Assembly: GCA_903919975.1 (NCBI GenBank)
Contig: CAIXKE010000003.1
Coordinates: 1-64,000, forward strand
Length of the DNA: 64,000 nucleotides
Direction of reading: 5' to 3'
Source: Akkermansiaceae bacterium
Lineage (GTDB): Bacteria > Verrucomicrobiota > Verrucomicrobiia > Verrucomicrobiales > Akkermansiaceae
Under the pieces are notes generated by a model that had not been told where the DNA came from, did not search any database, and was given only the letters and a program-made list of their open reading frames with translations. A program made the translations under genes and the position numbers. This document shows, in pieces, positions 1 to 64,000 of this stretch (positions are counted from its first letter, which is position 1; each line of letters opens with the position of its first letter).

Positions 1-443
1 GCTCGCATCGTTCACTCCAGTATGCAATGAAACCTGCAATGAAACCACAACCCCGAGGAACCGGATGCGTTAATTGCGCTCGTCCGGATCAGTGGGGGGC
101 GTCGTCCGGCCTGCGGGCCGGGCGGCCCTATCCCGGAAGCAACCGGCAAAGGAAACTGCCGGTCTGATGCAGATCAGAATCTCGACCCTCAAGATCTATA
201 CCCCGCGCAGCTATGAAAAACAGCACGTGCGCTCGCGCAGCGCGGCTCTGGCCAAATACCCGGGCCGTTGAAACCTCCAGTGTCATCCCTTTTGCCGACA
301 TGACCGCACAGCGGGCTTCATTCATCGTGCACCCGAAAGCCAGTTCTTTCAGTGAATAAGTTATGAAAATCGCACAGCACTTTCACTCCTCCCTTAAGCC
401 ACTCTCCGGCAACCCGAAAAGAAGTTTCCTTTCAATCCATCTC
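1..443. other. Intergenic leader before the rhamnosidase
   Basis: I see no convincing gene here. Short open frames on both strands have no recognisable domain. The segment has a GC-rich patch near 105-130 and, at 281-305, one copy of the TGTCAT-N13-ATGAC motif that recurs upstream of other exported-protein genes in the window. Confidence 0.5.
281..305. promoter_or_regulatory. Recurrent inverted-repeat motif, copy 1
   Basis: The sequence reads TGTCAT, 13 bases, then ATGACC. The inner bases begin CCCTTTTG and end GAC, as in the copies at 21277, 26116, 27070 and 27337. It lies about 140 bases before the rhamnosidase start preferred here. An operator or promoter role is inferred only from recurrence, symmetry and position. 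Confidence 0.4.
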
Positions 444-3400
444 ATGAAAAGTCTTTGTTGTTGGTTAATATTCTTTGCCGGAGTTGTTCACGGCGATTCG
501 CGCTCATCCTTTCTTAATGCGTTTGCCAAACCGGCGTCCGAAGCCAAACCTTGGGTTTATTGGTATTGGATGAACGGGAACATCACCCAAGAGGGAGCCG
601 TCGAAGATTTGCGTGCGCTCCATCGCGTCGGTGTGGGTGGAGCACTTCTGATGGACCTGGGCATTCATCCGGCAGGCCCCGTGGCATACCGGAGCAAGGA
701 ATGGTTCGAGGCCACGGGCGCGGTGATGAAGGAGGCAGAGAAACTCGGCATGCAGATCGGCTTTCACTGCCCGGGTTGGTCTGCCTCGGGCGGGCCATGG
801 ATCACGCCTAAAAAGGGGATTCAGGAGTTCGCCTGGAGCGAGACCACGGTCGATGCGACTTCTCCTCAAAAACCTGTGCTCGCCCAGCCTCACGCACGGC
901 TGAATACTTATCAAGATATTGCGGTGCTGGCTTTTCCCGCTCTTAAGCAGGATTCGTCATTGTTGGGCTCTCGTTCTTTCAAGCTGCTCGCGGATGGAAA
1001 GGAGCTAACAGGTAAAGCAGCGGCTTTCGACGGCCACCCAGACACCGGCGTTGATTTCCCAGCAGCTTTCGAAATCGCTTTCGATCAGCCTGTTGAAGCG
1101 CGCTCACTATACCTGAGGCTCTCCGCTAAGAGTGGTGACTTCTCCGCGCAGATCGAGGTAAAGGATCCGGCCGGAATTTACCGTAAGTCTGCCACTATAA
1201 AGTCCGGACACCCTGGCCCTTTCTCAGCGCGACATGGCGCGGCAACATTCAAGCGCGTCGTTTCAGATCGCTTCAGAATCACTTTTTGGGATAGGGCGTT
1301 CAAACGCTCGTTTAACGTCGAGGAATTGAGCATCACGGACGGCTTCCGGATGAACGACTGGCCTGCTCTTGCCGGGTTCGGCACGAAACCCGTAGAGGTC
1401 GCTATGGATGCCGAAAAACCGGAAGCCGAGGAGTGCCTACAACTGAACGAGGTGCTCGATCTCACGGAAAAGATGCGGCCAGACGGCACGCTTGATTGGC
1501 ATCCCACGAAAGGGCGTTGGACGATTCTTCGCATGGGTTTTGTACCCACAGGTGTCTTGGTCCATCCCACCGCGAATTTGAAAGGCGCAACCGGGCTCGA
1601 ATGCGACAAGATGAGCGTGGAGGTGACTGACTTCCATTACGACGAGATGATGATGCCGCTTTTCAAAGCATACGGGAAATCGGTCGCGGGGAAGGTTCTC
1701 TCCAAGTATCACTTGGACAGTTATGAGCCCGGCTGGCAGAACTGGACGCCCGGCATGCCACAGGCATTCAAGTCCTATCGCGGCTATGAATTGACGCGCT
1801 TGTTGCCCGCATTGACGGGTCGAGCCGTCAACGATTTCACAACCACCGGTAAATTCCTCTGGGATTTCCGCCGTACGATTGGCGATCTCTATGCAGATGC
1901 ACATTATGGCCGCCTTGCGAAAAGGTGTCACGAAGATGGAATCTCTTTCAGCACGGAACCCTACGGTGGGCCATTTGAGAACCTTCAACTTGGTGGGCGC
2001 AGCGATTATCCAATGGTGGAGTTCTGGACCGGTAAACGCAATTCACTTCCAGCTGAACCAGCACGAAAGCGCTATTTCCACGGCGTCTCCTCGGGGCATA
2101 TCTACGGTAAGCGCGTGATCGGAGCGGAAGCGTTCACCTCAGAAGAAGGCTGGTTGATCCACCCTTACGCGATCAAGAGCATTGGTGATGCCATTTATAC
2201 CTCCGGCGTCAATCAGTTCATTCTTCACCTCTCGGCGCACCAACCTTATCTGCGCGAAGGAACCTACCCTGGGCTTACGAGCGGCATCAACGGCATCCAT
2301 TTCGACCGAGGAAACACGTGGTTTGATCACGGTGCCAAAGAGTGGGTCGATTATCTGACCCGTTGCCAAAGTGTGCTCCAGCAGGGACTGCATGTCGCGG
2401 ACATCGCTTACTTCCAAGGGAATGACTCGCCGGGTGATGGTGCACGAATGTTGCCGCCGCCGCCGGAAGGGGTTGATGCAGACGCAATCAACGCGGAGAT
2501 CCTCGCCCGAGCCCGGGTGGAGGACAAGTGCCTAGTGCTGCCGGATGGCAAACGTTACCGTTATCTGGTCTTGCCAAAAAAGGGGATGATTACCTATGCA
2601 TCGCTGAAGGAAATCGCTCGCATTAAAAGCGGGGGCGTGAGGGTCGTGGGATCGAAGCCTGTTGGTTCGCCAAGCTTTGGGGATGTGGCCAATGAAAAAG
2701 AATATTCTGAGCTCGTTGGAAATCTCTGGTCGGGCGATGGGATTCCAGACCCAGTTTCAATGACCGAACTTCTCACCCAAGATCGTTTCGCTCAAGATTT
2801 TAGTTATACGACAAAAGACAAACTGACGATCAACTACACTCATCGGCAAGACGAGTCACGGGATGTCTACTTCGTTGCGAACGGACTCAAGCAGGCCGGC
2901 GAAGTCCAGTGCACCTTCCGCACCGACGGAGGCAGCCCTCAGTTATGGAATCCGCTCGATGGGACCACGAAAGATATCGTCTCCTACAAGGTTGAATCTG
3001 ACTCGCGGATCACTCTCCCAATCCGGTTTGGGCCGTCTGACAGCTTTTTCGTGGTATTCGATCGCAGCGATTCCAAGCGCAATCCGTCGGCTGACAAGAC
3101 GGCGGGTATCGAGCCAGCGGCTGAACTTCGGGAAATCAAAGGCGACTGGTCAGTCTCCTTCCAGAAGCACCGCGGTGCCCCCGAACAGATGACGACAAAG
3201 GAATTAAAATCGCTCGGCGAATTCGAGGATTTTGGAGTGAAACATTTCTCCGGCAAAGCGACTTACAAGACGGCCTTCGAGTATTCCCGGGCCGACAATC
3301 AGCAAGCAGGGCCAACGGCCGGCACCAAAAGTTACCTCGACCTAGGCGATGTCGCGGTGATCGCCTCGGCGCGGCTCAACGGTCAGGATCTCGGGCTCTG

Positions 3401-3719
3401 CTGGAAACCTCCCTTCCGGTTCGACGTGACGGGCGTTCTGCGTGAAGGGACCAACGACCTCGAGGTGAATGTTACGACCACGTGGGTCAATCGGATGATC
3501 GGCGACGAATATTTCCCTGATGACGTGGCACCGAGTAAGAACTGGAAAGAGGGCGGTATGCCCGTGGTGCCTGAGTGGCTTGTGAAAAATACTCCGCGCC
3601 CGGAGCCGCGCCGCATTACCTTCGCCGCTTTCAAATTCTGGAAAAAGACAGACCCCCTCCATGCTTCCGGACTGCTTGGCCCTGTGACGATTCAGAGGGC
3701 ACAGGGGCTTGTGAAGTGA
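444..3719 (+). CDS. Secreted GH106-type alpha-L-rhamnosidase
   Basis: Predicted exported glycoside hydrolase of 1091 residues that would release terminal L-rhamnose from polysaccharides or glycosides. The N-terminal catalytic region carries the GH106-like signature PWVYWYWMNGNIT, followed by GALLMDLGIHPAGPV and GFHCPGWSASGGPWI. The C-terminal part (around residues 900-1060) has the beta-sandwich look of a carbohydrate-binding or jelly-roll module, with SYLDLGDVAVIASARLNG and LGLCWKPPFRFDVT. An upstream in-frame ATG at 363 exists. The start at 444 is preferred because it places a signal peptide (MKSLCCWLIFFAGVVHG) at the very N-terminus. It sits before a GxGYxYP gene and a FucP-type transporter, which fits deoxysugar scavenging. 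The family call rests on motif memory; substrate specificity is inferred. Confidence 0.82.
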   Translation: MKSLCCWLIFFAGVVHGDSRSSFLNAFAKPASEAKPWVYWYWMNGNITQEGAVEDLRALHRVGVGGALLMDLGIHPAGPVAYRSKEWFEATGAVMKEAEKLGMQIGFHCPGWSASGGPWITPKKGIQEFAWSETTVDATSPQKPVLAQPHARLNTYQDIAVLAFPALKQDSSLLGSRSFKLLADGKELTGKAAAFDGHPDTGVDFPAAFEIAFDQPVEARSLYLRLSAKSGDFSAQIEVKDPAGIYRKSATIKSGHPGPFSARHGAATFKRVVSDRFRITFWDRAFKRSFNVEELSITDGFRMNDWPALAGFGTKPVEVAMDAEKPEAEECLQLNEVLDLTEKMRPDGTLDWHPTKGRWTILRMGFVPTGVLVHPTANLKGATGLECDKMSVEVTDFHYDEMMMPLFKAYGKSVAGKVLSKYHLDSYEPGWQNWTPGMPQAFKSYRGYELTRLLPALTGRAVNDFTTTGKFLWDFRRTIGDLYADAHYGRLAKRCHEDGISFSTEPYGGPFENLQLGGRSDYPMVEFWTGKRNSLPAEPARKRYFHGVSSGHIYGKRVIGAEAFTSEEGWLIHPYAIKSIGDAIYTSGVNQFILHLSAHQPYLREGTYPGLTSGINGIHFDRGNTWFDHGAKEWVDYLTRCQSVLQQGLHVADIAYFQGNDSPGDGARMLPPPPEGVDADAINAEILARARVEDKCLVLPDGKRYRYLVLPKKGMITYASLKEIARIKSGGVRVVGSKPVGSPSFGDVANEKEYSELVGNLWSGDGIPDPVSMTELLTQDRFAQDFSYTTKDKLTINYTHRQDESRDVYFVANGLKQAGEVQCTFRTDGGSPQLWNPLDGTTKDIVSYKVESDSRITLPIRFGPSDSFFVVFDRSDSKRNPSADKTAGIEPAAELREIKGDWSVSFQKHRGAPEQMTTKELKSLGEFEDFGVKHFSGKATYKTAFEYSRADNQQAGPTAGTKSYLDLGDVAVIASARLNGQDLGLCWKPPFRFDVTGVLREGTNDLEVNVTTTWVNRMIGDEYFPDDVAPSKNWKEGGMPVVPEWLVKNTPRPEPRRITFAAFKFWKKTDPLHASGLLGPVTIQRAQGLVK

Positions 3720-3750
3720 TGATGAATGGGCACCTGTAGCATCAAAAGAC

Positions 3751-5436
3751 ATGAACTCATCATATAAATCGGTATTCACTACCATCAGTGTCCTGATTGG
3801 GGGGGCGTTGCTTCTTTCCGCAAACGAACCGTCTGGCTGGTGGCCGCGGCAAGAGGCTCCGACAGCGTATGTGACGACCGCATTGCCGAAGGGGTTGGAG
3901 GAGCAGGTCATCCTTCAGGCTTTGACGGGGTTGAAGGCTCGCGCGGTAAACGAGGGTAAAGGGGATGAGCTCGTTTGGATCGACCAGCGACAGACCCAGT
4001 CCCAAGAGTGGCGCGACCGCACGATCAAGCGTCTAACATTAGATGGCCGGGGGGAAGTGACCGTTGAGACGCTTTTGGAGCAGGCTGTTAAAAGTGGCAT
4101 CGTCAAGGGCTACGTGCTGTATTCGGCTGATATCAGTGAAGGGTTGGCATATAAACCCCGGGAGGGAATCGACAATTCACTCAATACGGCAACCATGGCG
4201 GCGGCGCGGCTCAGCGGGATACCTGTGACGATCAAGTCCGAAAGCCAAATGAGGGCTCTGGGACTCTCCTGTCTTTTTGATGCCAAGGGTCAGGAACCTC
4301 TAACTTATTTTAAATCGCATCAGAAGGACTTTCAAGGGGGAGGTTCTGTCGGTCTTCTTGATCCAAAGACGGCTAACAATCGTGATTTGATGATCGCGCA
4401 TACCCTGCCTGTGACGTATGGAGATCATCCGGGCGTGGAGGCGATTCTGGAGGGCGTCGTGCCACCCGCAAGCGTGATTGGCTGGGGCATGGGCAATGAA
4501 TTCAAGCACTGTTTGATGGTCTCACGGTTCGGGCACTTCCATACCGTATCCAACTGGATCCTCAACGCGACCTTCTATTCTGCCGGCAGCTTGGATTACC
4601 AACCCAAGCGAATCGCCGCGCTCGATGAGTCGAAGATTGACTGGAGCGATAAACGGCGTTGCATGGCGTTCATGATGAGTGACGGCGACAACACCGCCTA
4701 TGCGCAAGCCGGGATAACGACACCCAGATATTGGGGGAATGCAGCGCACGGCGAGTTCCCCATGGGATTCAGCGTTTGTGCAGGCGATCTAGCGTCCTTT
4801 TCCCCAGTAACGTTGGATTGGATGAGCGAGACGAAACCACCCGCAACCAGTCTCATTCAGTTTACGGGGGGCTACTTCTATCCCGATCGTTTCGCCGAGA
4901 GCCGCAGTAACCGCTGGGAGTTGTTACGGCAGCATGCGAGACGCATCAACGTGCAGATGGAAAGGTCTGGAGTTCGCATCATGACCGCGATTTTTGACAA
5001 GAGCGAGGGAGCTGAAGCCAAGCAGGCCCTGAAGATTTTCGCGGAAGAGATGCCGTCGTTGCTCGGTATTTTCGTCATGGATTACGCCCCTTACAACCGG
5101 AGTAAAGGACGGCTCGATTGGATTGACGATGGGCGTGGCGGGAAGGTTCCCGCTCTTGCGGCGCGCTATTGCCTATGGCAGAAAATGAAGTCGCCGTTGG
5201 CTGGTGAGCCCCAAACCCTGCCCGCGATAATCAATGCCGACGAAGAGAGCTTGATCGGCGGATGGGCAGCGGTGCACGCATGGTCGTCCTATGAGACGCC
5301 GGACGGAAAGAAGCTGCACGGCATGGATGCGGTAAAAGCAACGGTTGATGGTCTTGATGCGAACAAGGTTCATATTGTTTCGCCCGAAGAGCTGCTGCTT
5401 CGAATGAGAAATGAGAAGCCAGAAAGATTAAAATGA
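3751..5436 (+). CDS. Secreted GxGYxYP-type putative glycoside hydrolase
   Basis: Exported protein of 561 residues with an N-terminal signal sequence (residues 1-25, ending near LLLSANEPS). The motif FTGGYFYPDRF around residue 371 corresponds to the GxGYxYP signature of a putative glycoside hydrolase family, which has a conserved N-terminal domain and a TIM-barrel-like C-terminal domain. MMSDGDNTAYAQ and FVMDYAPYNRSKGRLDW are other acid-rich conserved-looking segments. It starts 31 bases after the rhamnosidase stop on the same strand, so co-transcription is likely. The enzymatic reaction is not established for this family; a role in polysaccharide processing is inferred from the neighbours. 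Confidence 0.75.
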   Translation: MNSSYKSVFTTISVLIGGALLLSANEPSGWWPRQEAPTAYVTTALPKGLEEQVILQALTGLKARAVNEGKGDELVWIDQRQTQSQEWRDRTIKRLTLDGRGEVTVETLLEQAVKSGIVKGYVLYSADISEGLAYKPREGIDNSLNTATMAAARLSGIPVTIKSESQMRALGLSCLFDAKGQEPLTYFKSHQKDFQGGGSVGLLDPKTANNRDLMIAHTLPVTYGDHPGVEAILEGVVPPASVIGWGMGNEFKHCLMVSRFGHFHTVSNWILNATFYSAGSLDYQPKRIAALDESKIDWSDKRRCMAFMMSDGDNTAYAQAGITTPRYWGNAAHGEFPMGFSVCAGDLASFSPVTLDWMSETKPPATSLIQFTGGYFYPDRFAESRSNRWELLRQHARRINVQMERSGVRIMTAIFDKSEGAEAKQALKIFAEEMPSLLGIFVMDYAPYNRSKGRLDWIDDGRGGKVPALAARYCLWQKMKSPLAGEPQTLPAIINADEESLIGGWAAVHAWSSYETPDGKKLHGMDAVKATVDGLDANKVHIVSPEELLLRMRNEKPERLK

Positions 5437-5707
5437 CGAAGCTGTTTTTTTTGGGACAGGTTACGGTGTGTTATTCATTACTCCTGAATCGCCGGCATCT
5501 TCCACAATTGTTTTTTGGCGAAAATCTCCTGAAAAAGCCATTGGGGGGCGGAGGTTTGAGAAATAAGGTTATTCCCGAAATCATACACTCCGTGGCCCGC
5601 CCTCATGTGGAATTAATAATGGTGATTATCAATAGCCTCACAAAACCGCATTAGCCGATTGAATGACATTCTTCCACTGACTTACAAGAACCCGTAACTA
5701 GAAATCC

Positions 5708-7150
5708 ATGACAAGAACCCACACATCATCTAATAATCGTTTCGCCTTTATGACAGTCACCGTGCTGTTTTTCCTGTGGGGTTTTATATCCTGTATGAAC
5801 GATCTGCTGATTCCCAAGTTCAAGGCGGATTTCAACCTGAACCAGTTCCAGGCAAACCTAGTGCAGTTTGCGTTTTTTGGAGCCTATTTCCTCGTTTCGC
5901 TAACCTATTTCCTGATATCTGCGTCCAAGGGCGACCCGATCAACAAGATTGGTTACAAGAACGGCTTGGTGCTCGGACTGGTCGTCGCAGGAATCGGCTG
6001 CTTGCTTTTCTATCCGGCGGCGGAAACGAAACAATATGCGCTGTTTCTTGGAGCACTGATCGTCCTCGGTGCTGGCCTCACAATCATTCAAATCGCGGCG
6101 AATCCCTACGTCACCATCCTTGGGCCTGAGGAAACCGCGCCCTCCCGCCTCAATCTCTCACAGGGCATCAACTCTCTGGGCTATGTGATCACCCCGCTCA
6201 TTGGTGGAATCATGCTTTTCGGTTCAAAGGAAATTTATACCAGCACCGGTGGCGTGGACGCGGTGAAGGTTCCGTATGTCGGGCTCGGTGCCGCATTCCT
6301 TGTTCTAGCGGTCATTTTCAAGCTGATCTCCCTCCCGGCATTCAGTCAAGAAGGCAAAGTCGAAGCAGGCGTGAAAGTCTTTCGCCATAAGCACTTCTTC
6401 TGGGGATGGCTCGCGATCTTTTTCTATGTCGGCAGCGAGGTTACTATTGGCAGTATTCTCATCAACTACCTGGCAGACAGCAGCGTAATGGGCATGCCCG
6501 AAGACACTTCCGCAAAATACCTCTCCTTCTACTGGGGAGGCACGATGATCGGCCGCCTCATGGGTGCCATTTCCCTTAGTAATATCCGGCAGACGCGAAA
6601 ATACATCTTCATGGCGTTGGCCGCCATCGGTGCGACGGCCGTGATCTTTGCCAACGCCACCTTCAAGGAAAACCTTACTCACGGTAATCATATTCCTCTG
6701 CCGGCCATTCTCCCCTATATGGGTATGGTAGTGATGAGCTTCCTGTTTTTTGTCCTCGGCCGTTCGAATCCAGGAAAAATGGTCGGGCTGTTCGCTCTCG
6801 TGGCCATGGCCCTCACCGCGCTCTCAATGGGGTCTAACGGTGAAATCGCCCTCTGGTCAATCATCGGCATCGGGCTCTTTAACTCGATCATGTGGTCGAA
6901 CATCTTCAGCCTGTCGATCCGCGGCCTCGGCAAAGACACCAGTCAGGGCAGCTCGCTGCTTGTCATGATGATTGTGGGTGGGGCGATCATGCCGCTCATC
7001 CAGGGCGCACTAATGGATGCCTTCGGCGTGCGGGCCTCGCTGAGCATTGTCTTCATCGGTTATGCTTACCTCGTTTACTTCGGATTTTTTGGTGCCCGTG
7101 CCGATGAAGTAGCGGGTCCGAGCGAGGCTTGCGTGAGTTCAGGTCATTGA
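5708..7150 (+). CDS. FucP-type sugar:H+ symporter (MFS)
   Basis: Twelve-helix major facilitator of 480 residues for import of a deoxyhexose or related sugar. Helix 1 contains FFLWGFISCMNDLLIPKF, which matches the FucP (FHS) family hallmark WGF...NDxL. TIIQIAANPYVTILGPEETA with LNLSQGINSLG is the conserved N-terminal-half segment of L-fucose and related symporters. A charged cytosolic loop falls between helices 6 and 7 (residues about 210-225). It lies between the GxGYxYP gene and the GH92 gene, so it probably carries sugars released by the secreted hydrolases. L-rhamnose is a plausible substrate, but the family also carries fucose, glucose, galactose and others, so the substrate is unproven. 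Confidence 0.85.
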   Translation: MTRTHTSSNNRFAFMTVTVLFFLWGFISCMNDLLIPKFKADFNLNQFQANLVQFAFFGAYFLVSLTYFLISASKGDPINKIGYKNGLVLGLVVAGIGCLLFYPAAETKQYALFLGALIVLGAGLTIIQIAANPYVTILGPEETAPSRLNLSQGINSLGYVITPLIGGIMLFGSKEIYTSTGGVDAVKVPYVGLGAAFLVLAVIFKLISLPAFSQEGKVEAGVKVFRHKHFFWGWLAIFFYVGSEVTIGSILINYLADSSVMGMPEDTSAKYLSFYWGGTMIGRLMGAISLSNIRQTRKYIFMALAAIGATAVIFANATFKENLTHGNHIPLPAILPYMGMVVMSFLFFVLGRSNPGKMVGLFALVAMALTALSMGSNGEIALWSIIGIGLFNSIMWSNIFSLSIRGLGKDTSQGSSLLVMMIVGGAIMPLIQGALMDAFGVRASLSIVFIGYAYLVYFGFFGARADEVAGPSEACVSSGH

Positions 7151-7363
7151 TTCCAGAGCACGACACCACCCGATATGATGATGAAGTCCGCACATGATTC
7201 ACACATTGTTATGACGCTCCATGCGGTCGGAACAAAATTTAAATTCTCTGCGATCCCCGGAAACGGGATGGCAACCGCTCGGTTTTCGGCACCGCAAACG
7301 CGGACAATCATGAGCGCTGAAGTGACCTGAGAAATTATTACAACCCAGCAACCCCGTCAAACC

Positions 7364-9655
7364 ATGAAAAGCACTCAATTTCTATCAGCATTATTCTCTC
7401 TGGGTCTGACCGCGGCACTTGCTGCGGAAGCAGCTCCGGTTGATCTCGCCAACCCGCTGCAAGGTACCGATTCCACCCCCGAATTCTCGCACGGTAACAC
7501 CTTTCCCGCCATTGCCCTGCCGTTTCCCATGAACGCGTGGGCTCCCTATACGCAACCGGCCAAAGACCCGTTTTATTATCAGTACCGTCAAAACAAGATT
7601 CGCGGGATTCGCCAGACGCACCAGCCAAGCCCGTGGATCGGCGACTATGCTAATTTTTCGCTCATGCCGGTTTCCGGCAAACTCGTCGTGAATGAGGATG
7701 ACCGGGCTTCCACCTTCCGCCACGAGACGGAGACCGCGCATCCCGGTTACTACAGTGTCCGTCTCGACACATGGAAAGCCACCGCCGAGGTCACGCCGAC
7801 CGAGCGCGGTGCATGCTTCCGGTTCTCCTTCGATGAAGCCGGAGACTCGTATGTCGTGCTCGATGCGTTCGCTGGCAACTCATCGGTGGAAATCATTCCC
7901 GCCGAAAACAAGATCATCGGCATCTGTCGCAACAACAAAGGCGGGGTGCCTGAAAATTTCGCGAACCACTTCGTGATCGTCTTCGACCGTCCTTTCACCT
8001 CCTACGGCACCTGGACACCGGGTGCCATTCAAGAAGGCCAAGCGACGCTGGCGGACAAGCATGTCGGAGCCTATCTGAAATTCGATACCAGCGGCAACAA
8101 GTCAGTCAGTTGCAAAGTGGCCTCCTCCTACATCAGCCCGGAGCAAGCCCTTCTCACACTCAACCGCGAGATCGGCAAGGCGGATTTCGATACCATCCGC
8201 AAGCAGGCCGAAGCGAAGTGGAACGAGACGTTCAGCCTCATTAAGGTGGAAGGCGGCACTGAGGAACAGCAACGCACCTTCTACAGCGCGTTCTACCGAA
8301 GCGTGATTTTCCCGCACCGCTTCTTCGAGTACGATGCGAAGGACCAACCGGTCTATTTCAGCCCGTTCGACGGCAAGCTGCACAAGGGTTATCTCTACAC
8401 GGACACCGGTTACTGGGATACCTTTCGCGCCTCACACCCATTGTATAACATCCTCTTTCCAGAAATCAGCGGTCAGATCATGCAGGGCATTTTAAATGCC
8501 TATGAGCAAAGCGGCTACCTGCCATCGTGGTCCAGTCCAGGACACCGCGACTGCATGATCGGTAATCACGCGTTTTCGCTACTAGCCGACGCGTGGGTCA
8601 AGGGCATCCGCAATTTCGATGGTGAGAAAGCTCTTGCCGCGATGGTTCACGATGCGAACACGCAGGCCCCCGAAAACTGCAAGGCCATCGGTCGCGATGG
8701 GGCGGAGTTTTACAAGAAAAGCGGCTTCGTCCCTTATCCAGAATTCAAAGAATCGACAGCGAAAACCCTAGAGTATGCCTATAACGATTTCTGCGCTGCT
8801 GTGATGGCTGGTAGCCTTGGAAAAAACGCAGAAAAGGAATCTTTTGCCAAAAGCGCGATGAACTACACCAACGTGTTAGACGGGAAGGCCGGTTTCGTCC
8901 GCGGACGCAAGGCGGATGGAGAATGGTGTGAAAACTTCGACCCGACCGAGTGGGGCGGCCCTTTCACGGAAGGGAATTCATGGCACTGGACGTGGAGCGT
9001 TTTCCATGACGTGCCTGGCCTGATCAAGCGCCTCGGTGGTGACAAGTCCTTCGGGGAAAAACTCGATGGTGTTTTTAACACTCCGCCGAACGTCAAGGTT
9101 GGTACCTACGGCCGGATGATTCACGAGATGACCGAAATGGTCTCCGCTAACATGGGCCAGTATGCTCACGGCAACCAGCCCATCCAGCACATGATTTATC
9201 TCTACAACTACATTGGCCAGCCATGGAAGGCCCAAGCCCGTGTTCGCGAGGTGATGGCCCGGCTCTATCATTCTACGCCCGATGGCTTCTGCGGTGACGA
9301 AGACACAGGGCAGATGTCCGCATGGTATGTCTTCAGCGCGATGGGATTCTATCCGATGTGTCCGGGGACGGACGAATACCTGATCGGCAGCCCGCTGTTC
9401 GACAAGACGACGATCACTCTACCCGATGGCAAAAAATTCGTCGTCGGTGCCAGGAATAACGGCCCTCAGCGGCCCTATATCGGCGGCGGAATTTTCAACG
9501 GTAAAGCATTCGACCGATCCTTCCTCAAGCATGGGGAAATCATGAAAGGCGGCGAGTTGAACTTCGACATGCGCTCTACAACCGACCACAAGTGGGCGAC
9601 AGCTCCGGAAGGTCTGCCCAGCTCCGGAATGTCCGCTCTAGCGAAACCGGATTGA
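7364..9655 (+). CDS. Secreted GH92 alpha-mannosidase
   Basis: Exported exo-alpha-mannosidase of 763 residues in the GH92 family, which is Ca2+-dependent and inverting and typically acts on N-glycans or mannans. A signal peptide covers residues 1-20 (ends AALAAEA). GH92 hallmarks are NPLQGTDS at the mature N-terminus, HQPSPWIGDY around residue 86, the DTGYWDTFRASHP segment around residue 346, and GDEDTGQMSAWYVFSAMGFY at about 644. That last segment carries the family's catalytic acidic residue region and the QMSAWY helix. It ends with SPLFDKTTI, also typical. Transcription probably starts in the 213-base gap after the transporter. It is the last gene of the + strand hydrolase group. Confidence 0.9.
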   Translation: MKSTQFLSALFSLGLTAALAAEAAPVDLANPLQGTDSTPEFSHGNTFPAIALPFPMNAWAPYTQPAKDPFYYQYRQNKIRGIRQTHQPSPWIGDYANFSLMPVSGKLVVNEDDRASTFRHETETAHPGYYSVRLDTWKATAEVTPTERGACFRFSFDEAGDSYVVLDAFAGNSSVEIIPAENKIIGICRNNKGGVPENFANHFVIVFDRPFTSYGTWTPGAIQEGQATLADKHVGAYLKFDTSGNKSVSCKVASSYISPEQALLTLNREIGKADFDTIRKQAEAKWNETFSLIKVEGGTEEQQRTFYSAFYRSVIFPHRFFEYDAKDQPVYFSPFDGKLHKGYLYTDTGYWDTFRASHPLYNILFPEISGQIMQGILNAYEQSGYLPSWSSPGHRDCMIGNHAFSLLADAWVKGIRNFDGEKALAAMVHDANTQAPENCKAIGRDGAEFYKKSGFVPYPEFKESTAKTLEYAYNDFCAAVMAGSLGKNAEKESFAKSAMNYTNVLDGKAGFVRGRKADGEWCENFDPTEWGGPFTEGNSWHWTWSVFHDVPGLIKRLGGDKSFGEKLDGVFNTPPNVKVGTYGRMIHEMTEMVSANMGQYAHGNQPIQHMIYLYNYIGQPWKAQARVREVMARLYHSTPDGFCGDEDTGQMSAWYVFSAMGFYPMCPGTDEYLIGSPLFDKTTITLPDGKKFVVGARNNGPQRPYIGGGIFNGKAFDRSFLKHGEIMKGGELNFDMRSTTDHKWATAPEGLPSSGMSALAKPD

Positions 9656-9980
9656 TCGATGCCTCATTCATGAACCAATCGGGGTTTTCTCCTATTCCCG
9701 AAGATCGGCTGTTTTTTCACCGTTTTACTATCAACTGGGTGTTTAACTCACAGTGACCATTAGCTAGGCCGTTTGAACTGCGCTATGCCGTTCTCTCATT
9801 CAGTCTTGCGACCACGTGGCCCAAGTTCTCGACGCCAGCAGTGGTGAGTGCACCGAGAGGAGCGGAGGAGTCTTGAACACTCCCGGATCAGTGACGCGGC
9901 CGCCGAGGTGCCACCCACGGCGTTGCCGCGCAAGGTGATCTTGCGCAGTTTGTCGGTGGCGGGATCCGTGGATTGTCGTG
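9656..9980. other. Gap between convergent groups, possible gene remnant
   Basis: No intact gene is visible between the GH92 stop and the aldolase stop. On the - strand, short blocks in different frames look protein-like: LRKITLRGNAVGGTSAAAS (about 9880-9945) and, one frame over, APLGALTTAGVENLGHVVAR (about 9806-9866). This suggests a decayed coding sequence, but I do not recognise its family. Confidence 0.25.
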
Positions 9981-10985
9981 TTATTTGGCCAACGACCTCA
10001 TCACGTTGTTGACAATTTGTTCCACATTCAGATTGCCGTATGTCGCCGCATTGGGTTTGGACGTGGCGAGACACGCCCCCGCAGCCTCCGGGAAGCCGCA
10101 CTCGGCAAGGATGCAGGCGATTTTTCCGCGTATCTCCTCCAGATCGATCTGTTCGCGCGGCGAGAGCAACTGCCGCGTGGTGCCGAGGTTGAAGCCGCGT
10201 AGCGACATGCCCGCGCGGAATCCTTCGGGAAAATTCGTGCCGTAGAGCATCGCGTTGATGAGGTCGAGCAGCTTGAGTTGGATCCGCCGCGCCTCGGTGA
10301 TGTTGCCCGCAATGGATTCGCGGTAGAGTTTCATGATGACTTCCGGCACAACGCCACTGGTGGCGATCGTCCCGCCGTCAGCCCCCATCAGCAGCGATGG
10401 AAAGAGGATTTCTTCGCAACCGGTGAGACAGGCGAAGTCCGGGCGCTGCGGTTTGATGGCGTGCAGCGTATTCAGGAAACGCGGGAAATCCCGGCTGCTG
10501 TCCTTCGTGCCCACGATGCGCGGACAATCCAGCGCCAGCCGCGTCACCACCGGCAGGCTGATTTCATTCGAGAACTGCGGGATGTTGTAAAGGACGATGT
10601 CAATCGGCGACCGCTTGGCCAGCTCGCGAAAGAAATGTTCGATACTCTCCTGACTTACCTTGAAAAAATAGGGTCCGGTGACGGAAACCGCCGTGCAGCC
10701 GAGATCGGCATAAGCGTGGCAGGCTTCCAAAATCAAGTCTAGGTTCGCCTCCGCCGCACCGGCGAGCACCGGCACGCGACCGCGATTTTCCTCGGTGACG
10801 ATCCGGATGACACGCTTGCGTTCCTCGAAGCTCAGACGGATGAATTCGCCCGTGCTGCCATTAGGATAAAGCCCGCTGACACCCTTTTCGATGAGCCAGT
10901 TGACGATGCGCCGCAGTTCTCCTTCGTTGATACGGCCATCGTCCGTGAATGGAACCAGATTGGGGGTGAAAATTCCTTTGAGCAT
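9981..10985 (-). CDS. DapA-family (class I) aldolase, probably sugar-acid aldolase
   Basis: Protein of 334 residues in the dihydrodipicolinate synthase / N-acetylneuraminate lyase family of TIM-barrel Schiff-base aldolases. Family motifs are FTPNLVPFTDDGRIN, YPNGSTGEF (the GSTGE pyruvate-carboxylate loop near residue 42), VLYNIPQFS (conserved Tyr) and IVGTKDSSRD, whose Lys would form the Schiff base. It is the last gene of the - strand operon, 45 bases after the isomerase-like gene. Two rhamnonate-dehydratase-like enzymes stand at the head of the same operon, so cleavage of a 2-keto-3-deoxy sugar acid such as 2-keto-3-deoxy-L-rhamnonate to pyruvate plus an aldehyde is the most economical reading. 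That substrate is inferred. A lysine-biosynthesis DapA is unlikely here. Confidence 0.82.
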   Translation of the reverse strand: MLKGIFTPNLVPFTDDGRINEGELRRIVNWLIEKGVSGLYPNGSTGEFIRLSFEERKRVIRIVTEENRGRVPVLAGAAEANLDLILEACHAYADLGCTAVSVTGPYFFKVSQESIEHFFRELAKRSPIDIVLYNIPQFSNEISLPVVTRLALDCPRIVGTKDSSRDFPRFLNTLHAIKPQRPDFACLTGCEEILFPSLLMGADGGTIATSGVVPEVIMKLYRESIAGNITEARRIQLKLLDLINAMLYGTNFPEGFRAGMSLRGFNLGTTRQLLSPREQIDLEEIRGKIACILAECGFPEAAGACLATSKPNAATYGNLNVEQIVNNVMRSLAK

Positions 10986-11030
10986 AATGATTGGCTATAT
11001 ATTTGCAGGGAGGCAGTCAGTGATCAACTT

Positions 11031-11870
11031 TTACCCACGCAGTTGGTCACGCAGCAATAAAGTTTCAGAAATGTTATCGGTGCGGTTACAACCTTCCCAA
11101 TCCACCCAAACGTATTCGAGGCAGATCCAGCCGGCATATCCGCTCGCGCGCAAACGGCGCAGGATTTCCGTGAAATCAATCACATTATCCTTCATCGTGC
11201 TCTGCAACTGCCCCTTCGCTCCGCCGCGCGCATGGAAGTGCGAAGCGTGCGGCACAAGCGGGTGAACGCTCTCGTTGCTCATCCCTTGGTAAATGAAATG
11301 CCCGTAGTCTAGCGTGAGCGTGAGTCCGGCACAATCGCGCACAAAACGCAACACGCTCTCCGGGTCGGGCAACATTGAGCCGATGTGCGGTTCGATGGCG
11401 TAAGTAACCCCGGCGGCGCGGGCCGTTTCACTGCGCCAGCTGGCTTCCTCCACCGCACGTTGCCAGTCGGCGGACTTGTCTTCGTCCGCGTGCCAGACGC
11501 CGGGCAAACCGGTCAGATGCCTGCAGTCCAAGCCGGCGCAAAACTCCAGCACGCGTTGAAACATCTCGCGGTTGGCGTTGCGGACTGCGGCATGGGGATG
11601 GTTCGCGGCGTTGACCGCCGGCTCTGCGCCGGTTTGCAGAAACACATCGGCAGCTACCAGCCCGTTGGCTGCAAGCGAGGCCCGCATTTTATTCACCGCG
11701 GCAGGAACATTGCCGACGATGTCCTTGGGCTGAACGTGCGAGCGGTCAACGAAGACACCAAGGTCAACGCCCTCGATCTCCAGTAGCCGCAGCAGCGCCA
11801 GAACCTTGTCATGCGGCAGCAACGGAAAGGTGAAGTCGGCGCAGGAAAATTGATTTGCTAGGTTATTCAT
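11031..11870 (-). CDS. Sugar phosphate isomerase/epimerase-like TIM-barrel protein
   Basis: Protein of 279 residues of the xylose-isomerase-like TIM-barrel (AP endonuclease 2) superfamily. Features are LLEIEGVDLGVFVDRSHVQP near the N-terminus, the metal-site-like segments YAIEPHIGS and LTLDYGHFIYQG, SHFHARGGAKGQ and WICLEYVW. The start at 11870 is supported by a 4-base ATGA overlap with the stop of the upstream solute-binding-like gene; the frame stays open further upstream but has a low-complexity arginine-rich translation. Residues 33-63 (IEGVDLGVFVDRSHVQPKDI and following) match an unexpected N-terminal extension on the oxidoreductase encoded at 13029-14210. The exact isomerisation is unknown; sugar or keto-acid epimerisation in the deoxysugar route is inferred. 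Confidence 0.75.
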   Translation of the reverse strand: MNNLANQFSCADFTFPLLPHDKVLALLRLLEIEGVDLGVFVDRSHVQPKDIVGNVPAAVNKMRASLAANGLVAADVFLQTGAEPAVNAANHPHAAVRNANREMFQRVLEFCAGLDCRHLTGLPGVWHADEDKSADWQRAVEEASWRSETARAAGVTYAIEPHIGSMLPDPESVLRFVRDCAGLTLTLDYGHFIYQGMSNESVHPLVPHASHFHARGGAKGQLQSTMKDNVIDFTEILRRLRASGYAGWICLEYVWVDWEGCNRTDNISETLLLRDQLRG

Positions 11871-13024
11871 AGGGTCTCTCTGGATTGACGATAAAGCGCG
11901 TTCATTTTGTCCAGCGCCGCCGCCGCGCCGCCGCCGTTGCGAAGATGGTCCTGCAATGCATGGCCACCCGCGGTCTGCAACGGCACATATCCCTCGTAGC
12001 GCGGGCGCACGAAAGCCTCTTCCTGCGTCGTGCGCGTAGCGCTGAAAAATCCGCCGCACAACAGGTCGGCAGCGCCGTCTGTCCACGCCGCGCGATGCGA
12101 TGGCTGGCCGCCGGCCTGCGTGTAGAGGGTCCGCTGCGTCGCTCCGCTCGCGGTGAACAGCGCGTAATCCAGCGCCGCCGTGACATGCTTGCAGTTCGCG
12201 GAAATGGCGATGCCCGTTCCTCCGAGCACGCTGCGCAAACGCGGACCACCGGGCTGGAGCGAAAGCAGATTGCCAAAGCGCAAGGGCTTGGGCGAGAAGC
12301 CGTCACGTGCGTAGTTGTTGTAGGTGTAGGCGAACGCGTTCCACGCAAAGTCGTCTGTCGTCGTCATGCGCTCGGCGACCAGGATGGGATTCAGTTCGAA
12401 GATTTCGCGCGGCATCGGTGCGGTGAGTTCGCGGAGCAGCTCGATGGCGCGGCTCATGATATCGCGCGGTGCGATTTCCTCCGGCGTGGCGCACGGCTCT
12501 GCGCCAAGCGCTTTCACGAGCATAACGAAGTGGAGAAATAAATCCGCGTTGAAACCGGGTATAATGGCGAGCTTCCGCTGCGCGAGCGCGACGGCTTCCG
12601 CCCATGTCTGCGGTGGCTGGACGCCGGCGCGTTCCAGCAAATCGGGTCGCCAGCTCGGCGCCGGTGTGGCGGCGTCAATCGGCAGCGCGAGCAGCTTTCC
12701 GTCGTAGTCGTAGCTGGTGAACGACTGTCCGATGGAATTTTCAGCCAGCTCTGCCAGAGTCGCCGCCGGAACGAGCGGCTTGAGGTCGAGCATGAGATTT
12801 TTTGCGAACGCGAACCCGGCCCACGGATGGTCAATGACGATGAGGTCGAACTTCTGCGCGAGGATGTCAATCGGCATGTGGCCGAATTCGTCGAGCGTGC
12901 GTTTTTGCCAGTGGATGCGGACGCCGGGGTGCGCCTCTTCGTAGCGCTGCGCGGTGGCGACGAGCGGGGGCAGCGCGCGGCTGTGATCCCAAGTGATGCC
13001 GGTGAGTTGGATAGTTTGCGCCAT
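11867..13024 (-). CDS. Solute-binding-like protein without signal peptide
   Basis: Protein of 385 residues resembling the family 1 extracellular sugar-binding proteins of ABC transporters: ITWDHSRALPPLVATAQRYE, HPGVRIHWQKRTLDEF, DLIVIDHPWAGFA and GGTGIAIS are typical periplasmic-binding-protein segments. Unusually, the N-terminus (MAQTIQLTGITWDHSR) goes straight into the first beta strand, with no signal peptide or lipobox, and no ABC permease or ATPase gene is nearby. It begins 4 bases after the oxidoreductase gene stops and overlaps the next gene by 4 bases. It may act as a cytosolic ligand-binding protein, or an export signal may have been lost. The fold assignment is moderately secure; the role is unknown. 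Confidence 0.7.
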   Translation of the reverse strand: MAQTIQLTGITWDHSRALPPLVATAQRYEEAHPGVRIHWQKRTLDEFGHMPIDILAQKFDLIVIDHPWAGFAFAKNLMLDLKPLVPAATLAELAENSIGQSFTSYDYDGKLLALPIDAATPAPSWRPDLLERAGVQPPQTWAEAVALAQRKLAIIPGFNADLFLHFVMLVKALGAEPCATPEEIAPRDIMSRAIELLRELTAPMPREIFELNPILVAERMTTTDDFAWNAFAYTYNNYARDGFSPKPLRFGNLLSLQPGGPRLRSVLGGTGIAISANCKHVTAALDYALFTASGATQRTLYTQAGGQPSHRAAWTDGAADLLCGGFFSATRTTQEEAFVRPRYEGYVPLQTAGGHALQDHLRNGGGAAAALDKMNALYRQSRETL

Positions 13025-13028
13025 AGGT

Positions 13029-14210
13029 TCAGCGGATTTTTACGTTGCGGCCAGTGCGGGCGGATTCGCAGGCGGATTCGATGACTTCCATCGAGGCGAG
13101 ACCAAGGGTGCCAGGCGAGCCGTTATTCGCCGGGTCAAGCACGGCGTCAATGAGGTTCAATGCTGGGGCGCGACCGGGATAAACGTCGTCCTCCGCGAGT
13201 GGCGGAAACTCCGTTTGGTGGTCCGCAAAATCGGTCAGCCTCATCGTGCCGCGCCAGAGTTCGAGCTGCAAAACCGCCTGGCTGCCGAAAACGCGGACTT
13301 CGTAGTTGCGCTCGTTCATCGGTGTCGCGCCGGTGCTGGCAATGGTGACGAGCGCGCCGTTTTCCAGCTTCAATGCGAGCGCATCGTAAATGTCGTTGAC
13401 CGATCCGGCGTTGTCGAAATGCGCAAAAACCTCCGCCGGGCGCAAGCCGGTGAGGAAGGTGATATACGCGGCGGCGTGCGAAACCTGACAGTAGATTTGT
13501 CCGCCGCCGGCAATGGCGGGATTGTTGTAAGAGCCGTGGCGCGGCTCGACATAGACGTTCTGCATCCCGTGCGTGGGGGAGGTGTTGATGCCCTTGAGTA
13601 GCTTGTCAATCGGGTTGGTCATCAACACGGAAATCATCCGGATTTCGCCAAGTGCGCCAGACTGGATGAGTCGCCGCGCTTCGATGCCGTGCGCGGTAAA
13701 ATGCCACGGACAACTGATGAGCAACTGAAGATTTTTCCGTGCGGCCAAATCCACCAGCTCGCGCGCCTCGGCGGCGGTGAAGGTCATGGGCTTTTCGAGC
13801 AGGACGTGCAGGCCGCGTTCGAGCGCGGCCTTGGTCTGCACGTAATGAACGTTCGGCGTGCTGCTGACAATGACGGCATCGAGGCCGGGAATGGAGAGCA
13901 GTTCGTCCACGGTGGTGCAGGCGTGCTTCGCGCCGAAGTCGCGGGCGATGCGTTCCGCCTTGTCGCGCTCGCGGCTCTGGACGGCGACGAGTTCAGCGTC
14001 TGGGCGCGAGAGAATCGCGGGAATATGGGCGAAGGTCGCCCACCAGCCCGCACCGATGATGCCTACGCGGATTTTTTTCACGGCGACAGCAGCGTTGCCG
14101 ACGATGTCCCTTGGCTGCACACCTGCGCGGTCAGCCAAGAAGCTGGGGTCAATACCTTCCATTTCGGGCGCGTTCGGTGGTGCCATCTTTGGCTTGGACT
14201 GGAGATTCAT
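13029..14210 (-). CDS. Gfo/Idh/MocA oxidoreductase with a foreign N-terminal extension
   Basis: Predicted NAD(P)-dependent sugar or inositol dehydrogenase of 393 residues. The Rossmann domain starts only at about residue 47 (IRVGIIGAGWWATFAHIP), followed by VIVSSTPNVHY, the EKPMTF catalytic-lysine motif and a C-terminal alpha/beta domain. The first 46 residues are not part of the family: MEGIDPSFLADRAGVQPRDI and following (residues 17-46) match residues 33-63 of the isomerase-like protein encoded at 11031-11870, and the DNA is also similar there. This looks like a fused fragment of a duplicated isomerase gene. An internal GTG at residue 44 could give a normal-length protein, but the ATG at 14210 is 10 bases after the upstream stop. 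It probably oxidises a sugar or sugar derivative in the operon's pathway. Confidence 0.82.
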   Translation of the reverse strand: MNLQSKPKMAPPNAPEMEGIDPSFLADRAGVQPRDIVGNAAVAVKKIRVGIIGAGWWATFAHIPAILSRPDAELVAVQSRERDKAERIARDFGAKHACTTVDELLSIPGLDAVIVSSTPNVHYVQTKAALERGLHVLLEKPMTFTAAEARELVDLAARKNLQLLISCPWHFTAHGIEARRLIQSGALGEIRMISVLMTNPIDKLLKGINTSPTHGMQNVYVEPRHGSYNNPAIAGGGQIYCQVSHAAAYITFLTGLRPAEVFAHFDNAGSVNDIYDALALKLENGALVTIASTGATPMNERNYEVRVFGSQAVLQLELWRGTMRLTDFADHQTEFPPLAEDDVYPGRAPALNLIDAVLDPANNGSPGTLGLASMEVIESACESARTGRNVKIR

Positions 14211-14220
14211 GGCCTGATAT

Positions 14221-15123
14221 TCAACTCAACACCTTCTCAATATGGGCTTCTGCAAAACATTGCCGGGCGATGCTCTGGTAGAGCAACGCCTGCTGGTAAC
14301 GATCGGTTTCCTCAACCAGTTTTCCGTGAGCATCGGGGAACATGCGACCGTAGTAATACGTGCCGGACAGGAGTTCAGGAGCAAAAATCAGGACATCACC
14401 CGCCTTGGCATGGTCGAGGAAGCCACGCATGGCGCGCGTCCACATGGTGCGGAAGTCAGCAAAGTAATCCGTAACTCCGCTCGCCGCGACCGGGCGCGTC
14501 GTGGCATCGTCCACCGGCATCTGCATGTGGCCCGGACTGGCGATGCGTCCGTGCATGAACCCGACGCGGTCAAAAATAGGCGACATGAATTCCATTTTCA
14601 TCCCGATGCCGCCGTAAACCATTTCCTGTCCGCAGTAAAAGTGGCTGAAGTCGCCGTTGAAAAGCACCTCGGGAAATCGTTTGGTGATCTGCACGGTGCG
14701 CCACATGTCCTGCGTGATCGTGGCGCGGTGCGTCTCAATGAAGATCGGCAGGCGGGTTTTTTCAGAGGCGTTCAGGATGGATTCCACCAAACGGAAAACG
14801 TCATCATCGTCCTCGATACCCCAACCGGCGTGGACGGTGAGGCATTGGTCGCCGCGTTCCGCGTGCTTGGTGGCGATGGGCAGGGATTCCTGCGGCGCGT
14901 TGATGCGGTCGAGGCCGCAGAACGGCATGACGCTATCAGACGGTGGTTCGCCGTTGGTGACCTGCACACCGTCGAATCCGTCCGCGCGCAGGCGGACCAT
15001 GCATTCGTTTCCTTGCAGCCCCGGCCAAGCCGTATCTGGGCGAAGATCCGCGAGATTATCCAAGTTAAGATACACGCGCAGCTTGGGTGCGTCGGTGGAA
15101 CCGTCGTTAAGATAGTGGCGCAT
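14221..15123 (-). CDS. Xylose-isomerase-like TIM-barrel protein
   Basis: Protein of 300 residues of the sugar isomerase/epimerase TIM-barrel superfamily. Supporting segments are FDGVQVTNGE, CLTVHAGWGIEDDDDVF, the metal-site-like PIFIETHRATITQDMWRTVQ, VLFNGDFSHFYCGQEMVYGG and VGFMHGRIASPGHMQMP. The conserved Glu, Asp and His residues of a divalent-metal site therefore appear present. The start at 15123 is 2 bases after the stop of the fusion oxygenase gene; translation upstream of it in the same frame is not protein-like. It is distinct in sequence from the second isomerase-like protein of the operon. Substrate unknown. Confidence 0.72.
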   Translation of the reverse strand: MRHYLNDGSTDAPKLRVYLNLDNLADLRPDTAWPGLQGNECMVRLRADGFDGVQVTNGEPPSDSVMPFCGLDRINAPQESLPIATKHAERGDQCLTVHAGWGIEDDDDVFRLVESILNASEKTRLPIFIETHRATITQDMWRTVQITKRFPEVLFNGDFSHFYCGQEMVYGGIGMKMEFMSPIFDRVGFMHGRIASPGHMQMPVDDATTRPVAASGVTDYFADFRTMWTRAMRGFLDHAKAGDVLIFAPELLSGTYYYGRMFPDAHGKLVEETDRYQQALLYQSIARQCFAEAHIEKVLS

Positions 15124-15125
15124 GG

Positions 15126-17384
15126 TTAAAATTCGTCGAAGGCGATTTGGGATTCGGAAACACCTAGGCCAGCCAGCATTTTGCGACAGGCGGCAATCAT
15201 CTGCGGCGGACCGCAGAGATAAAATTCCACGGCCCGAACATTTGCGTGGGATTTGAGATATTGCTCCAAGACGACTTCGTGAATGAACCCGCGATGACTG
15301 GTCCAATTGTCCTCCGGTAGCGGCGCGGACAGCGCGAGGTGGAATTGGAAGTTCGGAAATTTCGCGGTGATGCCATCGAAATAATCCTGATAGAAAATCT
15401 CCTGCCGGGAACGGGCGCCATACCAGAAGCTCACGCGGCGGGCCGTGGCTTCCGTCTCGAACAGGTGCGACAAATGCGAACGCAATGGGGCCATACCCGC
15501 GCCGCCACCGATATACACCATTTCCTTTTGCGTGGGCTTGAGGTGAAAGTCGCCGAACGGCCCGATGGCTGTGACCGTGTCGCCGGGTTTGAGGCTGAAC
15601 ATGTAGGCCGAGCCGACGCCCGGCGGGCAATCTTGTCCGGGCGGTGGCGTGGCGATGCGGACGTTAAACCGCAATGCGGATTCAGTGCGGGCGTTGCTGG
15701 CCAGCGAATAATTGTTGTGCCGCGTGTCGCCGGGATGCTGGACGACGAGATCGAAGATGCGGTGTGCGCGCCACACGGAGGCATACGGCTCGGGGATGTC
15801 CAAATCGCGGAAGTGGACCGTGCCATACGCCGGGATGTCGAACTGCAAATAGTCACCGGGCGTGAACTCCACCATGGTGGAAGCATCCACCGGTTCAAGA
15901 ATCAACTCCTTGATGAACGTAGAGACGTTGCGATTGCTGACAACGCACAGATTGATCGTTCTTGTTGCGCGCGTTCCCGCGCCGCCGGGTCGGTTGAGAT
16001 TCAGGAACAGCCGGTTATTCCGGTCTTCCAGCGGATATGTGCGCAGGCCGCGGCAAATCGGGGCGCGGGCGGGCGAACCATCGGCGAGGTGGAAGCGTCC
16101 GTTGTGTTTCGGACACTCGATTGTGCCGCCGATGACGATGCCGTCGGCGAGATGGTTGTTGCCGTGGGTGCAGATGCCGTCGGTGGCGAAGAGCGAGCCA
16201 TTGGCGTCCCGGCAGAGCGCGTAGGTTTTCCGGCCGTGGTCGAAACGGATGATGTCCGATTCTCCCAGATCAGCCGCCGCGCAGACTTCGATCCACCCGT
16301 CGGCATCGGTCGCGACAGTCGTGGCGCGGATGCCTTCCACCGCCCGAGCGCACGCTGGCGGCAACTGGCGTTTGACGTGGTAGGCGGGATCTTTCACCTG
16401 CCGGAGAACGGCGGGCAGGATTTCGCGCCACGCGGAAAGGATCGAGGGATACGGCGGCGGACAGTCGGCTTTGATGACCGCATGCAGCTTCGGCAGCGCA
16501 TGATACGGTACGAGCGGAAACATGTGGTGCTCGACGTGGTAATTCATGTTCCAATAGATGAACCGGCTAATCGGGTTCATGTAAACCGTGCGGCAGTTGA
16601 GGCGATGATCGAGAACATTCTCAGCCAGTCCGGCGTGTTGAGTGGTGTTATGGATGATCATGAGCCACGTGCCGAAGAATTGCGGCAGGACAAACAGGAA
16701 GATCGGAATCCAGCTCTGCCAAAAAATAGCCGAGGCAATCACCAACCCGTAAAGCGCGACACAGATCCGCGCGTTCCGATAAATCTTGGGAAACTCGCTT
16801 TCCGGAATAAAAACGCGTTCGTCGGCGGACATCCGTCCCAGTGCGTGGCGAATAAGATTCGGGAAATAGCTGCAATAGCCGCCCACGTTAAAAACGCTCA
16901 AACCCAGTGTGCGAATATCAGGCGGCCGGGGAATCTGAATTTCCGGGTCGCGCCCGACAATGATGGTGTCGCTGTGGTGCCGGTTATGACTCCAGCGCCA
17001 GACGACGGATTCCCGCATTACCATGAAGGAGGCGATTTCATACAGCGCGCTGTTCATCCAGTCGGTCTTGAACGCCGTGCCGTGACTGCATTCGTGCCAC
17101 CGCGAATCGGAACTCGTGCCATAAAGCACGGCGTAGATCAGGTAAGGAATTACTACCCACCCAGTACCCCAGACTGCAACCGTGGCATAGCCGGTTGCCA
17201 GCAGCAGACCAAACAGGAGCGCCGTGTCGCGGATGGCCGGCCCATTGCGGCGCGCGAGGAGTTGGCGCAATTCCGCCTTCGGGACGGGAGTCGTATACCA
17301 CTCGGCCTCGGCAAGGCCGATTTCCACCGCTAGCGTCGCGTTCACGCCGGTGAGACTGTAATCAGGAGCTATGGTCTGACTCAT
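15126..17384 (-). CDS. Desaturase-Rieske-NqrF-like reductase fusion (putative self-sufficient membrane oxygenase)
   Basis: Three-domain protein of 752 residues. Residues about 50-330 form a membrane fatty-acid-desaturase-type domain with three intact histidine boxes, HECSH (97-101), HNRHH (133-137) and HVEHH (283-287), plus several hydrophobic segments. Residues about 365-450 form a Rieske [2Fe-2S] domain with C405-x-H407 and C424-x2-H427. The C-terminal 300 residues resemble the FAD/NADH half of NqrF: HNNYSLASN, VYIGGGAGMAPLRSH, FWYGARSRQEIFYQDYFD and FYLCGPPQMI. Together this is a complete chain from NADH through FAD and 2Fe-2S to a di-iron site. The start at 17384 overlaps the preceding stop by 4 bases (ATGA). 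The substrate is unknown. The sugar-catabolic context suggests oxidation or demethylation of a modified sugar or aglycone rather than lipid desaturation, but that is inference. Confidence 0.85.
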   Translation of the reverse strand: MSQTIAPDYSLTGVNATLAVEIGLAEAEWYTTPVPKAELRQLLARRNGPAIRDTALLFGLLLATGYATVAVWGTGWVVIPYLIYAVLYGTSSDSRWHECSHGTAFKTDWMNSALYEIASFMVMRESVVWRWSHNRHHSDTIIVGRDPEIQIPRPPDIRTLGLSVFNVGGYCSYFPNLIRHALGRMSADERVFIPESEFPKIYRNARICVALYGLVIASAIFWQSWIPIFLFVLPQFFGTWLMIIHNTTQHAGLAENVLDHRLNCRTVYMNPISRFIYWNMNYHVEHHMFPLVPYHALPKLHAVIKADCPPPYPSILSAWREILPAVLRQVKDPAYHVKRQLPPACARAVEGIRATTVATDADGWIEVCAAADLGESDIIRFDHGRKTYALCRDANGSLFATDGICTHGNNHLADGIVIGGTIECPKHNGRFHLADGSPARAPICRGLRTYPLEDRNNRLFLNLNRPGGAGTRATRTINLCVVSNRNVSTFIKELILEPVDASTMVEFTPGDYLQFDIPAYGTVHFRDLDIPEPYASVWRAHRIFDLVVQHPGDTRHNNYSLASNARTESALRFNVRIATPPPGQDCPPGVGSAYMFSLKPGDTVTAIGPFGDFHLKPTQKEMVYIGGGAGMAPLRSHLSHLFETEATARRVSFWYGARSRQEIFYQDYFDGITAKFPNFQFHLALSAPLPEDNWTSHRGFIHEVVLEQYLKSHANVRAVEFYLCGPPQMIAACRKMLAGLGVSESQIAFDEF

Positions 17385-17737
17385 TGGATGATTCGATTTT
17401 TGGATTTCTGCACGGTCTCGATCATCGCAAAGATATTTTCCAGCGGAGTGCCGGCCTGGATGTTGTTGAGCGGCACACCCCACATGGTGCGATCGCCGCC
17501 GGATTCCGCGCCCGCGCCGGACTGCCCGCCTGCGCGTTCACCGGTGTCGGTCTTGTAGTCCATGAAGTCCCGGGCAATTTTGTCGAGGCCGAGTGCTTTC
17601 CACATCGCGAAGTCGTCGGCCACGCCGAAGTGCTTGCGCCGCGCCGCGGAAATTTCCGGCGTGTGCCATAAGTCCACCGGAATACGGTCAACCGGCTGCC
17701 GGTTCAACACGGCGAGGATGCGTCCTTTCGGGCTCAT
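17381..17737 (-). pseudogene. Internally deleted URO-D (uroporphyrinogen decarboxylase) family protein
   Basis: Open frame of 118 codons. Its first 90 residues look like the N-terminus of a URO-D superfamily protein (MSPKGRILAVLNRQPVDRIP, DLWHTPEISAARRKHFGV, MWKALGLDKI, GDRTMWGVPL). It then jumps to what resembles the extreme C-terminus of such proteins (NIQAGTPLENIFAMIETVQ). Members of this family normally have about 340-400 residues, so the central barrel is missing. An in-frame deletion between two similar IQAG-type segments would explain the product. A full-length protein would have belonged to the MtaA/CmuA-like methyltransferase or decarboxylase group. Start and stop remain coupled to neighbours (6-base gap, 4-base overlap), so it may still be translated, but activity is very unlikely. 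Confidence 0.7.
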
Positions 17738-17743
17738 AGAATT

Positions 17744-18934
17744 TCAATTAAACGGTGCAAGCAATTCGCGTTTCAGTTCCACGCCGAAGCCATGCTTGTC
17801 CGGGTCGAGCGAGATTTTTCCGTTCACCGGTAATGGCTCGCCCTCGAGCACGCTGAAGATGGGTTGCACCTCACGACCTTCGCCGGCGGCGATGTATTCG
17901 GCATAAGGCGAGTTCGTGTTGCTCATCACAAAATGATAATTATAAACAGAGGCGCAGTGCGGGATGATCGGCATGTCATAGGGTTTGGCCATTGCTGCGA
18001 TCTGCCGTGTGGGCGTAAGGCCGCCGCACCATTGCATCTCCGGTTGGATGATGTCGGTGGCGTGATTGTGGATGATATCGTGGAACGCCTTCGGGTGATA
18101 TTCGAGATTGCCCGTCGCGAGGAGAATCGGTGCCAAACGGTCGCGCAGGATGCGGTTGCTCTCCGTGGCCCAGCCGTTTTGCAGCGGGTCTTCAAACCAT
18201 TTCACATCAAAATCCCGCACCCGCTCGGCCACGCGCGTGGCGAACTCGATATTCCACGAAAGATAGCAATCAATCATGATCTCCATGTCCTCGCCTAGGT
18301 CGGCGCGGAGCTTCCCGATGAGCCGCTCCATGTTCTTGATGCCCTCGCGCCCGCTTTCGACACCCCAGGGTGCGGCGATTTTCACACCGAAAAATCCCCG
18401 GTCGCGCCAGCAGTCCGCAGTGTCCGGATGAATCGTGACATAACAGGGAATGGATTCCTTCGTCTGGCCGCCGATCATTTTATAGACCGGCAGTTTCCGC
18501 GCCTTGGCGACAAGGTCGTAGAGTGCGAGATCCACGCCGGCCATCGCCATGCCGGTGACGCCGCCGAGACCGTAGGGCAGCATGGAGCGGTTCATCTGAT
18601 CCCAGATGAGTTCGATGTTGAACGGATCCTGGCCGATGAGAAAGCGTTTGAGGTGCTGGTCAATGATGCTGCAAGCGAACGCGCCCCCGCCATAGTTCGC
18701 GCAGAAACCGCTCACGCCCTCGTCGGTGAAAATCTCGATCACATACGGGTCTTGACCACCGCCCATCCACAAGGAACGGATTTTGGAATACTTCGGATGG
18801 ACCGACATGGGGCACGATATGAGCGCGTTGGCCGTCCAGCCGCCGCCCCAGTATTGGGATTCGCCGTGGGCCGCGCCGCGCGCGCCGGTGTCGCCGGATT
18901 TGACCGTATAAAGTTTGATGCTGGTGATTTTCAT
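17744..18934 (-). CDS. L-rhamnonate dehydratase-like enolase, copy 2
   Basis: Protein of 396 residues of the mandelate racemase/muconate lactonizing enzyme branch of the enolase superfamily, most like L-rhamnonate dehydratase (RhmD). Segments are MSVHPKYS, GCxANYGGG-type loop text (FCANYGGGAFAC), HLKRFLIGQDPFNIELIWDQM, the metal-ligand strands IMIDCYLSW, KWFEDPL and ATGNLEYH, and IPHCASVYNYH with the likely His acid/base. It ends PGFGVEL-like (HGFGVELKREL). It would dehydrate a 6-carbon deoxy-aldonate to a 2-keto-3-deoxy acid, feeding the DapA-type aldolase of the same operon. It follows copy 1 by 3 bases and, by eye, is well over 80% identical to it, so it is a recent tandem duplicate. Confidence 0.8.
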   Translation of the reverse strand: MKITSIKLYTVKSGDTGARGAAHGESQYWGGGWTANALISCPMSVHPKYSKIRSLWMGGGQDPYVIEIFTDEGVSGFCANYGGGAFACSIIDQHLKRFLIGQDPFNIELIWDQMNRSMLPYGLGGVTGMAMAGVDLALYDLVAKARKLPVYKMIGGQTKESIPCYVTIHPDTADCWRDRGFFGVKIAAPWGVESGREGIKNMERLIGKLRADLGEDMEIMIDCYLSWNIEFATRVAERVRDFDVKWFEDPLQNGWATESNRILRDRLAPILLATGNLEYHPKAFHDIIHNHATDIIQPEMQWCGGLTPTRQIAAMAKPYDMPIIPHCASVYNYHFVMSNTNSPYAEYIAAGEGREVQPIFSVLEGEPLPVNGKISLDPDKHGFGVELKRELLAPFN

Positions 18935-18937
18935 GGT

Positions 18938-20131
18938 TCAGCTTTTGAAGGGTGCAAGCAATTCGCGCTTCAACTCCACTCCAAAGCCGGGCTTGTCCGG
19001 GTCGAGCGTGACCTTTCCGTTGACCGGCAATGGCTCGCCTTCCAGCACGGAGAAAATCGGCTGGATAGTGTCGCCCTTGCCAACGGAAAGGTATTCCGCG
19101 TAGGGCGAGTTGGTGTTGGCCATGACGTAGTGATAGTTGTAAACGCTCGCGCCGTGCGGGATGACCGGCATGTCGTAGGGCTTGGCCATCGCCGCGACCC
19201 AGCGGCCGGGCGTGATGCCGCCCATCCATTGCAACTCCGGTTGGATGATGTCCGTGGCGTGATTGTGGATGATATCGTGGAACGCCTTCGGGTGATATTC
19301 GAGATTGCCCGTCGCGAGGAGAATAGGTGAAATGCGGTCGCGCAGGATGCGGTTGCTCTCCGTGGCCCAGCCGTTCTGCAACGGATCTTCAAACCACTTG
19401 ATGTCGAGATCGCGGACGCGCTCAGCCACGCGCGTGGCAAACTCGATGTCCCATGAGAGGTAGCAGTCGACCATGATTTCCATGTGGTCGCCGAGGTCAT
19501 TACGGAGCTTGGTCAGAAGTTTCTCCATCTTCTTGATGCCGTCGCGCCCGCTCTCCGCGCCCCACGGCGCTGCGATCTTCACACCGAGGAATCCCCGGTC
19601 ACGCCACGAGTCCACATAATCAGGATGGATGGTGACGTAGCAGGGAATGTTCTCCTTCGTCTGGCCGCCGAGCATCTTGTAGACGGGTAATTTCTGCGCC
19701 TTGCCAACAAGGTCGTAGAGTGCGAGGTCCACGCCGGCCATCGCCATGCTGGTGACGCCGCCGAGGCCATAGGGCAGCGTGGAACGATTCATCTGATCCC
19801 AGATGAGTTCGATGTTGAACGGATCCTGGCCAATGAGAAAACGTTTGAGGTGCTGGTCGATGACGCTGCACGCGAACGCGCCCCCACCGTAGTTCGCACA
19901 GAAGCCGCTCACGCCCTCGTCGGTGAAAATCTCGATCACATAAGGGTCCTGCCCGCCGCCCATCCACAGCGAGCGGGTGCGGGAGTATTTCGGATGCACC
20001 GACATTGGATTGGAGATGAGTGTCTGGGCCTGCCAGCCGCCGCCCCAATATTGGGATTCGCCGTGGGCCGCGCCGCGCGCGCCGGTGTCGCCGGATTTGA
20101 CCGTATAAAGCTTGATGTCGGTGATCTTCAT
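18938..20131 (-). CDS. L-rhamnonate dehydratase-like enolase, copy 1
   Basis: First gene of the - strand operon; 397 residues, near-identical in architecture to copy 2. Enolase-superfamily metal strands are IMVDCYLSW, KWFEDPL and ATGNLEYH, with the acid/base region IPHGASVYNYH. The substrate-cap loop has SQYWGGGWQAQTLI against SQYWGGGWTANALI in copy 2, and HPDYVDSW against HPDTADCW. Small cap-loop changes could shift specificity between related aldonates (rhamnonate, fuconate, lyxonate). The start at 20131 begins the conserved MKITDIKLYTV strand; the open frame continues upstream but overlaps the divergent promoter region. The nearest characterised relative that I recognise is RhmD. Confidence 0.82.
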   Translation of the reverse strand: MKITDIKLYTVKSGDTGARGAAHGESQYWGGGWQAQTLISNPMSVHPKYSRTRSLWMGGGQDPYVIEIFTDEGVSGFCANYGGGAFACSVIDQHLKRFLIGQDPFNIELIWDQMNRSTLPYGLGGVTSMAMAGVDLALYDLVGKAQKLPVYKMLGGQTKENIPCYVTIHPDYVDSWRDRGFLGVKIAAPWGAESGRDGIKKMEKLLTKLRNDLGDHMEIMVDCYLSWDIEFATRVAERVRDLDIKWFEDPLQNGWATESNRILRDRISPILLATGNLEYHPKAFHDIIHNHATDIIQPELQWMGGITPGRWVAAMAKPYDMPVIPHGASVYNYHYVMANTNSPYAEYLSVGKGDTIQPIFSVLEGEPLPVNGKVTLDPDKPGFGVELKRELLAPFKS

Positions 20132-20196
20132 AAAGAAGATTCTTGCCGGATCGGCAGTCTTTGCAATTCTTACTCGTTCCGTTTTCACGACAGTCA
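20132..20196. promoter_or_regulatory. Divergent promoter region between enolase operon and AraC gene
   Basis: The 65-base gap separates the two divergent starts and must hold both promoters or overlap them with coding sequence. It contains the small inverted repeat TGCCG-GAT-CGGCA at 20144-20156, a candidate regulator site. No clear -35/-10 pair is recognised. Confidence 0.4.
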
Positions 20197-21156
20197 ATGA
20201 CCATTCCACGTCAAGCAAAAGGCAAGCCAGATCGCTTGTTAGAATCAACGAGCAGAAGCGCCATCGCTCCCTTTCACTATCTTCCCGTGGACGACAACAT
20301 CCGGGCGTGGGAGCTCTATGTGACGGGAATCGGGCAGCAATCTTATACGCCGGGCGAACCTTATCCGAAGGCGGGCCACCCGTCGCTCTACCACTTCAAC
20401 TGGGGCGAAGGCCGGGTGCTTCCCGATTACTCCTTCATCCTCATCACCAGCGGCGCAGGCGAATTTCAATTCCGGAATTCACCGCCCGGAAAATGTGTAG
20501 CCGGGGATGCGCTGTTGATCGCGCCGGGGCAATGGCATCGCTATCGTCCGCTACCTGCCACGGGCTGGACGGAGTTGTGGATGTGCGTGGGTGGCGAATA
20601 TCTGCATCGTTTGCGGAGACGCGGGGCGAACTTCCGGCAGCCGCATGTGCCACTGGGCGCGCATTTTGCCGGAACCCGCGATGTGCTGCTAGATCTGCTA
20701 GCCACGGTGCGGGGGCAGCTAAACCACAACAGCCCGCGGCTTACCGCGAAGGCGCTGGAAGTCATCGCATTGGTCGCCGAGGCGGGCGGCGGCCAGATTC
20801 GACCGCCGGAAACATGCGAGACGTCCGATCCGCGCGTGAACGATGCCATCGAATTCATCTGGAACAACAGCCATCGCGCCATCCACATCAGGGATGTGGC
20901 GGCGGCGGCGGGCGTGTTGCCCCGCACGCTGGAGCGCCAGTTTGCCGCCGCTCATGCCCGTACCGTCAGGGCGGAAATCGAGTGGAGCCGTTATGTGCGC
21001 GCGCGGCGCCTATTGCGTGACTCCTCACTGCCGCTTAAGGAGATTGCTTACGCCTGCGGCTTTGGCGACCCCCGCCGCATGATTGATGTGTTCCGACGCC
21101 AGGAAGGTGTATTGCCCAGTCAGATTCGCGCTCTCAAAGCGGCGAGCGCCGACTGA
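20197..21156 (+). CDS. AraC-family transcriptional regulator
   Basis: Regulator of 319 residues. The N-terminal half is a cupin-like effector domain (SYTPGEPYPKAGHP, LITSGAGEFQFRN, GDALLIAPGQWHRYRP). The C-terminal 100 residues carry two helix-turn-helix motifs: IHIRDVAAAAGVLPRTLERQ and LPLKEIAYACGFGDPRRMID, ending with GVLPSQIR. The start at 20197 is chosen because the 18 residues upstream are not conserved-looking and would invade the divergent promoter. Adjacent and divergent to the nine-gene sugar operon, it most likely controls that operon in response to a sugar or sugar acid. It might also control the hydrolase genes; this is inference. Confidence 0.85.
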   Translation: MTIPRQAKGKPDRLLESTSRSAIAPFHYLPVDDNIRAWELYVTGIGQQSYTPGEPYPKAGHPSLYHFNWGEGRVLPDYSFILITSGAGEFQFRNSPPGKCVAGDALLIAPGQWHRYRPLPATGWTELWMCVGGEYLHRLRRRGANFRQPHVPLGAHFAGTRDVLLDLLATVRGQLNHNSPRLTAKALEVIALVAEAGGGQIRPPETCETSDPRVNDAIEFIWNNSHRAIHIRDVAAAAGVLPRTLERQFAAAHARTVRAEIEWSRYVRARRLLRDSSLPLKEIAYACGFGDPRRMIDVFRRQEGVLPSQIRALKAASAD

Positions 21157-21510
21157 TCGTTGCAATCCCGCCACGGCCCCGGTCGGTTCGTCCACCCGAT
21201 AGGTCCTGCGGAGTGGGATCTTCGCCCAAGGGATGAGTGGGAGCCGTCGACTCAACCGCAGAAGCCCATTTACGGTTGTCATCCATTTGGATGACATGAC
21301 GATTCAGCAAATATGCGGGATCCTCAGAAGGTTGAAGTCAACTCGACAAACCAAATCAACCATGAAAATCGCACACTCTCTCGCACACTCTCGCCCGATC
21401 TCTGCGGCGGTCCAATTGCGACCAACCTGATAAAAGTTTCTAGCAAACGTAGTTTGGCTGGCTGATTGAATTCGCGTTAAACCTGAAAATAATACTCTAT
21501 TAAAACCCCA
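21157..21510. other. Intergenic region with motif copy 2
   Basis: No supported gene. It contains the TGTCAT-N13-ATGAC motif at 21277-21301 and an A/T-richer stretch before the small frame at 21529. Confidence 0.5.
21277..21301. promoter_or_regulatory. Recurrent inverted-repeat motif, copy 2
   Basis: TGTCAT, 13 bases, ATGACG. This copy also has extra internal symmetry: GTCATCC pairs with GGATGAC. It precedes the pilin-like gene by about 440 bases and the small frame at 21529 by about 230. Its flanks are unrelated to those of copies 3-5, so it is not just part of their segmental duplication. Confidence 0.4.
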
Positions 21511-21528
21511 ATGCTTTATCCATCCAGC

Positions 21529-21741
21529 ATGAAGCTCGTGAAAACCTCGCTTCGCCATTTGCTGGTCATGAATCTCCTGTGTTTGAGCACTGCCTTCACA
21601 GCATGCCTAACGGTAATTTGGCGCGGAACCAATAGCGGTCTGTCGATGGATGATCAGGAATGTGATCCCGCGTCCTGCTCGGAAACGCACCAATATGATG
21701 TCCACCAGACAATTGTTTACTCCGTCATAAATCGATTGTAA
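21529..21741 (+). CDS. Possible small exported protein
   Basis: Doubtful frame of 70 codons. It begins with a basic N-terminus and a hydrophobic stretch like a signal peptide or lipoprotein signal (MKLVKTSLRHLLVMNLLCLS, then TAFTAC) and ends with a Cys/Asp-rich tail (DDQECDPASCSETH). Its stop overlaps the ATG of the pilin-like gene by one base (TAATG), which would allow translational coupling. I do not recognise a family, and it may be chance. Confidence 0.28.
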   Translation: MKLVKTSLRHLLVMNLLCLSTAFTACLTVIWRGTNSGLSMDDQECDPASCSETHQYDVHQTIVYSVINRL

Positions 21742-24700
21742 TGAATGAATATGAAATCAAAAAAATGCTTTGCGTGATGAGAGTGTTTCTAGCCATCAAC
21801 GGCCGCCAATCTCCTCTCCGCCAGAGACGGCGGGGGAGGGGGTTCGCACTGGTGGTTACTCTCAGCCTGATGATGATTCTGATCGTCGTTGCGGTCGGGT
21901 TGCTCACGTTGAGCAGCATCAGTCTGCGCGGTTCGTCCCATTCGCTTGACCACGCGAGGGCGCGTGCGAACGCCCGCATTGCCCTCACCCTTGCCATTGG
22001 CGAGTTGCAGAAACACGCGGGCGCGGATACCCGTGTCACCGCCCGTGCGGACGTATTGAACGAGATCCATCCGCCGGTGCTCGGTGTCTGGAAAAGCTGG
22101 GAAGGCACCGATCACGAGTTGTTGGACCCCTATGCCGGGCGGCCCAAGTCGCCGGGTGACTATGCGGCGGCGAAGAAGTCTCGTTTTCTCGCATGGCTCA
22201 CATCGGTCCCAAGCACCGCTGATACACCTCCGGACACCGCCGAGTCGCCCCCGGGCACCCCCCCGTCACTTCGGAAGCCCACCTTGGTAGGGGCAGGCTC
22301 GGTCGGCGGCGAGGCCGCACGCAGTAAACTTCAAGTCCACCTCACCCGCACGCTCATGGGCACCAGCAAGGACAAGGGGGCTTTCGCTTGGTGGGTGGGT
22401 GGTGAGAACCAGAAAGCGCGCTTGCCCAAGCCCTACTCACCGACCAACGATACCGTCTCCGGCTGGGCGGTGCATGCCAAGTCCCACCCAGTCGCGGATC
22501 CTAGCGTTTTCCGGATGGACACAGTCTTTGACGATGCGGCACTGGCTCCCAAGTCGGTCAGCCTGCGACAGGCGGATGTTTTCACCGCAAAAAAAGATGG
22601 TCTCACCGTTTCCAGCGAGTTTTTCCATGATCTCAGCGCAGTTTCCACCGGCCTACTGACCAACACTGCCACCGGCGGCTGGCGCAAGGACCTCTCCCTG
22701 CTCACGGAGAACTGGTCCATGCTGTCAACAACTGGCCAACCCTTCTTCCGCGTGGAACCGGGCAGCGATCTGCTTTACAATCTCCCGGTCAGCGGCGGCG
22801 ATTACCGTCCCACTCGCTCGCTGTTCTATCCATGGTCCGGCTACCGTGGCAGCACTTCCTCCACCGGTGCGATTTACGAACACGGCGCGGTCAGCAGCTG
22901 GGAAAACCTCAAGGATTGGGCGACTCTCTACAAGTCGATGCCTTCCAATGCCACGACCACCAGCCTGCCGAACTCACCGCCCCGTTCGTTCCGCATTACC
23001 TCCGCCGATCCCGTCGATAAGTTTAATTTCCTCCACAGGGCCCGAGTCATTCCCGTCATCGCCCGCATCCAGTGGGTCTTCTCACATTGGGCGGCCGAAA
23101 CATCACCTGGCTCTGGCACCTTTGATCCGCGCCTCCTTGCCACCCCCGTGATCACTTTGTGGAATCCCTACAACGTAACCCTCACCTCATCATCCCGTAT
23201 CATTATTTTCATATCGGGGATGCCGAACTTATTCCGCTTCAACGTCGGCGGAGTCCAGAATAACAATTGGAACAGCCTCATTAATTCCAATTACGTCGCT
23301 CTTTGTCCAGTACCTTCTTTACAATATGAAATCAATAGTGAATACACTTTCAGGCCCGGAGAAACCATGCTTTTTAGCCCCTCTGGGTTGCCCAGATTGC
23401 CGAATGCGCCTGGCAGAATGCGCATGACACCTGGCTATCGCAATACTGGTGGCCACTATTTCGAACTCCAGAATGACGCTGGCACCAAAATCGCGGGACT
23501 TGCGGGTGCAACCATCATCAAAGCCGCCGCCAAATTCGACGCGAGCTCTGGAATAAATGATGTTGGTGTCGTTCGTACCAGTCTAGATATGCAGCTCCTG
23601 AGCTCGACGGTATTAGCAACGCATCAGGCTTACCGTATGACCTATGATTCCACCGTCGCCGCCGAGATTTACCCACCAATTAGCAACCTCGCTTCAGTCT
23701 CGCTTACCGAATTGACCGAATTGGCGGACGGTTCCGAAATGAAGGTCAATCCGAAACCCTTTCTTTACACCATCTTTGGAGCTCGCTCCGCCAGCCGGAC
23801 TTATCTCGCCGCCAAGGGCTTTGTTCAATCCAGCCCATTGGTCAACTATACCGCCATGGGCAGTAGCGAGGCCGGCACCATCAAATGGGACTATCCCGGC
23901 ACCGCCCATCCGGTCAATGCACCCTTCGATTTCAGTTATCAGGCGATCGCCAGCCCCGACAGCTTACTGCCCAACACGGACTCTGCAAACCACGGCTTCA
24001 TCGTCACCGGCTTCCAGAGCGCCGATGGCCTCTCCCGCTGCACCATTGCCGAGCTTCCCACCAAGCCCCTCCAATCCCTGGCCGAGCTCCAGAACTGGAA
24101 CCTACGCTACGAGAATCCGATCCCACCTTACAGCTTCAATACCATCGGCAACAGCGATGCCACCCCGCTCATCCCGCCCGACGCCGTGTTCAATTCCGGC
24201 AACGCCGCGACAGGGCAACTGGACCTGCAGCACGACGATTCCTACTGCGCCAACCATCTGCTCTTTGACGATTGGTTCGTCTCCTCGATCGCCCCGAAAA
24301 CGGCCAAGTTCGGCCAGCCTGCCGCCACCGAAACGCTCCAGAAAACCTTCACGGATTTTGTCTCGGATAAGGATCCGCTGCCAAACCGCGCATACCGGCC
24401 CATTCCCGGTGATGTCGCCACCGCGCAAACCACCAGTGGCGCGGATAGTCTTTTTAATACTCAGGCCAACACAAAGGATTCGTGGCAGGTCATCGCCTCC
24501 CGCATCGAAGTGGAAGGCATGTTCAATGTGAACTCCACCTCCGTCAGTGCGTGGCGCGCGCTGTTGGGGAATGCCCGTAATCAAAAAGTCCCTTACACCA
24601 CGGCATCGGGGAGCGCTCTCTCCGCTCAGCAGGACCACGCCTTCAGCCGCTTCTCGGTCGCTGGCGATACCGAGGCCAAGACTCCCGGCTCTTCCGGCCA

Positions 24701-25313
24701 GTTTAAAACCTGCGCTGAATTCAGCGGTTACCGCATTCTCGACGGTCCGGTTCTCGATCGCTTCGCAGAAGAAATCGTCAAGCAGGTCCGCGCCCGCGGT
24801 CCTTTTCTTTCACTCTCTGAGTTTGTCAACCGCCAGCTTTCATCAGGGAACCTCGCCCTCGCAGGGACCATCCAGGCTGCTCTCAATGCCTTGGAAAAAG
24901 ATCTCTCGATCAATCCCTACTCCGTCATTCAGTCCGGCTCAAATCCCTCATCCAGCACTCCTCCATCCTCAGCCAACACGGGCTACAAATTCCCGGCAGC
25001 TGCGGAAGGCTACAACGCCTACGGTCTCCCCGGTTGGACTCGCCAGGCCGATGTCCTGCGCCCCATCGCCCCCATCCTCTCCGCACGGGACGATACCTTC
25101 GTCATTCGCGCCTATGGTGACGCCCGCGACCCGTCTGGAGAAACCATTACCGCCCGTGCCACATGCGAGGCGGTCGTCCGCCGCGTTCGCGACTACGTCG
25201 ATCCCGCTGATGCTCCGGACATCACCACGTTACCGAAGTCGGCCACCAACCGCATCTTCGGCCGTCGCTTCGAAATAGTCTCGTTCCGCTGGCTCGCCGA
25301 CGGGGAGATCTAA
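21741..25313 (+). CDS. Very large secreted protein with type IV pilin-like N-terminus
   Basis: Protein of 1190 residues. After a short basic leader, residues about 34-60 form a type IV pilin/PilX-like segment: RGFALVVTLSLMMILIVVAV and then GLLTLSSISLR, followed by an ARANARIALTLAIGELQKHAG helix. Large pilin-like proteins with this N-terminus are a recurrent feature of Verrucomicrobia and resemble the 'Verru_Chthon cassette protein A' type. The rest is Ser/Thr/Pro-rich beta-type sequence without a recognised catalytic domain. ATGs at 21765 and 21777 are alternative starts. A small secreted-protein gene follows after 48 bases, probably in the same transcript. A structural role at the cell surface or in a pseudopilus is inferred. 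Confidence 0.7.
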   Translation: MNEYEIKKMLCVMRVFLAINGRQSPLRQRRRGRGFALVVTLSLMMILIVVAVGLLTLSSISLRGSSHSLDHARARANARIALTLAIGELQKHAGADTRVTARADVLNEIHPPVLGVWKSWEGTDHELLDPYAGRPKSPGDYAAAKKSRFLAWLTSVPSTADTPPDTAESPPGTPPSLRKPTLVGAGSVGGEAARSKLQVHLTRTLMGTSKDKGAFAWWVGGENQKARLPKPYSPTNDTVSGWAVHAKSHPVADPSVFRMDTVFDDAALAPKSVSLRQADVFTAKKDGLTVSSEFFHDLSAVSTGLLTNTATGGWRKDLSLLTENWSMLSTTGQPFFRVEPGSDLLYNLPVSGGDYRPTRSLFYPWSGYRGSTSSTGAIYEHGAVSSWENLKDWATLYKSMPSNATTTSLPNSPPRSFRITSADPVDKFNFLHRARVIPVIARIQWVFSHWAAETSPGSGTFDPRLLATPVITLWNPYNVTLTSSSRIIIFISGMPNLFRFNVGGVQNNNWNSLINSNYVALCPVPSLQYEINSEYTFRPGETMLFSPSGLPRLPNAPGRMRMTPGYRNTGGHYFELQNDAGTKIAGLAGATIIKAAAKFDASSGINDVGVVRTSLDMQLLSSTVLATHQAYRMTYDSTVAAEIYPPISNLASVSLTELTELADGSEMKVNPKPFLYTIFGARSASRTYLAAKGFVQSSPLVNYTAMGSSEAGTIKWDYPGTAHPVNAPFDFSYQAIASPDSLLPNTDSANHGFIVTGFQSADGLSRCTIAELPTKPLQSLAELQNWNLRYENPIPPYSFNTIGNSDATPLIPPDAVFNSGNAATGQLDLQHDDSYCANHLLFDDWFVSSIAPKTAKFGQPAATETLQKTFTDFVSDKDPLPNRAYRPIPGDVATAQTTSGADSLFNTQANTKDSWQVIASRIEVEGMFNVNSTSVSAWRALLGNARNQKVPYTTASGSALSAQQDHAFSRFSVAGDTEAKTPGSSGQFKTCAEFSGYRILDGPVLDRFAEEIVKQVRARGPFLSLSEFVNRQLSSGNLALAGTIQAALNALEKDLSINPYSVIQSGSNPSSSTPPSSANTGYKFPAAAEGYNAYGLPGWTRQADVLRPIAPILSARDDTFVIRAYGDARDPSGETITARATCEAVVRRVRDYVDPADAPDITTLPKSATNRIFGRRFEIVSFRWLADGEI

Positions 25314-25361
25314 CAAAATAAAAGTTCTTCAACCTCAAGTCTTCAATTGGCAAACCCACCC

Positions 25362-26063
25362 ATGCGTGCTATCGTCTTCCTTTTCTGCCTTCTCGGTTTC
25401 GCGGTCCGGGCTGCCGAAAATTCGCCCAGAACCTGTCGCATTGTGTTTCCCAGTGCGCCTCAGGATGCTCCCGGGAAACTCCACCTTTTCGATGGTGAGG
25501 CATCCCAGGAAGTTGAACTTCCCCAATGGAACTTCTCGCCCGTTTACAAAGTCCGCCCGGGGGCCGTCACACTCGCGCTGCTGCCCGCGGCTCCTCCCGC
25601 TCCCGCCGCCCCCGGAGCTGCGATTCCCATCCCCGCGGGCGCTCCCAAAGTCGCCATCGGCGAGGGGATCGGCGATTTTTATCTGATCGTCTCCAGCGAT
25701 CCCTCGAACAAGGTGGCTCCGGTCAAAATGCAGGTGATCAATGCGGATTCCTCGAAATTCAAACGAGGGCAGATGCTCTGGTGTAATCTAACCCGCAACA
25801 GGGTTGGTGGCAAGGTCGGCTCGCGCAATCTCCTCATCGAGCCGAACTCCCGGCTCATCCTCGATTCACCCGCCACCCGCATGGAGGACTACCACGTCAA
25901 CATCCGCTATATTCTTCCGGGAAAAGAGCAATCCGAGCCAGTCTGCGAAACTAACTGGCCTTACGATCCACGTACCCGTGGAGTCTTCTTCATCGTCAAT
26001 CCGCCCGCCGGCCTCGTCCCCCGCATCATGGGCTTCTCCGACTTCCGCGAAGCCGCCGAATGA
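25362..26063 (+). CDS. Small secreted protein of unknown function, paralogue 1
   Basis: Protein of 233 residues with a signal peptide (MRAIVFLFCLLGFAVRAAEN). The mature part has an FSPVYKVRPGAVTLALLP strand region, an Ala/Pro linker (AAPPAPAAPGAAIPIPAGAP) and a C-terminal beta-rich domain (DFYLIVSSDPSNKVAPVKMQ, GGKVGSRNLLIEPNSRLIL). No known family is recognised. It lies directly downstream of the pilin-like gene, so it could be an accessory protein to it. The next gene is a recombinant duplicate sharing nearly all of the mature region. Confidence 0.7.
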   Translation: MRAIVFLFCLLGFAVRAAENSPRTCRIVFPSAPQDAPGKLHLFDGEASQEVELPQWNFSPVYKVRPGAVTLALLPAAPPAPAAPGAAIPIPAGAPKVAIGEGIGDFYLIVSSDPSNKVAPVKMQVINADSSKFKRGQMLWCNLTRNRVGGKVGSRNLLIEPNSRLILDSPATRMEDYHVNIRYILPGKEQSEPVCETNWPYDPRTRGVFFIVNPPAGLVPRIMGFSDFREAAE

Positions 26064-26115
26064 ACACTTTAACCCAAAATCCCAGGGGATTAATTACCCC
26101 GGCCATGGCCCCCTG

Positions 26116-26140
26116 TGTCATCCCTTTGGACGATATGACG
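26116..26140. promoter_or_regulatory. Recurrent inverted-repeat motif, copy 3
   Basis: TGTCAT, 13 bases (beginning CCCTTTGG), ATGACG. It sits between the two secreted-protein paralogues, 143 bases before the second start. It is the most degenerate copy in its right half (ACGAT instead of TTGAC). Confidence 0.4.
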
Positions 26141-26282
26141 GTTTAGCCAGCTTGATGCACTCTTAATCCATAAGCACTCTTTGCGACAAATACCCACCCC
26201 CTGATGCGCTTAAGTGCCATCAGAATTCCAAGACCCGATCCACACAACCGTGAAACCCAACGCGATCAGCACCTTCAGCCCC

Positions 26283-27014
26283 ATGAAAGCACTAAGGACT
26301 CCGCATTGTCTTGTTCTGACATCAATCGCCCTGAGTTGCCTTCTCGGTTTCGCGGCCCGGGCTGCCGAAAATTCGCCCAAAACCTGTCGCATTGTGTTTC
26401 TCAGTGCGCCTCAAGACGCTCCCGGGAAACTCCACCTTTTCGATGGTGAGGCATCCCAGGAAGTTGAACTTACCCAGATGTCATTCTCGCCCGTTTACAA
26501 AGTCCGCCCGGGGGCCGTCACACTCGCGCTGCTGCCTGCGGCTCCTCCCGCTCCCGCCGCCCCCGGAGCTGCGATTCCCATCCCCGCCGGCGCCCCCAAA
26601 GTCGCCATCGGCGAGGGGAGCTGCGATTTTTATCTGATCGTCTCCAGCGATCCCTCGAACAAGGTGGCTCCAGTCAAAATGCAGGTGATCAATGCGGATG
26701 TCTCAAATTTTAAACGAGGGCAGATGCTCTGGTGTAATCTAACGAACAGCAAGGTGGGCGGCAAGGTCGGCTCGCGCGATCTCCTCATCGAGCCGAACTC
26801 CCGGCTCATCCTCGATCCACCCGCCGACCGCAAGGAGGACTATTACGTCAAGATTCACTTTTTCCCCCCGGGTAAAGAGCAATCCGAGCCACTCTGCGAA
26901 ACCAACTGGACTTACGATCCACGTACCCGTGTAGTCTACTTCATCGTCAATCCGCCCGCCGGCCTAGCCCCCCGCATCATGGGCTTCTCCGATTTCCGCG
27001 AAGCCGCCGAATGA
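26283..27014 (+). CDS. Small secreted protein, paralogue 2 with a swapped signal peptide
   Basis: Protein of 243 residues whose mature domain is almost identical to paralogue 1 (same Ala/Pro linker, DFYLIVSSDPSNKVAPVKMQ, GGKVGSRDLLIEPNSR). Its signal peptide (MKALRTPHCLVLTSIALS) and about 85 bases of upstream leader instead match the PEP-CTERM protein gene at 27614. The crossover lies near TGCCTTCTCGG, a sequence also present in paralogue 1. The start at 26283 is the ATG that begins this signal peptide. The shared leader implies expression similar to the PEP-CTERM gene. Function unknown. Confidence 0.7.
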   Translation: MKALRTPHCLVLTSIALSCLLGFAARAAENSPKTCRIVFLSAPQDAPGKLHLFDGEASQEVELTQMSFSPVYKVRPGAVTLALLPAAPPAPAAPGAAIPIPAGAPKVAIGEGSCDFYLIVSSDPSNKVAPVKMQVINADVSNFKRGQMLWCNLTNSKVGGKVGSRDLLIEPNSRLILDPPADRKEDYYVKIHFFPPGKEQSEPLCETNWTYDPRTRVVYFIVNPPAGLAPRIMGFSDFREAAE

Positions 27015-27069
27015 ACACTTCAACCCAAAATCCCAGGGGATCAATTACCCCGGCCATGGAAACCCAGTG

Positions 27070-27094
27070 TGTCATCCCTTTGGTTGACATGACA
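27070..27094. promoter_or_regulatory. Recurrent inverted-repeat motif, copy 4
   Basis: TGTCAT, 13 bases, ATGACA: perfect 6-base arms, the most symmetric form. It lies within duplicated sequence downstream of paralogue 2. Confidence 0.4.
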
Positions 27095-27195
27095 ATTTGG
27101 TCGGTTTGATTCATTACTCAATCACATTAACGCCGCTATAGATCTCCATCAAAATTCCAAGATCCAAAATCCACCGCCAACAAAACCCTGAAACC

Positions 27196-27281
27196 CGTGG
27201 AGTCTACTTCATCCTCAATCCGCCCACCGGCCTCGTCCCCGCATCATGGGCTTCTCCGATTTCCGCGAAGCCGCCGAATGA
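27196..27281 (+). pseudogene. Truncated third copy of the small secreted-protein gene
   Basis: This fragment matches only the last 28 or so codons of paralogues 1 and 2 (GVYFILNPPTGLVP, then GFSDFREAAE in another frame). One C is missing from the C-run after CTCGT, so the frame is broken, and there is no 5' part. It is a leftover of the tandem duplication. Confidence 0.75.
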
Positions 27282-27336
27282 ACACTTCAACCCAAAATCC
27301 CACCGAATCAATTACCCCGGCCATGGAAACCCAGTG

Positions 27337-27361
27337 TGTCATCCCTTTGGTTGACATGACA
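27337..27361. promoter_or_regulatory. Recurrent inverted-repeat motif, copy 5
   Basis: TGTCAT, 13 bases, ATGACA, identical to copy 4 and 277 bases before the PEP-CTERM gene start. Confidence 0.4.
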
Positions 27362-27492
27362 GTTTGGTCGGTTTGATTCATTTTTTAACTTTAAGCGCCC
27401 GTTACGACAACTACCCACCCCTGATGCGCTTAATCGCCATCAGAATTCCAAGACCCGATCAACACAACCGTTAAACCCAAAGCAATCAGCCC

Positions 27493-27537
27493 CTCCAACT
27501 CCTCCAACTCCTCCAACTCCTCCAACTCCTCCAACTC
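27493..27537. repeat. Five tandem copies of CTCCAACTC
   Basis: Five perfect 9-base units lie about 77 bases before the start of the PEP-CTERM gene. The unit length is a multiple of three, and the leader carries in-frame ATG codons (for example at 27539), so copy-number change could alter the leader without changing frame. A related imperfect Ser/Pro-type repeat continues to 27613. Confidence 0.85.
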
Positions 27538-27613
27538 CATGAAACCCAAAGCAATCAGCCCCTTCAGTTCCTTCAGCCCCATTAAACCCAAAGCATCCAA
27601 CACCATCAGCTCC

Positions 27614-29689
27614 ATGAAACCACTAAGAACCCCGCATTGTCTTGTTCTGACATCAATCGCCCTGAGTCTGAGCGCCGCCTTCTCCGGAGCCCAAACCGTC
27701 ACCTGGGAAGGAGATGTCAACACAGTATGGAACACCGACGGCAACTGGTCCGGCGGCGCAAAACCGACGGCTTCAAACACCGTGCTCTACAACAGCACGA
27801 GCGCAAACCTCGCGGCGACCTTGGGTGCTAATTTCAGCATTGCCGGCCTGACCATTGCCGACACTACCACAAATGTCTCCATCGGGGCTCTTAACACACT
27901 CGCCATCGGCACCGGCGGCATCGACATGTCGAGCGTGAACAACGGATCCAACAATTTCACCATCTCCAACGCCGGGATCACATTCAACGCGGCCTCCAAT
28001 ATCACCGTCGCCACGGGCCGGACATTGACGCTGTCAGGTACCTCTAGCACCGTGACTAACGGCACGGTGGTTCTCAATGGGGCGGGGGCGGTAAATGCTA
28101 CAACGGCGACAACTGTGGGCAATCTTACTGGACAAAACAGCGGCCTCACGGTGCAAAGCGGCACATTGACGCTGACTGCAAACATTACGGTAGGTGGCGC
28201 TGGCACTCTTAGCACAGGTGTTGGAGTCTTTAAAAACACAGGCGGCACGATCACCCAAGCTGCCAATGCGATTTTCGTTGGCCAGGACGGAACTGGCACA
28301 TTCTCCCAAGAATCCGGCAATAGCTCATTTTCCTCTTTACGAATGGCCGGTAGTACTGGGGGCAACGCAACCCTCAGCGTCAGCGGCGGCAATCTTGCGG
28401 TCACCACTTGGTCCAGCATCATTGCCAGTGGTACGAGCTCGCAAGCGCACATCATCCTCACTGGCGGCACGGCTACGCTGCCAGTATTCCCCACGACCCG
28501 CGGCTCGGGCGCGACCGCCGACTTCAAGTTCGACGGCGGCGTGCTGCGGCCAACAGTAGGCAGCCTCACTTACATGCAGGCCAACGCATTCACCAATGCA
28601 TGGCTGACAAACAACGGGGCGAAAATCGACACCAACGCGAAAGACATCACCATCGGCCAAGTGTTGTCGGATTTCTCGGGTGCAAACGGCACGCTGACCA
28701 AGCAAGGCCTGGGCACATTGACGCTCTCCGGCGAAAACACCTACAGTGGCACCACCACCGTTAACGGCGGGGTGCTTTCTCTGACGAATTCCCTCGCTAT
28801 CAAAAACAGCGCCTTGGATACCGCGAACAGCGTCACCGGCACCGTCACCGCAGGTCTCAAGACCACCCAGACCGCTCTTACTTTCGGCGGCCTCACCGGC
28901 AACAAAGACCTCGCCTCGGTCTTCACCACCGCTTCGGGTGGCTATACCGCCGTCACCGCCCTGACCCTCAATCCCGGCACCGGCCTCACCCACACTTACT
29001 CGGGAGCAATTGCCAACGGGGCGGTGGGAGGCATGAGCCTCACCAAAACCGGTGACGGAACCCAAATCCTCACCGGCACCAACTCCTACACCGGAGTAAC
29101 GAATGTGAACTCAGGCAAGCTGGTGATCAACGGCAGCATTTCCACCAGTTCGCTCACCACCGTGGCCGTGGGCGCAACCCTGGGCGGATCGGGAACCGTC
29201 GGAAAAACCGTCATCAACGGCACTCTCGCTGTCGGCAATAGCCCCGGCCAAATGAACTTCACGGATACCCTGGGCCTCAATGGAACCACGGTGATGGAAA
29301 TCGATGGCACTTTGGGCGCTGGCGTGACGGATGGCCATGATTTCATCAATCTGACCGGCATAGGTGCGGCAGGCGTTCTCACCTACGGCGGCGCGATGAC
29401 ACTCGACATCGGTGTCATCTTTGGCTCGGGGATCTATTCATGGAACCTGTTTGATATGGCCAGCGAAACAGGCACCTTCACCAGCATCTCACTCGCCGAC
29501 CTGTATTCCGGCAGCTTGTTGGATGGCGACTTGAACGGAGTCTGGGATCTCGTCAGCGGCGACAATACCTGGCAGTTCACCGAATCCACCGGCGTGCTAG
29601 ATCTCGCCGTCGTCACCATCCCCGAGCCGAACGTCGCCGCGTTGCTGGGTGGTCTCGGCACACTCGTGCTGCTGCGCCGCCGCCGCTGA
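27614..29689 (+). CDS. PEP-CTERM protein with autotransporter-type beta-strand repeats
   Basis: Surface protein of 691 residues. A signal peptide (MKPLRTPHCLVLTSIALS) precedes WEGDVNTVWNTDGNWSGG, a typical opening of these proteins. The body is a Gly/Thr/Asn-rich beta-helix with autotransporter-associated strand repeats such as LTKQGLGTLTLSGENTYSGT and LTKTGDGTQILTGTNSYTGV. The C-terminus is a PEP-CTERM sorting signal: IPEPNVAALL, a hydrophobic segment and RRRR. This signal is processed by an exosortase, none of which is encoded in this window. The ATG at 27614 is preferred over 27539 because it begins the signal peptide directly. A role in the extracellular matrix or cell envelope is the family expectation. 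Confidence 0.88.
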   Translation: MKPLRTPHCLVLTSIALSLSAAFSGAQTVTWEGDVNTVWNTDGNWSGGAKPTASNTVLYNSTSANLAATLGANFSIAGLTIADTTTNVSIGALNTLAIGTGGIDMSSVNNGSNNFTISNAGITFNAASNITVATGRTLTLSGTSSTVTNGTVVLNGAGAVNATTATTVGNLTGQNSGLTVQSGTLTLTANITVGGAGTLSTGVGVFKNTGGTITQAANAIFVGQDGTGTFSQESGNSSFSSLRMAGSTGGNATLSVSGGNLAVTTWSSIIASGTSSQAHIILTGGTATLPVFPTTRGSGATADFKFDGGVLRPTVGSLTYMQANAFTNAWLTNNGAKIDTNAKDITIGQVLSDFSGANGTLTKQGLGTLTLSGENTYSGTTTVNGGVLSLTNSLAIKNSALDTANSVTGTVTAGLKTTQTALTFGGLTGNKDLASVFTTASGGYTAVTALTLNPGTGLTHTYSGAIANGAVGGMSLTKTGDGTQILTGTNSYTGVTNVNSGKLVINGSISTSSLTTVAVGATLGGSGTVGKTVINGTLAVGNSPGQMNFTDTLGLNGTTVMEIDGTLGAGVTDGHDFINLTGIGAAGVLTYGGAMTLDIGVIFGSGIYSWNLFDMASETGTFTSISLADLYSGSLLDGDLNGVWDLVSGDNTWQFTESTGVLDLAVVTIPEPNVAALLGGLGTLVLLRRRR

Positions 29690-29790
29690 GGAGCCAGTGC
29701 TTCGGTTGCCGCTTCACGGCCCGGTGCTTCAGTGAATCAGTAAGAGAAAAGCGAAAGACGCGGTGCGAAGCGGCTGATTCTTTCACTCTT

Positions 29791-29850
29791 ACCGAAACAC
29801 TGAAACACCGAAACACCGAAACACCGAAACACCGAAACACCGAAACACCG
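29791..29850. repeat. Tandem ACCGAAAC repeat, 7.5 copies
   Basis: Eight-base units, with one T variant in the second unit (ACTGAAAC). The repeat follows the PEP-CTERM gene by about 100 bases and lies in no gene. It is the kind of microsatellite that varies between strains; no CRISPR spacers are present. Confidence 0.85.
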
Positions 29851-29889
29851 ATTTTTCCGGAAGTTAATGGATTTTCTTCCGGGATCAAA

Positions 29890-29919
29890 GGGGCCGCCGT
29901 CTCTAGAGTCGGCGGCCCC
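29890..29919. terminator. Strong GC hairpin downstream of the PEP-CTERM gene
   Basis: Arms GGGGCCGCCG and CGGCGGCCCC pair perfectly, with an inner CTCTAGAG palindrome. There is only a weak T run (GCATTTCC) after it, so it may be a factor-assisted terminator or an RNA-stabilising structure. Confidence 0.5.
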
Positions 29920-30420
29920 TGCATTTCCAAGGGTTCCTCATTTCAGATCCGCGGCCCCCGCCGCTTATCATGACGCCAACCATTGCCTTCGGGTGCCGAG
30001 TCCACGGGGCGGGTTCTTTTGAAGTGGTCGCGGAAACCAGAGATCGAGATCAGTGGCTGCGAGATGGATGACATAGTCGTCAGCTGTCAGCAGCAGGTGG
30101 TGGAGCACCGGCATGTGGATTTCTGGGTGACCAAGGGACTGATGGCAACGCGGGATGAACTGCTGCCGTTGTTGAGCGGTGCCCGCTGCACTGCCGTGAT
30201 TGCGAGCACGCCACAAAACAACTGAAAAGCGCGATCCTCGACGACCGCGAAATAGCCGAACCCCGGTTGCTGCGGGCAGCTGTTCATACTTGATAGGATG
30301 TTCGCCGCGTGGGGGGTGAACGTGCCATGCAACACCCTCAGGATGCGACAAGGGCCCAAGGGAACGGGGCAACTCGATCGGCACCGCCTGTGACCGGATC
30401 ACAAAGGATGCGCGGGGAAA

Positions 30421-31377
30421 TCAGCACGGCAGCGTGATCTCCAGGACGCTCGTATCAGAGGATGCCACGAGCGCCGGTGTTCCTCTTGGCAGCAGGATTG
30501 TGTCGCCTGCGTAAAAGGAACGTCCGTCGCCTGTCTCAAGACATCCCGCCATCATAGAAAGAATAGAAAAACGATCGGGATCGCGCGCCACGAAGGCATC
30601 CGCCGCAGCGACAAAATGCCGGTCGGTCCTGAAATACGGACATTCCGCCAGTGTCGTGCCTTGGGGAGAATCCATGGAAGGCTCGAAGTCGTCGAAGTCA
30701 ATGCTCGCCATAGATTTGGCCACGTGCAGTTCGCGCGGTTTGCCGTCGAGACCTGCACGGTTCCAGTCGAAGACCCGGTATGTGGTATCCGAATTCTGTT
30801 GGATCTCGTGGATAAGAAAGCCGGCGCCGATCGCATGGAGGCGGCCAGACGGAATGAAGATTGAGTCGCCGGGCCGAGGCTCGATGGCATGGACGCACTC
30901 TGTCACAGATCCATTCACCAGTGCCTGGTGGAAGTCCTGCCGGGCCATGCCGCGGCGAAAGCCAACATGGAGTTTCGCGCCCGGATCGCATGCCGCGATG
31001 ATCCACATTTCCGTCTTCGGTTCTCCGCCAAGCGATGAGGCGAGGGCGACGGGTGGATGCACTTGGATCGATAGATCGTCCCGTGCGTCGAGGATCTTCA
31101 AGAGGATGGGGAAACGCTCGGGCATGGTTTCATAGGCCGTGCCAAACACCTCGGAGCGATGCTCATTCCAGAGGTTGTTGAGGGAGGTGCCGACGAAGGC
31201 ACCACTGGTTGCGATTGATTGGGCGTCCAGCCGATCGACCAGTTCCCAGGATTCGCCGTAAGGCTGGTCCGATTCGGGAAGTGACCTTCCGTAGACTCGT
31301 TCCAGTTCCCTGCCCCCCCAGACACGTTCCATGTACAAAGGGGTGAAGGTGATAGGTGTATATCTGTGCATAGACAT
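30421..31377 (-). CDS. manA: Mannose-6-phosphate isomerase, class I
   Basis: Cupin-fold zinc enzyme of 318 residues interconverting mannose-6-phosphate and fructose-6-phosphate. This is the short bacterial form (about 315 residues). Zinc-site motifs are IQVHPP (Gln/His), PKTEMWII (Glu) and GRLHAIGAGFLIHEIQQNSD (His). The N-terminus has the usual PLYMERVWGG and GESWELVD. A second ATG lies 6 bases downstream at 31371. It stands alone on the - strand. It could use mannose released by the GH92 enzyme of this window or supply mannose for polysaccharide synthesis. Confidence 0.9.
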   Translation of the reverse strand: MSMHRYTPITFTPLYMERVWGGRELERVYGRSLPESDQPYGESWELVDRLDAQSIATSGAFVGTSLNNLWNEHRSEVFGTAYETMPERFPILLKILDARDDLSIQVHPPVALASSLGGEPKTEMWIIAACDPGAKLHVGFRRGMARQDFHQALVNGSVTECVHAIEPRPGDSIFIPSGRLHAIGAGFLIHEIQQNSDTTYRVFDWNRAGLDGKPRELHVAKSMASIDFDDFEPSMDSPQGTTLAECPYFRTDRHFVAAADAFVARDPDRFSILSMMAGCLETGDGRSFYAGDTILLPRGTPALVASSDTSVLEITLPC

Positions 31378-31576
31378 TGGGTTTTGTGTGCCTTGTCGCA
31401 GCTAGATTAGGAGAGGAAACGATCAGGGCAATCCCAAACCCCCCCGACAGCAAAAATCTCACAGGGCTGTCATGGATGGTGGTTTTCATAGTAGGATTGG
31501 TTTGGAAAAAACGTAGAAGGCACCCATCTTACCAAGATGGGGAATGAATCGCGGAGGGCGATGCATGCTCAAGGAG

Positions 31577-31836
31577 CGTTGGCGTCTCGCTAACGGTGTT
31601 TCAGCGCTTGGGAAATCTTGTGGGCGAGACGCTCAATTCTGTCAGGCCAGGGCTAATAATTAAGATGATTCAACCACAGATGGACAGGATGGACGCAGAT
31701 GGATAGGATGGACGCAGATGGATAGGATAAAAACGCTGTCTTTATCAGTGTTCTTCATCTGCGTCTATCTGGGTTCATCTGCGGTTAAAAAATCTTAAAC
31801 TGACAGGATTGGGAGAGATGCCCACACGCCTTGAGT
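31577..31836. repeat. Left copy of a long direct repeat around the two-gene islet
   Basis: The sequence is nearly identical to 33645-33888: GTGTTTCAGCGCTTGGGAAA, GGCCAGGGCTAATAATTAAG, the palindromic element, and GCCCACACGCCTTGAGTTAC. This copy has an extra tandem unit GGATGGACGCAGATGGATA. Both copies have the same orientation, and the genes at 31935-33513 lie between them. Confidence 0.85.
31672..31786. repeat. Long imperfect palindrome, AACCACAGATGG type, copy A
   Basis: The left arm AACCACAGATGGA...GCAGATGG pairs with the right arm CATCTGCGTCTATC...TCTGCGGTT across a short spacer. It would form a stem of about 30 base pairs. Related elements occur at 33739, 41631, 58567 and 61887. Confidence 0.75.
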
Positions 31837-31839
31837 TAC

Positions 31840-31932
31840 ATCGGCTTCGCGTTGGCCGATGACGAGCATGTAGGGGACGCGGTCGAGGCGGGCGTTGCGG
31901 ATTTTCGCGCCGATCTTGTCGCTCGTGCGGTG
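31840..31932 (-). pseudogene. Copied fragment of thrS
   Basis: About 92 bases match the 3' part of the intact thrS (about 34000-34085), encoding [20 protein letters not shown] and following. The copy is joined directly to the GCCTTGAGTTAC end of the direct repeat, so about 110 bases of the thrS 3' end are missing from it. It ends where the winged-helix gene stops. Confidence 0.8.
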
Positions 31933-31934
31933 CG

Positions 31935-32945
31935 CTAGCCGAGGAGGGAATCGATGTCGGTGATGAGAGATTCGACGAGGTTAGCACCGGAGAGCGTGCG
32001 GGTGGTAAGGAGTTTATGGGCGATGCCGGCACGCACCAGAGCGGGCATCGCTTCATCAAGCGCTTCGCGGAGCTTGATGCCTTGGAAGCGCTCGGATTTT
32101 TCGTCGATGCCGGGAAGGGCGAGGGTTTGCCGAAAGAGGAGAATGGCGTGAAAGAGCGGTGCCCAGTTGATCCATTCTGGGAAGTTCTTCGAGTCCGACC
32201 AGTTGAGTAGGAAGCGCCAGTCATCGCGATGAATGGCGAAGTTTTTCTCACGACCGACCCGCGTGGCCCGGACGTGGCCGGAGGCGGCGAGTTCATTCAG
32301 CACCAGCTGGACGGTGCGGCGGAAGTAACCGGTCTGGCGCGCGATCTCGGCGGGGTGGCCGAGTTCATTGGCCAGCAGCCAGGCCATGATTTCGGCGCGG
32401 GCCTGATTTCCGAAAAGGGCGCGTAGTTTGAAAAGGAAAGCGGCGGGTTGGTCGGTGCGCGGCGGTTGGCTCATCTTCCGAAATTCGACAGGGCCTCTCA
32501 ACCAACCCCAGCGCAGAAACACGGGTTCCGGCTCGCCGAAGAATCGGGCTGGCAGGAACATCGGTTCCGGTTCCTTGTTCACAGGCATGGGAATGTGCCG
32601 GACGAGGAATTTCCACTTGGAATGGGGGTTTTCCTGGGTGAGTCGTTCCGCCATGGCTCCGAGGATGGTGGGTTCACCAAACGGGTATTCCTTCATCAGG
32701 TGGCGGAGTCGCTGGAGATTAAGCCAGGATTCGTTTTCTCTTAACCAATCGAGCACCTCATCAAACAACCGGGAATCATGGCGGGCAATAGTGGTGGAAA
32801 GCAGCAACAAGGCTTCCGGATCAGTGATGCACGGGGTTTCGGAATTGGCATAGCCAGCCAGTCCCAAGGTGGACCACTGGCCCCACAGGAAACTCACGAG
32901 CTTGTCCGTGAGAGCGGCGCTAGATTCGTTCAAGGAGATCGGCAT
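31935..32945 (-). CDS. Winged-helix DNA-binding protein paired with a nucleotidyltransferase
   Basis: Protein of 336 residues. The central region contains a helix-turn-helix segment: [60 protein letters not shown]. This looks like a winged-helix domain with a wing strand. The flanking regions are helical and unrecognised; the first 100 residues have [20 protein letters not shown] and the last 80 are helix-rich. The ATG at 32945 is preferred over the TTG at 32951. It overlaps the upstream nucleotidyltransferase gene by 26 bases, so the two are translated together. This pairing recalls nucleotidyltransferase-based toxin-antitoxin modules (AbiE type), with this protein in the regulator position. 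That role is inferred. Confidence 0.65.
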
Positions 32946-33513
32946 AACCAAGTTCGGCTAAGATTGGGGTGAGTTGATAGGTTTTGAACCCTTCCGAATC
33001 ATCCTGGCGGAAGACCCAGTGGATGGCGGCGATGAGTTCCTCTTCGGTGGGAGAAAGTTCGATAAGATCGTCGAGATGTCGTCCCGGCCCCGAGTCCGCA
33101 GCGGCATAGAGCTTGAAGAAAATCTGGTCGTAACGTTCGATATAGCTTATTATCAGCGATTTCCCGTATTCGGTCGAAACCACGCGGCTGAGTATGCCAT
33201 CGGGAAAGCCAAAGCGAAAGAAGGTGTCGTCGGAGGGACCTGTATTGAACCAGTTTTCCATGAGTCCCAAATCGTCGCGGACCAACTCAATGGCTTTCAG
33301 CAACTCTGCTGGAAGCGGGGTGGCGGTGACCAATGTGCCATCCACTAACGAGGCGAGGACATCCACGTCTTTGGTGGTTTTGCGGTTTACCAGACCAAGA
33401 GCCAGCAACGAGGAGCCCCCACAAACGACGAAATGGCGAGTAGGTTGGTCCTGCGTCAGTTCGGCGAGAATACGGAGAGCCTCTGCCAGAAGATCTTTAT
33501 TTAGCTTTTTCAT
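32920..33513 (-). CDS. Nucleotidyltransferase-fold protein, possible toxin-like partner
   Basis: Protein of 197 residues. It carries the minimal nucleotidyltransferase signature: VVCGGSSLLALG (G32, G33, S34), then TTKDVDVLAS with D49-x-D51. That fits the GGS...DxD core of the DUF6036/AbiEii-like nucleotidyltransferases. The C-terminal half is helical (HLDDLIELSPTEEELIAAIH, then WVFRQDD), as in MNT/HEPN-like substrate domains. An upstream TTG at 33525 is possible; the ATG at 33513 is preferred. With the overlapping winged-helix gene it forms a compact islet between direct repeats. Activity (nucleotidylation of RNA or protein) is suggested by the fold only. Confidence 0.65.
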   Translation of the reverse strand: MKKLNKDLLAEALRILAELTQDQPTRHFVVCGGSSLLALGLVNRKTTKDVDVLASLVDGTLVTATPLPAELLKAIELVRDDLGLMENWFNTGPSDDTFFRFGFPDGILSRVVSTEYGKSLIISYIERYDQIFFKLYAAADSGPGRHLDDLIELSPTEEELIAAIHWVFRQDDSEGFKTYQLTPILAELGYADLLERI

Positions 33514-33558
33514 CGAGAAAGACAATTAAAACACCCGTTTCGGATAATTCAATTGTTT

Positions 33559-33690
33559 TTATTGGATTCCAAGGTTTTTCAAGTGGCTTTCCATTTCTTT
33601 CCGCACGGTGGCGAGCTGGGCATCGAGTTCGTCGATTTCCTGCTGAATGGCGTCTCGCCAACGGTGTTTCAGCGCTTGGGAAACGCGTGG
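33559..33690 (-). pseudogene. Possible 3' remnant of a DNA methylase gene
   Basis: A frame open for about 43 codons, ending TAA at 33559, reads RWRDAIQQEIDELDAQLATV and then RKEMESHLKNLGIQ. This helical, acidic, coiled-coil tail resembles the C-termini of type I restriction-modification methylase subunits. There is no start and no catalytic domain, and the upstream part lies in the direct repeat. It may be the stump of a lost restriction system, but the assignment is weak. Confidence 0.3.
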
Positions 33691-33888
33691 GCGAGACGCT
33701 CAATTCTGTCAGGCCAGGGCTAATAATTAAGATGATTCAACCACAGATGGATAGGATGGACGCAGATGGATAGGATAAAAACGCTGTCTTTATCAGTGTT
33801 CTTCATCTGCGTCTATCTGGGTTCATCTGCGGTTAAAAAATCTTAAACTGACAGGATTTGGCGAGACGCCCACACGCCTTGAGTTACA
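33645..33888. repeat. Right copy of the long direct repeat
   Basis: It matches 31577-31836 as described there and runs into the last codons of intact thrS. The boundary on the islet side is at GGCGTCTCGC. Confidence 0.85.
33739..33834. repeat. Long imperfect palindrome, AACCACAGATGG type, copy B
   Basis: Same element as at 31672-31786, shorter by one 19-base tandem unit. The arms AACCACAGATGGATAGGATG and CATCTGCGTC...TCTGCGGTT would fold into a stem of about 30 base pairs just after thrS, where it could also act as a transcription barrier. Confidence 0.75.
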
Positions 33889-35758
33889 GGCTGCGGTTGC
33901 TGATCTCCTCTTTGATTTCCGCGATGAATTCGTCCAGCGGCTTTGCGCCGAGGTCGTCTTTATCGCGGTGGCGGATCGAGACGGTGCCTTCGTCCGCTTC
34001 GCGTTGGCCGATGACGAGCATGTAGGGGACGCGGTCGAGGCGGGCGTTGCGGATTTTCGCGCCGATCTTGTCGCTCGTGCGGTCCACGGTGAGGCGGATG
34101 CCGATATCAGCGAGTTTGGCGGCGGCTGCTTCGGCTTGTTCGAGGGTTTTCTCGGAGATCGGCAAGATGCGGACTTGTTCCGGGGACAGCCAGGTCGGGA
34201 ACTTGCCTTCGAAATGCTCGATGAGCAGGCCGGTGAAGCGCTCCATCGAGCCGAAGGGCGCGCGGTGAATCATGACCGGAACATGCGGTTGGTTGTCTGC
34301 GCCGACGTAGCTGAGGCCGAAGCGGACGGGCAGATTGTAGTCCACTTGCACGGTGCCGAGTTGCCAGTCGCGACCGATGACGTCCTTGACGACGAAGTCG
34401 ATTTTCGGGCCGTAGAAGGCGGCCTCGCCGATCTCCTCGGTGTATTCCACGCCGAGCGTTTGCACGGCTTCGCGGAGTGCGGCTTCGGCCTTGTCCCAGT
34501 TTTCGGGCGAGCCGACGTATTTGTCACTCTCCGGATCGCGGAGGGAAAGTCGGACGCGGTAGTCGTTCATTCCCAACGTCTTGAGCACCTTTTTAACGAG
34601 ATCCAGACAACCGGTGACTTCTGCTGCGACTTGTTCTGGCGTGCAGAATAGGTGGGCGTCGTCTTGAGTGAAACCGCGGACGCGGGTCATGCCGCCGAGT
34701 TCGCCGGATTGTTCCCAACGATACACGGTGCCGAACTCGGCGAGGCGCACCGGGAGGTCGCGGTAGGAGTGATGATCGCTCGCGAAGATCTTGATGTGGT
34801 GCGGGCAGTTCATCGGTTTGAGCATGTAGCCCTCGTATTCGCCGCTTTCGAGACCATTGATCAGGGTGGCGCAGGTGGCGTCTTCGTCGGCAAGTTTTTC
34901 AAGCGTGTCGCGCTCGGCGATGGCCGGGAACTGGCTTTCCTGGTAATAGGGGAAATGGCCGGAAGTGCGGTAGAGATCGAGCTTACCGATGTGCGGGGTG
35001 AACACCTGCGAGTAGCCCTGTTTGTCGAGCTCGGCGGTGATGAAGTCCTGAAGCGCGCGGCGGATGAGTGCGCCTTTCGGTTTCCAGAGGATGAGGCCTT
35101 GGCCGACCATTTCATCGATGTGGAATAGTCCGAGTTCCTTACCAAGGCGGCGATGGTCGCGTTTTTTAGCTTCTTCGAGGCGGTTCAGGTGTTCTTCCAG
35201 CAATTCCTTGCTCTCGAAGGCGGTGCCGTAGAGGCGCTGGAGTTGGCCTTTCGATTCATCGCCGAGGTAGAATGACGACGAGACCGACATGAGTTTCAGG
35301 TTTTTGCACTTCGAGGTGTAACCGACGTGTGGGCCGGCGCAGAGATCGATGAAGTCGCCATTTTGGAAACACGAGATTTGTTCGCCTTCGGGGATCTTGT
35401 CGATGAGGTCGAGTTTGAAGCGGGATGGATTGCCGGGGCGCTCGGTGAGGCCGCCGAGGCGGCCGGATTCGGCCATGGCTTTCGCTTCATCGCGGGAGAT
35501 CGCCTTGTATTCAAACTTCTGGTTTTCCTTGGCGATTTTCTTCATCTCCGCCTCGATTTTTTCGAAGTCATCGGGCGTGATCCGATGCTTCATTTCGAAA
35601 TCGTAGTAGAAGCCATTCTCGATGGGCGGGCCGTAGGCGAACTGGGCGTCCGGCCAAATGCGCAGGATGGCGGTGGCCATGACGTGGGCGCTGGAATGGC
35701 GGAGCCGCTCCAGGTCGGTCATTTGCTGGCGTTGGTCGAGAGTCTTGCGTTCGTTCAT
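33884..35758 (-). CDS. thrS: Threonyl-tRNA synthetase lacking the N-terminal TGS domain
   Basis: Class II synthetase of 624 residues charging tRNA-Thr. The editing domain comes first, with the HSSAH motif at residues 21-25 and the cysteine of the FIDLCAGPHV region. The catalytic core has MLKPMNCPHHIKIF, YRWEQSGELGGMTRVRGFTQ-type motif 2, DDAHLF and MIHRAPFGSMER (motif 3 with a zinc His). The C-terminal anticodon-binding domain ends EIKEEISNRSL. The start at 35758 (MNERKTLDQRQQ) leaves no room for the about 60-residue TGS domain found in most bacterial ThrS; translation of the upstream frame does not look like TGS. A fragment of this gene is duplicated at 31840-31932. Confidence 0.93.
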   Translation of the reverse strand: MNERKTLDQRQQMTDLERLRHSSAHVMATAILRIWPDAQFAYGPPIENGFYYDFEMKHRITPDDFEKIEAEMKKIAKENQKFEYKAISRDEAKAMAESGRLGGLTERPGNPSRFKLDLIDKIPEGEQISCFQNGDFIDLCAGPHVGYTSKCKNLKLMSVSSSFYLGDESKGQLQRLYGTAFESKELLEEHLNRLEEAKKRDHRRLGKELGLFHIDEMVGQGLILWKPKGALIRRALQDFITAELDKQGYSQVFTPHIGKLDLYRTSGHFPYYQESQFPAIAERDTLEKLADEDATCATLINGLESGEYEGYMLKPMNCPHHIKIFASDHHSYRDLPVRLAEFGTVYRWEQSGELGGMTRVRGFTQDDAHLFCTPEQVAAEVTGCLDLVKKVLKTLGMNDYRVRLSLRDPESDKYVGSPENWDKAEAALREAVQTLGVEYTEEIGEAAFYGPKIDFVVKDVIGRDWQLGTVQVDYNLPVRFGLSYVGADNQPHVPVMIHRAPFGSMERFTGLLIEHFEGKFPTWLSPEQVRILPISEKTLEQAEAAAAKLADIGIRLTVDRTSDKIGAKIRNARLDRVPYMLVIGQREADEGTVSIRHRDKDDLGAKPLDEFIAEIKEEISNRSL

Positions 35759-35873
35759 GGCGGGGAGAGGGAAACCCTGAGGGGGGGGGTGTTCAAGGGG
35801 CAATTTTGTGAAAAACCCGTTCTCGACATAGTGGAAAACAGCGCCTAGATTTCGCGTTCTTTCACCAAACCAT

Positions 35874-36764
35874 ATGATCCGTAAACTGATTCCCGGCGCC
35901 TTGGCTCTCAGCCTGGCCACCGCCACTTCCGCCCAAAAGCCGGCTCCCGATTCTTCGAAGAAGGTAGCCACTACCCCAGCAATCGAAGCTCCTGCCGCGC
36001 CCAAACTGGATCCGGCCGTCATCAAGGCGGACTCCTCCTATGCGCTCGGTTATCGCACCGGTGGCACATTCGCCCAGCAATTCGGCCGTTTCGGTGTCGG
36101 CGCTGCCGACCTCGACGAAGCTACTTTCATCAAGGGTTTCATGGCCGCCGTGAAGGGCGATAAGCCGGAACTCTCGGAAGAAAAGCTTCAGGCAGCGATG
36201 CAGGCTCTTGGCGACATGCTCCAAGGACGTGAAAAGGCAACTGCCGCCTCCAACCTTGAAGCCGGCAAGAAATTCCTCGATGAAAATGGCAAGCGCGCAG
36301 GCGTGACCACCACCAAGAGCGGTCTTCAATACGAAATCCTCGCCAAAGGCGGTGAGGAAAAATACGTGGCCCCCAAGGAAGGTGCCGAGGACAACAAGCA
36401 GTTTCTCGTCAACTACAAAGGCACGCTGATCAGCGGCAAAGAGTTTGACGCATCACCAGCGGGTGAGCCGGTTCCAATGACCTTGCAAGTCGTGCCGGGC
36501 TTCAAGGAAGCGCTCACCACCATGCCGGTCGGTGCCAAGTGGAAGCTCTTTTTGCCAGCATCCCTCGCTTACGGTGAAGAGCGCCGCAGCGCGGATATCG
36601 GACCAAACAGCGTGTTGGTGTTCGAATTGGAGCTGATCAAGATTGAAGACGCACCCGCACCGCAAGGCGGCATGCCGTTCCCAATGCCAGGCGGCCCAGG
36701 CGGTCCAGGCGGTCCAGGCGGTCCAGGCGGTCCAGGCGGCCCAAGCGGCCCAAGCGGCGAATAA
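35874..36764 (+). CDS. Exported Mip-like FKBP peptidyl-prolyl isomerase with a GGP-repeat tail
   Basis: Predicted periplasmic PPIase of 296 residues. A signal peptide (MIRKLIPGALALSLATATSA) is followed by a Pro/Ala linker, a helical dimerisation domain of the Mip/FkpA type (SYALGYRTGGTFAQQFGRFG, EEKLQAAMQALGDMLQGREK) and a C-terminal FKBP domain (VNYKGTLISGKEFDAS, VVPGFKEALTTMPVGAKWKL, PASLAYGEERRS, FELELIKIED). The protein ends with a Gly-Gly-Pro repeat of about eight triplets, an unusual collagen-like tail encoded by a 9-base tandem repeat. It is divergent from thrS and followed by a strong terminator. Confidence 0.88.
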   Translation: MIRKLIPGALALSLATATSAQKPAPDSSKKVATTPAIEAPAAPKLDPAVIKADSSYALGYRTGGTFAQQFGRFGVGAADLDEATFIKGFMAAVKGDKPELSEEKLQAAMQALGDMLQGREKATAASNLEAGKKFLDENGKRAGVTTTKSGLQYEILAKGGEEKYVAPKEGAEDNKQFLVNYKGTLISGKEFDASPAGEPVPMTLQVVPGFKEALTTMPVGAKWKLFLPASLAYGEERRSADIGPNSVLVFELELIKIEDAPAPQGGMPFPMPGGPGGPGGPGGPGGPGGPSGPSGE

Positions 36765-36785
36765 GCCTTCTGTCGATAATTCACG

Positions 36786-36823
36786 AAAGGTCACTGGAGA
36801 TTTTCTCCGGTGGCCTTTTTTTA
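36786..36823 (+). terminator. Rho-independent terminator after the FKBP gene
   Basis: The 15-base-pair stem AAAGGTCACTGGAGA / TCTCCGGTGGCCTTT has two G-U pairs and a TTT loop. It is followed by a run of T's, starting 22 bases after the stop codon. Confidence 0.9.
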
Positions 36824-37213
36824 TTTCTTCGCAAACGCAAGGTTGGTGAGGTCCTCGTTTTCGACGACATGCGTAGGATTCGATGGCAAAATTGATCACT
36901 CTGAATGGAGTCGCTTTACTACGTTAGTGCTTTGCCCTTTGCCCTCGGATCTTCACGCAAACGAGCTTCCCGCTTGAAAGACGGGTTGCGATGGGGACCG
37001 TATCGGCGCGACATGAATTGGCGGTTTATCATTGGTTGGGTCTCACTCGCTGTGGCCCGCGATTGCTCGCCACGCGAAATTTTCTCCAAGCACCTCGATG
37101 AGGCGAAATCCCTCTGGCGCATGCCCGGCGATCAACGATATACTGTCTCGATGAGTTGCGCAAAGCCCTCGGGTCGAAACCCCGTTAGACGAGCCTGGCG
37201 GTGAGCCGCTGTC
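36824..37213. other. Gap without a supported gene
   Basis: Short frames only. From about 37190 a hydrophobic signal-like translation begins that belongs to the decayed FMN-binding gene. Confidence 0.4.
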
Positions 37214-37780
37214 GGCGGCTTCCGTCTTGCGCTGCTTGTGGCGGCCTTCCTCGCGCTCGCGCCGCACGGGGCCGATGTTCCGGGGGGGCGACCGTGCCAC
37301 TTAGCTTGAGGGCGCACGTAAGGAAATGCCGGAGGCGGTGAAACTCGACGAGGAGCGCGATGGCTTTCATGAGTTGTTGGATGCTGGCGGCAACCCGTGT
37401 GGCTGGGTCACCGGCACTTTTTCCCAAGCTTCTAACATCCATGGCTACAATGGGCCGTCGGAACTTTTGGTCGTGCTTGATACGGCAGGAAAAGTCCGTG
37501 CCGTGCGGTTGATCGAAAGCGCGGACACCGCCGGCCACGTGGATAAAATCCTCGCGGATGGCGAATTCTGGGCGCAATGGACCGGTCGCGAGGAGGCGGA
37601 ACTCAGCGATCCGGGCAGGCCGCGCATCGTCAGCGGGGCCACGCTCACCAGCGAGGCGATGGCCTGCGGCGTCGCGGCGCGCTGCGGTGCCACCGGCATG
37701 GACGAGTGGTTCAATCGCAAGATCGAGCCGGCGACGGTCGCGCGTTGGTTTCCGCAAACGTGCATGCTGCCGGATTCGGC
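37214..37780 (+). pseudogene. Decayed FMN-binding-domain gene
   Basis: The frame from 37326 encodes an FMN_bind (RnfG/NosR-like) domain: HGYNGPSELLVVLDTAGKVR, a GHVDKI segment and VSGATLTSEAMACGV, with the SGAT-type motif to which FMN is covalently attached. Upstream, another frame from 37214 reads GGFRLALLVAAFLALAPHGA, a plausible lost signal peptide, followed by a stop. After residue about 150 the frame should continue but instead runs into ApbE-like sequence in another frame. So the gene has at least one frameshift at its 5' end and is broken at its 3' end. Confidence 0.7.
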
Positions 37781-38197
37781 CCGCCCGGGACGGGTATCGA
37801 TCTATCAGGAATCGGCAAGGGCTTCGCCGTGGATAGGGTGGGTGAGAGGCTTCGTCAGATCGGCGTGCGCGATTATGTCTTTGGACTTGGCGGCGAGGTG
37901 ATCGCGGGAGATGGCGACTGGCCTGTGGAAATCGAACGCCCGAATTCCTGCACCCGCGAAATTTCCCGCACTTTAACGCTGCGCAACCGGGCTCTTGCCA
38001 CCAGCGGCAACTACCACCAACCGGGTCACATCATCGATCCGCATACCGGCAAGCCGGTGAAGCGCCCGGCCTCATGGGTCTCCGTCATCGCCAACGACTG
38101 CGCGACGGCCGATGCCTGGGCCACGACGCTCTTTGTCCTAGGTCCCGAGTTCCGCGGGATTCCCGCAGGCATTGAGGTCACATGGCAGTCCAAGTGA
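37781..38197 (+). pseudogene. 3' half of an ApbE-type FAD:protein FMN transferase
   Basis: The frame reads PPGTGIDLSGIGKGFAVDRV, YVFGLGGEVIAGDGDWPVEI, ATSGNYHQPGHIIDPHTGKP and ATADAWATTLFVLGPE, the C-terminal half of ApbE with its Mg/FAD-binding loops. The N-terminal half is absent. The frame is shifted relative to the FMN-binding fragment immediately before it. ApbE flavinylates SGAT motifs like the one in that neighbour, so the pair was probably an operon of enzyme and target that collapsed through a deletion. Confidence 0.75.
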
Positions 38198-38241
38198 TTC
38201 GCTCATGGTTGTGCACGGAGAGTTCCCTTAAAAATTCTGGA

Positions 38242-39399
38242 TTATTGTTTCGTGGGGATCGAATCGTAGATTTGTTCGAGTGAGAGGATGGTGTAGGCGG
38301 TGACGAGGACTGGGTTGGATTCCATCCAGCGGCCGTTGTCATTGATCCATGAGCCGTTCTCGCGTTGTTTTGAGAGGAGTTTGGTGGCGAGTTCGCTGCG
38401 CCAGTCGGCCTCTTTGCCATTTTCGAGTTTGAGCAGGTTGACATTGGCGGAGGAGAGCGCCTTGGCCATGGCTTGATAGTAATAATACATGCCCTCGTCA
38501 CCCAGACCTGGATTTTCGTCGAGGGTGTAGTTTTTAGTGAGCCATCCCTTGACGGCGATGACGCGTGGGTCATCGGCGCTGACTTTGGCGTAGATCAGTG
38601 AGAGCAGGCCGGCGTAGGACATGGAGCCATAGGAGCGCAACGCGGTGCGGCCTTCGGGAGTTTTTTCTTCTCCGGCTTTAGATTGGCCCGGGGTGTAAAT
38701 GAAACCGCCTTTGTTTTTTGCGTCGTTAGATGCCCAGGTTTGGTCGTTGGTTTCCTCAAGATTCTGGCAACGGGAGAGGAAGGTGACGGCGGCGTCCCAA
38801 TCGAGGTCGGGTTGCTCGCCGTGGTTGCCGTCTTCGATGACTTTCTTGGAAAGTGCGAGGGCTTCGATGGCGAGATAGGTGTTGGAGAGGTCGGTGTGGT
38901 CGTCTTTTGATCCGTAGCCGATGCCGCCGTCGTTGGTGTTATCGGTTTCCTTTTTTTGGCCGATATCCCATTGGCGGCTGATGAGGTGCTTGCGTGCCTT
39001 GACGACGGCGGGTTCAAAGTCCTTGCGGTTGGCGGCCATGAGGGCGGTGACCGAGGTGGCGGTGTTGTAGACCGACAAACCGCGGTTGTAGATGCCGCCA
39101 TCCTCTTTTTGCTGCGCGAGGAGCCATGTGTAGCCCTTTTCGATCGAATCGGGGAACTTGGCGGAGCGGTCGAGATTGGGGTCGCGGACAGCGGCATTGA
39201 GGGCGAGCGCGGTGAAGGCGGGCAATTCGGGATCATCCCAATTGCCATCGGGTTTTTGTTGGGTTTTGAGCCAGTTGTTGCCGCGAGCGATCGATTGGCG
39301 GATTTCCTGGCGGATGGACTCGTAGCGCGGGTTGGGATCCGCAGTGGCGGTGGTGATGCTTGCGCCGAGGAGAAGAATGAGGGTCTGCTGCGGTTTCAT
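38242..39399 (-). CDS. Secreted prenyltransferase/squalene-oxidase repeat protein
   Basis: Protein of 385 residues with a signal peptide (MKPQQTLILLLGASITTATA). It has repeated QQKPDGNW / AQQKEDGGIY / SKQRENGSWIND units typical of the alpha-alpha barrel of squalene cyclases and prenyltransferase beta subunits, together with YNTATSVTALMAAN and YLAIEALALSKK helices. Hopene or lanosterol cyclases have about 630 residues and a DxDD motif, which is not visible here. It is therefore a half-barrel of the type widespread in Planctomycetes and Verrucomicrobia, with unknown function. The start at 39399 is set by the signal peptide. Confidence 0.75.
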   Translation of the reverse strand: MKPQQTLILLLGASITTATADPNPRYESIRQEIRQSIARGNNWLKTQQKPDGNWDDPELPAFTALALNAAVRDPNLDRSAKFPDSIEKGYTWLLAQQKEDGGIYNRGLSVYNTATSVTALMAANRKDFEPAVVKARKHLISRQWDIGQKKETDNTNDGGIGYGSKDDHTDLSNTYLAIEALALSKKVIEDGNHGEQPDLDWDAAVTFLSRCQNLEETNDQTWASNDAKNKGGFIYTPGQSKAGEEKTPEGRTALRSYGSMSYAGLLSLIYAKVSADDPRVIAVKGWLTKNYTLDENPGLGDEGMYYYYQAMAKALSSANVNLLKLENGKEADWRSELATKLLSKQRENGSWINDNGRWMESNPVLVTAYTILSLEQIYDSIPTKQ

Positions 39400-39546
39400 G
39401 ATTTCGGTGCTGCTGGGAGTTCGAATAAGAAAAATGTTAGGAGAAACGTTGAAACGATAGGAGCTTTTTGGTTCGGCGGCTAGTCGGGAAAATGGGCAAT
39501 GTTTGATCAATGGATCAGGAATATGAGCAAAGTGTGATCGGTTGCT

Positions 39547-40482
39547 TTAGTTTGCGGGGCTGGGAGAGTTGAGCTTGCGGCCAAGTTGCTGCCAGGATCG
39601 GCGGCTGATATGGGAATTGAGAGCGGGCAAAGGCGATGCTCCACTGGCGATGGCTCGGGGAGGGGGAAGTGTGGTTTCCTTCGTGATGTATCCGCTGAGG
39701 ATTTGAAACACGGTTTTCCGAGTGTCATCGAGCAGGGTTTTTGAGGAATTGTATTTGAACGAAATGACTTCGGTGGAGCTTGGTTTTTTTGCGGAGCCGG
39801 TGAGCCAGAGAGAGACCGGGGGAGGGGTGGAGGAGGTGGACTTACTGCTTTTCGTGGTGATGGAAGTGGTGACCTTGAGGATTCCTGCGGAAGCACGTTC
39901 GAGATCGCGTGCGGTTTCTTCGAGGATTGGCGTGAGGGTCTTGGCGGTTTTTGAGGTGGTGCTGGCGTGCAGAGTGACGGGGATTGATTGGGTGGGATCG
40001 GTGTTCCAATTCGGAAGGGTGGCTCGTAGGCGCTGGATTGCGGCGATGGCAGCTTTGAACTGGGAGTCGTCCGGTTTGGTGCTGTCGATGACTCGCTCCC
40101 ATGCGATCAGGGCGCGTTGGGATTGCTCTTTGGATTCGAGCAGGACGGCGAGATCGATCAAGAATGCGGAGCCTTCGGAGGCGAGTCTGAGGTATTCGTC
40201 GAGAACTGGTGGACGGTTGAGGTCACCGTGAACCATGATGGGTTTCGGGATTTCCGGTTGGGGCGGTGGAAGAGGGGCGGTTTCCTCGGGCCGTTGTGGG
40301 GCGGAAACCGCATCGGCGGGATGATCCAGTTGCGGCAGGGATAATTGCACGTGGCTTCGGATTTTGACCAATTCGGACTCGGTGGGGGGCGTGATAAAAT
40401 CGGCATGGCGTGTGCCAAACCACCAGAGGCCGCTGGCCCAGAAGAGGCAAAGCACGATGACGATAGGAAGTGGGATGTGCAC
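39547..40482 (-). CDS. Membrane-anchored protein of unknown function
   Basis: Protein of about 311 residues. One transmembrane segment at the N-terminus (LPIVIVLCLFWASGLWWF) precedes a Pro-rich linker (EETAPLPPPQPEIPKPI). A helical region follows with tetratricopeptide-like character (DLAVLLESKEQSQRALIAWE), then a Ser/Thr/Lys-rich C-terminal domain. No family is recognised. The open frame reaches into the rplS terminator, so the GTG at 40482 just before the hydrophobic segment is the likely start, though this is uncertain. It follows rplS on the same strand but is probably separated from it by that terminator. Confidence 0.55.
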   Translation of the reverse strand: MHIPLPIVIVLCLFWASGLWWFGTRHADFITPPTESELVKIRSHVQLSLPQLDHPADAVSAPQRPEETAPLPPPQPEIPKPIMVHGDLNRPPVLDEYLRLASEGSAFLIDLAVLLESKEQSQRALIAWERVIDSTKPDDSQFKAAIAAIQRLRATLPNWNTDPTQSIPVTLHASTTSKTAKTLTPILEETARDLERASAGILKVTTSITTKSSKSTSSTPPPVSLWLTGSAKKPSSTEVISFKYNSSKTLLDDTRKTVFQILSGYITKETTLPPPRAIASGASPLPALNSHISRRSWQQLGRKLNSPSPAN

Positions 40483-40544
40483 GCAGTGAAAATGGAGTGG
40501 TGTGCGATTTTCGCAAAGAGGAAATCGCGTTTTGCTCCAAACAA

Positions 40545-40579
40545 AAAACACCCCGTCCGGATGCCGGACGGGGTGTTTT
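40545..40579 (-). terminator. Terminator of rplS, perfect 16-base-pair stem
   Basis: Arms AAAACACCCCGTCCGG and CCGGACGGGGTGTTTT are exact complements around a 3-base loop. On the - strand the stem is followed by T's, 21 bases after the rplS stop. Confidence 0.92.
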
Positions 40580-40600
40580 GAAAATCAGGATGGAGTTGGA

Positions 40601-40945
40601 TTACTTGGCGCTCTTGACGAGCAACGCACGCTTACCAACGCGGCCGCGGAGGTAATGAAGTTTGGCACGACGGACTTTGCCGCGGTTGACGACTTCGATT
40701 TTGGCAATGCGGGGTGTGTGAACTGGGAAGACGCGCTCGACGCCCTCGCCGTAGGAGATTTTCCGGACGGTGAGTGAAGCGTTCACACTGGAACCGCTGC
40801 GGGCGATCACCAAGCCTTCAAAAATCTGGATACGCTCTTTGCCGCCTTCCACCACGCGGCAATGGACTTTCACGGTATCACCGACATTGAAAGGGGTGAC
40901 GTCTTGTTTCAACTGCTCTTGCTCGATCTTATCAATGATGTTCAT
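40601..40945 (-). CDS. rplS: 50S ribosomal protein L19
   Basis: Standard L19 of 114 residues, sited at the 30S-50S interface: [55 protein letters not shown] and [19 protein letters not shown] Shine-Dalgarno lies about 8 bases before the ATG at 40945, which also fits the family N-terminus ([11 protein letters not shown]). It is downstream of hisI and is terminated by the hairpin at 40545-40579. The usual partners rpsP, rimM and trmD are absent. Confidence 0.97.
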
Positions 40946-41061
40946 GGGATTCTCCAGGGAAAGGGGATACGCGTGGGCCTGCGCAGGACGGTATGTTCCG
41001 CGCGGGGGCGGGATAGCTAGCGGATCGATTTCGCAATTGCAACCGCGAAATCGCTCAAATT

Positions 41062-41520
41062 TCACGGTTTTCCGTAAACCTCCGCCGGGTCGAACGATTT
41101 TCCCGGTCCGATCCATTCGAGTTTGGCGGTGGCATCATGGCTGGAGGCCACGACTTTGCGGTAAAAACACGAGTTACGGCCGGTGTGACAGGCGCCGGCT
41201 CCGACTTGTTCGACCATGAGAATGAGTGCGTCTTGGTCGCAGTCGGTCCGGATTTCCACAATCCGCTGGGTGTGGCCTGAGGTGGCGCCTTTGTGCCAGA
41301 ATTCTTGGCGCGAGCGGGACCAGTAAACGGCTTCGCCGATGGCGACCGTCCGGCGAAGAGACTCGGCATTCATATAGGCGAGCATCAGAGGCTCGCGGGT
41401 GACGGCGTCCATTGCCAGCGCCGGAATCAATCCGTCGGCATCGAATTTCGGGGCGAATGCGAGGCCTTCCTCGACCTCCGCCTTAGCACCCCGCGGGGCA
41501 AATACGTTGTTGCAATCCAT
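41062..41520 (-). CDS. hisI: Phosphoribosyl-AMP cyclohydrolase
   Basis: Monofunctional HisI of 152 residues, catalysing the third step of histidine biosynthesis (opening of the PR-AMP purine ring). Motifs are [35 protein letters not shown], the acidic [15 protein letters not shown] and [15 protein letters not shown]. These hold the Cys, Asp and His ligands for Zn and Mg. There is no HisE (pyrophosphohydrolase) fusion. rplS lies just downstream on the same strand, 116 bases away. Confidence 0.95.
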
Positions 41521-41630
41521 GGCGTTACGGTGAGACGCCGGTCGCCCGCTGTCCAGTCCTCAATCCCGGCACGAGCTCGCAAAATCCGGGCGAATCTTGC
41601 GTGTTGAACCTCCCTAGAAAGAGAAATGAT

Positions 41631-41759
41631 CCGCAGATGGACGCAGATTCACGGAGATAATCAAAGAATTGATTCGATTTTGGCACTCACCCTGTGAGTT
41701 AACGTGCAACTTTTCGTAAACCTTTTAACATCAATGTTTATCTGAGTTTATCTGCGGTT
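41631..41759. repeat. Long imperfect palindrome, copy C
   Basis: CCGCAGATGGACGCAGATTC pairs in part with TTTATCTGAGTTTATCTGCGG at the other end. It lies between the divergent-end regions of hisI and the lipoprotein gene, in a gap of 256 bases with no other feature. Confidence 0.65.
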
Positions 41760-41776
41760 AATTTTCCTTTTTCGGA

Positions 41777-42526
41777 TCAGTTCTTGGCTTCGGGGGACTT
41801 CGGTTTTCCCGGCCAGATTTTTTCGAAATCATTGGGTGCTTGTTCGGCCTGTCGGATGAGGCCATCGGCGGTGAGTGCGAGCCACGGGTTGATCTCGCCG
41901 CCGAGGCATTCGATGGCTTGGACGGTCCAGACATTGCAGACCCGCGGGATGAAATACGAGTGTCGGCCTTCCAGTTGCACGCCTTTGCCCCAGCTTGCAG
42001 GGCGCACGACTTTCGGGCGGCCGTCCGGGCCGTTGATCGAGCATTCGTTGAGGAAATGGGCGAGTTGCGGGCCGTGTTCACGGGCGACGAGTTTGCGCCA
42101 GATTCGTTGGTGCGGGCAGACCTCAGTCACGCTCCAGTTGATGGCGATCAACTCCATCACCGAGCGGGTGGGGGTGAAGATGACTTCGCACAATTTCAAA
42201 GTGGATTCTAAACCTTGTTCCGAGTAGGCATCCGTATTGCCCCAGCTCATCGCGACGTATGGTGGATTGCCGAAATCGGTTGGCGGCACGAAACCGGAAT
42301 CCAACAGCCAATCGTAGGGAAACACCAACCCGGTGTGGAACTCATCGGAGATCAGCCAAACGAGCACGTGAGGCGACTCAGATGGTTTCTTTGGCGGGGC
42401 GGTGAATTTCACCGGGACGTGATGCGTGGCGGGTGGATCCACCGGCAATCGAATCCCGCAACTCGTTAGCAGTGCCATGACGGGCACCCATCCAACAAGG
42501 ATTCGCAGCTTCAGGAACCAGCGCAT
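41777..42526 (-). CDS. DUF2459-like lipoprotein
   Basis: Protein of 249 residues with a lipoprotein signal (MRWFLKLRILVGWVPVMALL, lipobox LLTSC). The mature domain has HVLVWLISDEFHTGLVFP, YVAMSWGNTDAYSEQ, VCPHQRIWRKLVA and NVWTVQAIECLGGEINPW. It resembles the DUF2459/'urease region' family, whose conserved His, Trp and Cys residues suggest a papain-like fold of unknown activity. The ATG at 42526 shares one base with the ppnP stop (TGATG), which supports it over an upstream TTG at 42547. Confidence 0.7.
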   Translation of the reverse strand: MRWFLKLRILVGWVPVMALLTSCGIRLPVDPPATHHVPVKFTAPPKKPSESPHVLVWLISDEFHTGLVFPYDWLLDSGFVPPTDFGNPPYVAMSWGNTDAYSEQGLESTLKLCEVIFTPTRSVMELIAINWSVTEVCPHQRIWRKLVAREHGPQLAHFLNECSINGPDGRPKVVRPASWGKGVQLEGRHSYFIPRVCNVWTVQAIECLGGEINPWLALTADGLIRQAEQAPNDFEKIWPGKPKSPEAKN

Positions 42527-42846
42527 CAAGCGGGGAGGAATGAGCAAATGTATTCGCAGATATATTCATCCACCTTGATGGTGAAGCCGCTGTTTCCGGG
42601 GACATCGAACGATGTTCCGGCGGAGATGACGAGGGGCACCGTGGTGCCGTCGAGCACGACTTCGCAATGGCCGGTGATGATTTCCATGCGCTCTGGGGCG
42701 GCGGTGCCGAAGTGGAACTTGCCGGGGTAGATTAGGCCGAGGGTTTTGCGGCTGCCATCTTGGAAATGAACGGTGTGGGAAACTACTTTGCCATCGAAAT
42801 AGAGGTTGGCTTTGGTATCGACGGTTACGTTTTGGAATGAGGTCAT
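42526..42846 (-). CDS. ppnP: Pyrimidine/purine nucleoside phosphorylase (YaiE/PpnP type)
   Basis: Small cupin protein of 106 residues of the DUF1255/PpnP family, which phosphorolyses nucleosides to free base and ribose-1-phosphate. The match covers the whole length: NLYFDGKVVSHTVHF, LGLIYPGKFHFGTAAPERME, TGHCEVVLDG, GTSFDVPGNSGFTIKVDE and YICSFL. The start at 42846 fits the family length; the frame upstream is not similar. Its stop overlaps the start of the DUF2459-like gene. Confidence 0.9.
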   Translation of the reverse strand: MTSFQNVTVDTKANLYFDGKVVSHTVHFQDGSRKTLGLIYPGKFHFGTAAPERMEIITGHCEVVLDGTTVPLVISAGTSFDVPGNSGFTIKVDEYICEYICSFLPA

Positions 42847-42877
42847 GATGATGAGGTAATGATGTGGTGAGGGTGAA

Positions 42878-43402
42878 TTATTCGGATGGCAGATCGGCGT
42901 CTTTCCAAGCATCCCATCCGCCGGCATAAACTGCGGTCGGATAGCCGAAGCCAGCGAGCTGGGTGGCCACGGACATGGCATCCGGGCAGTTGCTACTGGA
43001 GCAATAAACGACAATGATTTTCCCGGCGGCGAGGGCGGCCTTGATTTCGGTTTCGCGTTGGCGGATCAGGTTGGCGCAGTTTTGTTTCGGGAGATGGATC
43101 GCGCCCGGAATGTGGCTGAGATGATAGAAAAATCCGAGACGGGCGTCGAACACGAGTGCCTTGCCGGATTGTTGAAGGGCGAAGAAGTTCTCAAGCGAGA
43201 TTGAGGAAACTGCGACCCGGCTGTTCTTGCGGACGGGCTTTGGGGATTGCGGGTTGTTAGGGGACGTCTTTGGACGTGCCGCAGGATCAAGATGTGGCCC
43301 GTCGGTGGATCCCTCAAAGGGCGGCCCTAACGGCTTCTCCACGCAGGCGGCAAGCGCCAGCGCGAGAGCCGGAATGGCATGCCTGGTCCGAAATCGAATC
43401 AT
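42878..43402 (-). CDS. Rhodanese-domain lipoprotein
   Basis: Protein of 174 residues with a lipoprotein signal (MIRFRTRHAIPALALALAAC) and a single rhodanese domain: VFDARLGFFYHLSHIPGAIH, then the active-site loop VVYCSSSNCPDA with Cys in CSSSNC, and AGGWDAWKDADLP. It would transfer sulfane sulfur or act as a redox sensor outside the cytoplasmic membrane. The ATG at 43402 overlaps the stop of the FKBP gene by 4 bases (ATGA), so the two are translated in a coupled way. Confidence 0.85.
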   Translation of the reverse strand: MIRFRTRHAIPALALALAACVEKPLGPPFEGSTDGPHLDPAARPKTSPNNPQSPKPVRKNSRVAVSSISLENFFALQQSGKALVFDARLGFFYHLSHIPGAIHLPKQNCANLIRQRETEIKAALAAGKIIVVYCSSSNCPDAMSVATQLAGFGYPTAVYAGGWDAWKDADLPSE

Positions 43403-44247
43403 TTGACGATCTCGATCAATTCGACATCGAAAACCAGAGTGCCGGCGGGTGCGCCCGGAGGCGGGGTTTCGCCATAGGCGAGTTTTGCAGGGATCCAGAG
43501 GCGGCGTTTCTCGCCGGCGACCATCAGCTGCACGCCTTCGGTCCAGCCTGGAATCACTTGGTTGAGCGGGAAAACGATCGATTCGTTGCGCATCACCGAG
43601 CTGTCGAAGAGTTTGCCATCGGTGGTCCAGCCGGAGTAGTGGACTTTCACTTGATCGGTCGCCTTCGGGTGAACGGCGCCGGTTCCTTTGACGAGCACTT
43701 TGGAGGCGATGCCGGAGGCGGTCTTTTCGGCCGATGCGGGGGCTGCGGCCACATCTTCCGGTACGGCGGGGGGCTTGGGAGCCTCCTTGATGCCGAGTAA
43801 TTCGACATCGAAGACCAGCGTGCCACCGGGGCGTCCGCCGCCGGGGTTTTCGCCATAAGCGAGATCCGCAGGAATCCAAAAGCGGCGTTTTTCACCGATC
43901 ACCATGAGTTGCACCCCTTCGGTCCAGCCTTTGATCACACCGTTGAGCGGGAAGCTGGTGGGTTGGCCGCGTTTCACCGAGCTATCGAAGAGTTTTCCAT
44001 CGGTGGTCCAGCCCGAATAGTGAACGGTCACGGTATCGGCGGCAGAGGGTTTCTTGTCGCCCTTGCCCTCTTGAATGACTTTCGAGGACAGGCCGGATGC
44101 GGATTTTTTGGCATCGGCGGGCGGGGCGGAGACGTCGGATGGTGTTTCAGGCATGGTGGGTTCGGCTTGTGCGGTTAGGGTGAGGGCAAGTGCCAGCCCA
44201 GCGACGGGGGCGGCGAGAATTCGCAAGGGATTTGAAATGAAACTCAT
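43399..44247 (-). CDS. Exported protein with two tandem FKBP domains
   Basis: Protein of 282 residues: a signal peptide (ILAAPVAGLALALTLTAQA) and two FKBP-type PPIase domains of about 110 residues each. Domain 1 is VTVHYSGWTTDGKLFDSSVK...LAYGENPGGGRPGGTLVFDVELLGI; domain 2 is VKVHYSGWTTDGKLFDSSVM...LAYGETPPPGAPAGTLVFDVELIEI. The domains are very similar, which points to recent internal duplication. Aromatic and Asp residues of the FKBP active site (YSGW, FDSS, GWTEGVQLM) are present in both. It is probably a periplasmic folding catalyst, coupled to the rhodanese lipoprotein. Confidence 0.9.
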   Translation of the reverse strand: MSFISNPLRILAAPVAGLALALTLTAQAEPTMPETPSDVSAPPADAKKSASGLSSKVIQEGKGDKKPSAADTVTVHYSGWTTDGKLFDSSVKRGQPTSFPLNGVIKGWTEGVQLMVIGEKRRFWIPADLAYGENPGGGRPGGTLVFDVELLGIKEAPKPPAVPEDVAAAPASAEKTASGIASKVLVKGTGAVHPKATDQVKVHYSGWTTDGKLFDSSVMRNESIVFPLNQVIPGWTEGVQLMVAGEKRRLWIPAKLAYGETPPPGAPAGTLVFDVELIEIVK

Positions 44248-44278
44248 GGGCGGAGGCTCGACGGCCCGGGCGCCGCTG

Positions 44279-44692
44279 TCAACCCCTTGGATGGGTTGGG
44301 TTTGGAGTTTTTGGTCGGACTTGCAAGACTGTAGGTTCGTTGCAATACGGGCAACGGAACGAATTGTGGAATAGGATGTCGGAAGCCACACGCAGGCGGT
44401 AGCTGCAGAATAATTTCCGGGAATTTCGGTTTTTCACGCAACGTCGGTTGCCCAAAACCGGCGTGATGCAAAGCGGGCAAATCGTCCGTGCCCCCACGAA
44501 CCATTGGGCGTAAATCATCAATCCGGCGATGATTATTACGACCATGGAGATCCAAGTGAGTTCATCATTAATCATGATGATCGAATAGATCAATACGCCG
44601 CCACCGATTGGAAAAAGAAGGCATCCGATATACCATAAAAAAGCAGCGAGGCGGAAGCGATAGATCGCGGATTTGGAACGAAGATGGTGCAT
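44279..44692 (-). CDS. Small membrane protein with zinc-ribbon-like cysteines
   Basis: Protein of 137 residues: two hydrophobic segments (AAFLWYIGCLLFPIGGGVLI and ISMVVIIIAGLMIYAQWFVG) followed by two CxxC knuckles, ICPLC and RCPYC, spaced about 45 residues apart. That is consistent with a cytoplasmic zinc ribbon on a membrane hairpin. No family is recognised and the function is unknown. It ends 31 bases before the start of the double FKBP gene. Confidence 0.6.
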   Translation of the reverse strand: MHHLRSKSAIYRFRLAAFLWYIGCLLFPIGGGVLIYSIIMINDELTWISMVVIIIAGLMIYAQWFVGARTICPLCITPVLGNRRCVKNRNSRKLFCSYRLRVASDILFHNSFRCPYCNEPTVLQVRPKTPNPTHPRG

Positions 44693-44834
44693 TTTTTAGC
44701 TGCGCATATTGATATGGAAAAGCGGGTGAAGCAATATCAGTGCCGTCTCTGACGAGAATCGTGAATTACATGAATGCCAAATAATAAGCCCCAAGTAGCG
44801 GGACGATTTATTTTCGATGGTTAGCTGTAACATG

Positions 44835-45104
44835 TTAAAAAAGAGATCTTTGGGATGGGTTATCTTGTTTCACCCGGGACGGTCCGGCGAGTAGAGCGTC
44901 GATTTGCATGAGCAGATCGAGCGATGGGATTTCGTTGCCCTCCAGCACGGTTCTAAGGCGGGTGCGCCAATCGTCCGCTGATCCGCCGTTTTCGGAGGCG
45001 AGAACCATGGCGATCTGGCTCAGGCGTCCGCTCACCGCCAATTGGCGACCGGTCCGACGCAGCCAAGTGTCAAAATAAGGTCGATCTGGATTCGGGGTGA
45101 ACAC
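44835..45104 (-). CDS. Short protein of unknown function upstream-linked to uvrB
   Basis: Frame of 89 codons beginning with GTG at 45104. It encodes a soluble, helical, Leu/Arg-rich protein: YFDTWLRRTGRQLAVSGRLS, QIAMVLASENGG, WRTRLRTVLEGNEIPSLDLL and MQIDALLAGP. The pattern looks helix-turn-helix-like but is not diagnostic. It begins 31 bases after the uvrB stop on the same strand and is likely cotranscribed. Function unknown. Confidence 0.5.
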   Translation of the reverse strand: MFTPNPDRPYFDTWLRRTGRQLAVSGRLSQIAMVLASENGGSADDWRTRLRTVLEGNEIPSLDLLMQIDALLAGPSRVKQDNPSQRSLF

Positions 45105-45135
45105 GGGGCAAGACTCTGGTGCGCGGCGCTGCGGG

Positions 45136-47316
45136 TCAAGAGGACACTCGGGGTTTGCGGGAGCTTTTGGCGCTTGGGTATTTGACGGGAGGCATCGGCT
45201 TGGCGGGAGCGGGGGATTTTAGTGCGGCGATTTGGTCGCGCAGGTGGGCGGCGCGTTCGAATTCGAGACGTGATGACGCCTCGCGCATTTCCAACTCCAA
45301 TTCGGCGATGACGCGGAGTTTGTCATAAGTTTCCAGATTGTCGGCCACCAAGGATTGATTGAGGGATTCCGCTTGTTCGCGTTCCTTTTCATGGGTTTGC
45401 AGGCTGTGTTGCAAAGCGCGCTTGACGCCCTGCGGGGTGATTCCGTGGGTTTCGTTGTGTTCTTGCTGGCGCGTCCGGCGGTGCTCGGTGACGTCGAGCA
45501 GGGCTTGGATCGAATCGGTCACGCGATCACAGAAAAGCACGCATTCGCCGGTGATGTGGCGGGCCGCGCGGCCGGCGGTCTGGATGAGCGAGGTTTGGTT
45601 GCGCAGGAAACCCTCCTTGTCGGCATCCAGGATGCAAACGAGAGAAACCTCGGGCAGGTCGAGGCCTTCGCGGAGTAGATTGATTCCGACTAACACGTCC
45701 ACGGTTGCGGCGCGGAGTTGGCGCAGGATTTCCACCCGCTCGACGGCGTCGATGTCGGCATGGATGTAGCGCACTTTGAGGCCGGTGCTTTGCAGGTATT
45801 CGCTGAGATCCTCGGCGGTTTTTTTGGTGAGGGTGGTGACCAGCACGCGTTCATGGCGTTCGACCCTCTGGCGGCAGAGTTCGATGGTTTCATCGATCTG
45901 GCCCTTGAGCGGGCGCAGGGTGATCACTGGATCCAGCAAGCCGGTGGGGCGGATGATTTGCTCGACGATCAAGGGTGTGCCGCGCTTGGTGGGATCGAAT
46001 TGTTCGATCGATTCGTCATTGCCGCTCGCCTTGACGCGGAGTTCGCGCCAATTCGGCGAGCCGCCTTCCTTGCGGGATTTCACCGGGATGAAGCGATGGT
46101 TTTCCGGCCGGGAGTTGATGTATTCGAAGGGTCCCGGCGTGGCGGAAACATAAACCCGTTGGCCGGTCATCTGCATGAATTCCTCGAAGCGCAGCGGGCG
46201 GTTGTCCAAGGCGCTCGGGAGTCGGAAGCCATGATCGACGAGAACCGTCTTGCGGCTTTTGTCGCCCTCATACATGCCGCCGATCTGTGGGATGGTGGCG
46301 TGGCTTTCATCGATGAGCAGGAGGAAGTCCCGCGGGAAAAAGTCCAGCAAGGTGTGTGGACGCGCGCCCGGTTCGCGGCCGGTTAGGTGACGGGAATAGT
46401 TTTCAATTCCTTGGCAAAATCCCATTTCGGCCATCATTTCGAGGTCGTAGTCGGTGCGCATGCGCAACCTTTGCGCTTCGATGAGTTTGCTTTCCTTCTC
46501 GAAATTGGCGACTTGTGTGGTGGCCTCGTCGCGGATGGCAACCATTGCCCTTTTCATTTTATCGCCGGAGGTGACGAATTGCTTGGCGGGGAAAAACGTG
46601 TGACTTTCCAAGCGGTCGATCATTTTCCCGGTGAGAGTATGGATGCTGGTGATGCGCTCGATTTCGTCGTCGAAGAACTCCACACGGATTGCGGTTTCGT
46701 CGAGGTAGGCGGGGTGGACTTCCACCACATCGCCGCGGACGCGGAATTTCCCCCGGCCGAAAGCGATGTCGTTGCGTTCGAAAAGCATGCCGACCAGGGA
46801 GTTGAGGAATTCCTCGCGTGTCAGTTGTTGTCCGACACGCACCGGAACCATCATGTTTTCGTAATCTTCCGGAGATCCCAAACCATAGATGCAGGAAACC
46901 GATGCGACCACGATCGTGTCCTCACGAGTGAGCAGCGAGCCCATCGTGCTGAGGCGCAAGCGCTCGATCTCATCGTTGATGGAGGAGTCTTTTTCAATAT
47001 AAGTATCGCTGCGCGGGATGTAGGCTTCCGGTTGATAGTAATCGAAATACGACACAAAATATTCGACCGCATTGTGCGGGAAAAAGTTTTTAAACTCCGA
47101 GTATAGTTGCGCCGCCAACGTTTTGTTGTGGCTCATGATGAGCGTCGGCTTGCCATGCCCGGCGATCAGGTTCGCCATGGTGAAGGTTTTCCCGGATCCG
47201 GTCACGCCGAGCAAAGTTTGGTGGCGGTTTCCGGCGGCGAGCGATTTCGAGAGTTTCCCGATCGCCTGCGCCTGATCGCCCTCAGGTTGGTAGTCGCTGA
47301 CCAGTTGAAATGGCAT
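45136..47316 (-). CDS. uvrB: Excinuclease ABC subunit B
   Basis: Helicase-like DNA damage verification subunit of UvrABC, 726 residues (slightly long for the family). Walker A is LLGVTGSGKTFTMANL. The beta-hairpin region is YFVSYFDYYQPEAYIPRSDT. LLIDESHATIPQIGGMYEGD is the DExH-type motif. The C-terminal helicase motifs include GINLLREGLDLPEVSLVCIL and QTAGRAARH. The UVR motif that contacts UvrC, LELEMREASSRLEFERAAHL, lies just before a Lys/Pro-rich tail. No other uvr gene is in the window. Confidence 0.97.
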   Translation of the reverse strand: MPFQLVSDYQPEGDQAQAIGKLSKSLAAGNRHQTLLGVTGSGKTFTMANLIAGHGKPTLIMSHNKTLAAQLYSEFKNFFPHNAVEYFVSYFDYYQPEAYIPRSDTYIEKDSSINDEIERLRLSTMGSLLTREDTIVVASVSCIYGLGSPEDYENMMVPVRVGQQLTREEFLNSLVGMLFERNDIAFGRGKFRVRGDVVEVHPAYLDETAIRVEFFDDEIERITSIHTLTGKMIDRLESHTFFPAKQFVTSGDKMKRAMVAIRDEATTQVANFEKESKLIEAQRLRMRTDYDLEMMAEMGFCQGIENYSRHLTGREPGARPHTLLDFFPRDFLLLIDESHATIPQIGGMYEGDKSRKTVLVDHGFRLPSALDNRPLRFEEFMQMTGQRVYVSATPGPFEYINSRPENHRFIPVKSRKEGGSPNWRELRVKASGNDESIEQFDPTKRGTPLIVEQIIRPTGLLDPVITLRPLKGQIDETIELCRQRVERHERVLVTTLTKKTAEDLSEYLQSTGLKVRYIHADIDAVERVEILRQLRAATVDVLVGINLLREGLDLPEVSLVCILDADKEGFLRNQTSLIQTAGRAARHITGECVLFCDRVTDSIQALLDVTEHRRTRQQEHNETHGITPQGVKRALQHSLQTHEKEREQAESLNQSLVADNLETYDKLRVIAELELEMREASSRLEFERAAHLRDQIAALKSPAPAKPMPPVKYPSAKSSRKPRVSS

Positions 47317-47643
47317 CCGCCCGCTTCATAACCTCGCAATCCGAATGCTGCAAGTGTTGCAATCCTCATGGCCGACTCATCAAATTCAGGCGGTGATTTT
47401 TCAGCCGCAACAAGGCGCAAAAATACGCAAAATAAAAAAACCTGAGGTCGGTGATTCCCGGTTTGGTGCAAACAACCACGCATCGCCACTCGAAATGACC
47501 CTCCGGCGTGCGGATTTAAGTATCCAATCGGGATTTTGCGCCCTTTTTGCGATTTTTTGCGGCCAAGGAAATTTAGATGCGTCGACCCAGCGGCAATCCC
47601 GGTGCTCGACCTCGCTCTGGTTCGATTTTATACCGTCGGCCAC
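47317..47643. other. Divergent gap between uvrB and rapA with a palindrome
   Basis: No gene is supported. Most of the 327 bases are taken by the palindromic element at 47403-47566; promoters for both flanking genes should lie here. Confidence 0.5.
47403..47566. repeat. Imperfect palindrome of the GCCGCAA/TTGCGGC type
   Basis: The left arm (AGCCGCAACAAGGCGCAAAA followed by ATACGCAAAAT) pairs with the right arm (TTTTGCGCCCTTTTTGCGAT followed by TTTTTGCGGCC). The arms are about 100 bases apart. It is different in sequence from the AACCACAGAT elements but similar in design and placement. Confidence 0.6.
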
Positions 47644-50337
47644 ATGCAGCAACCCTCTCCTGGACAACGGTGGATTTCCACTTCCGAACCCGCGCTCGGT
47701 CTCGGGCGGATTCATGCTTTCGATAGCGGGCGCGTGGATGTTCGTTTTCCTGCGGCCGAGGAAACCCGCGCTTACGCCTTCGAGTCCGCGCCGCTGGTAA
47801 GAGTCCGCTTCGAGCCGGGCGATGTGATTTCGGACCGTGAGGGTCGCGAGATGACTGTCGAAAAAGTTTCCGCTCATGGTGAATTGCTCACTTATCATGG
47901 TTGCGGATTCCAGATCACCGAGAGCGAGTTGCTCGACACCTTGAATTTCGTGCGCCCGGAAAAACGCTTGCTCGCTGGGCTCTGCGATCATCCGCGTGAT
48001 TTCGACCAACGCCTCCAGGCACTCGATTGGAATACCCGCATCCGCCAGTCGCCCGCGCGTGGCTTCATCGGGGCCCGTATCGATCTGATTCCGCACCAAC
48101 TCGCGATTATCGCGGAAACAGCGGGCCGGCTCCATCCCCGGGTTTTGTTAGCCGATGAAGTGGGCTTGGGGAAAACCATTGAAGCCTGTTTGATTTTGCA
48201 TCGCCTGCATCTCACGGGGCTCGCCTCTCGCATCCTGATTCTGGTGCCTGAGCCGCTCGTTCACCAATGGTTCATTGAGCTTTTGCGGCGATTCAATCTG
48301 CTTTTCGCGATCTTCGATGAGGACCGCTGTGAATCGATTGGAGCGCACGATCCGGAAGCCAATCCGTTTCTGGATTCCCAACTCATCCTCGCCGCCACCG
48401 ATTTTCTAACTGCCTCGCCAGAACGCGCCGTGCAGGCGCATGCCGCCGGATTTGACCTGCTCATCGTGGACGAGGCGCATCACCTCGAGTGGTCGCCGGG
48501 CGAGCCATCCACCGCCTATTCCATGGTTGAAATGCTCGCGCGGGAAATCCCGGCACTGCTGTTGCTGACGGCCACGCCACAGCAACTCGGGCCTGGCGGG
48601 CACTTTGCCCGGCTGCGGTTGCTAGATCCGGATCGCTACTCGGATCTGGATGCGTTTCTCGAGGAGTCCCACTCGTACGCCCCGCTTGCGGCAGCGGTGG
48701 AGGAATTGAAAAACGGCGGGATTCCGGAAAATATCGATTCTTTCGCAGCCCGCTCGCCGCGCGCGGCAAACCATCTGGCCGCGCTTCGAGCGGGCGATGA
48801 TTCCGCTCGCGCAGCGCTCATCGGGGAGCTGATCGATTCCTTCGGCACCGGTCGCGTCTTGTTTCGCAACACCCGCGAACGCCTCAGCGGATTTCCTGAG
48901 CGTCGGCCGCAGCTCCATCCGCTGAAGGAAGGGGAATCGCCATACACCTGGCTCGCCGGACTACTCCGCTCACTGCCGGAGGATGAAAAAATCCTGCTCA
49001 TCACCAGTTCGCCCGATGCGGCAATCGCGGTGCAGGAAAAACTGCTCGCGGAAATCCACGTCGAATCCGCCTTGTTTCATGAAGAACTGAGCTTTCTTCA
49101 GCGCGACCGCAATGCCGCCTGGTTCGCCGATCCCGAGGGTGCGCGCATTCTCATGTGCTCGGAAATCGGCAGCGAAGGCCGGAATTTCCAGTTTGCCCAT
49201 CACCTCGTGTTGTTCGGACTTCCGCGCGATCCTGAGTTGCTAGAGCAACGCATCGGTCGTCTCGACCGCATCGGCCAGACCGGCACCATTCACATTCACG
49301 TGCCTTTCGGCGTGGGCAGTCAGTCGGAATTTCATGCCCGCTGGCTTCATGAGGGGCTGGATGCCTTCACTCGTCCGCTCAAGGGTGCCACCGCACTCGC
49401 ATCGGTGTTGCTGCCGGAACTTGATGGAATCAAACCGGGAAATTTCGACGCCTTTCTGGTTCGCAGCCGGGTGTTGAAAGAAAGCATCGCCCGCGAGCTT
49501 TCCACCGGTCATGACCGATTGCTTGAGCTTGGCGCACCCGCGCCCAAAAAAGCGGATGAATTGTTAGCATTGATCCGTGCCGCTGATTCCGACCATCGTT
49601 TCGAGCGTTTCGTCGTAAGGCTCCTTGATCATCTGGGTCTTGATGTTTCCGATCTATCCACCCGCAGTTATCATTTCAATCGCGGCCACCGCCACGGTGA
49701 TACTTTTGCCGATTTGCCGGAAGAGGGGCTCTCCACTACGCTCGATCGTGACACGGCGCTCACGCGCGAGGATTTAACATTTCTTAGCGCGGATCATCCG
49801 GTTTTTCTCGGAGCCTTGGAACAATTTCTCGATAGCGAGTCTGGCAACGCTTCCTTCGCCCATTGGAAAACCGGCAAAGGTAAGGCCGTTCTACTGGAAT
49901 GTGCCTTCGTGCTCGAAGTGCTCGCGCCCACGCGTCTGCACCTCGATCGTTTTCTGCCGCCCACCGTCATCCGGGTGATTGTCGATCACCAGGGCAATCC
50001 GGTTTCCGCCAATCTTCCATCGGCAGTCCTGCTGCCCGGAGATTCCCGCCGCCTGGTCAGCCAAGAAGCGTTCCGCAGGGATTTGTTTCCGAAAATGCTC
50101 GCGGCGGCCCGCCCGCTCGCTGTCACCGCCGGTGAGCCATCCGCACAAGCCGCCCGCCAACTAGCCGCTGAAACACTGGGTTCCGAGATCGCTCGCCTCG
50201 AAGACCTCGCCACCCGGAATTCCCATATCCCGGATGCGGAACTCGCCGCGTTGCGCTCCCTGCGCGACGAAATTCTGGATGTTTTAGCGTCGCCCCGAGT
50301 CCGCTTGGACGCGCTCCGTCTGATCTGGTGCGTTTAG
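47644..50337 (+). CDS. rapA: RNA polymerase-associated Swi2/Snf2 protein RapA
   Basis: Protein of 897 residues of the RapA family, which recycles stalled RNA polymerase using ATP. The N-terminal Tudor-like region (GQRWISTSEPALGLGRIHAF) is followed by the Snf2 ATPase: LLADEVGLGKTIEACLIL (Walker A), LLIVDEAHHLEWSPGEPSTA (DEAH) and LLTATPQQLGPGGHFARLRL. The helicase C lobe has ILMCSEIGSEGRNFQFAHHL and EQRIGRLDRIGQTGTIHIHV. The C-terminal RapA-specific domain is present (PTVIRVIVDHQGN). The start at 47644 gives the family N-terminus MQQPSPGQRW. A small regulator gene follows after 63 bases. Confidence 0.93.
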   Translation: MQQPSPGQRWISTSEPALGLGRIHAFDSGRVDVRFPAAEETRAYAFESAPLVRVRFEPGDVISDREGREMTVEKVSAHGELLTYHGCGFQITESELLDTLNFVRPEKRLLAGLCDHPRDFDQRLQALDWNTRIRQSPARGFIGARIDLIPHQLAIIAETAGRLHPRVLLADEVGLGKTIEACLILHRLHLTGLASRILILVPEPLVHQWFIELLRRFNLLFAIFDEDRCESIGAHDPEANPFLDSQLILAATDFLTASPERAVQAHAAGFDLLIVDEAHHLEWSPGEPSTAYSMVEMLAREIPALLLLTATPQQLGPGGHFARLRLLDPDRYSDLDAFLEESHSYAPLAAAVEELKNGGIPENIDSFAARSPRAANHLAALRAGDDSARAALIGELIDSFGTGRVLFRNTRERLSGFPERRPQLHPLKEGESPYTWLAGLLRSLPEDEKILLITSSPDAAIAVQEKLLAEIHVESALFHEELSFLQRDRNAAWFADPEGARILMCSEIGSEGRNFQFAHHLVLFGLPRDPELLEQRIGRLDRIGQTGTIHIHVPFGVGSQSEFHARWLHEGLDAFTRPLKGATALASVLLPELDGIKPGNFDAFLVRSRVLKESIARELSTGHDRLLELGAPAPKKADELLALIRAADSDHRFERFVVRLLDHLGLDVSDLSTRSYHFNRGHRHGDTFADLPEEGLSTTLDRDTALTREDLTFLSADHPVFLGALEQFLDSESGNASFAHWKTGKGKAVLLECAFVLEVLAPTRLHLDRFLPPTVIRVIVDHQGNPVSANLPSAVLLPGDSRRLVSQEAFRRDLFPKMLAAARPLAVTAGEPSAQAARQLAAETLGSEIARLEDLATRNSHIPDAELAALRSLRDEILDVLASPRVRLDALRLIWCV

Positions 50338-50400
50338 CTGGTGTGTTTTTGGGCGATTTGTTCGCTTTTCAAACCTCATCGACCTTGTCAGGGTTCCGCC

Positions 50401-50865
50401 ATGGAAAGTCATGAAGTCTTGAAGCGGGCGCTCCGCAAAACCTCCCCCAAAGCCGTGGCGTCCGATCTCGGGATTTCGCTTTCCTTGGTTTACAAGTGGG
50501 CGGAAAAACCCACTGACGATAGCTCCGGCAGTCGCAATCCGCTCGACCGATTGCTGCAAATCATCGAGCTCAGTGGAGATACCGGGATCGTCGAGTGGCT
50601 GTGCCGCCAGCAGGGCGGGCATTTTGTCAAAGACCCGGACGTCGAGGGCTATCAAATCGACCATGTCCTGCCGGCCACCCAGGAAATCATTGGCCAGTTT
50701 TCCAATCTTTTGGCCCAAATCTCCGCGGCTGCAAATGACCAGTCGGTGAGCCAGTCGGAAGCCGATGAAATCCGCCAGTGCTGGGACAAGCTCAAAAGCT
50801 ATGCAGAGGCCTTCGTGCGTTCCTGTGAAGCGGGCGATTTTGAAACGATGCGCCGAATTAAGTGA
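50401..50865 (+). CDS. CII-like helix-turn-helix regulatory protein
   Basis: Protein of 154 residues. The N-terminal helix-turn-helix is SHEVLKRALRKTSPKAVASD, then LGISLSLVYKWAEKP, a pattern like the phage regulatory CII family. The rest is helical, with RNPLDRLLQIIELSGDTGIV and ISAAANDQSVSQSEADEIRQ, suggesting oligomerisation. The start at 50401 (MESHEV) removes a short, poorly coding upstream extension. It lies directly after rapA on the + strand. No other phage gene is nearby, so it is probably a chromosomal regulator. Confidence 0.7.
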   Translation: MESHEVLKRALRKTSPKAVASDLGISLSLVYKWAEKPTDDSSGSRNPLDRLLQIIELSGDTGIVEWLCRQQGGHFVKDPDVEGYQIDHVLPATQEIIGQFSNLLAQISAAANDQSVSQSEADEIRQCWDKLKSYAEAFVRSCEAGDFETMRRIK

Positions 50866-50882
50866 GGGGAAATGGGAGTCTC

Positions 50883-50914
50883 AGTCATCCTGAAGCGCCG
50901 GGAAATGGGATGAC
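50883..50914. terminator. Hairpin between convergent genes
   Basis: GTCATCC and GGATGAC form 7-base arms separated by a GC-rich segment of 18 bases, between the regulator stop and the histidine kinase stop. There is no T run, so terminator function is uncertain. Confidence 0.35.
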
Positions 50915-50976
50915 CTACCGAAGCATTGCGTCTCCGCCCGAAGCTAAATGGGGTCGCACGATTTCAAGTTCCTCTA

Positions 50977-53175
50977 TCATGACGCGGGCATCGGCAGGGT
51001 GAAATAAAAAGTGGCACCATGATCGACTTTCCCTTCGGCCCAAATGCGGCCTCCGTGGCGATGCACGATTCGCTGGACTAGTGCTAGACCGACTCCCGTC
51101 CCCGGAAACTCCTCGGGGCCGTGCAAGCGTTGAAACACACCGAAGAGTTTGTCGGCAAAACGCATGTCAAAACCCGCGCCGTTGTCTTTGATCCGGAACA
51201 CCGGGACGTCGTCCTCGCCCTGCTGGGCTGCAATCTCGATTTCGCCGACTTCGCGGCCTTTGGTGAACTTGATGGCGTTGCCAATGAGATTCACCCACAC
51301 TTGCCGGATCATCGTTCGAGTGCCCTCAATTGCCGGGAGCGGTTGCAAATCGAGCTTCAGCTTGCGGACGGGCGGTTCTTCGGCCAAGAGTTCGTCATAA
51401 ACGGCTTGTGCCAACTCGCGCATGTCGATGGTTTCCGGTTCCGTCTGCTGGCGGCCAAGCCGAGAGAACGTGAGCAGGTCATCGATCAGCTGCCCCATCC
51501 GTTGAGTCTCCGAGCGGATCACCTCGAGCATGCGCCGACCTTCGTCATCGAGTTTTTCGGCGTATTCATCCGCCACCATGCGGGAAAATCCGTCCACCGC
51601 GCGCAGTGGTGCCCGCAGGTCGTGCGAGACCGAATAGCTGAAGGCTTCCAGTTCCTGATTGGCCGCGGTGAGCTGTACCGTGCGATCCAGAACGCGCTGC
51701 TCTAACTCGGCGTTGAGCCGGAGGATTTCCTGTTGGGCTTGGCGGTGCTCGGTGATGTCGGTATTGGTGCCCACTATGCGTGTGGGCTTGCCGTTCTCGT
51801 CCCAGAATGCCTGCGAATTCGCCTTGATGTGATGGATGGAGCCATCGGCCCGGATGATGCGGAATTCAGGCGCGTATTCGCATTCGCCGCGCAGGGCCGC
51901 CTGAAGTTCATTGCCAACGCGGCTCCGGTCATCGGGATGGAGATGTTCGCTCCACTCCGGAACGCCGCCTTTAAAACTTCCATGAGGGACGCCATAGATC
52001 TCACAGATCGTGTCATCCCACATCAGATCGTTATCGACCATATTCCAGTCCCAGATGCCGATGTGCGCAGTGCGTGTTGCAATCTGGAGTCTTTCCGAAA
52101 ATCCTTGCGCTGCCTCCGTTGCCTTAATTCGTTCACGGTTTTCCTTCACCAACTCACAGTTCTTCTGCTCCAAATCGGCGTTGAGTTGCCGGATTTCCCT
52201 CTCGGCCTGCTGCAGTATGCCCTCTTTCTTGATGCTCTGGCAGACGAAGTTTGCGCTGAGGTAGATCACTGCCAAAAACAACAGGACTAACAACAGAATG
52301 AAATACGATTGTATGCGGATGCCTGCGAACGCTTCCTTGGTATCCAATTTGGCAACCATGAACCATGGCGAATCCTTAACGGCACTTAAGAATGTCAATG
52401 ACTCGACACCACGATAGTCCGTTCCGATTGCCCCCCCTCTCTTGCCGAGTGCTGCCATGACGGATGGCACCTCCACTCGGGTTAAGGGAATGCTGAGCTT
52501 TAACGCCGAGTTTTTCCGGTAGCGCAGTTCGTTCAGGTAAAGCACTCGATCTCCATCCCGTCGAACGAGAGTCGTCTCGGCGGATTTTCTTGGGATGGGC
52601 CACGATTGGATCATGGGGTAGAGAAACTGCCTGGGATCGGATTCCATGATGATTGCGAATCCGGCGCTTGTCGGGACCGGAGACACCACGCTGATTCGGG
52701 GTAGGGAGGTATCGGGATCCAGATACAAGTCGGTCAATACAGGGCTTTGGAGGCGCTGGGCGCTCGCCATGGATTGCGCTTCCTCCGCACTGATGCGGCG
52801 GAGACGATCGGTGGAGCTCAGGAGCACCTCACTGTCGGAGCCCACGAGGATGATCCGATCGTAATGATGGGCTTTTGCAGTCACTTTAAACCGCCTGAGA
52901 ATCTTTTCCTCGAGCGCCGGGTCACGCGTCTTGATCCATGGCGCGATCTCTTCGTTGAGTGACACGCTGTTCATCAATACCTCGGCATCGGCCAAGCGGT
53001 CGTTTCGCCATGCGACGATCTGGTCGATTTTTAACTCCGCAATGGCTTGCAGTTCGCTTTCCACGCTCTGCCGGTTTTGTTCTTTTACGAACCAATAGAA
53101 CCACGCTCCTCCGGCTAGCACGGCTACCGAAATCAACACGCTGATCAAAATAACCCAATGTGACTTCCTGTCCAT
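50977..53175 (-). CDS. Membrane-bound PAS sensor histidine kinase
   Basis: Sensor kinase of 732 residues. Transmembrane helices at residues 8-30 and about 290-312 (SYFILLLVLLFLAVIYLSAN) bracket an extracytoplasmic domain of about 260 residues of the dCache type. A coiled coil (QQAEREIRQLNADLEQKNCE), one PAS/PAC domain (HIGIWDWNMVDNDLMWDDTI, IVGTNTDITEHRQAQ) and a second coiled coil follow. The kinase core has SYSVSHDLRAPLRAVDGFSR (H-box), the N-box VNLIGNAIKFTKGR, DNGAGFD and GTGVGLALVQRIVHRHGG. No response regulator gene is adjacent, so it is an orphan in this window. The H-box class resembles the phytochrome-like kinases. Confidence 0.92.
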   Translation of the reverse strand: MDRKSHWVILISVLISVAVLAGGAWFYWFVKEQNRQSVESELQAIAELKIDQIVAWRNDRLADAEVLMNSVSLNEEIAPWIKTRDPALEEKILRRFKVTAKAHHYDRIILVGSDSEVLLSSTDRLRRISAEEAQSMASAQRLQSPVLTDLYLDPDTSLPRISVVSPVPTSAGFAIIMESDPRQFLYPMIQSWPIPRKSAETTLVRRDGDRVLYLNELRYRKNSALKLSIPLTRVEVPSVMAALGKRGGAIGTDYRGVESLTFLSAVKDSPWFMVAKLDTKEAFAGIRIQSYFILLLVLLFLAVIYLSANFVCQSIKKEGILQQAEREIRQLNADLEQKNCELVKENRERIKATEAAQGFSERLQIATRTAHIGIWDWNMVDNDLMWDDTICEIYGVPHGSFKGGVPEWSEHLHPDDRSRVGNELQAALRGECEYAPEFRIIRADGSIHHIKANSQAFWDENGKPTRIVGTNTDITEHRQAQQEILRLNAELEQRVLDRTVQLTAANQELEAFSYSVSHDLRAPLRAVDGFSRMVADEYAEKLDDEGRRMLEVIRSETQRMGQLIDDLLTFSRLGRQQTEPETIDMRELAQAVYDELLAEEPPVRKLKLDLQPLPAIEGTRTMIRQVWVNLIGNAIKFTKGREVGEIEIAAQQGEDDVPVFRIKDNGAGFDMRFADKLFGVFQRLHGPEEFPGTGVGLALVQRIVHRHGGRIWAEGKVDHGATFYFTLPMPAS

Positions 53176-53335
53176 CGCATCATCCTCGGATCACAATAAA
53201 CCCTTCATGCCATTGAGACAAGCTGAGTATGTCGATGCGGGGGAGAGACGTGATTTCGTTGGAGCCGTGGCAGGCTTTGCGATGCTTTGAAATTCTTGAA
53301 TACAAACGGTTGGGGCTGATCCCAATGAGCTTAAT

Positions 53336-53791
53336 TCAGGAAAGCCGCTTCATCACCGCGGCGGAAAGCAATTTTCCATCCGCCCGGCCATCGGCAAGTT
53401 CTTGTGAGCGTTTCATGACTTTGCCCATGTCGGCTTTGCCGGTGGCTCCGGTATCGGCCACGGCCTGCTCGATGATCGCTAATAATTCAGCTTCACTCAA
53501 TGCGGCGGGAAGATAGCGGGTGAGAATGTCGATTTCGGTTTTCTCCGTTGCCGCGAGTTCGGGTCGGCCGGCTTTTTCAAACTGCTCGCACGAGTCCACC
53601 CGTTGCTTGATTTGCTTGCGGATCACCGCCAGCACTTCGGGTTCTTCGAGCACGATGCTGAGGTTACCCTTTTCGATCGCGGCATTCATCAAGGCGCTTT
53701 TCAGGGCGCGCAAGGCATTCAGCGCGACGGTGTCTTTCGCCCTCATGGCGGTTTTGATATCTTCGGGAATGCGGGTGGCGGTGTCGCTCAT
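53336..53791 (-). CDS. GatB/YqeY domain protein
   Basis: Protein of 151 residues of the YqeY family, related to the C-terminal tRNA-binding tail of GatB: IPEDIKTAMRAKDTVALNAL, RALKSALMNAAIEKG, EKTEIDILTRYLPAALSEAE and ADMGKVMKRSQELADGRADG. These stand-alone proteins are widespread and are often encoded near rpsU or dnaG; a role in tRNA-dependent amidation is possible but unproven. It is monocistronic here. Confidence 0.88.
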   Translation of the reverse strand: MSDTATRIPEDIKTAMRAKDTVALNALRALKSALMNAAIEKGNLSIVLEEPEVLAVIRKQIKQRVDSCEQFEKAGRPELAATEKTEIDILTRYLPAALSEAELLAIIEQAVADTGATGKADMGKVMKRSQELADGRADGKLLSAAVMKRLS

Positions 53792-54006
53792 GCGCTTGTC
53801 GTATCACGACCGAGGGACCGCTGCCAACCGGTAAAACGTGCGGGATGCATTGCCAAACACCGTGGCATAGAGCATCTTCTGTCCGTGCGTCGTCGGATCA
53901 GGGGCGCTCCGGCGATGAGTGGGGATTGGTGGACAAACATGAAATTGACTGAAAAAGCATCGGTTGGAGTTCCCGGAAGACCGATCTGGAGGATCGTGAT
54001 GAAATC

Positions 54007-55134
54007 ATGAAATCGCTTTCATTACGTCGGCTGCGGGCGCTTTGTTGGAAGGAGACTCTGCAGATCTTCCGCGATCCGAGCAGCATTCTGATCGCGTTTT
54101 TCATGCCGGTGCTGATGCTTTTCATCTTCGGTTTCGGCATCAATCTGGATTTTTCGCGTTTGCGGATTGGACTGTGGGTTGAGGATTCCGGGGCGGAGGC
54201 CACGGCCTTCACCAATGCGCTCACCGGTTCGTCATGGTTGGAGGTGCATTCGTTTGATTCGCGGGATGCGATGGAGTCGGCGATGGTGAATTCGCGCATC
54301 CGCGGGTTCGTGGTCATTCCGGCGGATTTTTCACGGAAACTCAAACAACCTGGGGCCATTGCGCCTTTGCAATTGGTGGCCGACGGCTCGGAGCCGAACA
54401 TCGCGCAGTTTGTCCGCTCAACAGTCAATGGGGTTTGGCAGACATGGCAGATCCAACGTGCCGAAGACCGTGGGGAGGACATGAAGCGTGAGATTTCGTT
54501 AGAACCGCGGTATTGGTTCAACCCGTCCGCAGAGAGTCGGAATTTCATCATTCCCGGATCGATCACCGTCATCATGACGGTGATCGGCGCCTTGCTCACA
54601 TCGCTGGTGGTCGCGCGGGAGTGGGAGCGCGGAACCATGGAGGCGTTGCTCGCATCGCCAGTGACACGGACGGAACTCCTACTCAGTAAAATCCTGCCAT
54701 ACTATGTGCTTGGCATGACTTCGCTGATGATTTGCGTAGCCGTGGCGCATTGGGTTTTGCGGGTGCCATTCCGCGGGTCGATCGCTTCATTGTGGGTGGT
54801 GGGATCGTTTTTCCTGCTCAGCGTGCTGGGCATTGGTTTGGCGATTTCCACCGGTATGAAAAACCAATTCAACGCCGCACAGGCTGCCTTGAACGCGGCG
54901 TTTTTGCCGGCGGTGATGCTTTCCGGATTCATCTATGAAATTTCGAGCATGCCGCCCATTTTGCGTGGTGTGACACATGTCATTCCGGCGCGGTATTTTG
55001 TCTCATCCATGCAAACCATTTTTCAGGCGGGTCCGCTTTGGAAACTGCTGTTGCCTGACATCCTGATGTTGATGGTCACCACCGTCTTCTTCATCGGCCT
55101 CACGGCGAAACTTACCAAAAGGAGGATGGAATGA
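54007..55134 (+). CDS. ABC-2 type permease, first of two
   Basis: Membrane protein of 375 residues of the YbhS/YbhR type. N-terminal cytoplasmic helix ALCWKETLQIFRDPSSILIA, transmembrane helix MPVLMLFIFGFGINLDF, a large extracytoplasmic domain (residues about 45-180) and five C-terminal helices. The signature WERGTMEALLASPVTRTELL with LSKILPY is typical of ABC-2 exporters. Exporters of this type usually work with an ATPase and a HlyD-like adaptor. Neither lies upstream: the preceding 215 bases hold no such sequence. It overlaps the second permease by 4 bases. Confidence 0.87.
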   Translation: MKSLSLRRLRALCWKETLQIFRDPSSILIAFFMPVLMLFIFGFGINLDFSRLRIGLWVEDSGAEATAFTNALTGSSWLEVHSFDSRDAMESAMVNSRIRGFVVIPADFSRKLKQPGAIAPLQLVADGSEPNIAQFVRSTVNGVWQTWQIQRAEDRGEDMKREISLEPRYWFNPSAESRNFIIPGSITVIMTVIGALLTSLVVAREWERGTMEALLASPVTRTELLLSKILPYYVLGMTSLMICVAVAHWVLRVPFRGSIASLWVVGSFFLLSVLGIGLAISTGMKNQFNAAQAALNAAFLPAVMLSGFIYEISSMPPILRGVTHVIPARYFVSSMQTIFQAGPLWKLLLPDILMLMVTTVFFIGLTAKLTKRRME

Positions 55135-56243
55135 ATTTTCTCAGCCGCATTTTCGCGTTGGTTCACAAGGAATTCCGGTCTCTGCTCAGTTCCAAGGCCG
55201 GTCGATTCTTGTTAGTGATGCCGGTCCTGATTCAAACCGCGCTGTTTCCCTTCGCCGCCACACTGGAGGTGAAAAACGCGACGCTGGCCGTGTTCAACGA
55301 AGATAACGGCGTGGCTTCGGTGGAAATCATGCAGCGCTTCGCCGCATCCGGTGCCTTCTCGAAAATTATTCCGGTGTGGAGCCCTCAGGAACTGAGCGAC
55401 GCCATCGGCAAACGCGAGGCAATGCTTGCCGTGCACATTCCTTCGGATTTCTCCCGCAAGCTGATTGCCGGCGAAAACTCGCCGGTCCAAGTGGTGCTGG
55501 ATGGTCGCCGATCCAATAGCTCGCAAATCGCATTCAGTTATCTGCAATCCGTGCTGGATCTTTATCTCAGGGATCGGGCGCACGCTACTGGGCGGGTGAT
55601 GCCATCCGAAATCGTGGTTCGCAATTGGTTTGTTCCCAACCTGGAATACACGCATTTTATTCTACCCAGTCTGGTGGCCATCATCACCACCATCGGTTCA
55701 TTGGTTGTGACGGCCTTGTCCGTCGCGCGCGAGAGGGAGCAGGGAACCTTCGAGCAACTTCTCGTCTCACCGCTCTCACCGGAAATGATCATGATCGGCA
55801 AGGCAATCCCGGCCGTGGCGGTCGGATTTTTCCAAGCAACTTTGATTTTGATCGCGGCGGTATTTATCTATCATGTGCCATTCCAGGGCCGCCTTGTCCT
55901 GCTTTACGGCGGGATGTTGTTCTATGCCTTATCGTTGGTAGGCGTTGGTCTGTTCATTTCATCGATCAGCAAGACCCAGCAACAAGCGTTTCTCGGGGCC
56001 TTCGTGTTCATGGTGCCGGCGATTTTGTTGTCCGGATACACTGCTCCGGTGGAAAACATGCCCGTCTGGCTTCAGCACATCACGTGGGTGAATCCCGTCC
56101 GGCATTTTGTGGAAGTGGTTAAGGGGGTGTTTCTTAAGGATGCCTCGCTCGCCAGGGTCTTTGAACTGGTCCGGCCGTTGATGGTGATCAGCGCCGGAAC
56201 GCTTACGCTGGCGGCGCTGATGTTCCGCAGGAAAACCACCTGA
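55131..56243 (+). CDS. ABC-2 type permease, second of two
   Basis: Membrane protein of 370 residues, paralogous in layout to its upstream neighbour: MNFLSRIFALVHKEFRSLLS, an extracytoplasmic domain and C-terminal helices with REREQGTFEQLLVSPLSPEM and IGKAIPA. An AGGAGG Shine-Dalgarno sits 5 bases before the ATG, inside the first gene, and the two genes overlap by ATGA. The two probably form a heterodimeric export channel for a drug, lipid or polymer, with an ATPase encoded elsewhere. Confidence 0.87.
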   Translation: MNFLSRIFALVHKEFRSLLSSKAGRFLLVMPVLIQTALFPFAATLEVKNATLAVFNEDNGVASVEIMQRFAASGAFSKIIPVWSPQELSDAIGKREAMLAVHIPSDFSRKLIAGENSPVQVVLDGRRSNSSQIAFSYLQSVLDLYLRDRAHATGRVMPSEIVVRNWFVPNLEYTHFILPSLVAIITTIGSLVVTALSVAREREQGTFEQLLVSPLSPEMIMIGKAIPAVAVGFFQATLILIAAVFIYHVPFQGRLVLLYGGMLFYALSLVGVGLFISSISKTQQQAFLGAFVFMVPAILLSGYTAPVENMPVWLQHITWVNPVRHFVEVVKGVFLKDASLARVFELVRPLMVISAGTLTLAALMFRRKTT

Positions 56244-56339
56244 TGCGGCGGATTTCATTTGGCTTAAAAAAACTCCCGGGAATGGGGGTTGCTTTCCTTA
56301 AGTAAATCTCCTAGTCCCCTGATCGTTCTTTTTTCCGCC

Positions 56340-56981
56340 ATGATCACCACCCGTAATCTCGTTCGTTGTGTTGCTGCCGTGACGGCTTTGCTGTTCGCGA
56401 GTTGCGCCACCCAGAAGCCGACTGTCCAATACGACAAGAACGGCAAGCTGATCAACCCATACCCGGTCGGGACCTATGATCATTTCATCACCGATCCGAC
56501 TTACCCGAAGACTCACAGCGTCTGGAAAAACGAGGAGTTGCTCACCCGGACCGGACCGGAAAACTCACACATCAAAATCAATCTCAAGACCCAGCGCGGA
56601 CTTTTGATGAATGGCGATGAGATCGCGATGGACTACCCGATCTGCTCCGGCACGAAAAGCCGGCCGACACCAACGGGAACATTTTACATCTTGGAGAAAC
56701 TCGTTGAAAAAAACTCAAACCGCTACGGCCGGATCTACGACGCCGAGGGCACATGTGTGAACAGCGATGCCGACGCTAGCATCGACCCCATCCCCGAGGG
56801 CGGTAAGTTTCAAGGGGCTTCCATGAATTATTGGATGCGCTTGACCAATGACGGCGTCGGCCATCACATCGGTCCTATCCGCCGCTATCCGGCATCCCAC
56901 GCTTGTGTCCGTGGCCCTAGCAAAACGATTCCCACCGTTTTCGGTAAGGTGAAGCCGGGCACGCAGGTGGTTATCGAGTGA
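56340..56981 (+). CDS. L,D-transpeptidase (YkuD domain) lipoprotein
   Basis: Protein of 213 residues with a lipoprotein signal (MITTRNLVRCVAAVTALLFA, lipobox FASC). The YkuD catalytic domain has IKINLKTQRGLLMNGDEIAM, SRPTPTGTFYILEK, GHHIGPIRRYPASHACVRGP and KPGTQVVIE. SHACVR carries the catalytic Cys; most family members have SHGCVR, so the Gly-to-Ala change is a slight oddity. It would form 3-3 crosslinks in peptidoglycan or anchor proteins to it. The start at 56340 gives a clean signal peptide. Confidence 0.9.
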   Translation: MITTRNLVRCVAAVTALLFASCATQKPTVQYDKNGKLINPYPVGTYDHFITDPTYPKTHSVWKNEELLTRTGPENSHIKINLKTQRGLLMNGDEIAMDYPICSGTKSRPTPTGTFYILEKLVEKNSNRYGRIYDAEGTCVNSDADASIDPIPEGGKFQGASMNYWMRLTNDGVGHHIGPIRRYPASHACVRGPSKTIPTVFGKVKPGTQVVIE

Positions 56982-56988
56982 TGGAGAT

Positions 56989-57825
56989 TCAGGCGGTCGT
57001 GCCGCTCCAATGCCAGAGGCTCGGGTCGAGTTCGTGGCGGGCGCATTTGGCGAGAGCCTCGGCATCGGCGAAATCGTGGAGGACAGCGAAGACCGAGGAG
57101 CCGGATCCGCAGAGCAGGGCGGCGGTGGTTTCCCGGCGGTCGAGCAGCCATTGTTTGAGTTCGGCGAGAAAGCGGTGTTTGGCAAAGACCGGGCGTTCGA
57201 GGTCATTGACGATTGAAACGCCGCCCACTTCCTGGGGCTCATAGCGAATGCCGGGGAGTTCTTGTGCGCCGCTCCAGCGGCCGTAGGCATCGGGGGTGGG
57301 CACGTTGAACCACGGTTTCAAAAGCAAGGTTTTCAGCGGGGCGGGGGAGGGAGTCGGCGCGATGAGCTCACCGCGGCCGGTGCAGCGGGCTGCACCGGGG
57401 CTCAGGAAAAACGGTATATCCGAGCCCAAGGATGCGGCGATTTCTTGCAAGCGGGCGGAGCCAAGCTTGGCATCATGAAGTTGGTCGAGTGCGAGCAAAG
57501 TCGTGGCGGCATCGCTGCTGCCACCGCCAAGGCCGGCTCCGTGGGGGATGTTTTTTTGCAGGGAGATGGCGAAATTGCAGACGATTCCGGCGGCGCTTTC
57601 GTAGGCTCGAACGGCCTTCACCACGAGATTCGTCTCATCATTGGGGACACCGGGTTGATCGCAATGGAAGGAAAACCCTGAGGACTCACGAAACTCCAAC
57701 TGGTCGTTCAACCCGGGCAGCTTGACCATGGTGGTGTCGATTTCATGAAAGCCATCGGCGCGTTTGCCGAGGACGCGCAGGGAGAGATTCAGTTTGGCAG
57801 GCGCTTGCAGGGTGAGGGTGCTCAT
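56989..57825 (-). CDS. ispE: 4-diphosphocytidyl-2-C-methyl-D-erythritol kinase
   Basis: GHMP kinase of 278 residues of the MEP isoprenoid pathway, phosphorylating CDP-ME. Motifs are APAKLNLSLRVLGKRADGFH (N-terminal motif), the ATP-binding PHGAGLGGGSSDAAT, LGSDIPFFLSPG and ALLCGSGSSVFAV (motif 3). The stop is 7 bases from the convergent L,D-transpeptidase stop. It overlaps pgeF by 4 bases, so the two are co-translated. Confidence 0.95.
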   Translation of the reverse strand: MSTLTLQAPAKLNLSLRVLGKRADGFHEIDTTMVKLPGLNDQLEFRESSGFSFHCDQPGVPNDETNLVVKAVRAYESAAGIVCNFAISLQKNIPHGAGLGGGSSDAATTLLALDQLHDAKLGSARLQEIAASLGSDIPFFLSPGAARCTGRGELIAPTPSPAPLKTLLLKPWFNVPTPDAYGRWSGAQELPGIRYEPQEVGGVSIVNDLERPVFAKHRFLAELKQWLLDRRETTAALLCGSGSSVFAVLHDFADAEALAKCARHELDPSLWHWSGTTA

Positions 57826-58502
57826 GGCTGGGAATCACGGACGATCAGGGCCATCATGCGGCCGGTTTTTCCAAGTTCTTTGCGGTAACTGTAGAAACGG
57901 GTGAGATCAGACGCGGTATTGAGTCCGCAGTCGATGAAATTTCCCACGCGTGCGCGTTCCGCCTGGTGACCGATTTCCGCAGCGAAATCGATGTCGTAAT
58001 CCGGCGGGCGGATGCACGGGCCAAGCACGGCGGTCACATCTTCGGGGCAGGTGCCGAATTGCACGGCCATCCGTTCCAAGGCTTTCTGAAATATATTGGA
58101 TTCGGTGCCTTTTTTCCCGGAATGCAGCAAGCCGATCGCTCCGGTTTTTCGGTCCGCCAGCCAGATTGCACCGCAATCGGCGACGTAGATGGCGAGCACG
58201 ATGCCGGGCTCGCAGGTGATGAGTCCATCGGCATCAGGGATGCAGGGCAATCCATCCGGGGCGATGATTTCCTGGCTGCCGGGGGCGAGAGCCACGGTGT
58301 TGCCATGGACTTGCTCGGCACGCCAGCAAGGTGCGGACGGGCCAGCGAATGCCGCAAGTGCTGCGGCATGCGCGGGCCGGAGTTGGCTCATCGCTTGATC
58401 GCGATCTCCGGTGATCGGTAAGTCCGGGATGCGTTCAACCCATCCGGCGCGGACGCCGGAGATCGCATGCAAGGGTGCTAAAAAGGATGGTGTCTCCGTC
58501 AC
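57822..58502 (-). CDS. pgeF: Multicopper-like PgeF/YfiH family protein (purine nucleoside phosphorylase)
   Basis: Protein of 226 residues of the YfiH/DUF152 family, known as a purine nucleoside phosphorylase and formerly called a laccase-domain protein. Motifs are AEQVHGNTVAL, DADGLIT, VLAIYVADCGAIWLAD (metal Cys), LLHSGKKGTESNI (metal His, usually HAGWRGT), LGPCIRPPDY and FYSYRKELGKTGRMMALI. The start is a GTG at 58502, and the true start could be a little downstream. It precedes ispE and overlaps it by 4 bases. Confidence 0.88.
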   Translation of the reverse strand: MTETPSFLAPLHAISGVRAGWVERIPDLPITGDRDQAMSQLRPAHAAALAAFAGPSAPCWRAEQVHGNTVALAPGSQEIIAPDGLPCIPDADGLITCEPGIVLAIYVADCGAIWLADRKTGAIGLLHSGKKGTESNIFQKALERMAVQFGTCPEDVTAVLGPCIRPPDYDIDFAAEIGHQAERARVGNFIDCGLNTASDLTRFYSYRKELGKTGRMMALIVRDSQP

Positions 58503-58566
58503 CCGGGAAGGGTAATGGAGACACTAAGGATTGGCCAAGCGGGTTTTACGCTGCAATCCGCATATC

Positions 58567-58694
58567 AACCACAGATTTCACAGAATACACAGATTATAAA
58601 TGCTTAGCGTGGATTCAGGATTTCAACCAGTAGGTGAAATCCTGACAACCGCATCGATGAATCAATCCTCTGTGAAATCTGAGTGATCTGTGGT
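58567..58694. repeat. Long imperfect palindrome, AACCACAGATTTCACAG type, copy D
   Basis: AACCACAGATTTCACAGAAT pairs with CTGTGAAATCTGAG...GATCTGTGGT at the other end. An inner perfect hairpin AGGATTTCA/TGAAATCCT nests inside. It lies between divergent-free ends of pgeF and the MarR gene. Confidence 0.75.
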
Positions 58695-58748
58695 CAATAG
58701 GCCTGTTTGTGCCTTCCAACTGCGGATTCTAGGTTTACACTTGGGCGC

Positions 58749-59204
58749 TCAAACCATGGAGCGGCCACGCATGGCGCGCTTGGTGTGCTCGACCGCTTCC
58801 GTTTGATCCTCATCCATCTCGGAGAGGATGTTTGCCAGATCGTTCGAGATTTCAGAGCGCATTTTGGAAACGAGTTCGGTTCCTTTTTTGGTGATGCGCA
58901 CCATGATTTTACGACGGTCTTCAGCAGCGTGGGTGCGTTCGACGTATGCGAGTTTTTCGAGGCGATCGACCAAGCCGGTGGCGGCGGCCGTTGAATGGCC
59001 CATCTTCTTCGCGATATCCGACATGGTCAGATATTCTTCGCTGGATAGATAGGTGAGGAGGAAGAACTGGGGAAAAGAGACGTTTCCTTTGTTGAGTTCT
59101 GTTGATAGGTTGAGGATGCAGCTCCGCTGTGTAAACAGGACGAAGTCAGCAAGACGGTCTGCCTCGGCTTTCACCGAAGCGCCCGGGGCGTTCTTGGTTT
59201 TCAT
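58749..59204 (-). CDS. MarR-family transcriptional regulator
   Basis: Winged-helix regulator of 151 residues. The recognition helix region is LTMSDIAKKMGHSTAAATGL, followed by VDRLEKLAYVERTHAAEDRR (wing with DRR) and KIMVRITKKGTELVSKM. N- and C-terminal helices would form the dimer. MarR proteins typically repress an adjacent gene in response to phenolic or oxidative ligands. The adjacent genes here are pgeF and a REP/RAYT element, so no target is obvious. Confidence 0.9.
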   Translation of the reverse strand: MKTKNAPGASVKAEADRLADFVLFTQRSCILNLSTELNKGNVSFPQFFLLTYLSSEEYLTMSDIAKKMGHSTAAATGLVDRLEKLAYVERTHAAEDRRKIMVRITKKGTELVSKMRSEISNDLANILSEMDEDQTEAVEHTKRAMRGRSMV

Positions 59205-59446
59205 TATGGCTGGTTGTAGTGTTCATGTTTCGGGACATGTAAGGGTGCACGGCCATTGCAACATTGAAGATACCCGCATTGGCGGATGGTTACCACCGCT
59301 AAAATGCAAATTTTTTCAGTTCAAGGGCTGTGCGAGTCGGGACTTTTTGAAAATACACAAGTCTAAGAGGTTTTGGAAGAAAAGAAATCGGTAAAAGTTG
59401 ATTATTTTTAAAATACTGGCTTAGGCTGTTTTGTGATGGGACTCGC
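59205..59446. other. Gap between MarR gene and REP array
   Basis: No gene is seen. Sequence is unremarkable until the REP-like hairpins start at 59447. Confidence 0.4.
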
Positions 59447-59808
59447 CGGACAAAATGTCCGTCATCCAACAGCGCGCAGAATGCACGCGCTCCGGCACGG
59501 AGCGCCGATACGGAGCGCTGATACGGAGCGCTGATACGGAGCGCTGATACGGAGCGCCGACATTCTGTCGGCTGCCGGACGGGGGACATTCTGTCACCCG
59601 TCTTCCGCGAAGCGACTCGCCGGACAAAATGTCCGTCATCCAGCAGCGCGCAGAATGCACGCGCTCCGATACGGAGCGCCGACATTCTGTCGGCTGCCGG
59701 ACGGGGGACATTCTGTCACCCGTCCTCCGAGAAGCGACTCGCCGGACAGAATGTCCGTCATCCAGCAGCGCGCAAAATGCACGCGCTCCGGCATGGAGCA
59801 GAGATGAC
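59447..59808. repeat. Left REP-like hairpin array
   Basis: Three units, the last one partial, each composed of several short hairpins around a shared core GACA-NNN-TGTC: CGGACA-AAA-TGTCCG, GCCGACA-TTC-TGTCGGC and GGGGGACATTCTGTCACCC, linked by a GCGCG...CGCGC arm pair. The units repeat at roughly 125-150 bases. The unit is also present on the right side of the transposase gene, as expected for REP sequences tied to a RAYT. Repeat lengths and spacers do not fit CRISPR. Confidence 0.85.
59507..59558. repeat. Four tandem copies of GATACGGAGCGCT
   Basis: The 13-base units expand the loop between two hairpins in the first left REP unit; the last copy ends in CC instead of CT. The other units have one or none, so this is a local slippage expansion. 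Confidence 0.85.
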
Positions 59809-59859
59809 GAAACCAATGCACACGCGCCACATTTTCTCTCAATTACTCCCTTGACGCCA

Positions 59860-59883
59860 AATAATGTTCATAAGAACATTATT
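59860..59883. promoter_or_regulatory. Perfect palindrome just before the RAYT start
   Basis: AATAATGTT-CATAAG-AACATTATT has 9-base arms and ends one base before the ATG at 59885. It could bind a repressor or sequester the start region as an RNA hairpin. It differs from the GC-rich REP hairpins. Confidence 0.5.
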
Positions 59884-59884
59884 C

Positions 59885-60487
59885 ATGAAATTTCTAAACC
59901 CAGACGCAGAGGTAATAAGGCACGGCAGTGCATTACCACATTGGCAACAAGGGCAAGCGGCACAGTTTCTAACCTTCCGTCTCTCCGATGCGTTGCCAGT
60001 GTCGTTGGTAAACGACTGGCGGGTGAAACGCGATGAATGGCTTGCCGGGAATCCGAAACCGTGGTCGGCGGAAATACACGCAGAGTATCATCGGCTGTTC
60101 AGCCGAAAAATCGAGAAGTGGCTCGATCAGGGCATGGGATCCTGTTTGTTTGCCGATCCCGCATCTCGCACGCTGCTAGCGGAAACGTTAATGCGTTTTC
60201 AGGGAGAACGAGTGATGCACCATGCATGGGTGATTATGCCGAACCACCTTCATGTGCTCTACAGTCCTCTCGAGCCGCAGGATAAATTGATACAGGCATG
60301 GAAATCCCACAGCGCCCGCAGTCTCGGGCGCGGACCGATCTGGCAGCGGGATTATCACGACACGGTGATTCGCGATTGGGATCACTTTAAAAATGTGGTG
60401 CGTTACATACGCCGCAATCCCCTGAAAGCAAAATTACCAGAACGAAGTTTTACGCTATGGGAAAGCGAAGCAGCAAGCCGACTCTGA
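59885..60487 (+). CDS. REP-associated tyrosine transposase (RAYT)
   Basis: Protein of 200 residues of the TnpA_REP/Y1 single-strand transposase family (IS200/IS605-related). The HUH motif is HHAWVIMPNHLHVLYSPLE (HLH) and the catalytic Tyr lies in VVRYIRRNPLKAKL. QAWKSHSARSLGRGPIWQRD with YHDTVIRDWDHF is the typical pre-catalytic helix and loop of these proteins. RAYTs cut and mobilise REP hairpins. The gene is flanked on both sides by REP-like arrays (59447-59808 and 60510-60681). An ATG at 59864 lies within the palindrome; the ATG at 59885 (MKFLNPD) is preferred. Confidence 0.9.
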   Translation: MKFLNPDAEVIRHGSALPHWQQGQAAQFLTFRLSDALPVSLVNDWRVKRDEWLAGNPKPWSAEIHAEYHRLFSRKIEKWLDQGMGSCLFADPASRTLLAETLMRFQGERVMHHAWVIMPNHLHVLYSPLEPQDKLIQAWKSHSARSLGRGPIWQRDYHDTVIRDWDHFKNVVRYIRRNPLKAKLPERSFTLWESEAASRL

Positions 60488-60696
60488 AGAAGTGCCGATA
60501 TGCAGGAGCGCCGACATTCTGTCGGCTGCTGGCGCGGGGGACATACTGTCACCCGTCTTCCGCGAAGCGACTCGCCGGACAGAATGTCCGTCATCCAACA
60601 GCGCGCAGAATGCACGCGCTCCGGCATGGAGCGCCGACATTCTGTCGGCTGCTGGCGCGGGGGACATTCTGTCACCCGTTCCGGATCATTTCGGAC
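60488..60696. repeat. Right REP-like hairpin array
   Basis: Two units begin about 60510 and end near 60681: GCCGACATTCTGTCGGC, GGGGGACATACTGTCACCC, CGGACAGAATGTCCG, then GCCGACA...TGTCGGC and GGGGGACATTCTGTCACCC. They have the same orientation as the left units. The last hairpin stops 15 bases before the lipoprotein stop codon. Confidence 0.85.
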
Positions 60697-61101
60697 TTAC
60701 TCAGGAAGCGTTTCAGGCGGCTTTGCTTCCGGGGCCGGTTCGGGGGCGGGCGGAACGGCTTGGGGAGTGGGCTGGGAATAAACGGCGTCGCCGATTTCCA
60801 CGGAGCCGGATTGGAGGTCTGCTGCGGCGAATTGGCCGAGGGATTCGCCGGTGGCGAGTAGATTGGCACTGCGTTTTTCTGGTCCCCGGGTGGTCAGGAT
60901 ATTGCCGGATTTTATCGTTTGTCGCCCGTAAGTTTGGATCAGAACGAAGCGTCGATCCGCAGGGATCGAGGCGATCCGGCCGATGAGTTGCGGGGCTTCT
61001 GGGGCAGGGGGGGCGACAGGCTCTGAGGGCTTGTTCGTGGTGCAGGCGGGGGCGGCCATGAGGACGATGGCGGCAAGGCAGAGACGAATGCGGGATTTCA
61101 T
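60697..61101 (-). CDS. Small Pro-rich lipoprotein
   Basis: Protein of 134 residues with a lipoprotein signal (MKSRIRLCLAAIVLMAAPAC, Cys 20). A short beta-rich core follows (QLIGRIASIPADRRFVLIQT, KSGNILTTRGPEKRSANLLA, SGSVEIGDAVYSQ), flanked by Pro/Ala/Glu-rich tails. The core looks like an SH3-like or small beta-barrel. No family is recognised. It starts 2 bases after the birA stop, so it is likely in the same transcript. Confidence 0.65.
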   Translation of the reverse strand: MKSRIRLCLAAIVLMAAPACTTNKPSEPVAPPAPEAPQLIGRIASIPADRRFVLIQTYGRQTIKSGNILTTRGPEKRSANLLATGESLGQFAAADLQSGSVEIGDAVYSQPTPQAVPPAPEPAPEAKPPETLPE

Positions 61102-61103
61102 GA

Positions 61104-61910
61104 TCAATCGAGGATGCGCACTTCGTCGGCTTGGATCAGGCATTCCAGGCCGTGATCCGTTCTGAGGAGGAGTTCGCCGCCTTGGGCGATGCCCTCGACG
61201 GTGCCTTGTTTGAGCCCGCTGGAAGTGGAGAGCGAAACCCGGTGATCGGTGAGCACGCAACGTTGGCGGACGGCGTTGAGGAGATCGGTGAACTCGCTGC
61301 CAATCTGGTTGCGGCGGATCGCAAAGCGGCGGACGACGGCCGCCAGCACTTCGGCGCGCGGGATTTGCAGGCCGGTTTCGAGGCTTAATGAAGTGGCGAT
61401 TTCTGAAACTTCGGGGGGGAAATCGGTGGTGTGAACGTTGAGGCCGATCCCGATGATGGCGAAATCCGGGCCGGCCTCGACGAGGATGCCAGCGATTTTG
61501 CGGCGGCCGATCCAGACATCGTTGGGCCATTTGATGCCGGTGGGCGGGCCGAATGATTCCACAGCTTCCGCGATGGCGAGGCCGGTGGCGAGGGCGAGTC
61601 GCGGCCAGAGCGCCTTGGGTTCCTGCGGGCGGACGAGGATGGAGAGGGCGAGCGATTCTCCCGGCGGCGAGAACCAAACCGCGCCACGGCGGCCACGGCC
61701 GGCGGTCTGGCGGAGGGCGAGCAAGACCAAGCCATCGGCAGCTCCGCCGCATGCCAGGGAGCTCAGATCGTCGTTGGTCGAGTCCGCCGTTTCCCGGATC
61801 AATAGGCGGAAGGGATCGGGGAAATGATGGGCGATGCCGGAGAATTCATCCTGAATTCCGAAGTCGTTTGGTGTTTGTGATCGGTTAACCACGGATTTCA
61901 CAGATTTCAC
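61104..61910 (-). CDS. birA: Biotin-[acetyl-CoA-carboxylase] ligase
   Basis: Monofunctional BirA of up to 268 residues (no N-terminal DNA-binding domain), attaching biotin to the carrier protein of acetyl-CoA carboxylase. Motifs are DSTNDDL (biotin loop), LRQTAGRGRRGAVWFSPPG (the GRGRRG adenylate loop), GIKWPNDVWIGRRKIAGILV and IGIGLNVHTTDFP. The C-terminal SH3-like domain ends LECLIQADEVRILD. The only upstream starts (GTG at 61910 or 61892) fall inside a palindromic repeat element, so the true start is uncertain; part of the 5' end may be supplied by the repeat. Confidence 0.9.
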   Translation of the reverse strand: MKSVKSVVNRSQTPNDFGIQDEFSGIAHHFPDPFRLLIRETADSTNDDLSSLACGGAADGLVLLALRQTAGRGRRGAVWFSPPGESLALSILVRPQEPKALWPRLALATGLAIAEAVESFGPPTGIKWPNDVWIGRRKIAGILVEAGPDFAIIGIGLNVHTTDFPPEVSEIATSLSLETGLQIPRAEVLAAVVRRFAIRRNQIGSEFTDLLNAVRQRCVLTDHRVSLSTSSGLKQGTVEGIAQGGELLLRTDHGLECLIQADEVRILD

Positions 61911-61991
61911 GGATTTGATACTCCACCAAAGAGGTTTTCCGTTTTGGTTTTATAACCTCTTCAAAATCTGTGCTAATCTGCGTAATTTGCC
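61887..61991. repeat. Long imperfect palindrome, AACCACGGATTTCACAG type, copy E
   Basis: AACCACGGATTTCACAGATT pairs partly with AAAATCTGTGCTAATCTGCG...TTGCC. An inner hairpin AAGAGGTT/AACCTCTT is also present. It overlaps the 5' end of birA. Confidence 0.65.
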
Positions 61992-62042
61992 TTTGGCTAT
62001 CTCCGCTGCGCTCCGGTTGTGGTTCAATTTCTGTTTTCGGGT

Positions 62043-62912
62043 TCATGGGGTGAGGTCCTTGCCCCTCAGTGGGATGAAATCCAGCCCGATATCGAGCGAC
62101 GGAGCCGAGTGGGTGAGTGCACCGACCGAGATAAAGTCCACGCCGGTTTCCGCGATCTCGCGCAGGGTGTCCAAGGTGACGCCGCCGCTGGCTTCCAGCA
62201 GGGGAGTGGTGCGCTCACCGCGGGCGGCGATGGCTTGGCATATTTCCGCGGGGTTCATGTTATCGAGCAGGATGTAATCGATCCCATCCAGAGTGAGGAA
62301 GGTGCGCAGTTGATCGAGATCATCGGCTTCCACTTCCACTTCGACTCCGGGTTTTTCGCTTTTCAGGCGTTGGATGGAAGCTTGGAGCGCCGCAGGTCCG
62401 CCCTCGGCGACGAGGTGGTTGTCCTTGACCATGGCTCGGTCGTAGAGGCCGAGTCGGTGATTGGTGCCGCCGCCGTGCAGGACCGCCTGTTTTTCGAGCA
62501 TTCGGTATCCGGGTGTGGTTTTACGGGTATCGAGAATGCGGGCGTGACCTCCGCGGATGAGATCGACGTATTTGGCGGTGAGGGTGGCCACGCCGCTAAG
62601 GCGTTGGAGGAAATTCAGAGCGGTGCGTTCGGCGGTGAGGATCGAGCGGGCCTTGCCTTCGACGCGGATCAGCAGGGCTCCCTCGCTGACACGGCTACCA
62701 TCCGGAACAAGAATCTCCACTTCAAGCTCGGGATCGACTTTTGAGAAAACCCGGGCGGCCAATTCCACGCCGGAAACCGCACCTTCCTGACGGACGGCGA
62801 CGAAGGCTCTGGCCACGCGGGTTTCGGGAACAAAATAGTGCGAGGTGACATCGCCGGGGCCGATGTCTTCTTCGAGGGCGAGAGCAATGAGAATTTCCGA
62901 GTGGTCCTTCAT
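62043..62912 (-). CDS. nadC: Nicotinate-nucleotide pyrophosphorylase (carboxylating)
   Basis: Enzyme of 289 residues converting quinolinate and PRPP to nicotinate mononucleotide in NAD synthesis. Motifs are EEDIGPGDVTSHYF, ERTALNFLQRLSGVATLTAK, ILDTRKTTPGYRMLEKQAVL, GGTNHRLGLYDRAMVKDNHL and VEVEADDLDQLRTFL. The C-terminus has GGVTLDTLREIAETGVDFIS. The ATG at 62912 shares one base with the upstream stop (TGATG), so it is coupled to the YdjY-domain gene. Confidence 0.95.
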   Translation of the reverse strand: MKDHSEILIALALEEDIGPGDVTSHYFVPETRVARAFVAVRQEGAVSGVELAARVFSKVDPELEVEILVPDGSRVSEGALLIRVEGKARSILTAERTALNFLQRLSGVATLTAKYVDLIRGGHARILDTRKTTPGYRMLEKQAVLHGGGTNHRLGLYDRAMVKDNHLVAEGGPAALQASIQRLKSEKPGVEVEVEADDLDQLRTFLTLDGIDYILLDNMNPAEICQAIAARGERTTPLLEASGGVTLDTLREIAETGVDFISVGALTHSAPSLDIGLDFIPLRGKDLTP

Positions 62913-63706
62913 CACGGCTTGAGCTGTGGGCGGAGGCGCAGAATGACCTTGCTGTTGAGTTCGGGCAGCTTATCACCATCGACCTCCCAAATCAGGGCCC
63001 CGTTGGAGTGATCATGGACGTCCGGCAGGCATAACAACTCGTCGCCGAAGGTGGCGAGCGAGATGACATTGCCATTCACATCGCACAGGTATTGGCGTGG
63101 TCCCTTGCCTTCGTTTGCGAGAATCGAGCCTGCGAAAAGGAAGGTATGGGTCGGGAACTTTTTCGCGGCTTTCGGGGTTTCCTCGGCATTTGGTGTCCCT
63201 GTTCCATCGTCTTGATCGGCGGCTTTGATGAACTCGTTGATCGGATGCTCGGTTTCTTTTCCTTCGGCGTCTTTGAAAACGAGGAAAACCCCCACTGGGT
63301 TGCCGCTCGGCGGGGTGGACCGAAACCGTGTCATCTCGGGATCGATCGCTTCCTGCATCGCCGGATTGCCGGGCTTGGCCCCGAGCAGCAACAGCGCCGT
63401 ATGCACGTGGCTGGGCTTGGCCTCGATCATGATGATCGACTCATGCTCCTTGCTGTCTTTGGTGCAGGCGATCAGTTCCAGCATGCCCTCCTTGAGGCAG
63501 ACGCGGCTTTCGACATCCACGCAGCGTTCCTCCAAATTGATTTTCACGCCGGGAATGACCAGTTTGGCCAGTGCGGCTTTCATTTCGGGGGCGATTTTAT
63601 GCGTTTCTCCTGCCGTTGCGGGCGCGGGTGCCGGGGCCGGTTCATCCGCCGCGTGGGCGGCAAGCAAGATAGTAAACAGGCAGCAGGTGAATGCACGGAA
63701 GTTCAT
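62912..63706 (-). CDS. Exported YdjY-domain protein
   Basis: Protein of 264 residues with a signal peptide (MNFRAFTCCLFTILLAAHAA). The YdjY domain is recognisable by VKINLEERCVDVESRVCLKE, LELIACTKDSKEHESIIMIE, AKPSHVHTALLLLGAKPGNP and FLVFKDAEGKETEHPINEFI. The family is common in Planctomycetes and Verrucomicrobia and its function is unknown. The ATG at 63706 begins the signal peptide; a start 18 bases upstream is possible. It is the first gene of a pair with nadC. Confidence 0.78.
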   Translation of the reverse strand: MNFRAFTCCLFTILLAAHAADEPAPAPAPATAGETHKIAPEMKAALAKLVIPGVKINLEERCVDVESRVCLKEGMLELIACTKDSKEHESIIMIEAKPSHVHTALLLLGAKPGNPAMQEAIDPEMTRFRSTPPSGNPVGVFLVFKDAEGKETEHPINEFIKAADQDDGTGTPNAEETPKAAKKFPTHTFLFAGSILANEGKGPRQYLCDVNGNVISLATFGDELLCLPDVHDHSNGALIWEVDGDKLPELNSKVILRLRPQLKP

Positions 63707-63888
63707 CGAAAAGATCGATGACACGGCAGAGCCCCAAATACAAGCGCCTGACGCAAATCCGCGTTAATTTGCCTCAGAATTCCAATCATTTGGCTCGGTT
63801 TCCAAGGATCTTTATCAAAGATACGTCTCCTGCCTCGCAGCGGACACCCTCCGGCATTCCGGAAAAATATCCAACAAAGCTTCCGACC

Positions 63889-64000
63889 ATGGCAAATCTT
63901 CGTTCCTCTTCATCTCCGCGTAAAACCACCGTGAAAACCGCTCCATCGATCTTATTTCATGCCTGTTCGACCGATACGGACATGCTCTATTTCAGTCGTT
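63889..64000 (+). CDS. Start of a possible Xaa-Pro aminopeptidase (M24), cut by window end
   Basis: From the ATG at 63889 the frame stays open to the edge and reads MANLRSSSSPRKTTVKTAPS, then ILFHACSTDTDMLYFSR. The segment DTDMLYFSR resembles the N-terminal domain of verrucomicrobial aminopeptidase P-like proteins (ADMLYAT type). Only 37 residues are visible, so the call is tentative. Confidence 0.4.
   Translation, partial: MANLRSSSSPRKTTVKTAPSILFHACSTDTDMLYFSR

Follow-up and report, generated by a model that had tools for sequence, protein, structure and literature searches.

RAYTs are usually portrayed as host-friendly transposases that sit beside REPs and whose mobility is hard to see. 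REPtrons, REPINs or BIMEs, REP dimers with structured spacers, and REPs that are translated inside genes are already known, according to the consulted portions of PMC3733652, PMC6006769, PMC8266576, PMC2817692 and PMC3686654. In the E. coli REPtron, which consists of TnpA_REP (crystal chain 4er8) and its BIME and REP elements, a nuclease with an HUH motif and a catalytic tyrosine lies beside inverted REP dimers, and REPs are dispersed between genes. The GTAG- and CGTC-tagged REP superfamilies, as set out in the consulted part of Di Nocera 2013, carry the tag at one end of the hairpin, form head-to-head dimers with structured spacers and tandem clusters, and also occur inside genes.

The locus described here shares these features. 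It is located in a 64-kb window (the whole stretch of DNA that was analysed) on contig C3 of an assembly of 3.81 Mb and 112 contigs. In contrast to the E. coli REPtron, with its GTAG tag, it has the tag GGAG, perfect short stems and two extra hairpins inside each repeat unit. We consider it very likely that the window contains a REPtron with mobile REPIN- or BIME-like units, and that cassettes of the same kind have been inserted in frame into essential genes.

The window RAYT gene lies within an array of multi-hairpin units

The original prediction, made from the letters of the window, was that a RAYT gene is embedded in a REP array of about five units, and this was borne out: the gene (59864-60487, + strand) is located between three complete and two partial units of about 117 nt. 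The encoded protein of 207 aa matched the NCBIfam profile REP_Tyr_transpos (NF047646; E 3.3e-19 and 69.2 bits, with a curated cut-off of 80) and the E. coli TnpA_REP chain 4er8 (E 2.1e-5), and matched Pfam Y1_Tnp weakly (13.4 bits, E 0.085). It has an HUH motif, N127-H-L-H130, and a single predicted catalytic tyrosine in the Tyr-xxxNP arrangement, Y181 in YIRRNP. The guide-reading region is W160-Q-R-D-Y-H-D-T-V-I-R-D171; W, Q and R of the GTAG-reading region of E. coli TnpA_REP align with the window protein, and, as read from the alignment, D and T stand in place of E. coli E100 and H101 (residue numbers from the consulted part of PMC6006769). On these matches and motifs, with a profile score short of the curated cut-off, the gene is assigned to the RAYT family. 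The D at position 100 is shared with TnpA_REP subclass 2.7 or group 3-like RAYTs (Quentin 2018; Corneloup 2021, both consulted in part), and the motif YIRRNP resembles their YI[LR][NQ]NP. The REPs of that group are perfect palindromes with short loops, as are those of the window, whereas their tags are GT[AG]G and the window tag is GGAG. Alignment of MKFLNP.. with the protein start of a relative (L065) suggests that the ATG at 59885 is the true start. An AlphaFold model of the window protein, based on three sequences, had a mean pLDDT of 44.5 and was set aside.

The array is bounded by a MarR-like gene (58749-59204, - strand) on one side and by a - strand ORF with its 3' end at 60697 on the other; a Pfam search with the piece of this ORF at 60697-61020 gave no match. 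Read on the + strand, the array begins with a partial unit (59440-59493) made up of hairpin C (CGGACA-AAA-TGTCCG) and a hairpin D ending in GCGCTCC. This is followed by a tandem expansion (59497-59557), complete unit 1 (59551-59667), complete unit 2 at 122 nt after unit 1 (59673-59789), the RAYT gene, complete unit 3 (60505-60622) and a partial unit with the tag GGAG and hairpins A and B (60628-60679). The expansion, a 13-base one as predicted, comprises 4.7 copies of ACGGAGCGCTGAT with 97% matches, a repeat that consists of the tag GGAG and the left arm, or half, of hairpin A.

Complete units span 117-118 nt and are composed, in order, of GGAGC, hairpins A, B, C and D, and GCTCC. Hairpin A is GCCGACA-TTC-TGTCGGC, hairpin B is GGG(G)GACA-TTC-TGTC(A)CCC and hairpin C is CGGACA-NNN-TGTCCG. 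Hairpin D is AGCGCGCAGAATGCACGC, which reads on the - strand as GGAGC followed by GCGTGCA-TTC-TGCGCGC, with a stem of six Watson-Crick pairs and one T-G pair. The core GACA-NNN-TGTC that had been predicted for the hairpins was thus found in A, B and C, and D lacks it. Since A and D are both GGAG-tagged, the unit opens and closes with a tagged hairpin, the tags facing outward, and the unit ends GGAGCGC..GCGCTCC are able to pair. The two inverted REPs and the tandem reiteration with a period of 122 nt are those of a BIME or REPIN, and the additional inner hairpins B and C make the unit more complex than a classic REP pair, as had been proposed. The minimum-energy fold computed for unit 3 was on both strands a single extended hairpin of A with D that encloses inner stems (z -4.0 and -4.8); four separate hairpins were not obtained as the best computed fold of this unit on either strand. 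The pattern GACANNNTGTC occurs 12 times in the window, every time inside 59449-60673, while 100 dinucleotide shuffles of the window gave a mean of 0.85 copies and a maximum of 4. The whole genome has 185 copies per strand, compared with 10 for the pattern read backwards.

The RAYT gene is present in a single copy, its nearest paralogue in the genome (a free RAYT on contig C22) being 53% identical, and the genome holds 49 distinct complete units, so that the low gene copy number and many dispersed REPs of RAYTs are both seen here, together with inverted REP hairpins carrying a conserved 5' tetranucleotide, GGAG, on both flanks of the gene. An ordinary IS200/IS605 element with subterminal hairpins that have become repeated by chance is a hardly credible alternative: membership of the same HUH/Y1 superfamily, the weak Y1_Tnp match and the hairpins at both ends are in keeping with this, whereas the near-identical whole transposase copies of an insertion sequence were not found in the genome, no second transposon gene was seen by eye among the ORFs at 56500-64000, the hairpins are dispersed without the gene, and the tags face outward at both unit ends as in REPINs.

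Units of the window type are dispersed between genes

A search of the genome with a two-unit query gave 50 matches, 7 of which were antisense echoes of others. When overlapping matches were merged, 38 places outside the window were obtained, a number that is a minimum because about ten unit sites lie at contig ends. The 49 distinct complete units, collected from the fetched loci, had a mean pairwise identity of 0.915. They start with GGAG in 46 cases, the remainder being GGAA, GGAT and GTAG (the last in the diverged unit L057), and all 49 end with GCTCC.

Genes neighbouring the units were called by a simple hexamer score. Among 39 unit loci, 13 were at a contig end or had no called neighbour, leaving 26 that were callable. 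At 24 of these no called ORF covered the unit, a result of limited force given that the caller missed the window RAYT itself; 12 were convergent, 11 tandem (the window included) and one divergent. The other two were borderline, with an ORF between two units (L033) and an open-ended ORF reaching 110 nt into a unit (L042). The proposed check for further units lying between genes therefore had a positive outcome.

The preponderance of units at 3' ends, which is shared with known REPs (PMC3733652, consulted in part), is consistent with the hairpins being kept as transcription terminators or mRNA-stability elements, with the RAYT as an incidental neighbour. However, gene regulation does not predict that GGAG hairpins should stand beside the RAYTs of many species at other loci, as described below, and we regard this explanation as very improbable. 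A terminator role and mobility are compatible, since 3' ends may be the places where a mobile repeat is most readily tolerated.

The original prediction also held that the array may be a source from which REPs spread in this genome. The array contains the RAYT and three complete units, as a master copy might. However, these units rank only 7, 18 and 34 of 49 in mean identity, the most central unit (by mean identity to all others) is located elsewhere, and the genome has other arrays, of which about ten lie at contig ends. Thus, the window array is not an evident source, and it is improbable that the units of the genome spread from it. For the REP of the C22 paralogue, only 5 exact matches to its pattern were found genome-wide, 3 of them beside the gene; of the two free REPtrons, it is therefore the one in the window that has expanded.

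Many units sit inside a wider mosaic with other repeats. Two of the loci (L058 and L059) are lone palindromes without a unit.

The A-D plan is found in the clade of the window gene

Among the matches listed, the nearest RAYT relatives of the window protein were L066/L082 (71% identity), L065 (66%) and L068 (65%). The RAYT of L065, at a different locus from that of the window, has the four hairpins A, B, C and D on both flanks, and its unit, folded with DNA parameters, formed four hairpins in a closing stem (-42.9 kcal/mol, z -8.9). The RAYT of L066/L082 has four hairpins on one flank and three on the other, and that of L068 has tagged hairpins A and D with further hairpins between them. The remaining free RAYTs are accompanied by two-hairpin dimers or tandem series with the tag (AA)GGAG and the core GACA-N3/4-TGTC or other stems, a description that imperfect inner hairpins may escape. 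Among the RAYT loci compared, the multi-hairpin unit was met in the clade of the window gene only. A unit of the A-D plan is new relative to the literature consulted, parts of which were covered, and an earlier description elsewhere is possible.

GGAG is the predominant tag at 32 RAYT loci

We counted tags at 32 RAYT loci, comprising the window, the C22 paralogue, one MAG and 29 loci from relatives. Hairpins with a stem of at least 7 and a loop of 2-6, at most 300 nt from the RAYT, were used, and every tetranucleotide at both feet was counted. L066, which is on the same contig as L082, was omitted from the tag and tree counts and L011 (the C73 RAYT) from the tag counts, and L067 was unused. 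GGAG was the top tetranucleotide (89 of 232 hairpin feet, 26 of 32 loci, 8.06 expected); GTAG was found at none of the 232 feet, GTGG at 3 and CGTC at 1. After removal of near-duplicates, GGAG stood at 89 of 110 hairpins, GTGG at 3, CGTC at 1 and GTAG at 0. Thus, unlike the hairpins of the known superfamilies, the 110 distinct hairpins beside these RAYTs are not characterized by GTAG/GTRG or CGTC. Per 300 nt there were 1.74 hairpins adjacent to RAYTs, compared with 0.13 at a distance of 700 nt or more; at four of the 32 loci (L083, L091, L095 and L096) no hairpin satisfied the rule on stem and loop. CGTC, which is present in the window unit, was considered as a tag and rejected in view of its single occurrence in this unbiased count.

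GGAG could be the GTAG or GTGG tag in another register, with first letters that have diverged from Pseudomonas-type REPs. Sequences of the form GTAGGAG.. and GTGGGAG.. are present in tables in the consulted parts of PMC2817692 and PMC3686654, GGAG is one letter away from GTAG, and tags are degenerate at positions 2 and 3 (PMC3733652, in part). However, GGAG beside RAYTs was preceded by GTA in 2 of 91 cases and by GTG in none of 91, which makes this reading unlikely; the commonest preceding letters were ATAA, CCAA and CTAA. The three letters before the 49 units of the genome also vary (TAC in 22, CAT in 6, CAA in 5, and others).

Taking GGAG as the tag itself, the guide rule for RAYT tags, as given in the consulted part of PMC8266576, would have it select CT by way of A3G4 and perhaps also CC by way of G2G4. 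GGAG as the start of a word was not found in the main texts of PMC3733652, PMC2817692, PMC3686654, PMC6006769 and PMC8266576, in the portions consulted, a search that occurrences within longer sequences would escape. A GGAG guide in a RAYT clade appears undescribed in the searchable literature, and may have been described elsewhere. With its altered guide letter, its many species and its clear hairpins, such a clade lends itself to testing the guide rule, both for the reading of bases by residues and for the dinucleotide that is cut.

Tag type was also compared with the residue at position 101. Where this residue was T, R or Q and a tag could be scored (45 loci), 39 loci had GGAG and 6, all with R, had GTRG. 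Where it was H, all 28 loci with a scored tag had GTRG. Apart from these two groups, 18 loci had no clear tag. This pattern is indistinguishable from common descent, since the tree offers only one or two independent contrasts, and a residue 101 that reads the second base of the tag is kept here as an idea only.

RAYT genes reside in frame within essential genes

The genome contains two further RAYTs that are embedded in other genes: on contig C92 a RAYT is in frame inside the only MetH (methionine synthase) of the genome, in an ORF of 1142 aa, and on contig C80 another is in frame inside its only IspG, in an ORF of 854 aa. The MetH insert has perfect inverted ends, CAGTGGCGCGGGCGTCCCGCCCGCAGCC ... 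GGCTGCGGGCGGGACGCCCGCGCCACTG (CAGTGGC..GCCACTG), which form a REP pair whose GTGG tags point outward. For the two embedded RAYTs, one REP pattern gave 7 matches in the genome, including 3 at the MetH and IspG genes; by that one pattern they have no large dispersed REP family.

A RAYT search over 59 genomes, one per species, yielded at least 58 embedded ORFs of 500 aa or more, 2 from this genome and 56 from relatives; G019:C47, which was also listed among the RAYT matches of that length, was left out of the 58. The hosts were IspG (15), LeuS (11), MetH (11), CarB (5), a glycosyltransferase (3), NUDIX, Eco57I-type methylase, HsdR-like and TPR proteins (2 each), and five single hosts, which include another HsdR, an adenosine deaminase and a RhuM protein. 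Host profiles were run on 16 of the 58 ORFs, with every cluster represented and the five single hosts all included, and bore out the main hosts, with for example 978 bits for leuS_bact, 1667 for CarB, 1125 for metH and 463 for ispG; for L108, L118 and L123 the profile search gave no informative host match. One embedded relative (L097) scored 79.8 bits against NF047646, the cut-off being 80.

The nuclease motifs are mostly retained. Of the 58 embedded RAYTs, 56 have both HUH and the tyrosine, as do 32 of the 33 free ones; in L124 and L125, the embedded copies missing from this count, the matched stretch stops just before a tyrosine (EYI..). The NP after the tyrosine has been lost from both MetH copies at site 626 (YILRHV in this genome, L063, and YILRHQ in L150), and in the IspG copy of this genome (WHEEYYDHVATD) the Q and R of the guide-reading region are missing; these losses speak against full activity. 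In close pairs (NG86), dN/dS was 0.05-0.30 for 14 embedded pairs and 0.07-0.25 for 8 free pairs, where pairs share rows and one identical pair gives no value. The embedded nuclease is under purifying selection in the sampled pairs. Hairpins adjoin 51 of the 58 embedded RAYTs, and the tags enriched there are GTGG, at 52 feet in 25 loci against 9.1 expected, and GGAG, at 36 feet in 16 loci against 7.1 expected.

Inteins carry a nuclease gene in frame within essential enzymes. The embedded RAYT resembles them in this respect; unlike inteins, the RAYT insert is bounded by DNA hairpins and, at LeuS and IspG, is placed where uninterrupted relatives have a short variable stretch. Rickettsia palindromic elements and other intragenic REPs (PMC3733652, in part) are palindromic repeats translated inside genes, as here, whereas in the present case a whole RAYT gene lies between the palindromes within the host ORF. 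In the consulted part of a family survey (Quentin 2018), unexpectedly long members were excluded, being taken for fusions or faulty annotations. No description of RAYT genes in frame within LeuS, IspG, MetH or CarB was found in the searchable literature, the scope of which excludes most subscription papers. In-frame residence of RAYTs in essential genes thus looks undescribed, with an earlier description elsewhere being possible.

Host sites occur in uninterrupted, REP-only, partial and RAYT-bearing states

We surveyed the host sites in the 59 genomes, this one included, with joined host proteins as queries, and read the state of each site from the match rows. At the IspG joint, the protein was uninterrupted in 35 genomes (two of them seen in part), split in 20, shifted without an insert in one, half seen in one and absent from two. 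The 20 split forms all belong to the same genus, which includes the source genome, and contig ends truncate the halves in three of them (G001, G010 and G026). LeuS was uninterrupted over its full length in 29 of 59 genomes, the source genome among them, and at the joint in 4 more; 5 were ambiguous, and 21 were split near residue 398, 12 of these with a RAYT (11 fetched loci and G019:C47). MetH was uninterrupted in 21 genomes, split at 744 in about 16 and split at 626 in the source genome and three others. Nine of the genomes split at 744 showed a RAYT, as did, among those split at 626, the source genome and G036. L174 and L184 yielded no LeuS joint and L180 no IspG anchor; L153, L154 and L180-L184 were outside further analysis.

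The spacing between LeuS anchors was 25 aa in 7 of 7 uninterrupted forms and 233-298 aa in 11 of 11 forms with a RAYT. Seven short forms had 36-67 aa. One of them, L168 (41 aa), is a pure REP pair, with two GGAG-tagged hairpins and no RAYT, whereas L099 has a REP pair at the same site with the RAYT between. A single hairpin was found in L169 and none in the other five short forms, so that length variation at this site is not always REP-made. For IspG, L175 has a REP hairpin without a RAYT, and L176 has kept only the C-terminal end of the RAYT. In a quick IQ-TREE tree, the host label has to change 4 times to account for the LeuS-embedded RAYTs, with no fewer than 2 of these changes on well-supported branches, and tag type changes 3 times. 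The supported host-label changes indicate that this one LeuS site has been taken by at least two RAYT lineages, which either inserted separately or replaced one another.

An alternative is that the RAYTs in LeuS, IspG, MetH and CarB are an old fused domain with a role for the host, such as nucleic-acid binding, and that the hairpins are by-products. Retention of HUH and the tyrosine in most copies and the low dN/dS do argue for selection for function, and the largely host-specific clades argue for long vertical inheritance. However, the presence of the insert is patchy, as seen from the uninterrupted IspG and LeuS proteins in 35 and 29 of the 59 genomes, its ends are bounded by REPs, and REP-only and partly deleted forms exist at the same sites. 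Several unrelated hosts, two sites in MetH and at least two RAYT lineages in LeuS likewise speak against it. We consider the fused domain rather unlikely.

Proposed mechanism and implications

In the reading that we prefer, the window RAYT would be a REP-associated HUH/tyrosine single-strand nuclease, flanked by tandem mobile units that it processes, each with two terminal REPs (A and D), outward GGAG guide tags and the inner hairpins B and C. When a unit becomes single-stranded, the RAYT would bind GGAG and the hairpin, the guide would pick a nearby CT by pairing with A3G4, or possibly a CC through G2G4, and the tyrosine would cleave, so that the unit may be excised and rejoined elsewhere. 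We infer cleavage, excision and mobility of the units. The same cleavage, or else slippage at the hairpins, could produce the tandem arrays and 13-nt expansions. In this genus, where a RAYT lies between outward-tagged REPs inside a host gene, the whole REPtron may have been inserted into permissive loops of LeuS, IspG, MetH and CarB, the nuclease afterwards being conserved in many lineages, though not in all. An in-frame cassette would persist in a tolerant loop because its imprecise loss would presumably kill the host gene.

On balance, we lean towards a picture in which RAYTs have two habitats, intergenic arrays on the one hand and in-frame loops of essential enzymes on the other. In the latter, the REPs would serve as translated linkers and the nuclease would mostly be kept, in an intein-like manner without splicing, with the same positions occupied repeatedly, namely the loop around residue 398 of LeuS, the linker of IspG and two sites in MetH. 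The GGAG guide and the multi-hairpin mobile unit would go with the clade of the window gene.

For in-frame cassettes, the insertion sites in single-copy essential genes can be compared in the uninterrupted, the REP-only, the decayed and the full state, which is rare for intergenic REPs, and these site states make it directly testable how RAYTs move and why they are kept. In these genomes, about 200 residues of a LeuS, MetH, IspG or CarB protein can belong to a nuclease. In a separate class-wide survey of 141 genomes, many open frames of more than 600 aa were listed, by frame length alone.

RAYT genes within host enzymes

Two RAYT genes of this genome were found in frame within the coding sequences of housekeeping enzymes, as opposed to standing free as genes of their own. 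One of these lies in MetH on contig C92 (L063:3779-7207) and the other in IspG on contig C80 (L062:3688-6252), and in each case the host gene is the only one for that enzyme in the genome. Among relatives, embedded RAYT genes were likewise found in MetH and IspG, and also in LeuS, CarB, HsdR, Eco57I and further hosts.

The MetH-embedded RAYTs of two related species, G015 and G017 (L145 and L146), were identical in both protein and DNA sequence (dN = dS = 0), and the free RAYTs of these genomes (L077 and L081) differed slightly. The identity of the embedded copies may reflect a recent transfer or a close relationship between the two genomes. A MetH split at a different linker (query residues 407-437) was observed in approximately 12 genomes from other families of the order, where open frames reached at most 1724 aa.

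Repeats beside RAYT genes and around the units

On contig C73, a 19-bp stem, AGGACTTCAGTCCGTTCTT..AAGAACGGACTGAAGTCCT (L061:5248-5291), adjoins a 40% identical RAYT; no tagged REP pair was present among the hairpins listed at this locus.

The triplet preceding the unit was most frequently TAC (22 of the 49 distinct complete units collected from this genome). Many units carry, upstream of the complete hairpin A, a half-copy like GGAGCGCCGACATCCTAC (L040, L044, L049, L043 and others), which resembles the 13-nt expansion in the window and may be a relic of cleavage at the hairpin loop, or of slippage there.

Approximately 10 contig ends carry unit arrays (C1, C41, C55, C62, C77, C82, C90, C98, C103). 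The assembly probably breaks within these arrays and underestimates the unit copy number.

Elsewhere in the genome, many units of the window type (e.g., L039, L048 and L050) are flanked by AATGCCTTTAAGGATTC. Hairpins such as GGAATTCATTCC and GGGCTTCAGCCC also surround many of them, forming a wider mosaic in which GGAGC precedes several of the hairpins, and repeat homology around the units extends to approximately 330 bp.
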